Assembly (NCBI GenBank): GCA_903813345.2
Contig: CAIIXF020000002.1
Span: forward strand, 7,587,555 to 7,651,554
Source of the DNA: Owenia fusiformis
Lineage: Eukaryota > Annelida > Polychaeta > Sabellida > Oweniidae
Direction of reading: 5' to 3'
DNA length: 64,000 nt
Position numbers and translations under genes: made by a program. Each line of letters begins with the position of its first letter. Positions within the stretch are counted from its first letter, which is position 1. Of this stretch, positions 1-64,000 are shown piece after piece. The notes below the pieces were generated by a model. It had not been told where the DNA came from, did no database searches, and worked only from the letters and a program-made list of their open reading frames with translations.

Positions 1-19
1 TTATATGGAAAAAGAGAAT

Positions 20-210
20 ATTCTAGGGGTTAAAGAATACAGTTGACACAATTTGAGAAATAATTGGCATACATATGAAACATATCCAAAACAGCATTTA
101 TATTATATTATTCAAAAGCGTTCGTAATCAATGATTCAAAGCCCTCTGAAGTTTGAAAAATAAAAATACCTGGGTGTTAATCTATAGGTAATCCTTAAAA
201 ATGAGAATGT
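20..210 (+). repeat. Partial copy of the long terminal inverted repeat of the 20-26 kb transposon
   Basis: This stretch reads in the same direction as the right terminal repeat at 26073-26399. It starts at the inner boundary (ATTCTAGGGG) and shares the module around AAAATACCTGGGTGTTAAT. Similarity stops near 208, so it is a diverged fragment. No transposase lies next to it in the window. Confidence 0.7.
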
Positions 211-265
211 GTCTAAAACGCCTGTTTCCTTAGTAACCACAAAAATTTAGTGTTGAGAAGTAGAA

Positions 266-2890
266 AAGGTGAAAATGAACTGAACCCACTGTTCGTTTTA
301 AATTTGTCTATGAGCTGAATCCAATGTTTGGTTTAAATTAATAGTGTCTATGAACTGAATCCACTGTTTGGTTTAAATTGATAGTGTCTATGAACTGAAT
401 CCACTGTCTGGTTTAAAATTGATAGTGTCTTTGAACTGAATCCACTGTTTGGTTTAAATTGATAGTGTCTATGAGCTGAATCCACTGTTTGGTTTAAATT
501 GATAGTGTCTATGAACTGAATCCACTGTCTGGTTTAAAATTGATATTGTCTATGAACTGAATCCACTGTTTTGTTTAAATGGATAGTGTCTATGAACTGA
601 ATCCACTGTTTGGTTTGAATTAATATTGTCTATGAACTGAATCCACTGTTTAGTTTAAATTGATATTGTCTATGAACTGAATCCACTGTTTGGTTTAAAT
701 TAATATTGTCTATGAACTGAATCCACTGTTTAGTTTAAATTGATAGTGTCTATGAACTGAATCCACTGTTTGGTTTAAAATTGATAGTGTCTGTGAGCTG
801 AATCCACTGTTTGGTTTAAATAAATATTGTCTATGAACTGAATCCACCGTTTGGTTTAAAATTAATATTGTCTATGAACTGAATCCACTGTTTTGTTTAA
901 ATTAATAGTGTCTATGAACTGAATCCACTGTTTGGTTTAAAATTGATAGTGTCTATGAGCTGAATCCAATGTTTGGTTTAAATTAATAGTGTTTATGAAC
1001 TGAATCCACTGTTTTGTTTAAATTGATAGTGTCTATGAACTGAATCCACTGTTTTGTTTAAATGGATAGTGTCTATGAACTGAATCCACTGTTTGGTTTA
1101 AATTAATATTGTCTATGAGCTGAATCCACTGTTTGGTTTAAATTGAAAGTTTCTATGAACTGAATCCACTGTTTGGTTTAAATTAATATTGTCTATGAAC
1201 TGTATCCACCGTTTGGTTTAAATTGATAGTTTCTATGAGCTGAATCCACTGTTTGGTTTAAATTAATATTGTCTATGAACTGAATCCACCGTTTGGTTTA
1301 AATTGATAGTGTCTATGAACTGAATCCACTGTCTGGTTTAAAATTGATAGTGTGTATGAGCTGAATCCACTGTTTGGTTTAAATTAATATTGTCTATGAA
1401 CTGAATCCACTGTTTGGTTTAAATTAATATTGTCTATGAACTGAATCCACTGTTTGGTTTAAATTGATAGTTTCTATGAGCTGAATCCACTGTTTGGTTT
1501 AAATTAATATTGTCTATGAACTGAATCCACCGTTTGGTTTAAATTGATAGTGTCTATGAACTGAATCCACTGTCTGGTTTAAAATTAATATTGTCTATGA
1601 ACTGAATCCACTGTTTGGTTTAAATTGATAGTTTCTATGAGCTGAATCCACTGTTTGGTTTAAATTAATATTGTCTATGAACTGAATCCACCGTTTGGTT
1701 TAAATTGATAGTGTCTATGAGCTGAATCCACTGTTTGGTTTAAATTGATAGTGTCTATGAACTGAATCCACTGTTTAGTTTAAATTGATATTGTCTATGA
1801 ACTAAATCCACTGTTTGGTTTAAATTAATATTGTCTATGAACTGAATCCACTGTTTAGTTTAAATTGATAGTGTCTATGAACTGAATCCACTGTCTGGTT
1901 TAAAATTGATAGTGTCTATGAGCTGAATCCACTGTTTGGTTTAATTGATAGTGTCTATGAACTGAATCCCCTGTCTGGTTTAAAATTGATAGTGTCTATG
2001 AGCTGAATCCACTGTTTGGTTTAAATTGATAGTGTCTATGAGCTGAATCCACTATTTGGTTTAAATTGATAGTGTCTATGAACTGAATCCACTGTCTGGT
2101 TTAAAATTGATAGTGTCTATGAACTGAATCCACTGTTTGGTTTAAAATTGATAGTGTCTATGAGCTGAATCCACTGTTTGGTTTAAATTAATATTGTCTA
2201 TGAACTGAATCCACCGTTTGGTTTAAAATTAATATTGTCTATGAACTGAATCCACTGTTTTGTTTAAATTAATAGTGTCTATGAGCTGAATCCACTGTCT
2301 GGTTTAAAATTGATAGTGTCTATGAGCTGAATCCAATGTTTGGTTTAAATTAATAGTGTCTATGAACTGAATCCACTGTTTGGTTTAAATTGATAGTGTC
2401 TATGAACTGAATCCACTGTTTTGTTTAAATTGATAGTGTCTCTGAACTGAATCCACTGTTTGGTTTAAATTGATAGTGTCTATGAACTGAATCCACTGTC
2501 TGGTTTAATTGATAGTGTCTATGAACTGAATCCACCATTTGGTTTAAATTGATAGTGTATATGAACTGAATCCACTGTTTTGTTTAAATTGATAGTGTCT
2601 ATGAACTGAATCCACTGTTTGGTTTAAATTGATAGTGTCTATGAACTGAATCCACTGTCTGGTTTAATTGATAGTGTCTATGAATTGAATCCACCGTTTG
2701 GTTTAAATTAATAGTGTCTATGAACTGAATCCACCGTTTGGTTTAAATTGATAGTATCTATGAACTGAATCCACTGTTTGGTTTAAATTTATAGTGTCTA
2801 TGAACTGAATCCACTGTTTTGTTTGAATTGATAGTGTCTATGAACTGAATCCACTGTTTGGTTTAAATTGATAGTGTCTATGAACTGAAG
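266..2890 (+). repeat. 40-bp minisatellite array, about 65 copies
   Basis: The unit is about 40 bp, built around GAACTGAATCCACTGTTTGG and TTTAAATTGATAGTGTCTAT. Units differ at a few recurrent positions: GAACTGA or GAGCTGA, TTTGG or TCTGG or TTTTG, GATAGTGT or AATATTGT, and TAAATT or TAAAATT. The last change makes some units 41 bp. Stops occur within the unit, so it is not coding. The same unit recurs at 9781-10239 and 29437-29530, and once at 3459-3484. Confidence 0.95.
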
Positions 2891-3479
2891 CTAAAACTTT
2901 AAGACCCTTGTCATAGCCAAGCGTTAAAACATTTTATGTTTTACGAGCGAGTGTAAATCCATCGGTTTTAGGTACAATAGCTCTTAGCCCGGTTTTTTGC
3001 GTTGCGCCGAACGAAACATTCGAAACTTCCTATTTACATATGTCGCATGGTCCTTTCTTATGTCTTATCCGTCCCTTGTTCCCAATATCATCCCAAAATA
3101 TTATTGACAAATTATCCTAATTTATGCATACAATCTTCCTGCTCTCTTTCATGCTTTTAACAATGCCGTCTTGGGACATATTTTTGTGAAACCGATGCAT
3201 TCTTTAGCACAAAGTATAGAAACGGGGAAGGAATAGCTACTATATTGACTGAGCCGTCCTTCAACCAGTTCTGATCTTTTTAATTTTGCATGTATACCTT
3301 CATATCTTTAAGACGTTTTAGAAAAACAGGTGTAAACTCAATCATATTTCGTAAGACCATGGACGTTTTGAAAATGGTGGTGTAAACTCAACATAGTTTT
3401 TCTAAAACGTTTTAGCCAAGACGTCTTTGAATGCCGCGCGTAGTGTAAATAGGGCTAGTGTCTATGACCTGAATCCACT
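2891..3479. other. Spacer without recognised gene
   Basis: The sequence looks unique. The arms TGGTGTAAACTCAA and CAGGTGTAAACTCAA occur about 50 bp apart near 3325-3395. A lone, changed minisatellite unit at 3459-3484 leads straight into the duplicated flank of gene A. I see no coding region. Confidence 0.5.
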
Positions 3480-4878
3480 GTTTGCGTGTTTCGTAATTAG
3501 TCGTTCACTGTTGTTTTATCTTCCAATAATTGCCTATCACAGCACTTCTGACGGGATTAGGCCTACCTTCTGTGAATGGCGCTGACTTTGATTAGATGAA
3601 CATTAATTGCCTGGGCTGCTCCCTTTGTTTTCATTAATATGAATTTAAAATCCGATTAGGTTTTCTCGTTACATCTTAGTCACCTGTTATTGGTCCTTAA
3701 TATCGGCTGATTGATAGTGTAATACAATATCTTAGAGTAAAAATAATCTTGATTTACGTCATTGAAAATTAAAAATTCATTCAGACTGATGTCATATTTG
3801 GAATCTACATGTAAAATTACATCTAGTAATGTGGTTTTGAAAAGAGTTTATCAACTTTGAAAATTTAATTTTCTCCGAAAACGTGACTTCTAGGTCGGGG
3901 AGGTTCCCCACAGACCCCATGTTGTAAAATCACAGAAAGTGAAGTATCTTATGTTGGGCATATAATATTTTCTTTTACTTGACACATTTTAATTTGTATA
4001 ACTATCAGCATCTTAGTAATTGACATCCCTTTGTGAGTTTGTTTTGTTTTGATATCCTCGTTGTTCCAACTCTCGATCATTGTGTGTATGAACTGAAATC
4101 AATTCTCCTTTGATTTATGTTTTACGTGATCTTCAATTTTTGATTTTGCGTAAACAGCAAGTGTATACATCGAGGTTATTTACTTTGAGGGATTCAATAT
4201 GGGTTTTTTCCGAGGCAGGGACAATATGATATTTCTCGAGGGCCCGGAGAGCCACAGGGAAATATCATATTGTCACGAGGAATAAACCCATTATTAATCC
4301 CGACCAGTAAATAATCTTTTAATCCATGATATTAGTGACTGCATGAAATTATGAGTTATAATCCATATATGTGAAAGTATCGAGTTGGAACCCTTAGAGG
4401 TAAATACAAAAGGAAAATGAAAATGTCGCGATCTACATTCTTGTACTTTTAAAAGTAGGTTACGCAACTGTCTTAATTTTCAAAATTGTAGAAAATGATT
4501 GATCTTTACCTGATAATCAAGGTACATATTCGATGTAAGCATAAAAATGACTAAATATCAACCCAATAATATGTGGCGTTTAGCAATTAAGTTGAAGGTT
4601 ATGATGGGATTATGGATACCGTCAATCAGATCATGATATCCGAATAGCGTAAACCATGTTTATAATAGTTAATCAACACGAGACTATTGTATTGTATTAG
4701 TTATTTACCGCATACTTTGTTCGAGAAAGTTAATGTTTTAAGTTTTGAGGTGGAGTGAGGGGTCAACCTCAAATGAAATAACGTGTATTGATATGCTCCC
4801 TTAAAACACAGTGCAATAAATTACTTGTAGTCTCAATATATTAATCACATTTGAAAGCAACAAGATAATGGCAACACG
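3480..4878 (+). other. Upstream flank of SMB gene A, triplicated
   Basis: This flank aligns nearly base for base with 12485-12900 plus 15377-16469 (copy B). It also aligns with 29535-30545 plus 32750-33656 plus 35233-35383 (copy C). It is the uninterrupted version and serves as the empty-site reference for insertions in B and C. A hairpin lies at 4220-4274. The last 150 bp before the gene are the best conserved and contain GTGAGGGGTCAACCTCAAATG. No obvious canonical TATA box was found. Confidence 0.85.
4220..4274. repeat. Hairpin with GC-rich loop (copy A)
   Basis: The 15-bp arms GACAATATGATATTT and AAATATCATATTGTC are perfect and flank a loop rich in GGGCCC. The hairpin is repeated at 15787-15841 and 30380-30434. 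Confidence 0.85.
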
Positions 4879-4909
4879 ATGTTCCGCTTTGTCGCTAATG
4901 CAAGCCTGA
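4868..4909 (+). promoter_or_regulatory. Out-of-frame upstream ORF overlapping the SMB gene A start
   Basis: An ATG 11 nt before the main start opens a 13-codon frame that ends at a TGA inside the gene. The same overlap is kept at 16459-16500 and 35373-35414. If the mRNA starts upstream of it, a scanning ribosome would meet this ATG first. A regulatory role is inference. Confidence 0.45.
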
Positions 4910-6738
4910 TATTGGGACTTATGCACTTTTTATTCGTATGCCCCCAATACCAAAGGCACAGCTACCAAATCGAGGATAAAGCGAAGAGAGAAACAACAAG
5001 GCATGGTGCAGAGCTCAACATTTTAGAAAATGATTCAGAAGAACGCAAAACGCTATTTTCACGCGATACGAAATCTGATGTTTATTTCCCTGCTTCGAGC
5101 TCGAGAGAAAAGAGGGAAATTCAAAACGAAGCATGCGAGTCGGTTGACATAGATTTCAATTGTAATGATACGAAAAGATCTTGCCGGGAGCGTTGTGGTG
5201 ACAAGGTAACAATGGAAAATGCGACGAGCTTTGTTTGTCACTGTGATGAGTTATGTCAACATTACGGTGACTGTTGTAAAGATTATGGACAACAATGCCG
5301 AGGTTGTAATGCTACTGAACGAGGTGTCGACACAAACCAGACCTTCTTTGATATCCCAACTGACGACGAAAGGTGTGCCCCTCTTTCTGTTCATAACACA
5401 CAACGCTCAGACTACCAATGTACGCGTGTTCAAAGAGCCGGTCGGGTGTTCCTGAAAGCAAGTTGTCACACTGACTTTAAGGGATCTGCATTGGAGAAAA
5501 AGTGCTTCGGTGACGGTGAGCCATTCTCAAATATTCCCTGCTACGATGTGATTAAACGTACACACTACAAGAACAAATATTGCGCCGAGTGTGATTACGT
5601 AAAAGCAGTGAAGTTTTGGAGACCAAAAATCGAATGCCTCCATGGTGAACACTTTAACAAATTAAAAGTTGGAAGCTTAAATATCCCTCGAATCAAAGAA
5701 TTGATTGAGGATTCGGGAGATATTGGTAGTGGGTGTAGATACGAATATTTGGAACCATTGTTGGACACATACGATCGCGAGGATATTCGGGGGTCTTCGC
5801 GTCCTTGCTTTAGCACGATTTCGGAGTGTGGATTGTGCAAGGACTCACGTCTGGAAGCACTTTGTCATTCCCATGGTTTAGATCCAATTCAAGAAATTAA
5901 TATTTTTCATAATATGTACTGTTGGAAATGCAATCCGCAGTTACATTATGTATCGAACTCGCGAATATACCCTGATCTATGTCGATTGGTCGATAGCTCC
6001 GACGGAAGGTTTTTTTTACCTGAGCATTTACCACTTGTTTCATTTCAAATTTTAATGGACGTTACGGGAGACACCATCAACGTGAGGACTGTTGCAAATG
6101 AACAACATACGAGGATAGCTGAAGTGGAACTTGCTTGTTCTGATGACCTGGTTCAATGCCGATTGAAACGATGCCTTGGCAATTTGAAACTCGATGGGGA
6201 TCAATGTATTATTCGTGACATTGTTGTGAAAGTGGCGATCACTTGTAGAATGCTGATGTGGTCAAATTCAAATTTCATCTCGGCTTACATCAATTCACAA
6301 ATACTATTTGAAATTTTCCCACCGCTTCGCGTTGTTTCCGATCATATAACCATTAAGATCGATGGCAATTGGATAAACAAGGCGTTCACATTCGATGTTT
6401 TATTTCAAGACAAACCAAATGTTTCGGAAACAATCAACAAAACAATGGCGAACAGCATTGGTCAGTTGGAGGAGAAATTGAACAATTTTCTTCTTTCAAA
6501 CAATATGTCTAATGACGCAGTTCTCGGTGGCATCAAGTACAATGTCGTCTCAGTTCCTGAGAGGGCAGATTCTACGGTGGCCCAAAATAGATCAGCAGCG
6601 ACAGTTAGTGCAGTGGCCACAGGTACAAAATCAGCACACAACTCCGCTGATACAACAACAGGGACATTCATATTACGGATGTTGATGTGGTTTTTGATTT
6701 TCAGAATCATCATTCACGTGCGCACGAACATGACTTGA
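4879..6738 (+). CDS. Somatomedin-B domain membrane protein, paralogue A (619 aa)
   Basis: This is an intact single-exon gene. Residues 1-20 form a hydrophobic signal peptide. A REKR furin-type site lies at about residues 76-79, so the N-terminal propeptide may be removed. Residues 102-140 match the eight-cysteine somatomedin-B pattern (C102, C106, C120, C122, C126, C132, C133, C140) with the hallmark GDCCKDY. A long cysteine-rich region follows. Its YKNKYCAEC stretch resembles the extracellular part of invertebrate Mth-like or SMB-bearing adhesion GPCRs. A hydrophobic segment at about 592-614, with only a few residues after it, suggests a single-pass membrane protein. No seven-helix region follows, so this may be a receptor ectodomain that stands alone. 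Several N-glycosylation sequons are present. Ligand and function are unknown. Paralogues at 16470 and 35384 are very similar. Confidence 0.85.
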   Translation: MFRFVANASLILGLMHFLFVCPQYQRHSYQIEDKAKRETTRHGAELNILENDSEERKTLFSRDTKSDVYFPASSSREKREIQNEACESVDIDFNCNDTKRSCRERCGDKVTMENATSFVCHCDELCQHYGDCCKDYGQQCRGCNATERGVDTNQTFFDIPTDDERCAPLSVHNTQRSDYQCTRVQRAGRVFLKASCHTDFKGSALEKKCFGDGEPFSNIPCYDVIKRTHYKNKYCAECDYVKAVKFWRPKIECLHGEHFNKLKVGSLNIPRIKELIEDSGDIGSGCRYEYLEPLLDTYDREDIRGSSRPCFSTISECGLCKDSRLEALCHSHGLDPIQEINIFHNMYCWKCNPQLHYVSNSRIYPDLCRLVDSSDGRFFLPEHLPLVSFQILMDVTGDTINVRTVANEQHTRIAEVELACSDDLVQCRLKRCLGNLKLDGDQCIIRDIVVKVAITCRMLMWSNSNFISAYINSQILFEIFPPLRVVSDHITIKIDGNWINKAFTFDVLFQDKPNVSETINKTMANSIGQLEEKLNNFLLSNNMSNDAVLGGIKYNVVSVPERADSTVAQNRSAATVSAVATGTKSAHNSADTTTGTFILRMLMWFLIFRIIIHVRTNMT

Positions 6739-6945
6739 GATATAGTGATAAGACATACACCCACTAGGGTGTCATTATCACTGATATGTATATATGTTTA
6801 TTAAGATATAGAGATATAGACTGAGATATTAAGATATAGACAGATCAAGATATGGACTGAGATATTAAGACATAGACTGAGATATTAAGATGTATCGAAA
6901 TATCGACAGAGATATCAAGATATAGGCAGAGATAGTGAGTAATTT
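6739..6945 (+). repeat. 20-bp satellite downstream of gene A
   Basis: These are imperfect repeats of a 20-bp unit, GAGATATTAAGATATAGACT, which begin shortly after the stop codon. The same satellite follows gene B (18360-18735, longer) and gene C (37220-37450). Array length therefore differs between the paralogous segments. Confidence 0.85.
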
Positions 6946-6971
6946 GAATCTGATTTTTTCAAATGAATGTT

Positions 6972-7430
6972 AATACAGTAGAACCTGTGTGTAAGTGGAA
7001 CGCCCTCCGTTCTGCCAAAAGTGTTTCGCTGAGGAGGTGTTCCACTTACGGAGGTTTTGGGTTCTTAGTCCTCCTCATTCTGCCAGTCTTTGGCACAGAG
7101 ATTTGGCAATTAAGTTTAAGACTTGTTCCTAATAATTCATTTGTTTTTAACTGACATTCTTATTCTACCTATCAAGTTTGAAACAACACATGTCCATCTC
7201 TACAGGAGGTTGATCCAAATTTGCTGCATGATAATCTTATGAAATCCTACTTTGCTGATTATCAAATTAATTAGTGGTAGCATCGCATGTTGATCTCTAT
7301 AGGAGGTTGATCCAATTTGCTGAATGGTAATCCGTTAAAACCCTAATTTGCCAAGTATCACATTATAACCTGTTTTCAGATACCAAGATAATACTGTAGG
7401 AGGTTAATTCTGTTTATATAGAGTATCAAT
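6972..7430 (+). mobile_element. pogo/Tigger-like MITE (copy A)
   Basis: The element starts TACAGTAGAACCTGTG with a TA target base pair, which resembles pogo/Tigger ends. An internal inverted pair, GTAAGTGGAAC and GTTCCACTTAC, follows. Copies lie at about 18779-19420 and 37490-37760. No transposase is present. Confidence 0.5.
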
Positions 7431-7902
7431 ATTGAAATGAATATGCTATTTGTTTAATTTGCTTAATTGTTATCTATTTTGGTTTTTATTTTGTTTTAAT
7501 TTTTGAATACTTTTTGTAAAATCAACCAAACTTTCTTTTGTATAACTATAATATTGAGAGGTCTAAATGGAATGTAGACGTATGTACCTAAGAAAATGTT
7601 GTATATGCTAGTTTGTTCCAACAAGATTCGAAAAGATATTTTATTTCATTCTCGGGAATTGGTAGAAAGGAACAAAAAACAAATGCACAATAAAACAAAA
7701 ATGTTAACAATAACGTTTAAATAAATATACTTAAATAATTTTCGCATTAAATTGTTGCCAATCCGTCAACATTACATAAAGGACCGTGTTTTTTACAGAG
7801 TATTTTTTAGTTGGTTTAAGAGAAAAACATTAAATGCAAACTTAATGCACCCGTCAGTTTTAATTACTTAAAGCATTTATGTTCTGGATTTTACCGGGTT
7901 TT

Positions 7903-7953
7903 AGGAGGACCAAGCCGAAGGCCGACAGGCCCGAAGTTATTAATTCTCCTAAG
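7903..7953. repeat. Short hairpin with GAAGGCC/CAGGCCC loop
   Basis: Arms TTAGGAGGA and TTCTCCTAA surround a loop reading CCGAAGGCCGACAGGCCCGA. It belongs to the group of hairpins that share this kind of loop but have different stems. The copy at 43515-43570 has a partly changed loop. Confidence 0.6.
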
Positions 7954-8735
7954 GCCCAGTGTGAATGGCTTATCTTACTTAATCCCCACACTGACTCTTA
8001 TGAAATGTAAATGGCCTAATGATCCAATTTAAGGAAAATTTGATTTTTTGTATTGACTATGTGTTGAGAAGTGAGTTGGTGTAATTAGTTCGATCAACTT
8101 CAGTGCACTGCATGTAGCAGACCATGTACAGTTAAAATTGTATTTCTTAAATTCTTACTATTCAACTACTAAGTGGGTGAAAGGGTTTAATTAGTTGAGC
8201 TTCAGTGCACTGCATGTGCCAGTCCAGGTGCAAACATTAGGCCAAAAACTACCAATCATCTTTTGTGCCACACTGGTTTTGGGGCTTGCCAACTGTCCAT
8301 TCTTTATAACCAATAGAAAAATAATGCAGTCTTCTTTGTTACAGCTGTATATTCTTTGAAATAAACTATAATTCACTCCATTTTGTTGCTATTCAGACTT
8401 GAATAACATGTTTTTGTGGTTTCGATGTTTGGTAGTGGTTGTCCAGAGGCGATGACAAACATGGTGAACTGATACGGTTTCTTTATACATATATTCTAGA
8501 TACAGTTGTTTAATGGGATATTGAGGTATGTTATTGCCTTTTGTTCTCTCGCTAATTGCATTTCTTCTTTGTTTAGCTGATAAATAGTCAATACGTTTAT
8601 TTATCGTATGATCTGTAAAATGAAGCCCTCTTAATGGTCAGTTCTTGTGCTGTACCAATCTGTATTGCTACTGAGGTTGTCCCCGTTGACAATCTCCGTC
8701 GCAATACAAAAAATATTGGTACGGAGGGGACAATC

Positions 8736-8867
8736 TTATTGAATGATTTGAAGTGCAATACAGGATATATTCAGGATATTATGTATTGGCACTCGACTTC
8801 GTCTCGTTCCAATACAAACTTTCTCGAGCAGAATATATCCTGTATTGCACTTCAAATCATTCAATAA
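8736..8867. repeat. Inverted repeat, 37-bp perfect arms
   Basis: The arms at 8736-8772 and 8831-8867 are exact reverse complements. They are separated by 58 bp that contain CATTGG-like motifs. The duplicated copy near 44270 does not carry it, so it looks like an inserted foldback element. Confidence 0.8.
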
Positions 8868-9094
8868 CTCATAATATTCAGTTCATTTAGAGCTTCTTTT
8901 GGACAACAAATTAGGTATTGCTATTGAGGTATTTCAATCGAGATGTTTGTATGTATGTATGAGAAGTACCTTGCCACGAAGGGGAAATTGGCCTGTCGAC
9001 GACCAGCGCATAATCCCTACATGTATATAGTATCACAGAAGATCACGAATACTGATAAACAATGCATGGACATTAATGGAAGTAGAGTGAAATC

Positions 9095-9217
9095 AAAATC
9101 ACTCCAGGGACTTTACAATTTTGGTCGAAGTGCTTTCAAAACTAAGTCAAACATCCTGGTTCAGCCAGACTTAAGAGGGCATTTTGACCATGACTGTAAA
9201 GTCCCTGGAGTGATTTT
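9095..9217. mobile_element. 123-bp MITE with 23-bp TIRs
   Basis: Perfect 23-bp inverted ends at 9095-9117 and 9195-9217 contain the core TCACTCCAGGGACTTTACA. The duplicated segment at about 44605 lacks the element, which supports a recent insertion into copy 1. Confidence 0.75.
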
Positions 9218-9780
9218 AATGAAACCCTAATCCACTAAACATTATATGAAGATGATTTGTTGCTGTGGCAGTCGTCCCTGACGGCGTTTTTCGTATCTTT
9301 CTAATACTAATGTCTTTTGAGCAGTTGTCCAAGGCATCATGTTTTACAACTAACTAACAGAATGAGGTATACATACACAGTCTCTTCTTTCTTTCCTGAA
9401 AAAACGAACACAATTGAACAAGTATTTTCCAAGATATAGTGATTTCTTTAGGTTGCGTTTTTAACACCCTGCAGTAAGATATTTGACACATAATCAGGCA
9501 AAATACGTCTATGAACTGTATATTGGGCCAATTTCAGTGTGTAGCTTTCTTCGGTCAGATAATGTTGGCTCATATATGAACAAGAACCCCCCGACGTAAA
9601 CTTGCGTGTATTGAAGAATAATAGGGACTTATATAAAATTCGTTAATATACCTACGCCGTACACTCCCATCAATGAGTTTGGCAACCTTAGCTCCCACAT
9701 TGAACTACGTATTGAAGCGTCTTTACGTTTGCATTTTTATTTACTGAACCTGCGATGGAAAAATGTTGAAGGAAAGGTAA

Positions 9781-10239
9781 ATCCACTGTTTGGTTTAAAT
9801 TGATAGTGTCTATGAACTGAATCCACTGTCTGATTTAAATTGATAGTGTCTATGAACTGAATCCACTGTCTGGTTTAAATTGATAGTGTCTATGAATTGA
9901 ATCCACTGTTTGGTTTAAATTGATAGTGTCTATGAACTGAATCCACTGTCTGATTTAAATTGATAGTGTCTATGAACTGAATCCACTGTTTGGTTTAAAT
10001 TGATAGTGTCTATGAACTGAATTCACTGTCTGGTTTAAAATTGACAGTGTCTATGAACTGAATCCACTGTTTGGTTTAATTGATAGTGTCTATGAACTGA
10101 ATCCACTGTTCGGTTTAAATTGATAGTGTCTATGAACTGAATCCACCGTTTGGTTTAATTGATAGTGTCTATGAACTGAATCCACTGTTTGGTTTAAATT
10201 GATAGTGTCTATGAACTGAATCCACTGTTCGGTTTAAAT
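9781..10239 (+). repeat. 40-bp minisatellite, second array, about 11 copies
   Basis: The unit is the same as at 266-2890 and ends abruptly in a LINE fragment at about 10240. The duplicated copy at about 45480 has no array at this site. Units are more uniform than in the first array and mostly carry the GATAGTGT variant. Confidence 0.95.
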
Positions 10240-10249
10240 TCTCGAAATC

Positions 10250-10894
10250 GCTATTCCCTCTTCAAAAGAGGAGACGCGAAAATCTTTCCTTATAAGGTCA
10301 AAATATTTCCCATGATGCAGTTCGCGGAGGAACAAATTTATACTTCCTTGTTTTCCCTCATTCCCAAAAGTAGGTGGAAGAACATTGTGTTCACTCAAAT
10401 AACAAAGGTTCAAATGCAAGCGACATTCTTTAAATCGATCATGTACAAGGGACTAGGCTATTTTAGAATGGGTAATTTCGAGGTACTGAGGCCAGTTATA
10501 TGGTGGAATGTTGCAAGACGTTTTCCTGTTGCTTTTAATGGGTGCAAAATAATGGTGAAACTACTTATGGATGAACATTTGCTTAACTCCAAATATAGGG
10601 GTAGCGAGAATAAAACACTGTCATGTTTATTGTGCGACACCTACGAAAAAGAAGATGTGGAGCATTTTTTACTTAAATGCCCTTCAAATGAATATGTCAT
10701 AGATCAGAGAACAACTTAAAACTCATTGTTATGAATGGGATATCCAAATGAATGTTAAAAACCTCCTTGGCATTGGTACGGAAGAATGGCATTTTACAAA
10801 CGAACAAACACTTGAATGTCTAAAAGATATTGCATGTATAGTCATGCAACAATATACGTGCCGTCAGCGATATCTAACAAACGTATACACTTAA
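10250..10894 (+). pseudogene. 3' end of a non-LTR retrotransposon (LINE) ORF, frameshifted
   Basis: The frame from 10312 encodes the C-terminal part of a LINE polyprotein. It holds the WWNVARRFP stretch and then the zinc-knuckle-like pattern C-x2-C...H-x4-C (CLLCDTYEKEDVEHFLLKC) at about 10625-10680. It closes at 10719, but coding continues in another frame (IREQLKTHCYEWD onward) to a stop at about 10892, so one frameshift sits near 10700. Reverse transcriptase and endonuclease parts are missing. The first ~110 bp recur at 45487-45600, where they join different sequence. Confidence 0.7.
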
Positions 10895-11725
10895 TGTAAC
10901 TTCATTCAGTGGAGGAGGGTGGCCCTCAAGGGAGGTACATGGGACGACCATGGGACTATCCTCTCTCTCTGAAATTTAGTTAATATCTAACCATTATGGA
11001 TGGACAGTACCAAGCTTGGGGAAGGTACAATAATAAGCAATGCTTTCTTGTTCTTTTTGTTGATTGGTAGTTGCAACGTCAACGCGGCAGCCTGACGTTT
11101 TTGCAACAAACGATTGTGTCTCTTAAGCAGCCTGTACATTTTTGGTTTTACTCGCATATTTGTATTTATATTTATGTACATTTACTATACATACTAATTT
11201 AGAATTGTACCATATGGCAACACCACCAACCTTTAATTAACATAAATTGTATATTTATTTTACTAGCCTACAACACATTGAAAGAAATCTCATACTTTCA
11301 TACAGTACTGCAGTACCGACCTTTGGGAAGGTACGATGATATGCTATGTCTTCTTTTTGATTTTATAGAAAATGCAGCTCCATAATGTCATTTTTTGATT
11401 AATCTCAACAGTGTTAGGTAACAGGTCTATTTAGGCCTACGGCGTTCGTCTACGCGGTAGCTAGGCGTCGTCGCCGGTTAAAAAAACAAACAAAACAAAC
11501 AACAAAGCAATGAGCGTTTGTAAAATATAGTTACTTTTTTTATAATTGCGTTACAATTAGGTGCTAGGCCAATCTTGGTCGGCGGCGTGCGTCTACGCGG
11601 TAGCTAGGCGTCGTCGTCAGTTAAAAAGCAACGACATTGTTTGTTTAATTTGTAAATAGTGATTATTTTCAATTTAACATAATTTGTATACATGTATCTC
11701 CTTTATATAAAGGGCAATTAATATA
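10895..11725. other. Intergenic, with diverged GC-rich repeats
   Basis: There is no gene. GTACCAAGCTTGGGGAAGGTAC-like motifs occur at about 11008 and 11312. The GC-rich string TCTACGCGGTAGCTAGGCGT is present twice, at about 11451 and 11591. These suggest an old tandem or dispersed repeat. Confidence 0.45.
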
Positions 11726-11752
11726 TACATACATACATACATACATACATAG
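11726..11752 (+). repeat. (CATA)n microsatellite
   Basis: About six uninterrupted CATA repeats are followed by a segment (GGTTTAACAT...) that recurs at about 45598. Confidence 0.9.
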
Positions 11753-12484
11753 GTTTAACATGGGGATTTTCACACCTATTTTTCAAATGATATATTCGTT
11801 CATATTCCCGTATGAGAGTACAGAAAAAATTATTAGAAACGATTGATCTCTTATTAATCTTAATAAAACAGCTATTTTTTCATTGTATTGATTCATAGCG
11901 TGGTGAAAACGATGATTGAAAAGTGAGAAAATATTCCGGAAGAGAAGGTCACGTGATCAGATGACTAGTCGCCATATTGGAAAAAACAATTCCATTCAAC
12001 TTTCAATACTTTCATGCCAATCTTACCGCACTACAAACTGCAACATCGATGCAACAACTGAATAAAAGTTCTCATCTTCAAATTACATTTTAGGGTTAAG
12101 TTGAAAACCCACAAACAACTGAGCAGAAGACCGAAGAAGACGTGTCGCTATTATCTAGGTCAATCTGTTCAGTGGTCCGAAAGCAAATCTATAGTACTCG
12201 TTTCCGAATTTTGTTGTTCATTGTACAATCTTTTATTGATTAAACTCGGTATACTGACTATTAAAGCAATGACAAAGAAGAATACTTCATTGTTTTATTT
12301 AGCGTGCGGGTGTAAAAACAAAATTGCGTAATTAGTTTGATTAAGAACTTTCGGGTCACGCAAATAGCTACGCGAAATGCATAGTGGGAAAATATTGACC
12401 AATCAAATTTTGTCCTTTTTGAGTGCTTTTTCAGGACATATTTGCGAATGTTCTGATTCAAAGAGCGAACCGCGAAAGGGAGAA
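11753..12484. other. Intergenic, no gene seen
   Basis: 11753-11850 is shared with 45598-45690. The rest looks unique. Open frames at 12101-12331 and 12261-12461 have no recognisable domain and overlap on opposite strands. Confidence 0.4.
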
Positions 12485-12900
12485 CTTAGTCGCTCACTGT
12501 TGTTTTTCTTCCAATTGCCTATCACAGCACTTCTTTTCTTATGGGATTAGACCTACCTACGGTGGATGGTGCTGACTTTCATTAGATGAACATTAATTGC
12601 CTGGGCTGCTCCCTTTGTTTTGATTAATATGAATTTAAAATCCGATTAGGTTTTCTCATAACATCTTGGTCACCTGTGATTGGTCCTTATATCGGCTGAT
12701 TGATAGTGTAATACAATATCCTAGAGTAAAAATAATCTTGATTTACGTCATTGAAAAATTCAAAATTCATTCAGACTGATGTCATATTTGGAATCTACAT
12801 GTAAAATTACATCTAGTAATGTGGTTTTGAAAAGAGTTTATCAACTTTGAAAATTTAATTTTCACTGAAAATGTGACTTCTAGGTCGGGGAGGTTCCCCA
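12485..12900 (+). other. Upstream flank of SMB gene B, part 1
   Basis: This aligns with 3490-3905 and 29540-29930. It breaks at GGTTCCCCA, where a 2.5-kb block is inserted compared with copies A and C. Confidence 0.85.
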
Positions 12901-13011
12901 TAGTAGTCCCCGATCTGATTTCCAAAATGGCTCTAGAAAAGGGGTTTTGTTGTCCGGTACTTTCCCACATAAAATGATTGTACCGTTTGAAAGAACAGAC
13001 TTCCCTCTTAA

Positions 13012-13844
13012 AGGCCCCATATAAAGTTTAAACCACTTTGGCTTATATTGTAGTCTTACCTAATGTTATCAAAGTGTGATATGTGAAACTTTTTTTTTAA
13101 ATTTAAAAATGTGGTTTTTTATGGACTTTTTGTTCCAAAATTTGTGAATTTATTTAAAACCAACTTTTAGAGGTCACTCATATCTTCTAATTAGCCACAA
13201 TTCATACCAATGCATAGCATTCATCCTCCCATGTTTTTTGCCGAAGAAATTAAGAAAATCGGTTCATAAATAAGCGAGAAATGAACTTATCAGTGCATGA
13301 AAATGGTTCTGAGAAAAATGCATTTCAAAATTTTAGTTCTCATAGAAACCAATGGTACAATGATATCTAAAACATAATTTATTCTTCCTTTTGACCTGGT
13401 TAGACAATCAACATTGGTTTTTTATGAAAGTCTAACATATTAAGAAAAGATTGGCATCGAAAAAAAAATTTCAATTTTTTTCAAAAAGTTTTGGGTACCT
13501 TAGTGACATCACTAATGTTTCAAAATATTTTTGATATGCAAAAACATTGAAGTGGCCCATTAAATATGGCATTTTATTATTGAAATAGTGTGTCCTTTGT
13601 TCAATCTTTGCATTGGTGTTAAAAAGATAATATTTTTTGAAATGCATTGAGAAATATTTGATAATTAAGAAATTTCAACTTTTTTTGAAAAATGGCGGGA
13701 AATTTGAATATTTGAGAAATGAAATGCTCACAACTTTTATATCAAAATTTTTTTTTTTGTTCAAAAATCTCTAAAAATACTTTTTAAGTCCTGACAAATA
13801 GTAAATGAATGATAAAAAATATTTTCAAACTTTAGACGGGAACT
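13012..13844. mobile_element. TTAA-flanked non-autonomous element, piggyBac-type candidate
   Basis: TTAA lies on both sides (13008-13011 and 13845-13848). The ends AGGCCCCATATAAAGTTT and AAACTTTAGACGGGAACT pair imperfectly as inverted repeats. A diverged inverted copy of the interior lies at about 45770-46330. There is no transposase. Confidence 0.5.
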
Positions 13845-13857
13845 TTAAAGAAAACAC

Positions 13858-14700
13858 CTCTTCTATTGATGTAAACAGGGGCAAAAGGCACTAAAACGGG
13901 GTTAGACGAGGTCGCATTCTGAAGTCTCACTTTCTTGTCATCACGATTCCAGGTAAACCATTAGACGGATTTACTTCAAATGGTCACACATGTTACATGG
14001 TAAGAAGTTCTAGAGCTGATTAACTTTGCAGCGGCCATCTTGCATTCTGGCGGCCATCTTGGAATTTTTTCAGATAAATATTGTCATTGCGATTCCACAA
14101 AACCACATAACAGATGTACTTCAAATGTTCACACATTACATGTAACATGGTAAAAAGTCCTAGACCTCATTATTTTTTGGTGGCCATCTTGCATTCTGGC
14201 AGCCATCTTGGAAGTTTAAAGATAAATTTTGTCATCAAGATTTCAGGAAAACCAAACAGATTTACTTCAAATTTTCACACATATTACATGGTAAGAAGTT
14301 CTAGAGCTAATTAACCTTTCGGTGGCCATCTTGCATTATGGCGGCCATCTCGGAAGTTTTTGGGATAAATCTTGTCATTTTGATTCCAGGAAAACCACTT
14401 TACTGATTTTCTTAAAACTTTTACACATGATACAAGGGAGGTTACAAGCTACCTTTTATATTGATATAAACAGGGGCAAAGGGCAGTAAAGTGGGGTTAC
14501 ACAAGGTGGTATTCTAAGGAGAATGTTATCTATTTTTCTGTATTTTAAACCACATAATTTGACATAAATGCATATTTGGTGTATGATATCATGTTTTATA
14601 TTGATAGAAACATGGGCAAGAGGCGCTACAATGGGGTAACACATGGTGATATTCTAAAATACATATTTATACTCTGCTTCTGTACTTTATACCACTTAAA
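13858..14700 (+). repeat. Compound tandem repeats of about 140-150 bp
   Basis: Three to four units contain GGCCATCTTGCATTCTGGCG (about 14031, 14183, 14322). They are bracketed by three copies of an AAACAGGGGCAA...GGGGTTA module (about 13870, 14466, 14607). An inverted copy of the first unit stands at 15330-15375. Confidence 0.75.
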
Positions 14701-15376
14701 TGCATTTTGTGTATGACATCGATTGATTTTTAGAATAAATAACTACATTTCATCAAAAAGAAAAAAAGATGATTGAGAACGTCAAACATTTCTTTGAAAT
14801 CCATTATTGCACAGTGATTTTTGAGAACGAAATGTATGCTAAATTGGCCCTGATCTGAGTATATAACGGAATTAAAGCTCTTTTAAACGAAAATGTAAAT
14901 GTGTGGCAAACCTTTCACTGTGCTTCATGTCAACGAAATGTTCTTCATGCAGTTGAATTATCTTCTGGACAGGTGATCACACAGAAGGAGAGACCTGCAT
15001 ATCATATCCTTACAAATATAAACAAAAATGACAAATGAGAAAGGAAAAAAATGTAAAGCAACCTAGTGGGAAAAGCAAACTGTAAAGTGTAAAACTGGCA
15101 AACAAAAATCAAACCTGAATATCCCAAGACAATAATCTAATATGGGAATAAACAGCATCCACACCGTTCAATGACCAATTCCTCATCAACGACCACAACT
15201 CCGAGGGACATTCCATTCATACTGAAGTCATTAAAATACATGTTGAAGAAAAATTGAAAATAATGATATCCAATACTCATAAGATCAAAAATGAAATTGA
15301 AGTTAATCTGTTAGGTGACAAGATTTATCCCAAAATTTCCAAGATGGCCGCCAGAATGCAAGATGGCTGCCGAAAA

Positions 15377-16469
15377 GTGAGGTTTCTTGTGTTGGGCAGA
15401 TAATATTTTCTTTTACTTGACAAATTTTAATTTGTATAACTATCAGATACATAAGGGTAATATGAAAAGTGAACCACTAAAACTGATGAATATTCATGGT
15501 AAAGGGAATTTTGTAATACCCTGCCATGTTATTTCCCCCGAATCAGCCACCTGGTAGCGAAACTGGTAACTACCTACTCGCATCTTAGTAATTGACATCC
15601 CTTTGTGAGTTGTTTTGTTTCGATATCCTCGTTGTTCCAACTCTCAATCATTGTGTTCAAAATATTAAGTCTCCTTTGGTTAATGTTTTACGTGGTCTTC
15701 AATTTTTGATTTTGCATAAACAGCAAGTGAATATATTGAGGTTATTTACTTTGAGGGATTCAATATGGGTTTTATTCCGAGGCAGGGACAATATGATATT
15801 TCCCTAGGGCCCGGAGAGCCAGAGGGAAATATCATATTGTCACGAGGAATAAACCCATTATTAATCCCGACCAGTAAATAATCTTTTAATCCATGATATC
15901 AGTGACTGCATGAAATTATGAGTTCAAAATCCATATATGTGATTTATCCATCTTATATTAGGCAAAGTATCGAGTTGGAACCCTTAGAGGTAAATACAAA
16001 AGGAAAATGAAAATGTCGCGATCTACATTCTTGTACTTTTAAAAGTAGGTTACGCAACTGTCTTAATTCTCAAAATTGTAGAAAATGATTGATCTTTACC
16101 TGATAATCAAGGTACATATTCGATGTAAGCATAAAAAATGACTAAATATCAACCCAATAATATGTGGCGTTTAGCAATTAAGTTGAAGGTTATGATGGGA
16201 TTATGGATACCGTCAATCAGATCATAATATCCGAATAGCGTAAACCATGTTTATAATAGTTAATCAACACGAGACTATTGTATTGTATTAGTTATTTACC
16301 GCATACTTTGTTCGAGAAAGTTAATGTTTTAAGTTTTGAGGTGGAGTGAGGGGTCAACCTCAAATGAAATAACGTGTATTGATATGCTCCCTTAAAAAAC
16401 AGTGCAATAAAATACTTGTAGACTCAATATATTAATCACATTTGAGAGCGACAAGATAATGACAACACG
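15377..16469 (+). other. Upstream flank of SMB gene B, part 2
   Basis: Colinearity with flank A resumes here. It includes the hairpin at 15787-15841 and the conserved proximal 150 bp. A short segment at about 15446-15580 is present in B and C but not in A. The out-of-frame ATG at 16459 is conserved. Confidence 0.85.
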
Positions 16470-18296
16470 ATGTTTCGATTTGTCGCTAATGCAAGCCTGA
16501 TATTGGGGCTTATGCACTTTTTATTCGTATGCCCCCAATACCAAAGGCACAGCTACCAAATCAAGGATAAAGCGAAGAGAGAAACAACAAGGCATGGTGC
16601 AGAGCTCAACATTTTAGAAAATGATTCAGAAGAACGCAAAACGCTATTTTCACGCGATACGAAATCTAATGTTTATTTCCCTGCTTCGAGAGAAAAGAGG
16701 GAAATTCAAAACGAAGCATGCGAGTCGGTTGACATAGATTTCAATTGTAATGATACAAAAAGATCTTGCCGGGAGCGTTGTGGTGACAAAGTAACATTGG
16801 AAAATGCGACGAGCTTTGTCTGTCACTGTGATGAGTTATGTCAACATTATGGTGACTGTTGTAAAGATTATGGACAACAATGCCGAGGTTGTAATGCTAC
16901 TGAACGAGGTGTCGACACGAACCAGACCTTTTTTGATTTCGCAACTGACGATGAAAGGTGCGCCCCTCTTTCTGTTCATAACTCACAACGATCAAAGTAC
17001 CAATGTACGCGTGTTCAAAGAGCCGGTCGTGTGTTCCTGAAAGCCAGTTGTCACACTGACTTTAAGGGGTCTGCATTGGAGAAAAAGTGCTTCGGTGACG
17101 GTGAGACATTCTCAAATATTCCCTGCTACGATGTGATTAAACGTACACACTACAAGAACAAATATTGCGCCGAGTGTGATTACGTAAAAGCAGTTAAATT
17201 TTGGAGACCAAAAATCGAATGCCTTTATGGTGAACACTTTAACAAATTAAAAGTTGGAAGCTTAAACATCCCTCGAATCATGGAATTGATTGAAGATTCG
17301 GGAGATATTGGTAGTGGGTGTAGATACGAATATTTGGAACCATTGTTGGACACATACGATCGCGAGAATATTCGGGGGTCTCTGCGTCCTTGCTTTAGCA
17401 CGATTTCGGAGTGTGGATTTTGTAAGGACTCACGTCTGGAAGCACTTTGTCACACCCATGGTTTAGATCCGATTCAAGAAGTCAATTATTTTCATAATAA
17501 GCACTGTTGGAAATGTAATCCGCAGTTACATTATGTATCGAACTCGCAACTATACCCTGATCTTTGTCGAATGGTCGATAGCTCCGACGGAAGGGGGTTT
17601 TTACCTGAGGATTTACTACTTGTTTCATTTCAAATTTTAATGGACGTTAAGGGAGACACCATCAACGTAAGAACCGTTCCGAATGAACAACATACGAGGA
17701 TAGCTGAAGTGGAACTTACTTGTTCTGATGACCTGGTTCAATGCCGATTGAAACGATGCCTTGGCAATTTGAAACTTGATGGGGATCAATGTATTATTCG
17801 TGACAATGTTGTGAAAGTGGCGATCAGTTGTAGAATGCTGACATGGCCAAATTCAAATTTCATCTCGGCTTACATCAATTCACAAATACTATTTGAACTT
17901 TTTCCACCACTTCGCGTTGTTTCCGATGATACAACCATTAAGACCGATGGCAATTGGATAAACAAGACGTTCAAATTCGATGTTTTATTTCAAGTCAAAC
18001 CAAATGTTTCGGAAATAATCAACAAAACAATGGCGAACAGCATTGGTCAGTTGGAGGAGAAATTGAACAATTTTCTTCTTTCGAACAATATGTCTAATCA
18101 TGCAGTTCTCGGTGGTATCGAGTACAATGTCGTCTCAGTTCCCGAGAGAGCAGATTCTACAGTGGCCCAAAATAGATCAGGTACAAAGTCAGCACACAAC
18201 TCCGCTGATACAACAACAGGGACATTCATATTACGGATGTTGATGTGGTTTTTGATTTTCAGAATCATCATTCACGTGCGCATGAACATGACTTGA
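16470..18296 (+). CDS. Somatomedin-B domain membrane protein, paralogue B (608 aa)
   Basis: This is an intact single-exon paralogue of the genes at 4879 and 35384, with the same domain order: signal peptide, REKR site (about 73-76), somatomedin-B domain (about 99-137, all eight cysteines kept), cysteine-rich ectodomain and C-terminal hydrophobic segment. Compared with A it lacks three residues before the REKR site and eight in the Ser/Thr/Ala-rich stalk before the membrane segment. Both losses keep the frame. Most changes are single residues spread along the ectodomain; cysteines are essentially all kept. Function unknown. The open frame and cysteine conservation suggest it is still functional or only recently duplicated. 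Confidence 0.85.
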   Translation: MFRFVANASLILGLMHFLFVCPQYQRHSYQIKDKAKRETTRHGAELNILENDSEERKTLFSRDTKSNVYFPASREKREIQNEACESVDIDFNCNDTKRSCRERCGDKVTLENATSFVCHCDELCQHYGDCCKDYGQQCRGCNATERGVDTNQTFFDFATDDERCAPLSVHNSQRSKYQCTRVQRAGRVFLKASCHTDFKGSALEKKCFGDGETFSNIPCYDVIKRTHYKNKYCAECDYVKAVKFWRPKIECLYGEHFNKLKVGSLNIPRIMELIEDSGDIGSGCRYEYLEPLLDTYDRENIRGSLRPCFSTISECGFCKDSRLEALCHTHGLDPIQEVNYFHNKHCWKCNPQLHYVSNSQLYPDLCRMVDSSDGRGFLPEDLLLVSFQILMDVKGDTINVRTVPNEQHTRIAEVELTCSDDLVQCRLKRCLGNLKLDGDQCIIRDNVVKVAISCRMLTWPNSNFISAYINSQILFELFPPLRVVSDDTTIKTDGNWINKTFKFDVLFQVKPNVSEIINKTMANSIGQLEEKLNNFLLSNNMSNHAVLGGIEYNVVSVPERADSTVAQNRSGTKSAHNSADTTTGTFILRMLMWFLIFRIIIHVRMNMT

Positions 18297-18735
18297 GATA
18301 TAGTGATAAGACATACACCCACTAGGGTGTCATTATCACTGATATGTATATATGTTTATCAAGATGTAGAGATATAGACTGAGATATTAAGATCTAGACA
18401 GAATTATTAAGATATAGACTGAGATATTAAGATATAGACTGAGATATTAAGATATAGACAGAAATATTAAGATATAGACTGAGATATTGAGATATAGACT
18501 GAGATATTAAGATATAGACTGAGATATTAAGATATAGACAGAAACATTAAGATATAGACTGAGAAATTAAGATATATATAGATTGTGATATTAAGATGTA
18601 GACAGAGATATTAAGATATGGACTGAGATATTAAGATATGAACTGAAATATTAAGATATAGACTGAGATATTAAGATGGAGACAGAGATATCAAGATATA
18701 TTAAAATATAGACAGAGATTTCAAGATAAAGGCAG
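18297..18735 (+). repeat. 20-bp satellite downstream of gene B
   Basis: About twenty imperfect copies of GAGATATTAAGATATAGACT form the longest of the three homologous arrays. Confidence 0.9.
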
Positions 18736-18778
18736 AGATAGTGAGTAATTTGAATCTGATTTTTTCTAAATGGATGTT

Positions 18779-19420
18779 AATACAGCAGAACCTGTGTAAG
18801 TGAAACGCCCTACGTTCTGCCAAAAAGTGTTCCACTTACGGAGGTGTGGGGTTCTTAATCCTCCACATATTGCCAGTCTTTGGCACAAAGATTTGGCAAT
18901 TAAGTTTTAGACTTGTTCCTTATAATTCATTTGTTTTTAACTGACATTCTTAATCTTATCTATCAAGTTTGAAACAACACATGTCCATCTCTACAGGAGG
19001 TTAATCCAATTTTCTGAATGATAATCTTATGAAATCCTAATTTGCTGATTATCAAATTAATTAGTGGTAGCATCATATGTTGATCTCTAAAGGAGTTTGA
19101 TCCAATTTGCTGAATGGTAATCCGTTAAAACCCTAATTTGCCAACTATCACATTTATTACCTGTTTTCAGTTACCAAGATATCACTCTAGGGGGTTAATT
19201 CTGTAAATACATAAGTATCAATATTGAAATTCAGGGAAAATTGACTGTTCCACTTAGCAGGTTAATATTTTAATATGGGGTGTTCACTGTTCAAGTTTGG
19301 AGGTGTTCCACCTAAGGAGGTTCAATTAACATTAAGTCAATGGGTTTTTAAAACGTGACTTTAAAAAAGCGTTCCACTTGCGAGGTGTTCCACTAAGCAG
19401 GTTCTTTTAAGGTATTAGTC
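18779..19420 (+). mobile_element. pogo/Tigger-like MITE (copy B)
   Basis: The left end is ACAGCAGAACCTGTGTAAG. The right part carries inverted motifs GTTCCACTTGCGAGG and TTCCACTAAGCAGGTTCT at 19370-19405. It is more complete at the right end than copies A and C. Confidence 0.5.
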
Positions 19421-19990
19421 TCCATATCTAGACCACAGTATTCAAGAATCATTTATTTTTCTTTTAAATATTTCTATTGTGATTGTTTTTATTGTTGGAT
19501 GTACGTCGGTAAAAATATATCCTATTATCTCATGTGAAAGCATAACTCGTGTTTAAGCGTATAAGTAAACGTAAAATTGAAGGTTGGCGTTTTGCAAAAA
19601 TATGTACTTATATGTAGAGCAATGTATTGATATTTTGAAATAAGGATCCTATCTCTACCAATCATGAGATGGTGTATCATGCCAGCTGTTTTTTATAATA
19701 TGCTCCCCTCTCTCGTCAAATGAAAAATTGTCTTACGATGATCACTCATTTTTTATATTATTGCACAGGTTTTTAAGTTTTTCTAACTTATGACGAAATC
19801 TTTCTATTATAGTTATGAAGATATTGAAAAAAATTCGACTTAATTGTGGAGTAAATAAATTTCTAGCTGCTAAAATATTGTATTATCATCTGTATTATCT
19901 AGATAAACCTATATTTTGAAAAACCTGAAGAATTGGTATCGATACGGTGAACATTCTGAACACACGTGTCTCAGTGATCGAAAAATGCTG
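19421..19990 (+). other. Downstream flank of SMB gene B
   Basis: This is colinear with 37960-38760 plus 41281-41460 in copy C. It provides the empty site for the LINE inserted there (at about 19790). It ends where the long-TIR transposon begins. Confidence 0.8.
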
Positions 19991-20312
19991 AAAGGTGGGC
20001 GAGTTGTTTGTAGGAGGATTTTTTCATGAATTTCGCTCATGATTTTCATCCAAAAAAACATCAATACACTTTAAAACATTTTGTTTACTTTAAGATTACA
20101 CCATGTAATCCAAAAATATATTTCTCATTTTCAAAGATAATCCATGGATTAACACCCAGGTATTTTTATTTTTCAATCTTCAGAGGGCTGGGAATCAATG
20201 ATGCTCAACGCTTTTGAATACGATAAATGCTGTTTTAAATAGGTTTTACGTATGCCAATAATTTCTCAATCTCAAATTATGTAAGCTGAATGCATTCCAT
20301 AATCCCTAGAAT
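19991..20312 (+). repeat. Left terminal inverted repeat
   Basis: Reverse complement of 26073-26399, with only scattered mismatches. A diverged fragment also lies at 20-210. Confidence 0.85.
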
Positions 20313-20711
20313 ATTCTCTTGGAGGAATCCAATGGTAATCCAATGGTAGTTCCAAGCAGATTTTTAGATGGCAGGTAAGTAAATTCTTTAGTACTCGCCT
20401 TATTGGGTTGAATTAGTTTATATTCAAAAATTATATATGATTCTGTAAAGATGTCCGTGTGGACGCTATATAGATTGCACACGCATGGTAAGCTGTATAA
20501 TCCTATATTATGTAATACAAGTACAGTTTTGGTTGACATGATTGTGACTGAGTGAGAGATTAAACTCTTTAAGGTAGTTCTGCATGTTGATAATTTTTAC
20601 TAATTTTGGTGATGAATAAATTATCTGAAAATTATAAATTGGGCAATACTTTTGACATTTTAAAGTGTGTGGTAATCTATATAGAGTGCGCGATTGTCCG
20701 TACTCGGGGAC

Positions 20712-20745
20712 TATAAATAGGGCCAACCAAAGTTTGGTTCAGATA
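20712..20745 (+). promoter_or_regulatory. TATA box and initiator of the transposase gene
   Basis: TATAAATAG at 20712-20720 is followed about 28 bp later by an initiator-like TTCAGATA. A leader exon ends at 20805 with a consensus donor, AG|GTAAGTAAC. The spacing is that of a normal RNA polymerase II core promoter. Confidence 0.65.
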
Positions 20746-21186
20746 GGTGTGAGAGGACGGTCGAAACAGTGTGCTAAACATAAATTCGCATGTTTACAAA
20801 TCTAGGTAAGTAACATATTTTATATTGCAAATAATTATTCAAGATGTAACTCGTAAGGTATATTTTTATGTATTGATATAGTGTTGGGTATATATTTTGG
20901 ATAAACATTGAAAACTTCCACTGCATTATTTATCAGGCCGATACACATAAAATATCAACGTGTTGTGGATGATTGCTCACGTAATGATAAGTACATGTGT
21001 ACGACTTACTGATCCTTGGCATATGTACAATATGTATTGCAGAGTGGCGAACTGTACAACTGCTCAAGATATCTAAATGTTTTAATTTTGTTGATTATTC
21101 TCTTATTATCTGTTGTTTACAAATACTGATTTATGTTTTGCTCGGTTCACTCCTCAGCATTCTTTCATTGAGATCAAATGATGTAA

Positions 21187-21350
21187 TGGCGGATCTGGGC
21201 AAGCCCCCCCCCCTAAGATGAGTTAAAAATGTTGAGCTCTAAAGTGCTTTAGGGCCACAATTATTGGGCATTTCTAGGTATTTCTAGGGCATTTAGGGAT
21301 GCCAATTTGTATTGCCCCCCCTCCCTTTTTGATTTCTGGATCTGTCCCTG
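21187..21350. mobile_element. Possible hAT-type MITE in the transposase intron
   Basis: The ends GGCGGATCTGGGCAAGCCCC and GGATCTGTCCCTGGG resemble the CAGGG(G)CGGATC ends common in hAT elements. The right end is inverted relative to the left. The match is weak and no target duplication was confirmed. Confidence 0.3.
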
Positions 21351-21509
21351 GGATGGGTCATATCAAATTACTTTTTGTGACTCAGTGAAACCTATAAATA
21401 AGCTAGCAATACGATTGAAGGACCAAAATGCAATATTGTATGATCGTTTTGAGTGATATCCATTTTATTACGAATGAGCAAAGCGAAAAAACATGTCAGA
21501 GAAGCATCA

Positions 21510-21950
21510 ATATATACACGGGGTGCCAACTATGACGTAAAACGACCATTAATTTGAATTTTAGACCTACCCGATGTTCGAAAATCAAGGATTGTGAGTG
21601 TCATACTGCACCGATTTTCTTCAAATTTGTTTTATACAAAGCAAAACAAAAATGCCTTTCTGCCGATACATTGTCTTATTGTACAGAGTCTCTCGTTTTT
21701 GCGGCATTTTGATCCCCAGCTGAGAAAAACGCTTCTCAAAGCTTGGGACCAAGACGTCGCTAAAACGAGAGACTCTGTATAACAAAATAATGTACCAACA
21801 GAAAGGCATTTTTGTTGTGCTTTGTATAAAACAAATTTGAAGAAAATCGGGCAGTATGAGACTCACAATCCTTGATTTTCGAACATCGGGTAGGTCTAAA
21901 AATTCAAATTAACGGTCGTTTTACGTCATAGTTGGCACCACGTTGATATA
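21510..21950. mobile_element. Foldback element, ~440 bp, nested in the transposase intron
   Basis: The two halves are reverse complements over almost their whole length. The ends are GGTGCCAACTATGACGTAAA and its inverse. A diverged, interrupted copy lies at 26769-27390. Its position between the leader exon and the coding exon makes it intronic. Confidence 0.85.
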
Positions 21951-22034
21951 AGAGGAAAACAATCACAATTGCAGTTGTTTGTTCTCGCTGTATATATTAT
22001 CTAAACTATATGTTGTTATATGTTCCTTTTCAGT

Positions 22035-23612
22035 ATGGCTGCAAAGAATAAAAAGTTCAAGAAGTTTATCGAACTCTCATTCAACAGTAAGGAGGAGAAG
22101 GACAACTTCAACGAGCAATGGAATGGCTTCCGCAAAAAGCGTCCAGATTTGTCTACGATTGTGCAAGTTATGTACTATTTCTTATCCCTGGCTGTAAAAT
22201 GCACAGATACTGGTAATGAAGCTGTTCCTGATGCCAATTTCCACTACAACAGTTTTGTGAACATTACCAAGGAACAGAGTAAATGTGAACGCTTATTTGT
22301 TACGTGTGAGTCGTCCATCAATTCGCTCGTTGGTGCCGTGTATAGCCTGGGTCAACGCTGCCATTTTAGTAGAACTGTCATCGTTACTAGATTGGAAGAT
22401 TTTGCGAACTTTGTGGCCACATTCACAATTTCAAATGGCAAGCACACATTTTTATGGAAGTCATCGCCTTATATCGAAGGTTGGTCAAAATTTTTCGTGA
22501 ACGAGAAAATGGCTTTTGGTGTAGTTTGTAGTGGACTTATGTATACTCCATTCACCAGATTTTTAAATGCTACTACATTAGGAAGCACGAACGAGCGTGT
22601 TTATAATGAAACATGCAATCGTTTATCTACGATTATATCCAACGAAGCCAAAGCGTCTAAAGAAAGAGCGATACAAAATAGTTTAGCAGGCAGTGGGGCG
22701 TCTGGGATAACCATGGAAACCGATGCGTGTTTTTCTGCATTCCGCAATGCCAAGAGGAGTATAACATTTGGCCTTTGCAACGAAACGCATACTGTATTGG
22801 CAGATAAGGTGAAATCAACAAATCACGATGACAGTTCTGTCCAACGACATGAAACAATTGCAACAAAGGAAATTCTAAATGATTTCAAACAGGAAGGAAT
22901 TAAAGTTCGTTGCATCGTGCACGATTCTAACAATAGCGTGAGCAAGGTCGTAAAAGACGATTTTCCAGAAGTAAAGGAACAAAAAGACGTTTGGCATGTG
23001 ATTAAAAATGTTATGTCATCTTTCAAAAAAATTTCGAAAGGGACAAAGAAAACTGAAAATATATGTTGGCATGGTCAGCTATTTGATAAATATGATGGAA
23101 TTAAAAATCACATATGGTACTCCATCATGCACTCAGGAAATGATGAGACTCTACTACGAGACAGTCTAGATGCGATCGTGTCACATTACCAAGGATACCA
23201 CGAAAGTTGCAGGCTTACGAGCCATTGTGTAAGAAACCCAAGATATGCCCCATCTCGTGTGCTACTTACTGATCCAATTGCAATTGACCTCTTATCGAAA
23301 TTTGTCCATGACACTTCAATATACAAAAATCCGCATCTCGTACTAGAAGGACTTAGCACAAGTTACGTTGAAGCGGCAAACAATGCTTTGCGTTCTTTTC
23401 TGCCCAAAAGGCATTCCTTTGGTGATACGTCATTTCAAGTCAGGGTTGATTTATTTATTTTGCGTTGGAATGAAAATGTTAATCGACCATTCAAGAGAGC
23501 GGTTGTTCCTCAAAACGAGGGAACTCCAAGAGAAAACAGTGGGCGAAAATATCAATCAAAGAAAACATTTCAGTATTTGGAAAAGATTTGGATTAGTTAC
23601 CTGGAAGCATAG
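22035..23612 (+). CDS. Mutator-like DDE transposase (525 aa)
   Basis: An acceptor, TTCCTTTTCAG, ends at 22033 and the ATG follows at 22035, so I take MAAKNKKF as the N-terminus. The open frame runs upstream to 22020, but that part is intronic. Counting from this Met, the putative catalytic residues are D230 (METDACFSA), D297 (IVHDSNNS) and E446 (STSYVEAAN). A DVWH motif stands at 318-321, 21 residues after the second Asp; a (C/D)xxH motif in this place is typical of Mutator transposases. The tail with PKRHSFG and the NENVNR stretch matches a transposase family common in aquatic invertebrates and fish. The frame is intact and an AATAAA follows at about 23906. The window shows both terminal repeats, so the element could be autonomous. 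Confidence 0.8.
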   Translation: MAAKNKKFKKFIELSFNSKEEKDNFNEQWNGFRKKRPDLSTIVQVMYYFLSLAVKCTDTGNEAVPDANFHYNSFVNITKEQSKCERLFVTCESSINSLVGAVYSLGQRCHFSRTVIVTRLEDFANFVATFTISNGKHTFLWKSSPYIEGWSKFFVNEKMAFGVVCSGLMYTPFTRFLNATTLGSTNERVYNETCNRLSTIISNEAKASKERAIQNSLAGSGASGITMETDACFSAFRNAKRSITFGLCNETHTVLADKVKSTNHDDSSVQRHETIATKEILNDFKQEGIKVRCIVHDSNNSVSKVVKDDFPEVKEQKDVWHVIKNVMSSFKKISKGTKKTENICWHGQLFDKYDGIKNHIWYSIMHSGNDETLLRDSLDAIVSHYQGYHESCRLTSHCVRNPRYAPSRVLLTDPIAIDLLSKFVHDTSIYKNPHLVLEGLSTSYVEAANNALRSFLPKRHSFGDTSFQVRVDLFILRWNENVNRPFKRAVVPQNEGTPRENSGRKYQSKKTFQYLEKIWISYLEA

Positions 23613-23959
23613 ATAAATTGTTTTTATTCGTAAACAAACGTCCAGAGAAAATATATAAATAGGTTGAACATAGATAAAAATGTTTTTATTAACTGTGATA
23701 TATATGTTTGTTTGACTGGGTACTTTGTATCTGGTTTAGATTACAAAAATACAATATTATGTACCCAGAAATACATTCAAAAATTGTATGTAGTGTTATA
23801 TGTTTCACAGGCACAATAGCAGAGTCTTATGTTTATTTTTGGTAATACAACTTCAATATTTTATTCACAATATGAACAAAACCTTTTCTGAATTGAATAG
23901 AAATAAATAATTATAGCTTTGTCAATGTTTATTTATATTGTATATGGATCCCCAGTTCT

Positions 23960-24640
23960 TCACTGCCATTTGCGACCTTGATATGGCACCCCCTCCACAT
24001 TTGGGTAGCTCGTCCTCACCAACTGGAAAATAAATACCTCTCTTACATGTTACGTGTATGTGCGGCCCTCTAACCAGTACCAAAATGATGAACGTCCATT
24101 TGCCGATAATCTGAGAGACACATAAATGTATAAATCTGTCGTAACATATCTATTTTAACAGTGTAAATTATGTGAATTTTCCAAAGATGATAATCCGAAA
24201 AGTCGATGTACCTTTGTAATGCAATCAGGCATTATCTGTCTTAGGAAAATTACATTCGGATGATTCCTGTGTCCAGGTGTCATCGCCCTTTTCTTCGCGA
24301 CGTATTCTGGTCTTTGCCACGCTCCTAAGTTTTCCTCCAATGACCAGAAACGTTTATACAGCTTTTTTCTCTTGATGCGATTCCTATCTGATGGGTTATT
24401 TTCATTGTCCAAACCAAGCCTGGGAACGACCGATATCTGCCCCACACATTTCAAGGTAGCAATGTTCACAGACCATATTGTAAGAGAGTGTCCATATACA
24501 TAATGGTTTGTAAAAATACTTACATTCTCATTCAGTTCAATACATAGTTTAATACCTTTAGAATAACATAATAAGGTATTCAACAAAAAAATCCACCTAT
24601 CAATAGTGATTATATTGGTTATTTTGGAATACGAAAACAA
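23960..24640 (-). CDS. Second transposon gene: protein with a P2X7 ballast-like C-terminus, two exons
   Basis: The gene reads on the minus strand. The 3' part of the first exon ends at 24212 with donor AAG|GTACAT, after the residues MPDCITK. The next exon, 24022-23960, starts after acceptor TTATTTTCCAG and adds LVRTSYPNVEGVPYQGRKWQ and a stop, in the same phase. The joined tail fits the pattern P-x-C...R-x2-(F/Y)-P...G-x2-Y-x-G at the end of the P2X7 intracellular 'ballast' domain, which also occurs in many non-receptor animal proteins. AATAAA lies about 30 bp beyond the stop. The open frame extends to 24640, but residues before about VVPRLGLDN may be intron (possible acceptor near 24448), so the 5' end is uncertain. 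Convergent with the transposase and within the same inverted repeats, so probably transposon cargo or a helper gene. Confidence 0.55.
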
Positions 24641-24719
24641 CGGGGCAGCGCAAGCATTATGTGAGAATTATTTTGTACTGCACGAAATCTTCAATGCAAA
24701 CACCCCTTAAAAACAAATA

Positions 24720-26072
24720 AACCCTTCTGATCCGAAAATGTAAACACTTTGGTCAACGTAGCTAATTGTATGAGTCCCTCTAAGTGGATAAAAAGAATTA
24801 TGGTAACATACACCATGGACCATGCATACACATACAATTACAAATGTAAAAATATTGTCCCTTTCATTGATTATCGGTATTTATAATCATGAAAATTAGT
24901 GAAAAATATCGAGACATATCTAACTTAAAATCAGATTGGCTTACAAGTACCCTAAGCTATTTTCACATTTTATTGCAAGAAAATCTTTTTGCAAGGGTTA
25001 CAAAGGTTGAAATATTGTGCTGGCTCTATTTGGCTCTATTTGTATTTTAGGTATTTTTGTGAAAATCAATAGAAACCAATGGCCTCTATTGGAATTGATG
25101 ATATCCACATGTTAAGTCAATGGAGCCCATTCAATGGCAAGTCAATACACCCTTGCTGAACTAAATGACCTCAACCTCAGCCCATGCGGGTCCAAACGCT
25201 CAAATATTTCTACAGTATTATGTGACATTGTATTCTTTATGTTACACCTAAAAATGATTCATTTTGTTCATGGGGATATCATAATGGTAAGTGCACTAGA
25301 CCCTTATTGTAATTGTATGATATCGTATTTGTGATTTGAATATACACTGCGATATTTGAGAAAAAGAATGTTTTGTTTTAGTTTCATTGCAATTCATAAC
25401 CCTAATATCTTAAAGCCAGAATCCTTCCCTGTCATCCAATTTTCTAATAACCTCAGAAGTTCCTACTTTTTAAAAAATACAATTTTCCATGATCATTTTT
25501 ATGTCACCACCATAAGTGGTGACATATTGTTATGGTCTCAAACTTTTTTGTGGACGGTGTTCAGTGGTTGGTGTTTATCATTTGGCAGTTGGTGTCTGTA
25601 ACAAATGGCAGGTGTTGACATTTTGCATGTGAATGCCTTGTCTTGTAATGTAGCCAACTGCAATGGATGTAAAACGGATACAGTTAGCTAATACATTTCT
25701 TGGCATCAATTCAAATCATATGCTAATTTTAGATGAAAATGCTTTTTTCATGTTTTACCACTCATACGGTAAATGCCATAATATCTCGATGTCACATTCA
25801 GGAAAGTATGGCTATCAACAAGTTTTGAATTCTTACAATCCTGGAACACATCTGTCAGGTCAGTTTATGTGTAAAAGTTAATCCCCTAAGCCTTAATACC
25901 TGATGCATGAAATATTATGGATGAGTTACATAATATGTACTCGTGCTATTTAGGTAAATGTTGTGCTGTTTCACCAGATTTGACTGACATCTTTAAATAA
26001 CAACAATTTGATGATCAGACAGCAACAAAACATATTAAGTGGCCAAGACAAAAGAATGTTATTATGATAGGC
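24720..26072. other. Right internal part of the transposon, no assigned gene
   Basis: 25040-25300 is a dispersed repeat with a second copy at 59960-60235, sharing GTCAATACACCCTT. A small inverted motif, TGTCACCACCATAAGTGGTGACA, stands at about 25502-25524. An open frame at 25663-25856 ends at a possible donor (AG|GTCAGT) but is not recognised; upstream exons of the minus-strand gene may also lie here. Confidence 0.35.
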
Positions 26073-26399
26073 ATTCTAGGGATTAAGGAATGCATTCAGC
26101 TTTCATAATTTGAGAAATTATTGGCATACGTAAAACCTATTTAAAACAGCATTTATCGTATTCAATAGCGTTGAGCATCATTGATTTCCAGCCCTCTGAA
26201 GATTGAAAAATAAAAATACCTGGGTGTTAATCCATGGATTATCTTTGAAAATGAGAAATATATTTTTTGGATTACATGGTGTAATCTTAAAGTAAACAAA
26301 ATGTTTTAAAGTGTATTGATGTTTTTTTGGATGAAAAACATAAGCGAAATTCATGAAAAAAATCCCCCGATTCATTCTACAAACAACTCGCCCACCTTT
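26073..26399 (-). repeat. Right terminal inverted repeat
   Basis: Pairs with 19991-20312. The outer boundary is CTCGCCCACCTTT. Confidence 0.85.
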
Positions 26400-26417
26400 T
26401 TACACATCGTCAATTAA

Positions 26418-26638
26418 CACACCAATCACATTTGCTGCGGCCGCCGCGCGGTCTATCATTTCTGCGGCCAGTAACATTTCTACGCTCGCCGCAGAATTTC
26501 TGCGGTCAGATACCTTTGCAGTCACATTTCCTACGGCAGCCGCACGACGAATTTTGTTGATATAAAAACCACGGTTGCCGCGCGGCCTTTTAAATGATGA
26601 ATCACGGTCGCCGTACGGTCTCCCTACGAAGGGGGTAC
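26418..26638. repeat. GC-rich repeat, family of the 34-kb foldback
   Basis: CpG-rich strings such as GGTCTATCATTTCTGCGGCC and AGTCACATTTCCTACGG recur at 34027-34260 and, inverted, at 34650-34785. It stands out from its AT-rich surroundings. Confidence 0.75.
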
Positions 26639-26639
26639 A

Positions 26640-26771
26640 TTGTTCCATGATACAAATGCAGATGCAGAGGAAGAAGATTTCCTTGCCATTCAGAAGATTG
26701 TAGAATTTTATGAGGCCAATTCATACCTGTTTGACCTCCGCCATGAAAAATACCGAAATAACAAAAAATGG
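26640..26771 (+). pseudogene. MADF-like domain fragment
   Basis: The frame reads FLAIQKIVEFYEANSYLFDL and RHEKYRNNKKW, which resembles the start of a MADF DNA-binding domain (aromatic anchor residues, then a Y-x-N-(K/R) turn). It begins right after a GC-rich repeat and is cut by the left end of a foldback element at about 26769, so only about 40 residues remain. MADF proteins occur as host factors and as the second protein of PIF/Harbinger transposons; which one this came from cannot be told. Confidence 0.4.
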
Positions 26772-27390
26772 GGGTCCAACTATACACGAAAAACTGTTAA
26801 TTTGAATTTTAAACCCACCAGATGTTTGAAAACCAAGCATTGTGAGCACAGGCCCAGGAAGAAAATTTAAATCTCCGCCCCCCCCCCCCTCCAGTCACTG
26901 TATTATGTCAAAAGTAAGTAATACATAGTGAGTGGAAGGGCTATGAACTCTTATTCCCGTGATTGTGATCGTAAGTCTCATACTGCACCGTTTTTCTTCA
27001 AACTTGTTCTATTCAAAGCAAGACAAAAATTCCTTCCTGTTGGTACATTATTCTGTTATACAGGGCCCCTCATTTAAGCGGCGATTTGGTCCCTAGCTAT
27101 GAGAAGCACTTCTCACAGCTTGGGATCCAAACGCCACTATTAAATCGAGGGACTCTGTCCATTAAACCAACACGCCGACAGAAAGGCATTTTTGTTCTGC
27201 TTTTAATCAAAGTCCCCGACAGTGTGAGTCTTCAACATATTTTGACACACTACATGGGTATTCGGCTTTCAATGGAACAAGTTTGATGTAAAACGGTGTA
27301 GTATCAGACTCACAATTCATGATTTTCAAACATGGGGTAGGTCTAAAATCCAAATTAACGGTTGTTGTTGGCAACGCGTAAAACTGAAAG
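26769..27390. mobile_element. Diverged copy of the 21.5-kb foldback element, with insertions
   Basis: It shares the module AGTCTCATACTGCACCG, GAGAAGCACTTCTCA near the centre, and the inverted ends of 21510-21950. It is interrupted at 26845-26970 by sequence containing a poly-C tract, and again near 27220-27290. Confidence 0.7.
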
Positions 27391-27894
27391 AGGCAAAATA
27401 TGCAGAGTAGGCAACAGATTTTATTAAATGGACTGACCAGTTGATGTTTAAAAAGCCGAATGTGTACAGTCATGTATAGTTTAAATAGATCATAATAAAT
27501 GAAATCGTCCGAAACTGCAATATTCACTTGCTTCCAGACACTTCCAGAATATGAATTCCACTTGATTGAACTATATTGAACCTCTGCACTTTCTGGATAT
27601 AGCATAAACAGGATTTCGAAAGGCATCTTCGATTAGCTAGAATAGATCTCTCCAAGATTCATAATAGTGCAACATAACGTAACGTACCGACGCCGAATGG
27701 TCAAAGAGGTTGGAAGATAACACCCCATGGTCAAATATTAATCACCATATCAACACTTTCATAAAATAAAATAGCATTCAACAAGAGGTAAAATCACTTT
27801 TACCTGTTTATCTATACCAGGGATACATGAACATGTTCGTTGAACATCTCTTGTTACTCATAAAACCATTAATGCGTTTTGAAATTAGATCATT
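27391..27894. other. Intergenic, no gene seen
   Basis: AT-rich and apparently unique. The minus-strand frame at 27207-27626 begins inside it and overlaps the foldback element; it has no recognisable domain. Confidence 0.4.
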
Positions 27895-29436
27895 GCATTG
27901 TTTACACTTACACAAAGGAAAGAAAAGAAGGTAAACAAAAGGATCACCATAGCAGCAGGGAGAGGGACCGAGGAATGGACACAAACATGTCCCATAATGC
28001 ACTGCACTTAGCAGACGACCACAAATCCAGAGATAGGGATGATAAATATAAAGATAGAAGAGATGATCAAAGATATAATCGAGAAATTGATCAAAATGAT
28101 AGAGCTCAACGGATGCATATGCCAAGGGGAAGATTTGATACAAGTGGTGGATTTCCAGTACATAGTGACAGAACAAGGAATTGTATAGAGCTACATATAG
28201 TGAAGACCTTAGTCACTTGAATGAAAAAATAGAGATGAATACGCATATAGAGGAAGAGTGGGTTACAGAGAATATGTGGAAAGAGGGAACTCCAGAGGAC
28301 GGAATTTGACAAAAACTTTCGAGCCAGGGGTAGATCACGTGGCTATCAACACCGAGACTTTGACCAGAGAACTCCAGGTGACAACTATGATAGGTTTAAT
28401 GATCTTCACCATCCAGAATTACATGCTCCTTTCAATGATTATGACCATCGTAGATTTGATGAAGACAAACATAGAGATTTTCACCATTCACGATTCAGGG
28501 ATGAGTATGACACAAGAAGACGAAAAAGATTTCATGATGACTTTCAAGATGACGACTCCACTGGAAGTTTGGAAAGGGCTGTCCTCAGGGGTCATAGAGA
28601 AATGATGGGCTCTGATAACATAACTGATGATAGTGCTGAAATTGATCAGGGTAACGTAGAGAAAAAAACGGTCAAAAAAGAAACATAAAACTAAACATAA
28701 AAAATCACATTCTAGAGATGCTGATCATGATACAAAAAATGACGTAGAACAAACCTCTAATAAATCAAAGAAAACCAAACGTAAAAAATCTCACTCTAAA
28801 AAGGAAGAATCCGAAGAAACTGAAACACCAGGAAGTTTGAGAAAAGAGAAGAAAACAAAAAATCATTCTCGAAATAAAAGCAATGATATCGACATTGACA
28901 CTATAAATGAATCAATAGAAAATGCTCTTAGTCATAAAAAGTCCAAAAAGAAGCGGAAAAAATCAGAGGAATCGGTTAAGAATAACCTTGATAATGTCAT
29001 GAATATGACAATAGTGATTGACAATCCTGACTATAAATCAGACAACGATAAACAAATAAAACGCAAAAATAAAGAGAAACAAAGAAGAACAGAAACTGAA
29101 AATTCAGAAAGTGATTATATTCAAAAACAAATGGACATCATAGACTCTGAATTAAGTGCAATTTTAGAACCTTCTTCCAAAAAGAAACATAAATCAATGA
29201 GTAAATCAGCAGATGGTGAAGGAAATCCTAGTTCTGGTGAATCTATGAAAAAGAGGAAAAAATCATCTAAACATAAACACAGAGAGGGCATAAGTGGTTT
29301 CAATGACACTGAAAGTATTACTAATGAGACTCTACCTACGCTTGATAGAGACTCTACAGACTCTGATTCAATAGCTATTAAACATAGTGAAAAAGCTCGG
29401 AAAAAGCTCGGAAAAAAATCTCGGAGGAAAAACTAA
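27895..29436 (+). pseudogene. Intronless, frameshifted copy of an RS/KH-rich nuclear protein
   Basis: Three reading frames together encode one low-complexity, charged protein. The first part is rich in R, D and H (27900-28200). The second is arginine/aspartate rich, with RARGRSRG and DTRRRKRFHDD (about 28300-28680). The third is a lysine/serine-rich tail from about 28660 to the stop at 29436, with KKSKKKRKKS and KKRKKSSKHKHRE. Frame breaks lie near 28180-28270 and in an A-run at about 28662. There are no introns, so a processed pseudogene of a splicing- or transcription-associated RS-like protein is likely. No poly(A) tail is visible; the copy ends where the minisatellite begins. The parent gene cannot be named. 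Confidence 0.55.
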
Positions 29437-29530
29437 AGCTGAATCCACTGTCTGGTTTAAATTGATAGTGTCTATGAACTGAATCCACCGTCTGGTATAG
29501 ATTGATAGTGTATATGAGCTGAATCCACTG
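29437..29530 (+). repeat. 40-bp minisatellite, third array, 2-3 copies
   Basis: It has the same unit as the two large arrays. It starts directly after the pseudogene stop and leads into the flank of SMB gene C, as in segment A. Confidence 0.9.
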
Positions 29531-29534
29531 TTTG

Positions 29535-30545
29535 CGTGTTTTGCAATGTCGTTCAGTGTTGTTTTTCTTCCAATTGCATATCACAGCACTTCTGACGGGA
29601 TTAGGCCTACCTTCTGTGAATGGCGCTGACTTTGATTAGATGAACATTAATTGCCTGGGCTGATCCCTTTGTTTTGATTAATATGAATTTAAAATCTGAT
29701 TAGGTTTTCTCATAACATCTTGGTCACTTGTGATTGGTCTTTAAAATCGGCTGATAGTGCAATACAATATCCTGGAGTAGAAATAATCTTGATTTACGTC
29801 ATTGAAAATTCAAAAGTCAGTCGTATTTGGAATCTTCATGTAAAATTACATCTAGAAATGTTGTTTTGAAAAGAGTTTATCAACTTTGAAAATGTGACTT
29901 CTAAATGTAGGTCGGGGAGATTCTCTATAGACCCCATGTTGTAAAATCACAGAAATTGAAATAACTTTTCTTGTGTTGAGCAGATAATATTTTCTTTCAC
30001 TGGACATATTTTAATTTGTATAACTATCAGATACATAAGGGTCATATGAAAAGTGAACCACTAAAACTGATGAATATTCAAGTTAAAAGGAATTTTGTAA
30101 TACCCTGCCATGTTATTTTCCCCCGGAATCAGCCACCTGGTGGCGAAACTGGTATCTACGTACTCGCATCTGAGTAATTAATTGACATCCCTTTGTGAGT
30201 TGTTTTGTTTCGATATCCTTGTTGTTCCAACTCTCATATTGATATAATTGTGTTCAAAATATTAAGTCTCCTTTGGTTTATGTTTTACGTGGTCTACACT
30301 TTTTGATTTTGCATAAACAGCATGTGAATATATTGAGGTTATTTACTTTGAGGAATTCAATATAGGTTTTATTCCGAGGGACAATATGATATTTCCCGGG
30401 GACCCGAAGAGTCAGAGGGAAATATCATATTGTCACGAGGAATAAACCCATTATTAATCCCGACCAGTAAATAAGCTTTTATCCCATGATATTCATGACG
30501 TCATGAAATTATGAGTTCAGAATCCATATATCTGATTCATGTATG
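29535..30545 (+). other. Upstream flank of SMB gene C, part 1
   Basis: Colinear with flanks A and B, including the hairpin 30380-30434. It breaks near 30545, where 2.2 kb are inserted. Confidence 0.85.
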
Positions 30546-30559
30546 AAACAAAACCAGAC

Positions 30560-31130
30560 TATACGAGGGTTGTCCCAGAAGTAATGCACTATATGCTCTA
30601 ACTTTCTTTAAATTCAGCTGACATTTTGTGGATATAACAATCGAAGTTTTATCTGTTATCTCCTTAAGTTTCAGCATCATACATTAATATTAAGTCATTA
30701 CAATGGTTGCTGTAGCAACATGAGGGTAGGGGTTCCTTTCTTTAAATGATCAAAATGTTTGGGAAAATGTTAAATTTATTCAGCATGGTGTTCACCAATT
30801 ACAAATAATGACATTTAAAGCACAGTGATGTCATAATACAACGGTTCATTAGTCACAAATTCAAATTCAAACTCACCTGATAATAAACGGATTTGCGTTT
30901 GGTGGCCCAATTTCATACTTCACTTGGACTCCCAGCCACACGAACGTATGCTACCATGAAGAAAATATAAAAGGAGTATAGTATGGGAGGCAAGAACTCC
31001 ACAAGTCACGGTGGAAGAATTTGCTGAGAGTGTTTGACCTGACAGACGTGAAAAGTGCATAACATGCAAAGGCCTATATTTTGAAAAAATGTGAAATTGG
31101 ACACTGTGCAATAAACATCCATTATATCTA
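30560..31130 (+). mobile_element. Degenerate mariner-like element
   Basis: The left end is TATACGAGGGTTGTCCCAGA, with a TA target pair, as in mariner inverted ends. The 3' part encodes a typical mariner tail, REKCITCKGLYFEKM then stop, at about 31042-31094, with an in-frame stop just upstream. The catalytic core is mostly lost and no right inverted end was found. Confidence 0.55.
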
Positions 31131-31690
31131 GGATGTGCTCCTAGTAATTTAGTATCTCAAAATGTATTTTAGAGCATACTTCTTATATCTACACAAAAGG
31201 GTATTTGTTGATCGACTATTTCAAATTTTCAATTTTTTATTTCTTTTGACGAAACTATAACCTGTCCCACCCTACCCAAACTCCCCAACTTGATTTTATT
31301 ATAACATAAACATATCAACACAGCAAATTAACAATACCTGTACACACATGTCCATCACAGGGCAATCTCATTTTAAATTTTTAGGAAAATATAGTTTCTC
31401 ACAGAAGAACATCATTGTAGCATGCTATAGTGTATTTATTGCATCAATATTCGTAACATTAATATCTTCGGTTTTTACCCCACGGAGTAAGTTAAACCGA
31501 ACATAAACAAAACCAGTTACAACAAATGGTACCTACTATCCCACATATAATTGACTGTCTTACACAACAAATATGTAAGATGCTTCAAACTGTATTCGAC
31601 ACGATCAAATATAAATTTGGCAAGTATTTTTAATATGTGCGATGCCAAGTGCCATTCGTATTGGGTAAACATATTCATTTGTGGTAAACA
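31131..31690. other. Intergenic, no gene seen
   Basis: AT-rich spacer inside the block inserted in flank C. A short triplicate of TAAACATATTCATTTGTGG precedes the palindrome cluster at about 31667-31721. Confidence 0.4.
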
Positions 31691-31714
31691 TATTCATTTG
31701 TGGTAAACATATTC

Positions 31715-32150
31715 ATTTGTGGGGTAAGTCACGTGACTTACCGAATGATTTTATATAAACCAATGTTCACTGTTTTGATGTGGGGTAAGTCACGTGACTT
31801 CGGTCAAATGACTTGCGCCATCTATATATCCAAAGAGCTCTGGTGTGATTCTCCAATCGAGAACACGTATCTTATGTTAAGAAAGGATCGCTTGTAGCCT
31901 CATGCCTGTTGCAATGATCTAATAACTTCTCAATTTCCTCTCTGAATTGTGAATATGAATCGTGTTCAAATTCTTTTTCCTCGCTTGTTTCATCCATTTT
32001 GAAATAATTTCTACGTCATTGGTCACGTGACTTACCGAATGGTTTTATGCTACATGCAGCATGTGTCATTTATGTGGGGTAAGTCACGTGACTTACCCCA
32101 CATGATTTTATGCGAAAGTACGTGTCATTAATTATGTGGGGTAAGTCACT
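31715..32150. repeat. 61-bp repeat with four GTCACGTGAC palindromes
   Basis: Perfect GTCACGTGAC lies at 31728, 31789, 32022 and 32083, usually inside GGGGTAAGTCACGTGACTTAC. Two pairs are spaced exactly 61 bp. A partial fifth unit stands at about 32138. This 10-mer equals the consensus E-box/CLEAR site bound by TFEB/MiT and USF factors; binding here is inference. Confidence 0.7.
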
Positions 32151-32749
32151 ATATGTCCGTGCTATTTTGTACTTTATGATTGTTCGGTAAATGAACATTG
32201 TTTGGTTCTAAAGTGTATTTGTATTTGATGCGTGTTCTAAATATATGCGTCAACCGTCTTTGTTCGTGTGTGTACATGGACTTAAATATGTGATATTTTA
32301 CCAAACACCGAATAACATGAACCGCATATACAAGTGCATTTACCGCATATATAGGTACATAAATCAAATATAAATGTGTAAAAATCATTTTAATAGAGTG
32401 GAATATCGAATGAATGTAATCAAATACAAAAGTGTTAAAATCGAATAAAGATGCAGAAAAAATTCCATAGCATGCAACATCGACCCAATTGAACTTAATA
32501 GGAATTGCTTTGTTCGGCAAAATTTCCGGGAGGTGAATACGATTTTCATGAGCGGGAGTTGGCGGGATGATACGTCTTTTCAATATCAAGAATATTCTCG
32601 GGTGTTATATTACTGGTTGAGAATTAATAAATGTTCTAGATAAATGCAAGGAGGATTGGCTCCCAGGAACTCAACTCGATATTTTCCAACAATGAAAATT
32701 CTGAAGTTTACAAAATGGCGGCTGTTTGAATTCGACCCATCAATACATC
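32151..32749. other. Intergenic, no gene seen
   Basis: The minus-strand open frame at 32149-32589 (146 codons) starts with MILKRRIIPPTPAHENRIHL and has hydrophobic patches. It matches no family I know; it is probably chance. Confidence 0.3.
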
Positions 32750-33656
32750 TCCATATTAGGCAAAGTTTAGAGTTGGAACCCTTGGAGCCAAGCCTCCTTG
32801 AGGTAAATACAAAAGAAAAACATTCAGTGACGCGACCTACATTCTTCTACTTTTAAAAGGAGGTTATACAACTGTCTTAATTTTCAAAATTGTAGAAAAT
32901 TATTAATCTTTAATTTATAATCAAGGTACATATTCGATGTAAGCATAAAAAGTGACTAAATATCAACCCAATAATATGTGGCGTTTAGCAATTAAAGGCC
33001 CACTTTGGGAATTTTCAACATTTTTTGGCAAAATAAAAACCTACATCTAAGTTTCATAGTATGGCCAATGTATTGATAAGAACCTTACATTTCATTTGAC
33101 ACCAACAACAGCTCAAATGGACCACATCAAAGCTTACAATAGATTATCAAAAAATATTTTTGATCTGTCAAGCTTTATATATCAAGTTTTTATCAATGTC
33201 ATTGAAAGATGGCGAAGTTGTTTGTATTTCCTGATTCATTCATTTTTATAGAAGTGTCGCCATCTTTTAAATCAATAGTAATTTAAAGCATGCACTTTGT
33301 TTAACATGTGTTGATGCATGTCTAATGATATCTGAACTTCAAATGCTTTTTTCTATGTGGGTTATTTTTTTCTTGGTCCAATATTAAAGCAAATCAAACT
33401 TTGTGTCATATTTGAGCAAATGTGTGAGTAACATGTTTCAATGATTATTTTTTAAGTATAGTGTGCCTTTAAGTTGGAGGTTATGATGCGTCATGATGGA
33501 TACCGTCAATCAGATCATGATATCCGAAAAGCGTGGACCATGTTTGGAATGAGTTATATAGTATAATAGTTGATTAACACGAGACTCTATTACCGTCTGA
33601 ATATCAGACACTACCTAAAAATAGAGATTAGCATACTTTGCTCGAGAAAGTTAATA
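32750..33656 (+). other. Upstream flank of SMB gene C, part 2
   Basis: Colinear with 4375-4735 and 15955-16325 apart from one 473-bp TTAA insertion. It breaks after GAGAAAGTTAAT, where 1.6 kb are inserted. Confidence 0.8.
32996..33468. mobile_element. 473-bp piggyBac-type MITE with TTAA duplication
   Basis: Flanked by TTAA at 32992-32995 and 33469-33472. Ends AGGCCCACTTT and AGTATAGTGTGCCT are imperfect inverted repeats. Copies A and B read through as AGCAATTAAGTTG, the exact empty site with one TTAA. Confidence 0.8.
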
Positions 33657-34026
33657 GACAGATTTGGCACATAAGTGAAAGTACAACTTATACGTATACG
33701 TATAGTTTTAAGGGTCATGTCGAACTATTATATTTACTAAAATCAATTTTAAATTGTACTTAATGGAACATAACTATTCCCGATATAGAAAAGCTCCATC
33801 AACCAGAGACTGTGAATGCACAGTCATCTGCACGTGTGATTATGCACATTTTAATTAAATGCTTGCTTCCGTGTCTTAGTAGTTGTAGTGTATTATAAAC
33901 ACGATCCTTTAAAGTGAGTCATGATCCTTTAAAGTGAGTCATTACATAAACAAGTTGATTATTTCAAAGTTTTCATGATCAGTATAAGTTCAATGAACTT
34001 AAAAAATTGTATATACCCGTAGTTGA
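33657..34026. other. Intergenic, no gene seen
   Basis: Left part of the 1.6-kb insertion in flank C. It has a direct repeat, ATCCTTTAAAGTGAGTCAT, at about 33902 and 33924. Confidence 0.4.
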
Positions 34027-34785
34027 TAACACCCCAGTCACATTTCCTACGGCGACCTTGCGGTCTATCATTTCTGCGGCCAGTAACATTTCTGCGCTCG
34101 CCGTGGAATTTCTGCGCTCTCATACTTTTGCAGTCACATTTCCCATGATATTTCCCAAGGCGAGCGTAGTTTTCCTACGCTCGCCGCAGAAATACACTGA
34201 TTTAATTGATCTGCGGTCGACGCACGGCCTCCGTACGACAAATGTGACTGGGGTGTAAACGTATACAGATTGATCTCCATATAAAGATCTACACCTCAGT
34301 CACATTTGTCGCACGGCGGCCGCAAGTCGACCGCAGAACAATTAAATCGGTGAATTTCTGCGGCGAGCGTAGAAAAACTACGCTCGCCTTGCGGCCTCCG
34401 TACGGCGTATGCAGATTTTTACAGGCCCCAGGGAAGGCGTAGAAATTATAACTCGGAGTTATAATATTTGTTCATTTCTGAGGTCCCCGTAGAAATCAAC
34501 TGGCTCAACAAGATTGAATCATTATTTGTCAATGTTTCACGATCACTTTTCATTTGATATTACATCCTAGCACTTTGAATAACATTTATAAATTGTCCTG
34601 ATGTAAATAAAATGAAAAAAACTATTATTTATCAATATAAATTTAAAATTCACCGTGCGGCTGCCGTGGGAAATGTGACTGCAAAAGTATGAGAGCGCTG
34701 AAATTCTGCGGCGAGCGTAGAAAAGCTACTGGCCGCAGAAATGATAGACCGCAAGGTCGCCGTAGGAAATGTGACTGGGGTGTTA
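34027..34785. mobile_element. GC-rich foldback element, 759 bp
   Basis: The outer ends TAACACCCCAGTCACATTTC and GAAATGTGACTGGGGTGTTA are perfect inverted repeats and extend about 130 bp inward as CpG-rich arms. A second, internal inverted pair around 34240 and 34293 shows a nested copy. A related piece lies at 26418-26638. No coding sequence. Confidence 0.8.
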
Positions 34786-34951
34786 CCTACATGTGTGTGG
34801 AACAATTGACCGCAAGCATTTTTTAAAATTAATTGGCTGAGTAGGAACAGTATCCAATCAAATACTTTAACCATCAATTTGAAACACCAATCAAACCAGT
34901 AGGTTCTAGCAATTTCTGGGAACGACCCATTCAGTAGCTCAACAAATGACA

Positions 34952-35175
34952 TACAGGGTGTTTCATAACGAGCATCTCCAAAAAGTCAATTTGAGAAGAG
35001 ATGGGTCTATATGTATGTACTATATATGAGTCTATTTTATTCTAGACAAACACATTTGGATCAACTAAACATGCTACAATTCAAGAAAGTACAAATGGCA
35101 TCCTTTTGACCTTTATTTATTACAGTTCGAGAAGATCTTTCCTGACGAAAAGCCCACATTATGAAACACCTTACG
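34952..35175. mobile_element. ~220-bp MITE with GGTGTTTCATAA ends
   Basis: Left end ACAGGGTGTTTCATAACG, right end TTATGAAACACCTTACG. Such ends are common in mariner/Tc1-type MITEs. It lies in the 1.6-kb block inserted in flank C. Confidence 0.6.
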
Positions 35176-35232
35176 TTTTCTTATAAGTATAAGTATACGT
35201 TATAAGTTGTATTTTACGTATGTGCGAAATCT

Positions 35233-35383
35233 CTCTAATGTTTTAAGTTTTGAGGTGGAGAGGGGGGTCAACCTCAAATGAAATAACGCGTATTGATATG
35301 CTCCCTTACAACACAGTGCAATAAATTACTTGTAGTCTCAATATATTAATCATATTTGAGAGCAACAAGATAATGGCAACACG
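35233..35383 (+). promoter_or_regulatory. Conserved proximal upstream region of SMB gene C
   Basis: All three paralogues keep this stretch: GGTCAACCTCAAATGAAATA, ATATGCTCCCTTA, GTGCAATAAA, then AGATAATG. In copy C everything farther upstream is separated by a 1.6-kb insertion, so a promoter shared by all copies would have to lie in these 150 bp. The out-of-frame ATG is at 35373. Confidence 0.45.
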
Positions 35384-37219
35384 ATGTTCCGATTTGTCGC
35401 TAATGCAAGCCTGATATTGGCGCTTATGCACTTTTTATTCGTATGCCCCCAATACCAAAAGCACGGCTACCAAATCAAGGATAAAACGCAGAGAGAAACA
35501 ACAAGGCATGGTGCAGAGCTCAACATTTTAAAAAATTATTCTGAAGAACGCAAAACGCTATTTTCACACGATGCGAAATCTGATATTTATTTCCCTGCTT
35601 TGAGAGAAAAGAGGGAAATTCAAAACGAAGCATGTGAGTCGGTTGACATAGATTTCAATTGTAATGACACAAAAAGATCTTGCCGGGAGCGTTGTGGTGA
35701 AAAAGTAACAATGGAAAATGCGACGAGCTTTGTCTGTCACTGTGATGAGTTATGTCAACATTACGGCGACTGTTGTAAAGATTATGGACAACAATGCCGA
35801 GGTTGTAATGCTACTGAACGAGGTGTCGACACGAACCAGACCTTCATTGATATCGGTGATGAAAGGTGCGCCCCTCTTTCTGTTCATGACACACAACGCT
35901 CAGACTACCAATGCATGCGTGTTCAAAGAACCGGTCGTGTGTTCCTGAAAGCCAGTTGTCACACTAACTTTAAGGGGTCTGCATTGGAGAAAAAGTGCTT
36001 CGGTGACGGTGAACCATTCTCAAATATTCCCTGTTACGATGTCATTAAAGGTACACACTACAAGAACAAATATTGCGCCGAGTGTGATTACGTTAAAGCA
36101 GTGAAGTTTTGGAGACCTAAAATCGAATGCCTTTATGGTAATCACTTTAATAAATTAAAAGTTGGAAGCTTAAACATCCCTAGAATCATAGAATTGATTG
36201 AGGATTCGGGAGATATTGGTAGTGGGTGTAGATACGAATATTTGGAACCACTGTTGGACACATACGATCGCGAGAATATTCGGGGGTCTCCGCGTCCTTG
36301 CTTTAGCACGAATTCGGAGTGTGGATTGTGTAAGGACTCACGTCTGGAAGCACTTTGCCATTCCCATGGTTTAGATCCAATTCAAGAAATCAATGTTTTT
36401 CATAATATTTACTGTTGGAAATGTAATCCGCAGTTACATTATGCATCAAACTCGCAACTATACCCTGATCTATGTCGATTGGTCGATAGCTCCGACGGAA
36501 AGTTTTTTTTACCTGAGGATTTACCACTTGTTTCATTTCAAATTTTAATGGACGCTACGGGAGACACCATCAACGTGAGAACTGTTCCGAATGAACAACA
36601 TACGAGGATAGCTGAAGTGGAACTTGTTTGTTCTGATGACCTGGTTAAATGCCGATTGAAACGATGCCTTGGCAATTTGAAACTCGATGGGGATCAATGT
36701 ATTATTCGTGACATTCTTGTGAAAGTGGCGATCAGTTGTAGTATGCCGACAAGGGCAAATTCTAATTTCATCTCGGCTTACATCAATTCACAAATACTAT
36801 TTGAACTTTTCCCACCACTTCACGTTGTTTCCGATCATACAACCTTTAAGATAGAAGGCAATTGGATAACCAATACGTTCAAATTCGATGTTTTGTTTCA
36901 AGACAAACCAAATGTTTTGGAAACAATCAACAAAACAATGGCGAACAGCATTGGTCAGTTGGAGGAGAAATTGAACAACTTTCTTCTTTTGAACAATATG
37001 TCTAATGACGCAGTTCTCGGTGGCATCGAGTACAATGTCGTCTCAGTTCCCGAGAGGGCAGATTCTACGGTGGCCCAAAATAGATCAACAGGGACAGTTA
37101 GAGCAGTGACCGCAGGTACAAAGTCAGCACACAACTCGGCTGGCACATTCATATTACCGATGTTGATGTGGTTTTTGATTTTCAGAATCATTATTCACGT
37201 GCGGATGAATATGACTTGA
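35384..37219 (+). CDS. Somatomedin-B domain membrane protein, paralogue C (611 aa)
   Basis: This is the third intact single-exon paralogue. It has the signal peptide, LREKR site (about 72-76), eight-cysteine somatomedin-B domain (about 99-137), YKNKYCAEC region and C-terminal membrane segment (FILPMLMWFLIFRIII). It lacks two to three residues around the D-x-F-I-D-I-G-D-E-R stretch after the SMB domain. It also has a shortened stalk (NSAGTFIL, where A reads NSADTTTGTFIL). The stop TGA is followed by the 20-bp satellite. Cysteine spacing equals A and B except at these small indels. Role unknown; possibly cell-surface or shed after furin cleavage. Confidence 0.85.
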   Translation: MFRFVANASLILALMHFLFVCPQYQKHGYQIKDKTQRETTRHGAELNILKNYSEERKTLFSHDAKSDIYFPALREKREIQNEACESVDIDFNCNDTKRSCRERCGEKVTMENATSFVCHCDELCQHYGDCCKDYGQQCRGCNATERGVDTNQTFIDIGDERCAPLSVHDTQRSDYQCMRVQRTGRVFLKASCHTNFKGSALEKKCFGDGEPFSNIPCYDVIKGTHYKNKYCAECDYVKAVKFWRPKIECLYGNHFNKLKVGSLNIPRIIELIEDSGDIGSGCRYEYLEPLLDTYDRENIRGSPRPCFSTNSECGLCKDSRLEALCHSHGLDPIQEINVFHNIYCWKCNPQLHYASNSQLYPDLCRLVDSSDGKFFLPEDLPLVSFQILMDATGDTINVRTVPNEQHTRIAEVELVCSDDLVKCRLKRCLGNLKLDGDQCIIRDILVKVAISCSMPTRANSNFISAYINSQILFELFPPLHVVSDHTTFKIEGNWITNTFKFDVLFQDKPNVLETINKTMANSIGQLEEKLNNFLLLNNMSNDAVLGGIEYNVVSVPERADSTVAQNRSTGTVRAVTAGTKSAHNSAGTFILPMLMWFLIFRIIIHVRMNMT

Positions 37220-37450
37220 GATATAGAGATAGACAGAGATATTAAGATATGGACTGAGATATTAGGATATAGATTGAGATATTAAGATATAGACAGAGAT
37301 ATTAAGATATAGACTGAGATATTAAGATCTAGACAGAATTATTTAGATGTAGACAGAGATATTAGATATATTAAAATATAGACATAGATATCAAGATATA
37401 GGCAGAGATATTAAGATATAGACAGAGATATCAAGATATAGGCAGAGATA
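37220..37450 (+). repeat. 20-bp satellite downstream of gene C
   Basis: Same unit as after genes A and B (GAGATATTAAGATATAGAC). Confidence 0.9.
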
Positions 37451-37483
37451 GTGAGTAATTTGAATCTGATTTTTTCAAATGAA

Positions 37484-37760
37484 TGTTAATACAGTAGAAC
37501 CTGTGTAAGTGGAACGCCCTCAGTTCTGCCACTTAGGATGTGTTCCACTTACGGAGGTTTGGGTTCTTAATCCTCCTCATTCTGCCAGTCTTTGGCACAA
37601 AGATTTGGCAATTAAGTTTAAGACTTGTTACTAATAATTCATTTGTTTTAACTGACATTCTTAATCTTACCTATCAAGTTTGAAACAACACATGTCCATC
37701 TCTACAGGATGTTAATCCAATTTGCTGAATGATTATCTTATGAAATCCTAATTTACTGAT
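37484..37760 (+). mobile_element. pogo/Tigger-like MITE (copy C), left part
   Basis: Starts TACAGTAGAACCTGTGTAAG like copy A. At about 37760 it is replaced by unrelated sequence (TTATCCGTTTTGCCCC...), so the right end is missing or displaced. Confidence 0.5.
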
Positions 37761-38762
37761 TATCCGTTTTGCCCCACTCCCAACATTATTTTTGACCATT
37801 GAAAAATCACAGAAGATAGTCCTAGACAAGTATAAAAGATTCGAAAATGTAGACCACAACCCATTAATAAAATGGAACATCAAAGTGCGCGATGATTGAC
37901 AGATAAGAAAATACCACGTATGGAAGAACTTAAAATCTAATTTTTAGGGCCGTTTTGCCCCATGTTCCCTTACGTGAAATGAAGGTTGGCGTTTTTTTAA
38001 ATATGTACTTATACATGTACGTACATATGTACGTATAGCAATGTATTGGTATTGTGAAATAAGTATCTCTACCAATCATTCAAACATGACCGTGCTCTAT
38101 TCGAATTTCTCAACCAATCAGAATGCAGCATAGCCAATATAGAACGTTCTCTAATTCTCCATAGATGCACGACCATGCTCTATTCAATCTGCAATTTGCA
38201 TTGTTTTGAGTGACGTCACATCTCAGCTGCACATCTGGGGCTCTGTCCGGGGATAGCTGTTCGTTTTTACTCCCTCCGTAACTACTGTAACTATTTAACT
38301 ATGACTTCAAGTTTGCAGTCGCATACACCGTATAAAATCTAAAACGGGGAGTAAAATAGAACAGCCCAAACAAATTCTAAAATTTTTCCGGCCGACTTCA
38401 GAATCTTGACAGCATGCGTATTCTTCCTTCATGCCCGTTCCACAGACACGGCTTTTACTAATTTTTATGTTTGAATCGGAATAAATAATGATAGGCCATT
38501 CAATATGGTGAAATTCAGTTGGACAGAATGTTAGTACAAATGCACTCACCTTCGGTTCGTGCTTTGTACAACATTCTGTCCAACTCCTGCTGAATTTCAC
38601 CATATTGAATGGCCTATTATTATTTATTCCTTAATTAGATGATGTACCATGTCAGTCGTTTGTTTCTTTAATATGCTCCCCTCTCTCGTGAAATAAAAAA
38701 TTTCCTTATTTCACTCATTTTTTGATATTATTGCACAGGTTTTCCAAGTTTTTCAAGGTTGT

Positions 38763-38763
<1 letters not shown>
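37761..38763. other. Downstream flank of SMB gene C, no gene
   Basis: 37761-37960 is specific to this copy; from about 37970 colinearity with 19570-19790 returns, with an insertion that includes the inverted repeat 38478-38630. TGACGTCA lies at about 38211, within GAGTGACGTCACATC. Confidence 0.6.
38478..38630. repeat. 153-bp hairpin element
   Basis: Arms of about 65-70 bp are almost perfect: GGAATAAATAATGATAGGCC at the left, GGCCTATTATTATTTATTCC at the right. The loop is near ACCTTCGGTTCGTG. It is not in copy B at the matching place. Confidence 0.85.
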
Positions 38764-38793
<30 letters not shown>

Positions 38794-41280
38794 TTATTTA
38801 TTCACAGTAAAACATTTTGTTTACAGTATATTTGATTTCTTAGTCACTTATATAAATACATAATACTTATTGATTATGAATGGTACGGGGGCACCAGTAT
38901 TATATGAAAAATAAAAATAGCTTAAAATGTGAGTGGTCTTCAGTTTTCTCATTTTTTTGTATACATCCTGAGTTTTGTCCATAGAATGTCATGTGTTTTA
39001 TTTTTTGCGCATGTACTTTCTATAAGTTCATCATTTGTTGCATAGTTTCTCCATTCTGTCATGTTGGGGCGGTTCTTTTTCATTTTACACTTGTAGATAT
39101 ATGTTTTTTGTTTCAGGTGCAGTAAGATGTCTTCAGGTTGGCTGTTTGTTCCAAGAAGAAAACTATCTCGTTTCGGGATATCTTCTTTCAATATACTGCT
39201 GCATTGTTTTAGGAATTCTTTTACAACTACGCAGTCATATAATCCATGTTCTATCGTGTCCAGTTCCTCCTTACACAGATCGCAGATTGGGGAAGATACG
39301 TTGGGTATCTTCATTTCAAATAAGCCTTTGTTGAAGTATATGATTCTCGATATGAGCTTGTATTGGAAACAAATATGTCTGATGTTAACTGTTAGTTTCC
39401 TTGTGTTTAGGTATATTTTTTTCCAGGTTATATTCCGGTTTTGTAGCTTTTCTTCCCACTTCTCCTGTGTCGTTATTGCTGGGTTTAGTATATTGTTCTT
39501 TTTTAGTAGGTATTTGTATGTCATCTTGTTTGGTGACTTTGTGAACCATTCCTTAATGCTTGGCTCCGAGTCTTGTGTACTTTTGTCCTTCATTCGATCT
39601 TTCCATTCTTGTGGTATTGCTGATGTCACTTTTATGACATCCAGAAAACATATGGTTTGAAAGTTGTACTTTCTGATGATCTGTTCTCTTGACATTGGTT
39701 TATCTTTATCGAATATATCTTGAATGGTGTGAATACCATGTTCTTGCCATGTTTTGAAATTCATCACCTGTCCACCTGATTTTATACAGTCATTGTTCCA
39801 TATGTTGGATTCTTTGGGGCATTTTATTTGTCTTGTTGATTCAAACTTTAGGTTACACCAGTTTTTGTAGCAGTGCATTAAGGAATTCAGTTGGAGCCTA
39901 TTTATCTCTTTGTTGTCTTCTTTGAGATTATACTCCCATATTTTTTCTTCATTTAAGTTCTTGATATAATTTTTCCATATGTTTTTCCATTTCCCTTTAC
40001 AGTTTTCATCCATTAGTTTCTTGATCCATTTAAGGTTTAAGTTGCGTATATATGTTTTAATATGAATCATTTCGAGGCCTCCCTCTTCATATGAGTTCAT
40101 AAGGACCCTTCTTTTAATTTTGTCTGGTTTATTGCTCCAAATGAATTTAAAGAGGATATCTTCAATTTCCTTGATAGTGTTTTCTGGTGGGTTGAGTATG
40201 GAGGACATGTATGTAATCTGTGCAATAAGCAGGGCCTTTGTAACAGCTATCTTTCCTATAATGGTTATGTTCCTTGGGGTCCAACTTTTTATAATGTTAT
40301 TTATTCTCAGAATGGCTTTTGGAAAATTCAGATCGTTAATATCTCTCCCGTCCAGCGGTATAGTAATTCCCAGAACATTTATTTCATCTCTCTTGATGGC
40401 AAGATTCAAGGTGTGACAGTCTTCTTCCGTTTTGTCTTGATCTACGTTGCTTCCAATTGTTGCTATTTCTGTTTTGGTGACATTGATGTTAAGTCCGGAA
40501 CAAGCTCCGAAAGTTTTAAAGATATCTAGTGCTTTTTTAGTGATTGGGTGTTTTTTAGCAAGAGGCATGTGTCATCCGCATATTGCGATATCTTTGCTTG
40601 TTCTCCTGGTATGTTCACTCCTTCTATGTCCTTGTTAACGCGAATATTTGTTCCTAGAATTTCAACACAAATTATGAAAAGGTAAGGGCTAAGTGGGCAC
40701 CCTTGCCTCACTCCTCTTTCTAGAGAAAAGTAGTTTGATGAGTAGCCATTGTTCATGATGCAACTTTCTATTGATTTGTAAAAAGTTTGAATCCATTTTA
40801 TTATTGAGGGGCCAAATCCAAAGTATGAAAGTGTTTTTTCTATAAAAGACCATTCTAGAGTATCGAAGGCTTTTTCAAAGTCAATGAAAGCTAGTATCCC
40901 AGGTTGGTTTGTCTTCTTTAGGTGTTCCATTGTGTCTATGATTAAGCGGATGTTTTCCCCTATGTATCGTCCTTTTATAAACCCAGTTTGGTCTTCTTGT
41001 ATGATGTGTTTTAAAGTTTGCTTGATCCTTTCTGCTATACATTTTGTGGCTATTTTGTAGTCGGAGTTTAGTAAGGAGATTGGCCTCCAATTTTTTAGCT
41101 GTTTATGATCTCTGTCCTTCTTTGGAAGGAGGGTTATGATACCTCTTCTTTGTTCGTTTGATAATTCCCCGTTTTGATATGCTGTATTTAAGCTGTTTAC
41201 AAGTAAGGTTATTACTTCATCTACCAGGGCTTTGTAAAATTCATTTGTGAGGCCATCTGACCCCGGTTGTCTGATATTCT
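38764..41280 (-). mobile_element. 5'-truncated LINE (L1/Tx1-like), inserted in flank C
   Basis: On the minus strand the 3' end carries a 23-nt poly(A) (T23 at 38764-38786) just after GAATAAATAAATATATT. The body encodes reverse transcriptase from its first motifs to the C-terminus. It starts within the RT domain, so endonuclease and ORF1 are missing. Copy B lacks the insertion (site at about 19790). No clear target duplication was found. Confidence 0.85.
38949..41279 (-). pseudogene. LINE reverse transcriptase ORF, one frameshift
   Basis: Reading from 41279 down, RT motifs appear in order: SDGLTNEFYK, NWRPISLLN, TGFIKGR, FIDFEKAFD, GVRQGCPLSP and the catalytic QYADDTC at about 40575. The frame is lost in a run of six A just after NTQSL (about 40538) and continues in the frame from 40568 to the stop at 38949. 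One missing A explains the break. The tail has the C-x2-C...H-x4-C pattern (CDLCKEELDTIEHGLYDC). Otherwise open for over 700 codons, so a fairly young copy. Confidence 0.85.
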
Positions 41281-41492
41281 CACTTATGACGAAATCTTTC
41301 TATTTTCTATTTCTAAAAATTATTCGACTTAATTGTAGAGTAAATAAATTTCTAACTGCTAAAATATTGTATTATCATCTGTATTATCTAGATAAATCTA
41401 TATTTTTTAAAACCTAAAGTATCAATATCGTGAACCTTTTGAACACACATGTCTCAGTCATAAAAAATAATGTATATAGATATATTGAGATT
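41281..41492 (+). other. Downstream flank of SMB segment C, end
   Basis: Colinear with 19790-19985 of copy B up to CACACATGTCTCAGT, where B enters the transposon instead. Confidence 0.75.
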
Positions 41493-42700
41493 ATCCTATA
41501 TGAGGTTCAGGATATTGGGATTATCCCGAGGCCAATATAATATCACTGCCCGAGGGCCATAGGTCCCGAGGAACCGACCGAACCGACTATAGGATGATCT
41601 GTGTATCCCATGCTTATCACATTGTTCAATTGGCCAAAGCTGGAAAATTTGCAACCATCCGTGGAATTATTTTAAAATATTCATGTCCAGTTTTGTATTC
41701 TTGTCCGTAGCCGGGTTTTCCTGTTCAAATCTTTGATAATTAACGTGGCATACTGCTCCTTCCCTTCGTTAATGCATCAAACAGATCGCGTTGTCTGCGT
41801 TTTTCTCCATTGTCGTTTACAGTATGCGAACGTTACAGAAAAGAACCAATACGGGAACAGCGATTATGACGTAGCGGGCAGATACACTATATCTGCCCGC
41901 TCGGAGCGGAACGTAAAGCTATATCTGCCCGCTGATGAAAATATTTATAAGTTTTTACAAACCGGCTTTATGTACCCGTAACACGTCCAAGTATGGGATA
42001 ATATCCTATATGAGGTTCGGGATATTGGGATTAACAAATATACAGATATTGGGATGAGCAAATATAATATAGCTGCCCGAGGGCCGCAGGTCCCGAGGGA
42101 AAATATATTATATTGGCCATGTTTATCCCATACCAATCTTGGTCATCTGGTTCACATTGTTCAATTGTGGAAATATTGTAAAATATTCATGTCCAGTTTT
42201 GTTTACTTGGCCGTGGGCGGATTTTCCTGTTCTCTCAAATATTCCCATATTTATTTTCTTGAATTTCTGATTGATTAAGTGGATGCTCCTTCCTTTTTAA
42301 ACCATCAAACAGATCCCGATTGTCTGTGTTTTCTCCATTGTCGTTTACAGCCATTACGTGAACGTTACAAATTAAGAACAAATATGCGAGCGGCGATTAT
42401 GACGTAGTGGGCAGATTTACTATATCTGCCCGCTCGAATTGCGGGACGTAAAGCTCTATCTGCCCGCTGATGAAAATATAAGTTCTTACAAACCAGTGTA
42501 AAAGAAATTATGGTCCCCTGGGGATTATGGTCCCCTTTCTTAAAGGCCCTTACTGGCCCCGATTGTGGATACAATAATAAGGGAAAGAGTTGTATTTAGG
42601 TCACCATATAAAACAATGGAAAGTAAGACCATAATTTGATAGGACCTCCTACCCTTTTACACCTGCTTTATGTACCTGTAACACGTCCAAGTATGGGATA
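41493..42700 (+). repeat. ~500-bp tandem duplication with palindromic modules
   Basis: Unit 1 is 41493-41998; unit 2 is 41999-42700 and is longer because a MITE inserted at 42496. Each unit has a hairpin with loop GCCCGAGGGCC...GGTCCCGAGG, the block TCTCCATTGTCGTTTACAG and a palindrome around GGGCAGATACACTATATCTG. No gene supported. Confidence 0.8.
42496..42662. mobile_element. 167-bp MITE, copy 1
   Basis: Ends GTGTAAAAG and CTTTTACAC. Unit 1 of the tandem duplication reads AAACCGGCTTTATG at the same place, the empty site. A second copy is at 61888-62052. Confidence 0.8.
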
Positions 42701-43115
42701 AATATATTTATCCGATGGATACTAAATAAAAGTTCAAATTCAAGGTTATATGCTCAGTAAAAATGAGTAACATTTTTCATGCAATCTTTTTATAAAAATA
42801 AGGTCACAGAAAATAAAATGAAAAAATAGAATAGAATTAGAAAACAAAAACTTTAGGTCAAATTATTTGAAGTCCATACAAAAAAAAGCGACCATCGGAT
42901 AAATATGCGCTCACTCGTGGAGATGAGCGATATCCACTCATGGATAAAATGGTATCCCTCAAAAATCATAGGATATCCTCTATTTATCCCTTGGTTGCAA
43001 GGATATAGATCGAATATCACATGAAGATATATTTGATATATATCACAAACCATCGAATATCACTTTTGAATATCACGTCTTAAAAAGTGATATTCGATGG
43101 TTTGAAAAGTGATAA
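42701..43115. other. Intergenic, AT-rich
   Basis: It contains several GATATTCGATGG/CCATCGAATATC-type inverted motifs around 43050-43100. No gene seen. Confidence 0.4.
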
Positions 43116-44895
43116 TCGTAATTGGTAGAAAGGAACAATAAAAAACAATCGCACAAAAAAACAAAAATGTTAACAAAAACAGTTATATAAAATATATTTT
43201 AATAATTTTTGCATTAAATTGTTGTCAATCCGTCAACATTACACAAAGGACCGTGTTTTTTACAGAATCTTTTCAATAGTTGGTTTAAGAGAAAAACATT
43301 GTTGAATTCAGTTCACCATATCAATGCCAATCCTTTCACCTAGAATACATAATAATAATATGCAAATTGGCAAACTTAATGCATCCGTCAGTTATACAGA
43401 CAATCTGCATTTTCAACTACCAGTGGCACTTTTTGCACTCTTGGCCTTGGAGCTCTTTAAAGTGTCCGACATTTTGATTACTTAAAGCATTTATGTTCTG
43501 GATTTTACTGGGTTTAAGGAGGAATATAGCCGAAGAACGACAGGCCCGAAGTTATTAATTCTCCTAAGGCCCAGTGTGAATGGTATATCTAACTAATCCC
43601 CACACTGACTCTAATGGCCTAATGATCCAATTTTAGGAAAATTTGATTTCTTTTGTATTATCTATGAGGTAAGTGTGTTGAGAAGTGAGTGGGTGTAATT
43701 AGTTCGATCAACTTCAGTGCACTGCATGTAGCAGGCCATGTTTAGTTTAGAATTTTCTAGATTCTTACTATTCAACTACTAGGTGGGTGAAACGGGTTTA
43801 ATTAGTTCAGCTTCAGTGCACTGTATGTGCCAGTCCAGGTGTAAACATTAGGCCAAAAACTACAAATCATATTTTGTGCCACGCTGGTTTTGGAGTTTGC
43901 CAAATGTCCATTCTTTATAACCAATAGAAAAAGAATGCACTCTACTTTGTTACAGCTGTATATTCTTTGAAATAAACTATAATTCATTCCATTTTGTTGT
44001 TATCAAAGTTGGGTTAATTTAGTTTAGACTTAAATAACCTTTTTTGTGGTTTCGATGTTTGGTAATGGTTATCCAGGGGTGATGACAAACATGGTGAACT
44101 GATACGGTTTCTTTGTACATATATTCTAGATACAGTAGTTTAATGGGATATTGAGGTATGTTATTGCCTTTTGTTCTCTCGCTAATTGCATTTTTTCTTT
44201 GTTTAGCCTGAGACGAACATAAATTATGTTAGTCTCAGGTTTATCTGATGAATAGTCAATACTTTTATAAGCTATATTCAGTTCATATAGAGCTTCTTTG
44301 GACAACAAATTGGTATTGCTGTTGATCAGGTATTGCTATTGAGGTATTTCAATCGAGTTGATTATGTCGTATGTATGATAAGTACCTTGCCATGAAGGGG
44401 AACTCGGCCTGTCGACGACCAGCTTATCATTTCAAACCTCAACAGGTATGGAATACAACAATTATGCACGGTCGGTCCCTTGGGATATTCCCTGTATCCA
44501 AAACCTTCCAGTGCATAATCCCTACATGTATATATTCCATCTAATGACCCTCTTATAGCAATGTATCGCAGTGGATCACGAATACTGATAAACAATGCAT
44601 GGACATTAATGGACGTAAAAATATATGTTCTATTATAAATGGATGGCTGTTTTATAAAACTAGGTGTAATCAAATCTGTGTCGATTACATGTAGAATGGT
44701 AGTAACATATTTGATACATAATCAGGCAAAATACGTCTATGAACTGTATATTAGGAACAATTCCAGTGTACTGTGTAGCTTTCTTCGGTCGGATAATGTT
44801 GGGTCATATATGAACAAGAACCCCCCCCCCCCCCTCCCCCCCCCCCCCCCGACGTCAACTTGCGTGTATTGAAGAATAACAGGGACTTTTGTAAA
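43116..44895 (+). repeat. Segmental duplication D, copy 2
   Basis: Aligns with about 7650-9620. It lacks the 37-bp-arm inverted repeat and the 123-bp MITE of copy 1, but has its own insertions near 43300-43460, 44205-44235 and 44420-44520. No gene. Confidence 0.8.
44820..44851 (+). repeat. Poly-C tract
   Basis: About 30 bases, nearly all C with a T in the middle. Copy 1 has only a short run here (about 9588), so the tract expanded. Confidence 0.9.
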
Positions 44896-45486
44896 ATTCG
44901 TTATGGTGTTTATGTGCAACTTCCCTTCGGAAACCTTCGGACGGCTTCGGAAACACGCGCAAAGTTGGGGTTCGCATGTTTACAATCGTTGACAATTTAC
45001 CCGATTTGCAAGGTTGTCTGTTGCATTTAGTGAATTCGTTCATTTGTGAGGAGGTATTTCTAGAACAGTCTATCAAGTAATTTTAATTTGAATCAATTGC
45101 ATACCTCCAAGAAGTATATCACAATCGTCAAAAAATTAAAGAGGGGAACCGGATTTGAACACGGGTTCCAGGTTTGGTACACCTACCTTTCAAATATCCT
45201 CCTACCATTCTACATGTAATTGACAACTATTGAATGGTTGTCGAGGTGATGAAATTGCTGTAAGTATTGACCTACATATAGTTTATTTAGGTTGACTCTT
45301 TTAACAGTTTCTTTTTAAGTGATTCCATATCAATCTTTTAAAATGTGTGAAAACAATTTAAGAATGACCGGGAAGGACTCTTAAGGTTTTAGCTGTAGCA
45401 GGGGGGACGGGACTTATTTGACACCCGGTATTACTAAAAACAGTGTGACATATTACATAAACAATGGACGCGTCAATCAGACCGTT
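44896..45486. other. Intergenic, no gene
   Basis: Unique spacer. A tRNA-like B-box string occurs on the minus strand near 45160 but without a tRNA fold. Confidence 0.4.
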
Positions 45487-45600
45487 GTTCCCTCTTCAAA
45501 AGAGTAGACGCAAAAAAATTTTCCTTATAAGGTCAAAATATTTCCCATGATGCAGTTCGCGAAAGAACAAATTTATACTTCCTTGTTTTCCCCCATAGGT
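45487..45600 (+). repeat. Fragment of the 10.25-kb LINE region
   Basis: Matches 10250-10360, then joins a segment that matches 11753-11850. The intervening 1.4 kb of the 10-kb locus is missing here. Confidence 0.75.
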
Positions 45601-46400
45601 TTAACATCGGGATTTTCGCACCTATTTTTCAAACTCTGTATCTGTTCATATTCCCGTACGAGAGCACAGAAAAAATATCAGAAACGCAGACCCGTAGCCA
45701 GGGGGGGGGGGGTTCGATGGGTTCGAGCGAACTCCCCCCCCCCCTTGCCATAATATCTTTCAAAATCATGCAGTTTTTCACCATTCTGAGCACTTTTTAA
45801 GTGATGACCAAAATTGTCACAAGTGAACCCTCCTGGAATTTTTCAAATGGCTGAAATTTTTAATCATCAAATATTCCACTTTACGGCTCAAACACATATT
45901 TTAACACAATTTTAATGATTGAACTATTTCAATAATAAAATGTTTATCTAATAGGCTACTTTAATAAATATTTTGCAACCTTAGTGACCTCATCGTGATA
46001 TTACTCAGGTGACAAAATATTTTCGAAAAAACTATTTTTTCTATGTCAATCTTTTCTAAATAAAAAGGGTTGAAACGAACTATACTACGTTTTAAATACA
46101 TGTATTACTGTACCATTGGCTTCTATGAGAACTAACATTTTGAAATGCATTTTCTCCGAATCACCTTTATGCATGGATGAGTTCATTTTCTCGCTCATTT
46201 TTCGATTTTCTTAATTTCTTTTTAAAAAGTACACGAGGATGTATGCATGCGTGCATTGGTTTGAAGTTTCCTTTTTAAAAGACACGTATGACCTCTAAAA
46301 TCTAGTTTTAAATAAATTCATGATTTTTTATGTTGTCCACCAGGTTTTCTATGAATGTGTCCACAATATCTTTATAAATTCAGGGAAAGGAGATTTCCCT
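45601..46400. repeat. Dispersed-repeat field, inverted copy of the 13-kb element
   Basis: 45770-46330 aligns in reverse with about 13140-13700 (shared ATGCATTTCAAAAT, TCTCATAGAA). A poly-G run within GTAGCCAGGGGGG stands at about 45692-45712, a common marine-invertebrate repeat motif. Confidence 0.65.
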
Positions 46401-48154
46401 GATTGGGGGATTTCCATAACTATGACATGTGACCTACGCATAGTTAACCGAGCAAGTCAAAACAATATATTATAATTTTGCGATGGGTGTCACTTCTATA
46501 GACAGGAAGTATTGTACGTATATAATATTATGACCCCAGTGATTATGTATATGATCTATTTACAACTCTTTCTTTTTTGTCAGTTTTATTGAAATACTTC
46601 TAATATAAAAATTTCTCGTGTACTGTGACTGATGTCAAAAAACTAAAAAGATCAAAACAAGGTTGGTGGGAAAATTATTTGTTTTCCGTCAATTACGGAT
46701 TGTGCCGAATGTCTCCGATCTGCACATTCTCCAAATCGTTAATTCCAAACAAATGTGTGTGTTATTGGATGTGTCCAATTACAAATGGAATCTGAGATCA
46801 GTATTAAAGGCAGAATCAGATCTATGGGGGTGACAAAATTACAAGCAACATGTACATATTGACCTATCAATCTATTCCTTACAATCTCAAATACAATACC
46901 TCCCAAAAGATTCATGGTATAGTATTAATTGGTGAAGTTATGATGGATTCAAAGTGCAAAAATGGATGAAAAATGTTTAATATATTCTTCCAAATAATAA
47001 GAGTGGTAACCATCTTTAGTTTTCCTGAAATAAAGTGTAAATGAAAAGGAATGACATAAGCAAGAAATATTCTAGAATTGAAACAATTTTTTTGTTTGGC
47101 TGCTCACTAGATTTGATTCTCTCTTTAAGAAGCATCTCCACAAATCTACAAATTGTTGTGCTACGCTGGGGTTTTCGAGCAGAAATGAGACAAGGTGTGA
47201 ATCATGAGCCAGACGACAAACGAGTTGTTGTGTGTTTAAAATGCAACTACTGATTTGGCACGCATCTCGTTCAGTGTTACCTACCCTCTTGCACATATAG
47301 ATATAGATAGTGTGCTATAACGCCGTTGTACTAAATGTTGCACAGCCAAACCAACGTACGAGAATATTTTCTGACTCTTCATCTATACTTAGTAAGTAGA
47401 CTGAATTATACAAGCATTTGAACGTTCTCAGAGACGAACCTTCTGTGTGTTAAGGCTCATGCTTTGAAAAGTATAGGCAATGTTGTATATTGACAAGATG
47501 ACCCCATGTTGTTGACAAGACAACAACCCCCGGGGGTTAACTGTACACAAAATTCAGAGGGGTTCTAGCCTGAACCCTCAAATATCGATATGTTCCCATA
47601 CCAATCTGTCGAATTTCAGCTATGTTCCCATACCAACCAAAATAACGCCCAAAAGCCCAAATGACCAACTATTAGACCAATGCCATACCAAATGTCCAAA
47701 TATAGGGCCAATAAAACCAAGGGCATTCAAAATGTCTAAAGCCCCGGGAAGAAGGCAGATTTACAAGAAAGTGGAAAAATCCGACCATTGCCATACCTCA
47801 AATAATCTGGACACAATGGTGGATATTCTAATAGCAGATCCTAAAACCTGGGTCCATTGCCATACCGAATGTCAAAAAGGTATCTCACTTGAGCCGAGGA
47901 TCCCCGTCAAGATCTACACATACAGTGAACCCCGGGGCAACAATCCCATTTATACATTAGCATCATAGTACATGCCTAATGATTATTCAAGCATTTTGGC
48001 AAAATGTTAAACCGTCACACAGCTTTGACTTTCTACATACTCTATTAGCCACTGTGTGACCCCTTATTTAACTTGGCAGCTATTCAAATGTATTTGCTAA
48101 AAACTTACTCTGGTCTGCTGTCTTAAATCTGGCCTTAGACCAGGTACCGTTATT
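46401..48154. other. Intergenic, upstream of the 48-kb gene
   Basis: No supported gene. Near 47590-47880 a degenerate repeat of CCATACCAA/GCCATACC recurs at least six times. The short frames at 47041-47296 overlap on opposite strands. No clear TATA box was seen near 48100. Confidence 0.4.
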
Positions 48155-49504
48155 TTGAAGTGTGAAATGTCGAAAAATACAAGGATTTGGATGTACATTT
48201 TGTCTGGATTCGTTGCGTTTTCATTGCTTAGCAACTATTCATTATTTGTCATAGTTAGAAATGGAACTTTGATTCACAGAGGAAAAGACACAGAGACTGT
48301 TCAAAGTGAAAACACCATAGTCGTAATGGAAATTAATAACACATCTCCTGAGAGTGAAGATACTAGTACTGTGAAGGATATTGTATATGGTGATGCTGAA
48401 TCAAAAAACGGACAGAAAAACACTACATTATTGCACAATGCTCTACTTATGTATGTAGACCAACAGGATCGGCATATAATACAATTTACACTGTTTCTGT
48501 ATGCATCCTGGAAATACGTTATGAGTCATCGATACCTTAAATCCAACGTTACAATCGACAATGCTACATCTGTACCAAATATCATATTTGACTTGATTGT
48601 GTATTGTCACCCAAAAACATGTAAACGTCTCCCATTAGATTGCATCCCCCTCAAACATGACGCCATTTTGGAAGCTATTCCTAGATGTTGGTACACTCCC
48701 TCCGAACCACTCCAAAATTTCCCAGGCTATCCATCTGGTTATGAGTTCATTAATACATTTACGTTTCTACTTGATGATACCTTGGATCAGATTGCACACA
48801 AATATGATAGAATTTTGAGGACCGATACAGATGTGTTTATATCTCCGGCAATATTAGGTTGGTCTGTTGAATATCCTTTAGTTACTGGACAGGGGGGTTA
48901 TGGATCAAAATTTAGTGAAAATAGATTACAGGGAATAGCAACAAAACTTGGTTTGCGTTATCAGCACATCAATAATATTGGAAGTAGCTGGTATGCCGAG
49001 CCAGGTATATTCCTGAAAACTGTTAAGCTTGCATTGGACCTTTCAGTTCATGTATACAACCATGAATTCAACAAATCTCTACCAGGGCTTGAAGGTATAT
49101 TTCACCAAAGTGTCGAAGGAAAATGGCCAGAATGGTGGCGTGGGGTCTCAACAATGTATGGCAGTGAACTAGCCATCAATCATCTCATCCCCAATCTCAC
49201 TCAAGACCACATAGCTTTTCGATGTATGGACACAGACAGTGCGGATGGTATAACACCAGTAATGAAATCCCCTCACATTCACTGCTGGAACAGAGGCGAT
49301 TTCAACAAGTTTGAATTTACTGATAAACTTACTGGATTCATTAAGACAGATGTTAGAAAATTATGGACGCAGAATGAGACAACGTTATACCTTGGGGATT
49401 TGGATGTATCTGGGATGACCATTAGGCAGTATGTGACTTATATAGCATGGAATGGAGTCCTCAAATACGTACCATATATGTTTGAAAAAATGATGGCACA
49501 TTAA
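48155..49504 (+). CDS. Type II membrane protein, glycosyltransferase-like (449 aa)
   Basis: Intact, single exon. A short basic N-terminus is followed by one membrane segment at about 11-34, then a Ser/Thr/Asn-rich stalk with N-glycosylation sites and a globular domain from about 90. This is the shape of Golgi type II enzymes. Residues 219-228 read RILRTDTDVF; a D-x-D after a hydrophobic strand is the usual metal and sugar-nucleotide site of GT-A glycosyltransferases (D224, D226 here). Conserved-looking aromatic and Cys positions (RCWYTP, EWWRGV, HIHCWNRGDF) suggest a real fold. It resembles an uncharacterised invertebrate family that I recall as DUF7164; I am not sure of that name. Start at the first Met is assumed; Met5 is an alternative. 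Enzyme activity is inferred only. A LINE lies 100 bp downstream. Confidence 0.65.
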   Translation: MKCEMSKNTRIWMYILSGFVAFSLLSNYSLFVIVRNGTLIHRGKDTETVQSENTIVVMEINNTSPESEDTSTVKDIVYGDAESKNGQKNTTLLHNALLMYVDQQDRHIIQFTLFLYASWKYVMSHRYLKSNVTIDNATSVPNIIFDLIVYCHPKTCKRLPLDCIPLKHDAILEAIPRCWYTPSEPLQNFPGYPSGYEFINTFTFLLDDTLDQIAHKYDRILRTDTDVFISPAILGWSVEYPLVTGQGGYGSKFSENRLQGIATKLGLRYQHINNIGSSWYAEPGIFLKTVKLALDLSVHVYNHEFNKSLPGLEGIFHQSVEGKWPEWWRGVSTMYGSELAINHLIPNLTQDHIAFRCMDTDSADGITPVMKSPHIHCWNRGDFNKFEFTDKLTGFIKTDVRKLWTQNETTLYLGDLDVSGMTIRQYVTYIAWNGVLKYVPYMFEKMMAH

Positions 49505-49529
49505 TTAATTCAAAAGCCTTATTAAACAT

Positions 49530-49620
49530 TTGCCTTATTATTATTATGCCTTATATGCCTTATATTGCCTCATATTGCCTTATATGCCTCATATGCCTTA
49601 TATTGCATTAAGCCTTATTA
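49530..49620 (+). repeat. CCTTATAT/GCCTCATAT simple repeat
   Basis: Imperfect units of about 8-10 bp (GCCTTATAT, GCCTCATAT) lie between the 48-kb gene and the LINE. They may represent expansion at the insertion junction. Confidence 0.8.
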
Positions 49621-51895
49621 AACACAGAGAATTTGAAAATGAAATCGAGTTAGAACTTAATACATTAAAAACGAAAAACATCCTTATAGAACAACTAGAT
49701 AGAGAAATATGTGGAGATGAAATATCCAAAACTTTGAGAGACTTGAAAAGCAAAAAATCAGGGGCAAATGATACAATCTCAAATGAAATGCTCAAATATA
49801 GTGGCAGTACTCTGATTAAACCCATGTCTAAGCTTTTCAATCTCATTCTAAAATCAACATATTATCCTCTTATATGGTCATCTGGCAATATAGTTCCTCT
49901 TTACAAGAAGGGTGATGAGAGCGATCCTCAAAACTATAGAGGGATTACTTTAACAAGCCTATTGGGTAAAGTTTTTATTTCAATTCTACATTCAAGATTA
50001 GCACAATTGCTATCGGAGAATAAGATTTTATGCAAAAGTCAAATAGGATTTTGTAAAGAGCGGCGAACAACTGATCACATATTTGTTCTTAATTGTATTA
50101 TTAGTCCATGAGAGCAATAAAAAAGCCGTTATTTGCATGTTTTGTTGATCTTAAACGTGCATTTGACACAGTATGGCGACAAGGATTATTCTATAAACTT
50201 CATAAAATAGGCTTAAGTAGTCGCTTGATTAGTGTTATCGACCATATGTATGTGAATACTGAATGCAGAGTCAAGCTAAAAGGTGGTTTTACAGAACACT
50301 TTCCCAGTAATGTAGGGACTAGACAAGGCTGTAACTTGAGTCCGATGTTATTTAATATATATCTTAATGATGTTCCATCTCTGTTTAACGATGTAAATTT
50401 TGATCCTTATATTCTAGACGGAAACAAAATCAACACATTGATGTATGCCGATGATATAGTATTGTTTAGTAAGACAGCGAAAGGATTACAGCTGATGCTG
50501 AACAAATTTGAAAAATATTGTAATACATGGAAATTAAATGTTAACATTAACAAAACCAAAGTGGTGATATTTAATGAAACTAAAAAGAAAAATATCTTTA
50601 AATTTGGTAATAGCATAGTTACACAGTGTGCAAACTATTGTTATTTGGGTGTAACATTTCATCAAAACGGTAATTTTAAATCTGCATACAATGTTTTGTA
50701 CTCAAAAGCACTAAAGGCTCAATATGCAGTCAAAAATGCTTTTTATAATAGTAATGTGAAATCTCAGATAAAATTATTTGACACTTTAGTTAAACCGATT
50801 GCACTATATGCTTCTGATGTTTTGGCTACAGATATTGTAAAGTTAAAAGACAAATCCTTGAAGGACGTACTTTTAAATAATTTATTTCCGTTTGAGAAGT
50901 TACACAATAGATATTGCAAACAGGTATTACGCGTCAATAATAACTGCAGTTACGTATCAGCTAAGGCTGAATTGGGCAGATACCCGCTGCTCATTAATAT
51001 ATTAGTTAGTACTCTAAAATTTTGGTTTCACTTGAAAAAGTCACCAACTGATTCATATTTATTTATTTTTAGTAAACATGAGGAAGACTCACATGAATCA
51101 GGGCATTGGAGCTTCTTTTCATTTATCACTCGGATTTTGTCAATATCCAATAAAAATATTGATATACAAAAATTCGATACATGTGATCAAGTCAAAATTG
51201 ATAATTTAATTAAATCTACAATGACAAATTTAGAAAAAGAATACAAAAGCGCGTTTATGCAAGACATCAATAGACCAAATGATGCTCCAGGTAAATTCAG
51301 AAGCTATAAACTAGTAAAACATGCATATAAAAGAGAAAGTTATCTTAATTTACAGAACTCCACCTATAGACAATCTATTTCTAAGGTACGGTTATCGATG
51401 CATAACTTCCCAATTGAACGAGGTCGATACTTCAAAGTAGAAAAATCGAAACGATTTTGTTTCTTTTGTAATTCAAAAAATACAATAGGTGATGAAGAAC
51501 ACGTTCTTTTTTGTTGTTCTCAATCAGAACTAAAACTAGCTCGATCTCAATATCTCAGTAATATAAAAAGTATAAACAATAGTTTTTCTCATTTTAATAC
51601 AAGTAGTCTATTTTTATACTCCCTGTTAGCGCACGATGATGCAATTAATGAAATAATTGGTGATTATTTTACAAGAGTTCACAATATTACCAAAGAGTTG
51701 TTAAACAAAACTGATGTGAAATTATTTTATGCTGTTTAGTAAAGTACTTAGAGATTGTTAAAATTAGATTGTAAGAATTGTTTTGCCATGCATGTACATG
51801 AATGTTTTATTTGTTATTTGCTTTATTGGACTTATCTCAATGTACATTACATGTTCAAGATCGAGACCAATAAACTTATTAATAATATTAAACGC
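49610..51895 (+). mobile_element. 5'-truncated LINE 3' of the 48-kb gene
   Basis: It encodes a reverse transcriptase from just before its first motif to the C-terminus, followed by a short 3' UTR with AATAAA at about 51867. Endonuclease and ORF1 are missing. It is a different LINE clade from the one at 38764-41280, judged by the different C-terminal region. Confidence 0.85.
49617..51739 (+). pseudogene. LINE reverse transcriptase ORF, one frame break
   Basis: The first frame (to 50111) contains LKSKKSGANDTISNEMLK, the NYRGITLTS motif and QIGFCKERRTTDH. The second (50108-51739) continues with FVDLKRAFDTVW, TRQGCNLSPMLFNIYLND and the catalytic LMYADDIVLF at about 50441-50470. A small deletion near 50104 separates them. 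The C-terminus has C-x2-C...H-x4-C (CFFCNSKNTIGDEEHVLFC). The second frame is intact for 543 codons. Confidence 0.85.
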
Positions 51896-52067
51896 CTTGA
51901 ACAGTGGAATTCTGTTGCTCGATCAACAGAATGGCAAATCCCAACAAACAATATATCGTTTCTCAAACATTAAAAATATATTTAGCGCTAACCTCATTGT
52001 TGGAGTACGTGCTAAATGTATTTTCTTACGTTTGAACTTGTGAATTAGTTCGAAAATGCTTTAATGA

Positions 52068-52295
52068 ATGTTCAGTGCGAACGAGGTCGTAAAGGATCCG
52101 TTACCTCATGTACCTAAAGGTGCCCCCAAAGGTTTCATTGAATATAACATGGAAATAGTTACTTTTATAAATTATGAACACATCCAAAACAAAATTAGGT
52201 CATGGGGATTAAAACTAAGGTCATTCAGTGCATTTAAGTTTGACTATGCAAATCATCCTAAATATCATAAGTATATTGACCATTCAATCAATTGA
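52068..52295 (+). CDS. Small unassigned open frame (75 codons)
   Basis: The frame reads VPKGAPKGFIEYNMEIVTF and later LKLRSFSAFKFDYANHPKYH. Composition looks protein-like, unlike the surrounding AT-rich frames, but I recognise no domain and see no splice sites or promoter. It may be an exon, a repeat-derived frame or chance. Confidence 0.2.
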   Translation: MFSANEVVKDPLPHVPKGAPKGFIEYNMEIVTFINYEHIQNKIRSWGLKLRSFSAFKFDYANHPKYHKYIDHSIN

Positions 52296-52784
52296 TATAT
52301 CAAAATATTATTAAGGCAGGACACAAAGGGCAACATATTGAAAACAAAATCATAAAACAACCCCTAAAATCTAATACATCTTGGAATCTCAATCTTGAAT
52401 CTCAGCAAAAGTATCACTTCAGTTGGTATGCAGTAATGCAGTTTAACCTAGGATATTCAATTTAGAGGACATATTACACATCATTATCAAAGGTAGGACA
52501 CAAAAGGCAACATATTGAAAACACAAAACCCAGGTATTCAACTCAAATATTAAAAATCTAGTTGTGACTTTCCAATATATGATATATTTATTTGGCATGT
52601 TCAAAGAATAATTCGATTGAAGCTAAAGGTATAAAGTCAAATGGTTGCTTTTTAAAATTGAAAAGGTGCATGTAGGAGAGTTTGAAACCCATTGTTTTGC
52701 TATCAAACAAGTGGAGGTATTTTAATCTATCCATTGTATAACATATAATTATTATGAAGTAAAATATTTTAGTTTGACTTAGGA
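52296..52784. other. Intergenic with a short direct repeat
   Basis: ACACAAAGGGCAACATATTG (about 52320) and ACACAAAAGGCAACATATTG (about 52499) are two copies of a diverged unit. No gene. Confidence 0.5.
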
Positions 52785-53625
52785 TGAAAACTATCTTACA
52801 AGCAGTGTCCCTTTAATGGCTAAATGGATATTGATTCCGTCTTTCAGCAATATATCATTTTTTGTGACAAGCTTCAAAAATAAATTGACCCTTTTGTTTC
52901 TTTTGGTGAGAACTACCTTGCAAGCAGTGTCCCTTTAAATAGCTACATGGATATTGATTTTGTCCCTCAGCAATATATCATCTTCAGGGGTAGGCAATTG
53001 AATGAAGAATCAAAAATAGATTGACCCATTAGTTGAGAACTACCTTACAAGCAGTGTCTCTTTAAATGGGTAAATGGATATTGATTCAGTCCCAATATAT
53101 TACATTCAGGGGCAGGGATGACTGATGAATCAAAAGTATATTGACCCTTTGATTCTTTGATAAAAATAGTTTAGTGTTCATTAGGATGAGCACTATCTTA
53201 CAAGCAATGTCCCTCTAAATGGCTTGATGGATAATGACTCGGTCCCTCTGCAATATATCATCTTCAGGGGCATGCATGAATGATCAATCAGATTGGCCTA
53301 TTTGTTTCTATGGGTGAGAACTACCTTACAAGGAATGTCCCTTTAATGGCTAAATGGATATTAATTCAGTGTCTCTTCAACATATCATCTCAAGAGATAG
53401 ACATGACTGATGAATCAAAAGAAGATTGACCAATTTGATTCTTTGTTTAAAACATTTTAGTGTTCATTAGCCTGAGAACTACCTGTACCTTACAAACGGT
53501 GTCCCTTTAATGACTAAATGGATATCAACTCAGTCCCTCTGCAACGTATCTCCTTCAGATGCATGCATGACTGATAAATCAAAAATAAATTGACCCATTT
53601 GATACTTGTCTGATAGTTTGTTGCC
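52785..53625 (+). repeat. Diverged tandem repeat, six units of about 120-158 bp
   Basis: Units start near 52787, 52908, 53035, 53187, 53317 and 53475. Each contains CTTACAAGCAGTGTCCCTTT (or a variant), AAATGGATATTGATTC, a CAATATATCAT block and TGAATCAAAA. Unit length varies because some units contain an extra TTTAGTGTTCATTAG stretch. Confidence 0.85.
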
Positions 53626-55275
53626 TTGGTGTCAGCCAGATCCAATATGGCCTACTTTTTGAAACTAATTTTTTTTGCTATACTTTCACATTGTATATCT
53701 TCCGCAGCCAGGACCCTCTCTTATTTCATGTTTGAACTATGCAATAATGTCAATACTAAACAATAAAGGTGAAATCAGAGGGGGTCTGACCTGCGGAAGC
53801 ACCTCAATCTGTCAGTGACTGTAGAAGGTCATCTATTCTTAAAAACAAGAACACAATAGGGTGCCTTTCAAAACAATAGGATTACAAAGTATCTATGCAT
53901 GGTTGATCTGCTTAGTGAAGGTTATTATGCTCAGACACAATGTAGTTTTATACTGACAAGTCAATTTAAGTGTATCTTCAAAAATCAAGATTTTATTCAA
54001 GGTTTTGTTAAAATATGTGAAAATTACTCATTTTAAAGTGTGCGCCTGACCCGGCTACGTATAGCACAGAGTTTATACTGGCGGATTAGACTAGTTCATT
54101 TTTTATATGTGTGTGAAAGCTTTCTCTTATTTGCGTTTTTTCGTTTAGTACGGTTTTGTTATAATTGCCGAGGCCATATAACCGGGATAAAACAATGATC
54201 ATCGTTGACTGCCCACACACAAAACATACGTTGAGTGAACAGTGTTATTACAAACAACAGGCTTTAGAATACAAAGCCCAGTAGTGTGATAATAAGCTGC
54301 ACACTACCACTGCTGCATGTACATATTACTAATTTACCAGGGCTCCCAAAGAGTGGATAGGGAGGTTGTGTTTGTCACTTTTAAATTTTACATTTCAAAA
54401 TTGTCATTTTACATGTCATAATTATTTGTTGGTTTCATTCGTTTAGCCAATCAAAACATTGTAAAACAATAAATTGTCTGTTACGTACAATCAATTTTGT
54501 TCAGTTTTGATTAGTTGTCAGAATAAAGTTACGTTCATCTGAATCCATGTATCAAAACAAAAATCCTATTTTCACTTCAAAATACTTCAGTGAGATGAAG
54601 GCTCGGAATTGTCACATGCAATAACTTATTGTCGTATTCGTTATTTTATCTTCTCGATAGTAGCATTTAGTCGCACATTTGATGCCAGGTCACCTTGTCG
54701 CGTACGTCTTGGGGAACCCCACATTTATGTGTGTACTCATGGAAGTAAATTCCCCGGTGTAGCCGAGAGCCACAAACTTTTCAACAGGTTCGAAATGACC
54801 AATTTCTCTCATATATACTCTAAATATTTTATTATTTAGCACCTACAAAGTATTGCTAATAACCATATGTAATTTCTATAAGGAAACTTATATGGCTACA
54901 TATAAATTCAATATCAACACTAGCTGTTCTCTCAACACGTCCTGGCTTACCTTGTGGTGACAAACCCTGGATTTTCGCTATTTATAGTTTATCAACACCT
55001 GGACGCATGCGCATTTTATACTTTATCGGGCACTTTAAGAGTCAGAATGACATGTGTTAAGAATCACTGTAAAAAACAACTTTTTACCATATTCTAAATA
55101 TTGTTTTTGTGATTTTTTGAAAATATACTTCTTAAAGATTCATATTATATAAGAATAATACTGGAATTCCAATTTACCATTTTCGAAAAATGTCTAAGTC
55201 CTTATAGGTACACTAATGGGTACGGATCCTTTGTTTGTGTGTCTGGTGATCACTGGAGCGTTTTCTGATTGGAGA
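53626..55275. other. Intergenic, no supported gene
   Basis: AT-rich and apparently unique. The frame at 54609-54839 has no known domain. Confidence 0.4.
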
Positions 55276-55328
55276 GACCTAATTGATTGTACACATATAC
55301 GTATATCATGTGTACAATCAATTAGGTC
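55276..55328. repeat. 53-bp palindrome, 21-bp perfect arms
   Basis: GACCTAATTGATTGTACACA on the left and its exact inverse on the right, with an 11-bp spacer. Confidence 0.85.
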
Positions 55329-56427
55329 ACTTTGGCTTTAGCGTTCACCCAGTGAACACATAAATTACACTTTTTGTTTATATATTCTTGATCTGAAATG
55401 TTTATGGAACAACTCAAGTCCTACATAGTCAGTTTCAGCTTGCGGGTAGGCTGACCCACTGTTAGTCACTGAAAACAAGCTTTTAGGTGCCTTTTGCACT
55501 TCACAAAGGGTTGTGGTCACCGGGAACTGATTATATCTTTAATTGAGCCAGGCCACAGGGAAGGGGGTCTTATCACAGATTTTTTCACGATTCTGATTTT
55601 TTGTTTATCTTAGAAAGCACAAAGAGACCTTTCAAATGAGCAATGACTTATGTCTTAACAATTTTTCCTTGCATATATAGATCAAAATGTCGGATTTGAA
55701 TTTAGCACATATTCCTCTTAATCTTGGGCACATTTTTGGCTCTGTAGCACAATTCTAATTATTGTAATAAGACCGGTTTTCCTATGGCCAGGCTCAATTA
55801 TGTTTATTTTTCTGAAACGTACTGCAATATCATGTTTCCGAATTAGTACAAGATATAAAAAATTGTTATTACAGCGAAACAATTCTGAAGCATTTTTACA
55901 TGGTCAGAGGTACGGGTTAGATGTGTTTTTGTTACATTAGACAGTAGGCTAATGGAATGTTTTGTTTTCCCTCGTCTTAACCAATAAACGTTTCCCGCAT
56001 AGCCATCCGCATTGTAAGAAAATGTGTTGTGTTATAGTATGACCGCCTGGGACTGGTGAACATGTGCATTAAAATAAATTGTTAAAGGGTGACGCATATC
56101 GTTTAGCAAATCGAACGCTCGTTTCTGGTGTTGCTCACCGTTTAGTATAAAAGGCCCGATCCCGGAATAATACTCAAGGGTTCACAGGTTCGATGTCGTT
56201 GTGTCAACACCTCTAACTGTTATATAGCCTAAGTATATTATAGATCGTCACACATTTATAAAAGGGTGATTTTTATTTTGACAAATCAATTCCAAATTTA
56301 TGGGTGAAGTTTCAGGATCTTCTATTTGTGTATAATGAGGAAAAATTGGCATCTACATTTCCCCATAACGTAATAGCACACAGCTTGGCATATGAAATAT
56401 CCTACAAATGAAACAAAGCAGTTCTAA
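55329..56427. other. Intergenic containing one MITE
   Basis: Apart from the element at 55539-55800 it looks unique; no gene seen. Confidence 0.4.
55539..55800. mobile_element. ~260-bp MITE
   Basis: Ends TAATTGAGCCAGGCCACAGG and CCTATGGCCAGGCTCAATTA are inverted repeats with about two mismatches; pairing extends into GGGTCTTAT/ATAAGACC. Confidence 0.75.
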
Positions 56428-57281
56428 TACACCCTATGCAGACAGAGCCTGTGGGAAATATTGGGTGCGGAGCAAATGAGCGGAGGGTGCGGAGCTAACG
56501 GTCATTTTTGAATTTAAATTTGGGATATTTCTGAAACTAAGCCGTTTTGGGACTTCAAATATACCAAGATATGTGTATTTGACACCAAATACCAATAAAA
56601 TTGTGAAAATAGTAGTGCAATTCATTTAATAGCGACGCAGTATGCCTTAAACATTTCCCAGACCTATATATTTTGAGACTATCCTTTTAATACTGCGTCC
56701 CCAGCATTCATAAAAAATGGTGTTCAAGATACACTACCCATGCAAATTATTTTGGCATCTTGGAAGCCAGGCAGTATCTGTGTGATTTTATAAAAATTCG
56801 GAAATGTTCTTCAGATATGAGCCCCCTCTAAATATTGGGTGCGGAGCTACGTTTATGGAGCTGCTCCGCACCCAATATTTAGAGGGGGCTCATATCTGAA
56901 AAACATTCCGAATTTTTATAAAATCACACAGATACTGCCTGGCCTCCAAGATGCAAAAATAATTTGTATAGATAGTGTACCTTGAACACCATTTTTTATG
57001 AATGCTGGGGACTCAGTATTAAAAGGATAATATCAAAATATATAGGTCTGGGAAAGGTTTAAGGCACACTGTGTCGCTATAGAATGAATTGCGCTACTAT
57101 TTTTACAATTGTATTGATATTTGGTGTCAAATACACATATCTTGGTATATTTGAAGTCCCAAAACGGCTTAGTTTCAGAAATATCCCAAATTTAAATTCA
57201 AAAATGACCGTTAGCTCCGCACCCTCCGCTCATTTGCTCCGCACCCAATATTTCCCACAGGCTCTGTCTGCATAGGGTGTA
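56428..57281. repeat. 854-bp near-perfect palindrome
   Basis: Arms of about 419 bp are reverse complements with only scattered mismatches, and the spacer is about 17 bp (56847-56863). The motif GGGTGCGGAG flanks the spacer and also occurs near the outer ends. The same 63-codon frame can be read outward on both arms because of the symmetry; it is not evidence of a gene. Confidence 0.95.
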
Positions 57282-57589
57282 ATACAAGGATTTGTATTGG
57301 CTGTTGTACATGTACTGTTTGAACGCAATCACTCTATGGATAACGTTTTCAAAATCATTATAAACGGATTATAAACTTTATCTCAAAGACAATTTCAATA
57401 AACTGGATTCTACAGAACTCCCCTTATTTCTTAAAAATGGACTGATCCAGTTGATTCGCCTGGAGCCGCCATATTGTTTTTATACGGGATGCTTATCGTC
57501 ACCCTTTAAAAGTAAAAATACAATGTTGCCAAGTAGAGTAAAATGTTCTTGCCCCCATTTCAAACAGTTTTACTTTTTGGTACTGGATA
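57282..57589. other. Intergenic spacer
   Basis: No gene or repeat recognised. Confidence 0.4.
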
Positions 57590-58270
57590 AAGCATAAGAA
57601 TGAGATTTTATAAGAAATAATACACCGAAGGCCGCAGGCCTGAGGTTATTATTTCTTATCAAATCGAATTCGAATGCTTTATCTTACTTAAATCACACAA
57701 ATTCTTATTACAGGTAAATGGTATATTGCAGGTAAATGGTCAATGATCTAATCTGGAAAATTTTATTTCTTTTGAGTTGACTGTTCATTATAATGTAGCC
57801 AATTAATTGTAACACCAAAAAGAGTTGGTTGCATTGACCTCATGAGTGTGAGTTGATGTAAGTGACTGAGTGGGCTATAATTAGTCTAGCTTCAGTGCAC
57901 TACAGGTGACTGTCCAGTCCAGAACATTGCATTTGAATACAGCAGAATATTTGTAAGTAAGATAAGATCAATGATGTAGATAGCAACAAAAATTGATAAA
58001 TTGTTTTATTCTAAAGAATGCACAGTAACAAGAGAAGGGTACATGTATTTTTGTATATTGTTTTTAGGGAATGAAAACTATCAAAAACTGTCAATGGTCA
58101 TTTATGTCTCACTTGTTTTTGATAGCTTGCCAAGTGTACATTCTTTAAAAACAATAGAAATATAATGCACTTTCCTTTTGATAAAACCATACATTCTTAA
58201 AAATAAACCACAGCAAATTCTATTGTGTTGCTACCCAAGTGGGATTTAATATAATATAAATCATTCAAAT
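57590..58270 (+). repeat. Diverged third copy of duplication D
   Basis: It shares the order of modules with 7860-8400: a GAAGGCCGCAGGCCTGAGG hairpin, AGGTAAATGG, CTTCAGTGCACTAC, ATTCTT...AATAGAAA, and the end block near AAACCACAGCAAATTC. Confidence 0.65.
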
Positions 58271-58286
58271 GGAACTAAACCATACA

Positions 58287-58904
58287 CAGGGGACGTACCA
58301 AATTAAGCGTGACAGTTTAATGCGCGGGTTACGGAACAACACGAGGGCGATGAAAGAGCAAACTGATGTTTTCATCGTTTTAGAAAGATCTGGTCTAATT
58401 TCTGTAACAATATCCTAGACAGTGAACTTGGCGGTCAATTTCATAATAAGCCTACACAAACTCCAATATATGGTATAAGACGCGGGTAAGATACGGTATA
58501 CACGCAAATTCCAATTCCTTATTTTGTACTTTAACGTTCAGCGCGTTATACATTCGGATTTTGTATAATCTGAAATTCACCGTCAAGTTCACTGTCTAGG
58601 ATGTTGTTACAGACATTTACTACGTATATCTAAAAATATCTAGAAACTAGACCACATCTTTCTGAATTAAACGACGAAAAATCTGTTTGCTCAAATTTCA
58701 TCACCCTTATGACTGGGTCACATTTGCTCCGATCCATCGGCCGGCTCCCGGCCGATTGAGTGTTTTGCTCAATATTGTATTCAATTTTGAACAAAATACT
58801 CACGCCGTAGTGAAAATCCAGTGGCAAATGTGACCAAGGCATGAGCTTGTGTTGGTTCGTACCCCGCGCGTTCAACTGTCAGGCTTAATTTGGTACGTAC
58901 CCTG
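58287..58904. mobile_element. 618-bp foldback/MITE element
   Basis: Left end CAGGGGACGTACCAAATTAAG and right end TTAATTTGGTACGTACCCTG are inverted. A second internal inverted pair, TCCTAGACAGTGAACTTG and CAAGTTCACTGTCTAGGA, lies at about 58420 and 58583. No coding sequence. Confidence 0.8.
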
Positions 58905-59949
58905 TAGTTAGTAATAAAGTTGGCAATTCATGATTTTCAGCTGCGCGGTCAATGGGGGGTCAAACAGACCAGGTTTTGAAGGAGATAAGCCAAATGTCTT
59001 ACTTGAACTCAAAATCGCACCTTAAGGTAGTTTTATCTTCGGAGGCTTAGAAATTACTAGATCCGGTTGGTGTATATTATCCTACACTGCTATATGTATA
59101 ATAACATTAAAAATAAATTTGATATCTATTGCAGTATTGGCAAAATGAATAACCGAATATCGCCTAGATTTACTCGGGAAAACCAATATGCGGAGTATAT
59201 CACCACGATATACTCCGAAAACCCCAATATGCGGAGGATAGTGGCGGTACACTCCATCCGCTTGTTGATTTCCCGCTAAATTGACTCCATTTGGCATGGA
59301 ATTCATTTTGCAATGATATTATACATTTAGTACACTCCTTGTAAGAATAGGATAATAAGAACATCCTATGATTTTGAGGAATATCATTTTAATCATCTCG
59401 GTGATATTGATATATGCACTCATTCGCTTTCCTCTCTCGTGCAGATATCAATATCACCTCGTAGATGAAAACGATAATCCTTAAAATCATAGGATATTCT
59501 ATAATTGTCAAAATGGCTTCATTATCGAACAAAAACTGGTGTCACCAACTTTGTTTTTTCTTAAAGGTAAACATTTGATCCTCTTTGTATTGGGAATAGG
59601 CGATTGGCGGACATAAAAGGGACTAAATGATAAAAACAAACTGAATTATAGTGTTGTTGTTGTTTTTTATTTATGAACACGGGAAATTTTAAGTCATAAA
59701 CTATATTTCATATAATTGGTCTTCGAAAAAATACATTTTTCAATTTTCTTTCTGTTTCTATGTTTCAAATTTAATACGAAAGTGCAACAAAAATACATCA
59801 AAAATACCATAACTGGGTATAAATTTAATCCATCAAAATCATCAAAAGTGTGATATCCAGAAAGGAGTGCTTGCTCCATTATGGTTTCCCCATGAAAAAA
59901 TTAATTCATTTGGTTCTTTGCGTTATAATGTGAAATTATTTAGTTTTAG
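58905..59949. other. Intergenic with a hairpin
   Basis: 59366-59496 is a hairpin with arms CCTATGATTTT.../...AAAATCATAGG and GGTGATATTGATAT/ATATCAATATCACC. AATATGCGGAG occurs twice at about 59186 and 59226. No gene. Confidence 0.5.
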
Positions 59950-60235
59950 GTCCGTTCGGGTCAAAGTGTATTTTTGGTATGTTTATAATAATCAACGGAA
60001 ACCAATGGCCCCTATTGGGATATCATTATATCCCAATGTTAAGTCAATAGTGCACATCTCTATGTTAAGTCAATACACCCTTCCTGGACTTATATGTAAT
60101 GACCTCAACCTCGGCCTCAGCCCATGTGTGTTCAACTGTTTAAATATTTTCCGATTTTTAAATGTTTTTCATGTGACATTGATATTCATGTTTCACCTAA
60201 AAATAATTTATTTTGACCATGGGGATATTTGACCA
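59950..60235 (+). repeat. Dispersed repeat, second copy of 25040-25300
   Basis: Shares GGAAACCAATGGCC, GTTAAGTCAATA, GACCTCAACCTC and the CATGGGGATAT end with the copy inside the 20-26 kb transposon. Confidence 0.7.
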
Positions 60236-60381
60236 AACTACCTTAATTCAAATACCCGTACAGGATGACTTTCCCATTGACAACCTCCTTTCAAAGTTAT
60301 AAAACTTTTTTGGAAACAAGTCAGCGTATCAAAGTAAAACAGTTGGCGTTCATTCATTGGACCGAGCCAAATCCAGACAGG

Positions 60382-60416
60382 TATAAAATGCCAAGCGTGG
60401 CTTGGCTGACCATTCA
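60382..60416 (+). promoter_or_regulatory. TATA box and initiator of the EF-hand gene
   Basis: TATAAAA at 60382-60388, then an initiator-like CATTCAACT about 30 bp downstream. A leader exon to 60480 ends in a consensus donor, AAAG|GTAAGGAG. Confidence 0.65.
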
Positions 60417-60565
60417 ACTACGACGACGGACTTTTTCGGATCGACTTCTAACAGACCCCTAGAAACCGGATATTAGAAAGGTAAGGAGTCATAATGAACT
60501 TATGATATTTATCAGTTTGACTATATCCTATAAAGCTATTGTTCTGACATTTTTGAAAATTGAAA

Positions 60566-60753
60566 ATCCTAACTTTTGTATATTTTAGTTTGTTTTGTAG
60601 TTTAGCTATCATATCTGTGTCCTCTTATATTTTGATACTTCTCTGCCATGTTATTTTCGGAAAAATTAACATGGCTGAACTCCCTTAATTACAAAAGGCC
60701 ACAGCTTTGCTGCACATTATACATTACTATCTGAAATATACAAAAGTTAGGAT
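60566..60753. repeat. Foldback element in the leader intron
   Basis: Ends ATCCTAACTTTTGTATATTT and its inverse. The interior CTCTGCCATGTTATTTTC...AACATGGCTGAA is shared with the element at 61384-61779. Confidence 0.75.
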
Positions 60754-60921
60754 AAATATAAATGTTTCTATTTTTTAATAAACTGTTTCAAAATGGTCTT
60801 TGATTGCTTATTTTTTAAATTCAAAGTAGTCTCAAACATTTCTGTTTTGACTGTAATATTATTCCCTCTGAATTAAATAGAAACATTAATTTATGTTCCA
60901 CGATACAAAATGTTGTTCCAG

Positions 60922-63855
60922 ATGCAGTCATTCACGTTAATAAGTCTTGCGGTGGTTTTGCTTGCTACGTTTCAAAGAGGGACAGCCACAGACGAGGCTG
61001 GAGTGCTTGAGGGTATTCTAAAAAGGTAATTACTGAATATTTAGTTTTTTTAAAGATGTGTCGATAAGAACAAATGCACTTAGTGAAGTGCTGTACATGA
61101 TAAGTTATCGCAACTTACGACCCGTGATGGTTACTTTTTGGCTGAAAACCAGAAGTCCACATATTTGTTAGATGTGTAAAGTGTAAATTATTCATTTTTA
61201 TTACAGGATACTTGAGGACATGGTTGATGACCAAATCCAAGTAAAAGAGATCGATGCGAGCAGTATAAAGGATAGCCCTGGCTCAACGCTCACCAAATGC
61301 TTAGGAGTATCCTCAATGAGGAGTTTAGGCAGGTAAAACACCTCTCATCACTTCACTAAATACATTAATATTCTCTCGTATAGTTAGAGTCCATTTCACT
61401 GCTTCATTTCGTCAGTAGAACGGCAAATATAAGAAATTGGGAGACCATTGTGCAATAATATATGGAAAAGTATATTCATAATGTACATGAATGACATTTG
61501 TATATCTTGGATTGCTTCTAGTTTGGCTTATAAAGTGTGTGGCGTCTTATATTTGGATGTTTCTCTGCCATGTTATTTTCAATAAGATTAACATGGCTGA
61601 AATTCTTCAAATTACAAGACGGCACAGGCTTATTGCACAAAAAACTAAAAAATCTGAAATATACAAATGTCATTCATGTACATTATGAATATACTTTTCC
61701 ATATATTATTGCACAATGGTCTCCCAATTTCTTATTTTTGCCGTTCTACTGACGAAATGAAGCAGTGAAATGGACTCTAAATAGTTTATGTCAAATGCCA
61801 ATATTTGAATTATTATGCTTGGAAGTTTACAATAAGCTAATTGGTCTTCATTTCGCAAAATTTTAGCACGCTGCCAAAGAGAGGCCGGTGTGAAAGAAAT
61901 TATGGTCCCTTAGGGATTATGGTCCCCTTTCTAAACGGTCTTTACTGGTCCTGATTGTGTAAGATAATAAGTAAAAGAGTTGTATTTAGGTCACCATATA
62001 AATCAATGGAAAGTAGGACCATAATTTGATAGGACCTCCTACCCTTTTACACCTGGCTGAGATACTTGCTTTCAGAATTTAATTCATGCATGCACATTTC
62101 AAATTGTTCAATTGGATGAATTTAATCCATGCATGCATATTTTAATGGGTTGAATCGGTACAATCATTGCCACAAATCATCAGTCAATACGTCACTCATC
62201 ATTTTCCGACGACTGCGCATATAGCGAAAGTGGATGAAATTTTCCCATTCCGTACAATGCGGAAGTACGTAGACTTGCCAAATTAATAGGAAAAATTCGA
62301 ATGCATTAGTTACACCTGACTTCTAATTAGTAGGCCTACTTATGCTGTCAATTGACTTGATTTTTTTTTAATTGTTCCACTCTAAGAACTAAGTCAAGAA
62401 GCGTGATAAAAATTTATCAGCATTTGAGAAAAGTCAACTGAATGAATGTTTTTTCATGCAATTCTAATACCAAGATTAACCAAATTTTAAAAACACGATA
62501 GCCTATATTACTTTTAGTTTGAAACACCGGTGGTATTTTTAGTTTTTGGCTTGTAAGTGATAAAAGAATCGACAAAAATTTAACAATTACCTCCCGTTCA
62601 AGTTCCATTCATTTTATTAGATAAATTGGTAGATTTAATATCACTGAATATGGCATTGCTTGTTGAGGACCACACAACATTACCGTTTATCATTTATTTG
62701 AGATTTAAGCAGGGGTCCATTTTATAGAAATAATTGTTTTAAAAGATTTCTTGTTCTCGGATCAATTACTATTATGAATAATCAGGGTAAAAGCTTTTCT
62801 ACTACTATGGTATGTGCTTGCAGAGATAGCCCGTATCGCAAAAATCATATATCCTTTCACCTCGCATCATATCATATGCTTTATTGATGTTAGAATATAT
62901 TTTCCTATATATAACCTTTCCAAAAACCGATTCATAAGAAGATAATCCGTTGTAAACTTCAAAAATATCAAAATCAATTTTTTTCTTTTTTTGTGGTCCC
63001 TGTTGAATCATTCAATAATAAGTAAACGGTAATGTTGACATGCTCTCAACAGGTGAAAACCTGTATATAGGAATATATGTTTTATTATTTAAACATATGA
63101 AAACAATTGGCGGATCAACAAAAAACAGGATGATGTCATTTTGAATGCAAAATATAGTCCGACGGACGATCTTATTTTCAAATAAACAGATAGAATCAAT
63201 ATGTCATGCTAATAACCTTTCCAAAAATTGATTCATGAGTAGATAATCTGTTGTAAACTTCAAAAATATCAAAATCTAATATTTTTTATTTTTTGTGGAC
63301 CCTCTTAATTCCCTCATGATCAATAATAAGAAAATGGTAATGTTGACAAGTGCTCAACAAGTGAAAATGTATACAGGAATAGACCTATATGTTTTATCAT
63401 TAAAAGTCATCAAAACGATTGAAGGACCAACAGGAGGAAACAGCTTAATTAATAAGTCTTATCTGAAAAATTCATTTATCACTATATTTGGTCGAGAGTT
63501 AGCTAACAGTCCGAGTAGTTTTATGAAGTCAAGCATTTATTTTGATTTCTAGGAAATTCAGGATTTTCGATGACGATTACTCAGGAAGGATTAATCTTGT
63601 AGAATTCAATGAGGAACTGAGGAACAGATGTCAAATAAGTCAATCTGAAAGAAGACAACTCTTCGAATCATTGGATAAAGATGGGGGCGGGTTGAGCTAT
63701 AACGAATTTTCGATGACGATTACTCAGGAAGGATTAATCTTGTAGAATTCAATGAGGAACTGAGGAACAGATGTCAAATAAGTCAATCTGAAAGAAGACA
63801 ACTCTTCGAATCATTGGATAAAGATGGGGGCGGGTTGAGCTATAACGCTTTTCAG
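60922..63855 (+). CDS. Secreted EF-hand protein, calcyphosin-like; 5' part, runs off the window
   Basis: Exon model: leader about 60414-60480 (non-coding); intron with acceptor TTGTTCCAG ending at 60921; coding exon 60922-61025; exon 61207-61332; exon 63553-63855 with donor CAG|GTGAG. Phases match at each junction. The protein starts MQSFTLISLAVVLLATFQRG, a signal peptide, then a short linker region. Next is an EF-hand with loop DDDYSGRINLVE (canonical ligands at positions 1, 3, 5, 12) and a second hand, LFESLDKDGGGLSYNEF, whose loop is one residue short of the normal twelve. The pair order resembles calcyphosin-type proteins, but those are usually cytosolic. The last exon contains a 143-bp tandem duplication, which shifts the frame and gives a stop at 63745. 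Further exons lie beyond the window. Confidence 0.65.
61384..61779. repeat. Foldback element in the third intron
   Basis: Arms of about 110 bp (TTAGAGTCCATTTCACTGCT at left, inverse at right) surround a core related to 60640-60753. Confidence 0.8.
61888..62052. mobile_element. 165-bp MITE, copy 2
   Basis: Second copy of the element at 42496-42662, with most differences near its left end. It lies in an intron of the EF-hand gene. Confidence 0.8.
62915..63404 (+). repeat. Two-copy local repeat in the third intron
   Basis: 62915-63093 and 63219-63404 are diverged direct copies about 304 bp apart. They share GTTGTAAACTTCAAAAATAT and GGTAATGTTGACA. Confidence 0.75.
63564..63849 (+). repeat. 143-bp tandem duplication inside an EF-hand exon
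   Basis: The stretch starting TTTTCGATGACG at 63564 repeats exactly from 63707. The copies differ only at the end of the unit, AACGAATTTTCG against AACGCTTTTCAG. Period 143 is not a multiple of three. Confidence 0.9.
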
Positions 63856-64000
63856 GTGAGATATTTTGAAATGTTTTCACTTTCTTTAAAGTGAAAGGAT
63901 GTGTCTGGATATATGCCCTTTTGGTCCCTCGGTCAAATGTATGTGAAATATGTTTTTATTACTGTCCTAGTTATATTTGATAAGTATATTTACTTTATAT

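Follow-up and report, generated by a model that had tools for sequence, protein, structure and literature searches.

This locus raises two questions: whether a DDE transposase gene and a convergent minus-strand gene lying between long inverted repeats form a single mobile element, and whether the second gene encodes a relative of the P2X7 ballast domain. The window, meaning the whole 64,000-nucleotide stretch analyzed, comes from an Owenia fusiformis genome of 498 Mb. A sequence-only reading had drawn a Mutator-like transposon whose ends are arms of about 325 bp. The arms were found, at 19994..20312 on the plus strand, with AAA directly before it, and at 26073..26396 on the minus strand, with TTT directly after it. 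They are about 320 bp long and 92% identical to each other across 330 alignment columns, they match GGAGGGCGAG at the ends of the element they delimit, and they do enclose both genes.

The two genes belong to one mobile element, with limits other than these arms. In comparison with eight sister copies (L001-L008), element homology to the window is confined, within the stretch searched, to approximately 20660-24783, with transposases 99% identical; the other matches between window and sister copies represent a nested short element and its relatives. The nested element is palindromic and occupies 21511..21950, a span across which L001 aligns on both sides without the insert. A related palindromic short element, 75-88% alike over pieces, occurs at 26771-27366, just outside the arm-bearing host element.

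The limits of sister-copy homology, together with empty host sites, define a transposon of 4,116 bp at 20664..24779 on the plus strand that begins with AG and ends with CT. The left target site is TTAA (20660..20663), and TTAA followed by AGTGTGTGG is found in seven of the eight sister copies, no left end having been found for L006. The right target site (24780..24783) reads CTAA in the window, which is TTAA with one difference. At the corresponding position six of the eight sister copies have CCCT followed by TTAA; L002 has one T fewer, and L006 has TCAA. Seven copies from three related families likewise combine TTAA with AG...CT ends.

What, then, are the arms? For the arm sequence, the genome offers 877 candidate places; 40 were scored, and AAA precedes every one of the 12 arm ends fetched. 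Five complete arm elements of 2.8-5.6 kb each lie between AAA and TTT. In all five the insertion point of the two-gene element is intact, with a single TTAA, and both genes are absent. Because the sister copies share only about 20660-24783, and because all five arm elements run through this point uninterrupted, the transposon does not end at the arms. These belong to another, unrelated and numerous element. Inspection of 15 bases per side shows that the window and all five complete copies follow one pattern, insertion within AAATTT without a visible target duplication, as described for Spy transposons of the PHIS superfamily (PMC4482050). This host element (19994-26396 in the window; L025-L029 elsewhere) is numerous and non-coding, with inverted arms of about 320 bp. 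It is designated Spy-like on the strength of its insertion pattern; the ORF lists of two copies, L026 and L029, contain no transposase frame. Full copies without the minus-strand gene thus exist for the armed element as first drawn; for the real TTAA-bounded element this is not true.

Kolobok transposons are characterized by TTAA target site duplication, by termini of the form 5'-RR ... YY-3', and by a C/DxxH motif in the transposase, followed in almost all lineages by a zinc finger (PMC9587614). The AG...CT ends of the window element and of the other families agree with this description, as does the TTAA target site, present in the window itself as TTAA at the left end and CTAA at the right. 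The right-flank CTAA counts against assignment to Kolobok, as does the near absence of any terminal inverted repeat past the first bases in the window copy.

The transposase supports the assignment. Its gene, at 22035..23612 on the plus strand, encodes 525 amino acids with D230, D297, DVWH at 318-321, E446, and zinc-finger residues H384, H389 and C398. Among five aligned transposases D230, D297, D318, H321, E446, H384, H389 and C398 are all invariant, so that both the C/DxxH motif and the zinc finger of Kolobok are present. The sequence-only reading described an intact spliced gene; the frame is indeed open, and the splicing, a possible 5'-leader intron at 20806..22033 with GTAAGT after CTAG and TTTTCAG before T, is suggested by splice signals only. 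The genome contains 64 transposase matches, seven of which, including the window, span all 525 residues at 99-100% identity.

The Pfam model hit by this transposase, PF20700 (2.4e-12), carries the name "Mutator", and that name, along with the enclosing arms, speaks in favor of one Mutator-like transposon carrying both genes between arms of about 320 bp. The same label falls on L031 and on KolobokP-type proteins of this genome, and it therefore does not indicate a Mutator (MULE) element. Mutator elements duplicate 7-11 bp of target on insertion; no duplication of that kind is seen here, where the target site is TTAA. The sister copies lack arms, and the five other arm elements lack the genes and retain an empty TTAA site. 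Sister-copy limits, TTAA sites and empty host sites rule out the Mutator element bounded by arms, to which we leave only the most marginal probability, and the element is a member of the Kolobok superfamily. Since the arm elements stand between AAA and TTT, and all five others have a single TTAA at the empty site, the Kolobok element landed in a Spy-like element. We regard as highly probable the full reading, in which a Kolobok of the branch that carries the companion gene KolX inserted at TTAA inside an older, non-coding Spy-like element.

A transposase tree built from proteins of this genome only, with midpoint rooting used for drawing only, contains a split with support 99/98 that separates the window and the L009, L010, L011 and L012 families, together with L031, from KolobokP-type and other PF20700 proteins. 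L031, whose transposase adjoins a KolX gene of the classic type, sits on a long branch, and its placement is unsure. The KolobokP-type elements themselves form long tandem arrays on contigs C313, C418, C443 and C513 (L049, C513:1500-9900). In the array unit, a PF20700 transposase of 711 aa is accompanied by a convergent gene for a His-Me finger protein of 127 aa (zf-His_Me_endon, 7.2e-10). Fourteen units are listed for C513, spaced by 3346 or 3821-3822 bases, and 17 evenly listed units for C313, spaced by about 3345 or 3820 except for a single interval of 4295; such spacing looks as though a repeat of about 475 bp were present, absent or doubled between units.

The second question concerns the minus-strand gene. 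KolX, a protein of the Kol0 Kolobok elements, adopts the ballast fold, and P2X7 arose through fusion with KolX (Kojima and Bao 2022, PMC9587614). In the window, a KolX-like exon 1 runs from MVCEHC to PDCITK (24212..24476, minus strand), and the last exon, LVRTSYPNVEGVPYQGRKWQ and a stop codon preceded by TTTTCCAG, occupies 23960..24022 on the same strand. The donor at exon end 24212 and the acceptor at exon start 24022 join in phase, giving PDCITK followed by LVRTSYPNVEGVPYQGRKWQ and stop. The in-phase join proposed from the sequence is thus borne out, but the window copy of the gene is not intact: the CxxC start and the remainder lie in different frames, the break falling within exon 1. Sister copy L007 and the relatives L009, L011 and L012 have exon 1 in a single frame. 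The one-frame relatives (L007, L009, L011, L012, L033-L036) exhibit C-x2-C-x4-C and a C-terminus resembling MPxCVVxxVRxWYPNPxGVxYMGH.

The homology of this protein to the ballast is less readily established. The profile check proposed with the sequence-only reading came out negative, in that a Pfam search with the joined minus-strand protein, up to E 10, found no match to P2RX7_C (PF20478). Two of ten window-type family members do match P2RX7_C, the better at E 0.012; no window-type protein reaches the PF20478 family cut-off, which L032 and one L031 exon reach. Profile-profile comparison by hhalign of window-type against classic proteins, the classic set being ten P2RX7_C proteins of this genome, gives a probability of 39% and E 3e-4 over 24 columns. 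Against the PDB, the classic family profile finds the solved P2X7 at 1.9e-17, and the window-type profile finds a designed repeat protein as its sole match (8g8i, E 2.5e-4), which covers the N-terminal part and was judged irrelevant.

Each profile was also searched against 2,336 real ORFs and an equal number of shuffled ORFs. The classic profile recovers L038 (1.4e-6) and L036 (6.7e-6, over 78 positions), which are close relatives of each other, then L039 (3e-4), L011 and its copies (4e-4), L034 (0.002), L033 (0.009) and L035 (0.02). The first shuffled ORF appears at 2.9, L037 ranks after it at 4.7, and the window, L007, L009 and L012 are unlisted in this search of the ORF set. In the reverse direction, the window-type profile recovers L043 (8e-4), L044 (0.007), L031 (0.02), L045 (0.04), L046 (0.15), L042 (0.3) and L041 (1.0), seven of the ten classic proteins, before any shuffled ORF appears; the first of these scores 1.7, L040 and L047 fall behind it, and L032 is unlisted. 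The companion protein might be unrelated to the ballast, with its C-terminal PxC..VR..YPNP.G..Y.G likeness due to convergence or chance, and the missing Pfam match for the window protein, the P2RX7_C matches in only two of ten family members, the low hhalign probability and the three classic proteins not placed ahead of shuffled sequence all fit that explanation. The reciprocal profiles nevertheless agree, each placing members of the other set before its first shuffled ORF. In addition, classic KolX is found in transposons of this kind: in L031, and as pieces in L030, which is a decayed element with transposase pieces closest to those of L011 and L012. We therefore judge convergence or chance to be unlikely. 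Sequence comparison points, if weakly, to a relation with the ballast, and the pairing of a DDE transposase with a protein probably related to P2X7 ballast within a mobile element stands as first proposed.

Across ten window-type proteins four cysteines are mostly conserved, as against the seven conserved cysteines named for KolX of Kol0 (PMC9587614). The minus-strand gene of the window is probably a cysteine-poor, reduced KolX. In L030, pieces of a full-cysteine ballast protein lie just upstream of the transposase pieces on the same strand, and their occurrence next to a transposase so near to those of L011 and L012 suggests that cysteines were lost within the Kolobok branch of the window.

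If the two genes form a unit, they should remain together across the genome, and they do. The 64 transposase rows merge into 53 loci, and at 39 of these a window-type KolX-like match lies no more than 8 kb away (at 38, no more than 2 kb), in every case on the strand opposite to the transposase and never on the same strand (0/39). For loci whose transposase spans at least 1 kb the figure is 39 of 44. By simple arithmetic, 80 matches in 498 Mb would place one within 8 kb of a given position about 0.3% of the time. Two of the 53 loci have a classic P2RX7_C match only, and 12 have neither match; nine of these 12 span less than 1 kb, and the three longer than 1 kb count against the pairing. Conversely, window-type KolX occurs at 57 merged loci, 39 with one of the 64 transposase rows within 10 kb and 18 without. 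The count took in all 64 transposase rows and all 80 window-type KolX rows, along with parts of two further row lists (15/41 and 57/115), and omitted rows of families already in the 64 and the tandem-array contigs C313, C418, C443 and C513; entering fewer rows gave the same 39 of 53.

Two gene orders occur among the 39 loci. In 14, the KolX-like gene is downstream and convergent, as in the window, and the transposase is at least 57% identical to that of the window. In the other 25 the KolX-like gene is upstream and divergent, and the transposase shows at most 36% identity; many of these are copies of one family, and the 25 are therefore not independent. Of 74 rows listed for P2RX7_C, 57 exceed the cut-off, and 14 of these have a transposase row no more than 10 kb away. 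Merging gives 41 loci, 10 of them within that distance, so most ballast genes in this genome were not linked to any of the transposase rows compared. Four P2RX7_C frames, each of 234 aa and with almost the same score, C1:42410915 (L032), C1:18767236, C1:43470291 and C3:4193729, have no transposase row within 10 kb among the rows compared, and possibly represent another mobile ballast carrier.

The state of the copies bears on what KolX does. Nine were examined, the window copy and L001-L008, the latter matching the former at 95-99% identity. Four of them (the window, L002, L005 and L006, the last without the exact E-motif string) retain a transposase frame of 535-537 aa, KolX is frame-broken in eight, the window included, and no copy has both genes unbroken. 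Only in L007 do the CxxC segment and the remainder of KolX share a frame, and there the transposase is broken. L001 has an altered CxxC pattern. The beginning of the last KolX exon, with its acceptor, is missing from L002, L003, L004 and L008. Such shared damage in copies so closely similar means that KolX-broken copies have multiplied, and the broken state of KolX in eight of nine copies speaks against a strict need for it. In families L009, L011 and L012 both frames are open. In comparisons across families, six KolX pairs have pN/pS values of 0.36-0.66 and three transposase pairs have values of 0.29-0.64, the silent sites being close to saturated. For two closely related pairs the ratio is about 1.08; one of these is based on very few changes, and in the other (L009-L053) the frame of L053 stops early.

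In the scheme best supported by these observations, a Kolobok of the KolX-carrying branch inserted into a TTAA within an older Spy-like element, its transposase presumably excising the element at the AG...CT ends and pasting it at TTAA. Intact KolX may be a small zinc-binding helper that joins the transposase in acting on DNA or on the complex of protein and DNA. In the window's family it would not be needed in cis, given the multiplication of KolX-broken copies; other copies or families would provide it in trans, or it would be dispensable by now. We give this helper role about even chances. KolX might instead be carried along as a passenger, or serve in anti-silencing or regulation, without acting directly in transposition, as the spread of copies with KolX broken in shared ways would allow; the P2X7 ballast, moreover, is described as holding GTP/GDP and zinc sites of unknown role (PMC9859053). 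Constant pairing with the transposase across families and both gene orders, and purifying selection on KolX between families, argue otherwise, and we hold a passenger or regulatory role to be possible but the less expected outcome.

Beyond the helper role, we put forward, tentatively and expecting that it may well prove wrong, that this Kolobok branch has cut the ballast down to a four-cysteine, perhaps single-zinc, module that has stayed paired with the transposase through a change in gene order. Such a module would reveal the portion of the ballast that is used in transposition, and with it what was passed on to P2X7; if KolX-broken copies still multiply, KolX would be a helper that Kolobok families share in trans. 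A small transposon-borne protein that is probably related to the ballast, and has unbroken copies in the same genome, offers a compact object for testing the role of the fold. The case also shows that nested arms and a Pfam label of "Mutator" can cause a Kolobok element to be misnamed.

The main point, a Kolobok element carrying a ballast domain and serving as the source of P2X7, is a rediscovery of the findings of Kojima and Bao (2022, PMC9587614), where the larger idea that transposons spread the ballast domain is already found. Possible novelties are a Kolobok KolX poor in cysteines, the existence of two gene orders, and the multiplication of copies with a broken KolX; the first two do not appear in the passages of PMC9587614 that were consulted. 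The element resembles Kol0 Kolobok elements in its TTAA target, RR...YY ends, DDE transposase with DxxH, and a second gene whose product is probably ballast-related, and differs in the reduced cysteine set, in a gene order that varies by family between convergent and divergent, and in the broken KolX of the window copy. A few piggyBac families carry a cysteine-poor KolX-like likeness at the C-terminus of a protein (PMC9587614); compared by description, the transposase there is piggyBac, whereas here it is of Kolobok type. Nanor and the C-terminal domain of P2X7 are host proteins derived from KolX according to the same source, whereas the gene in the window is still carried on its transposon and is far more diverged.
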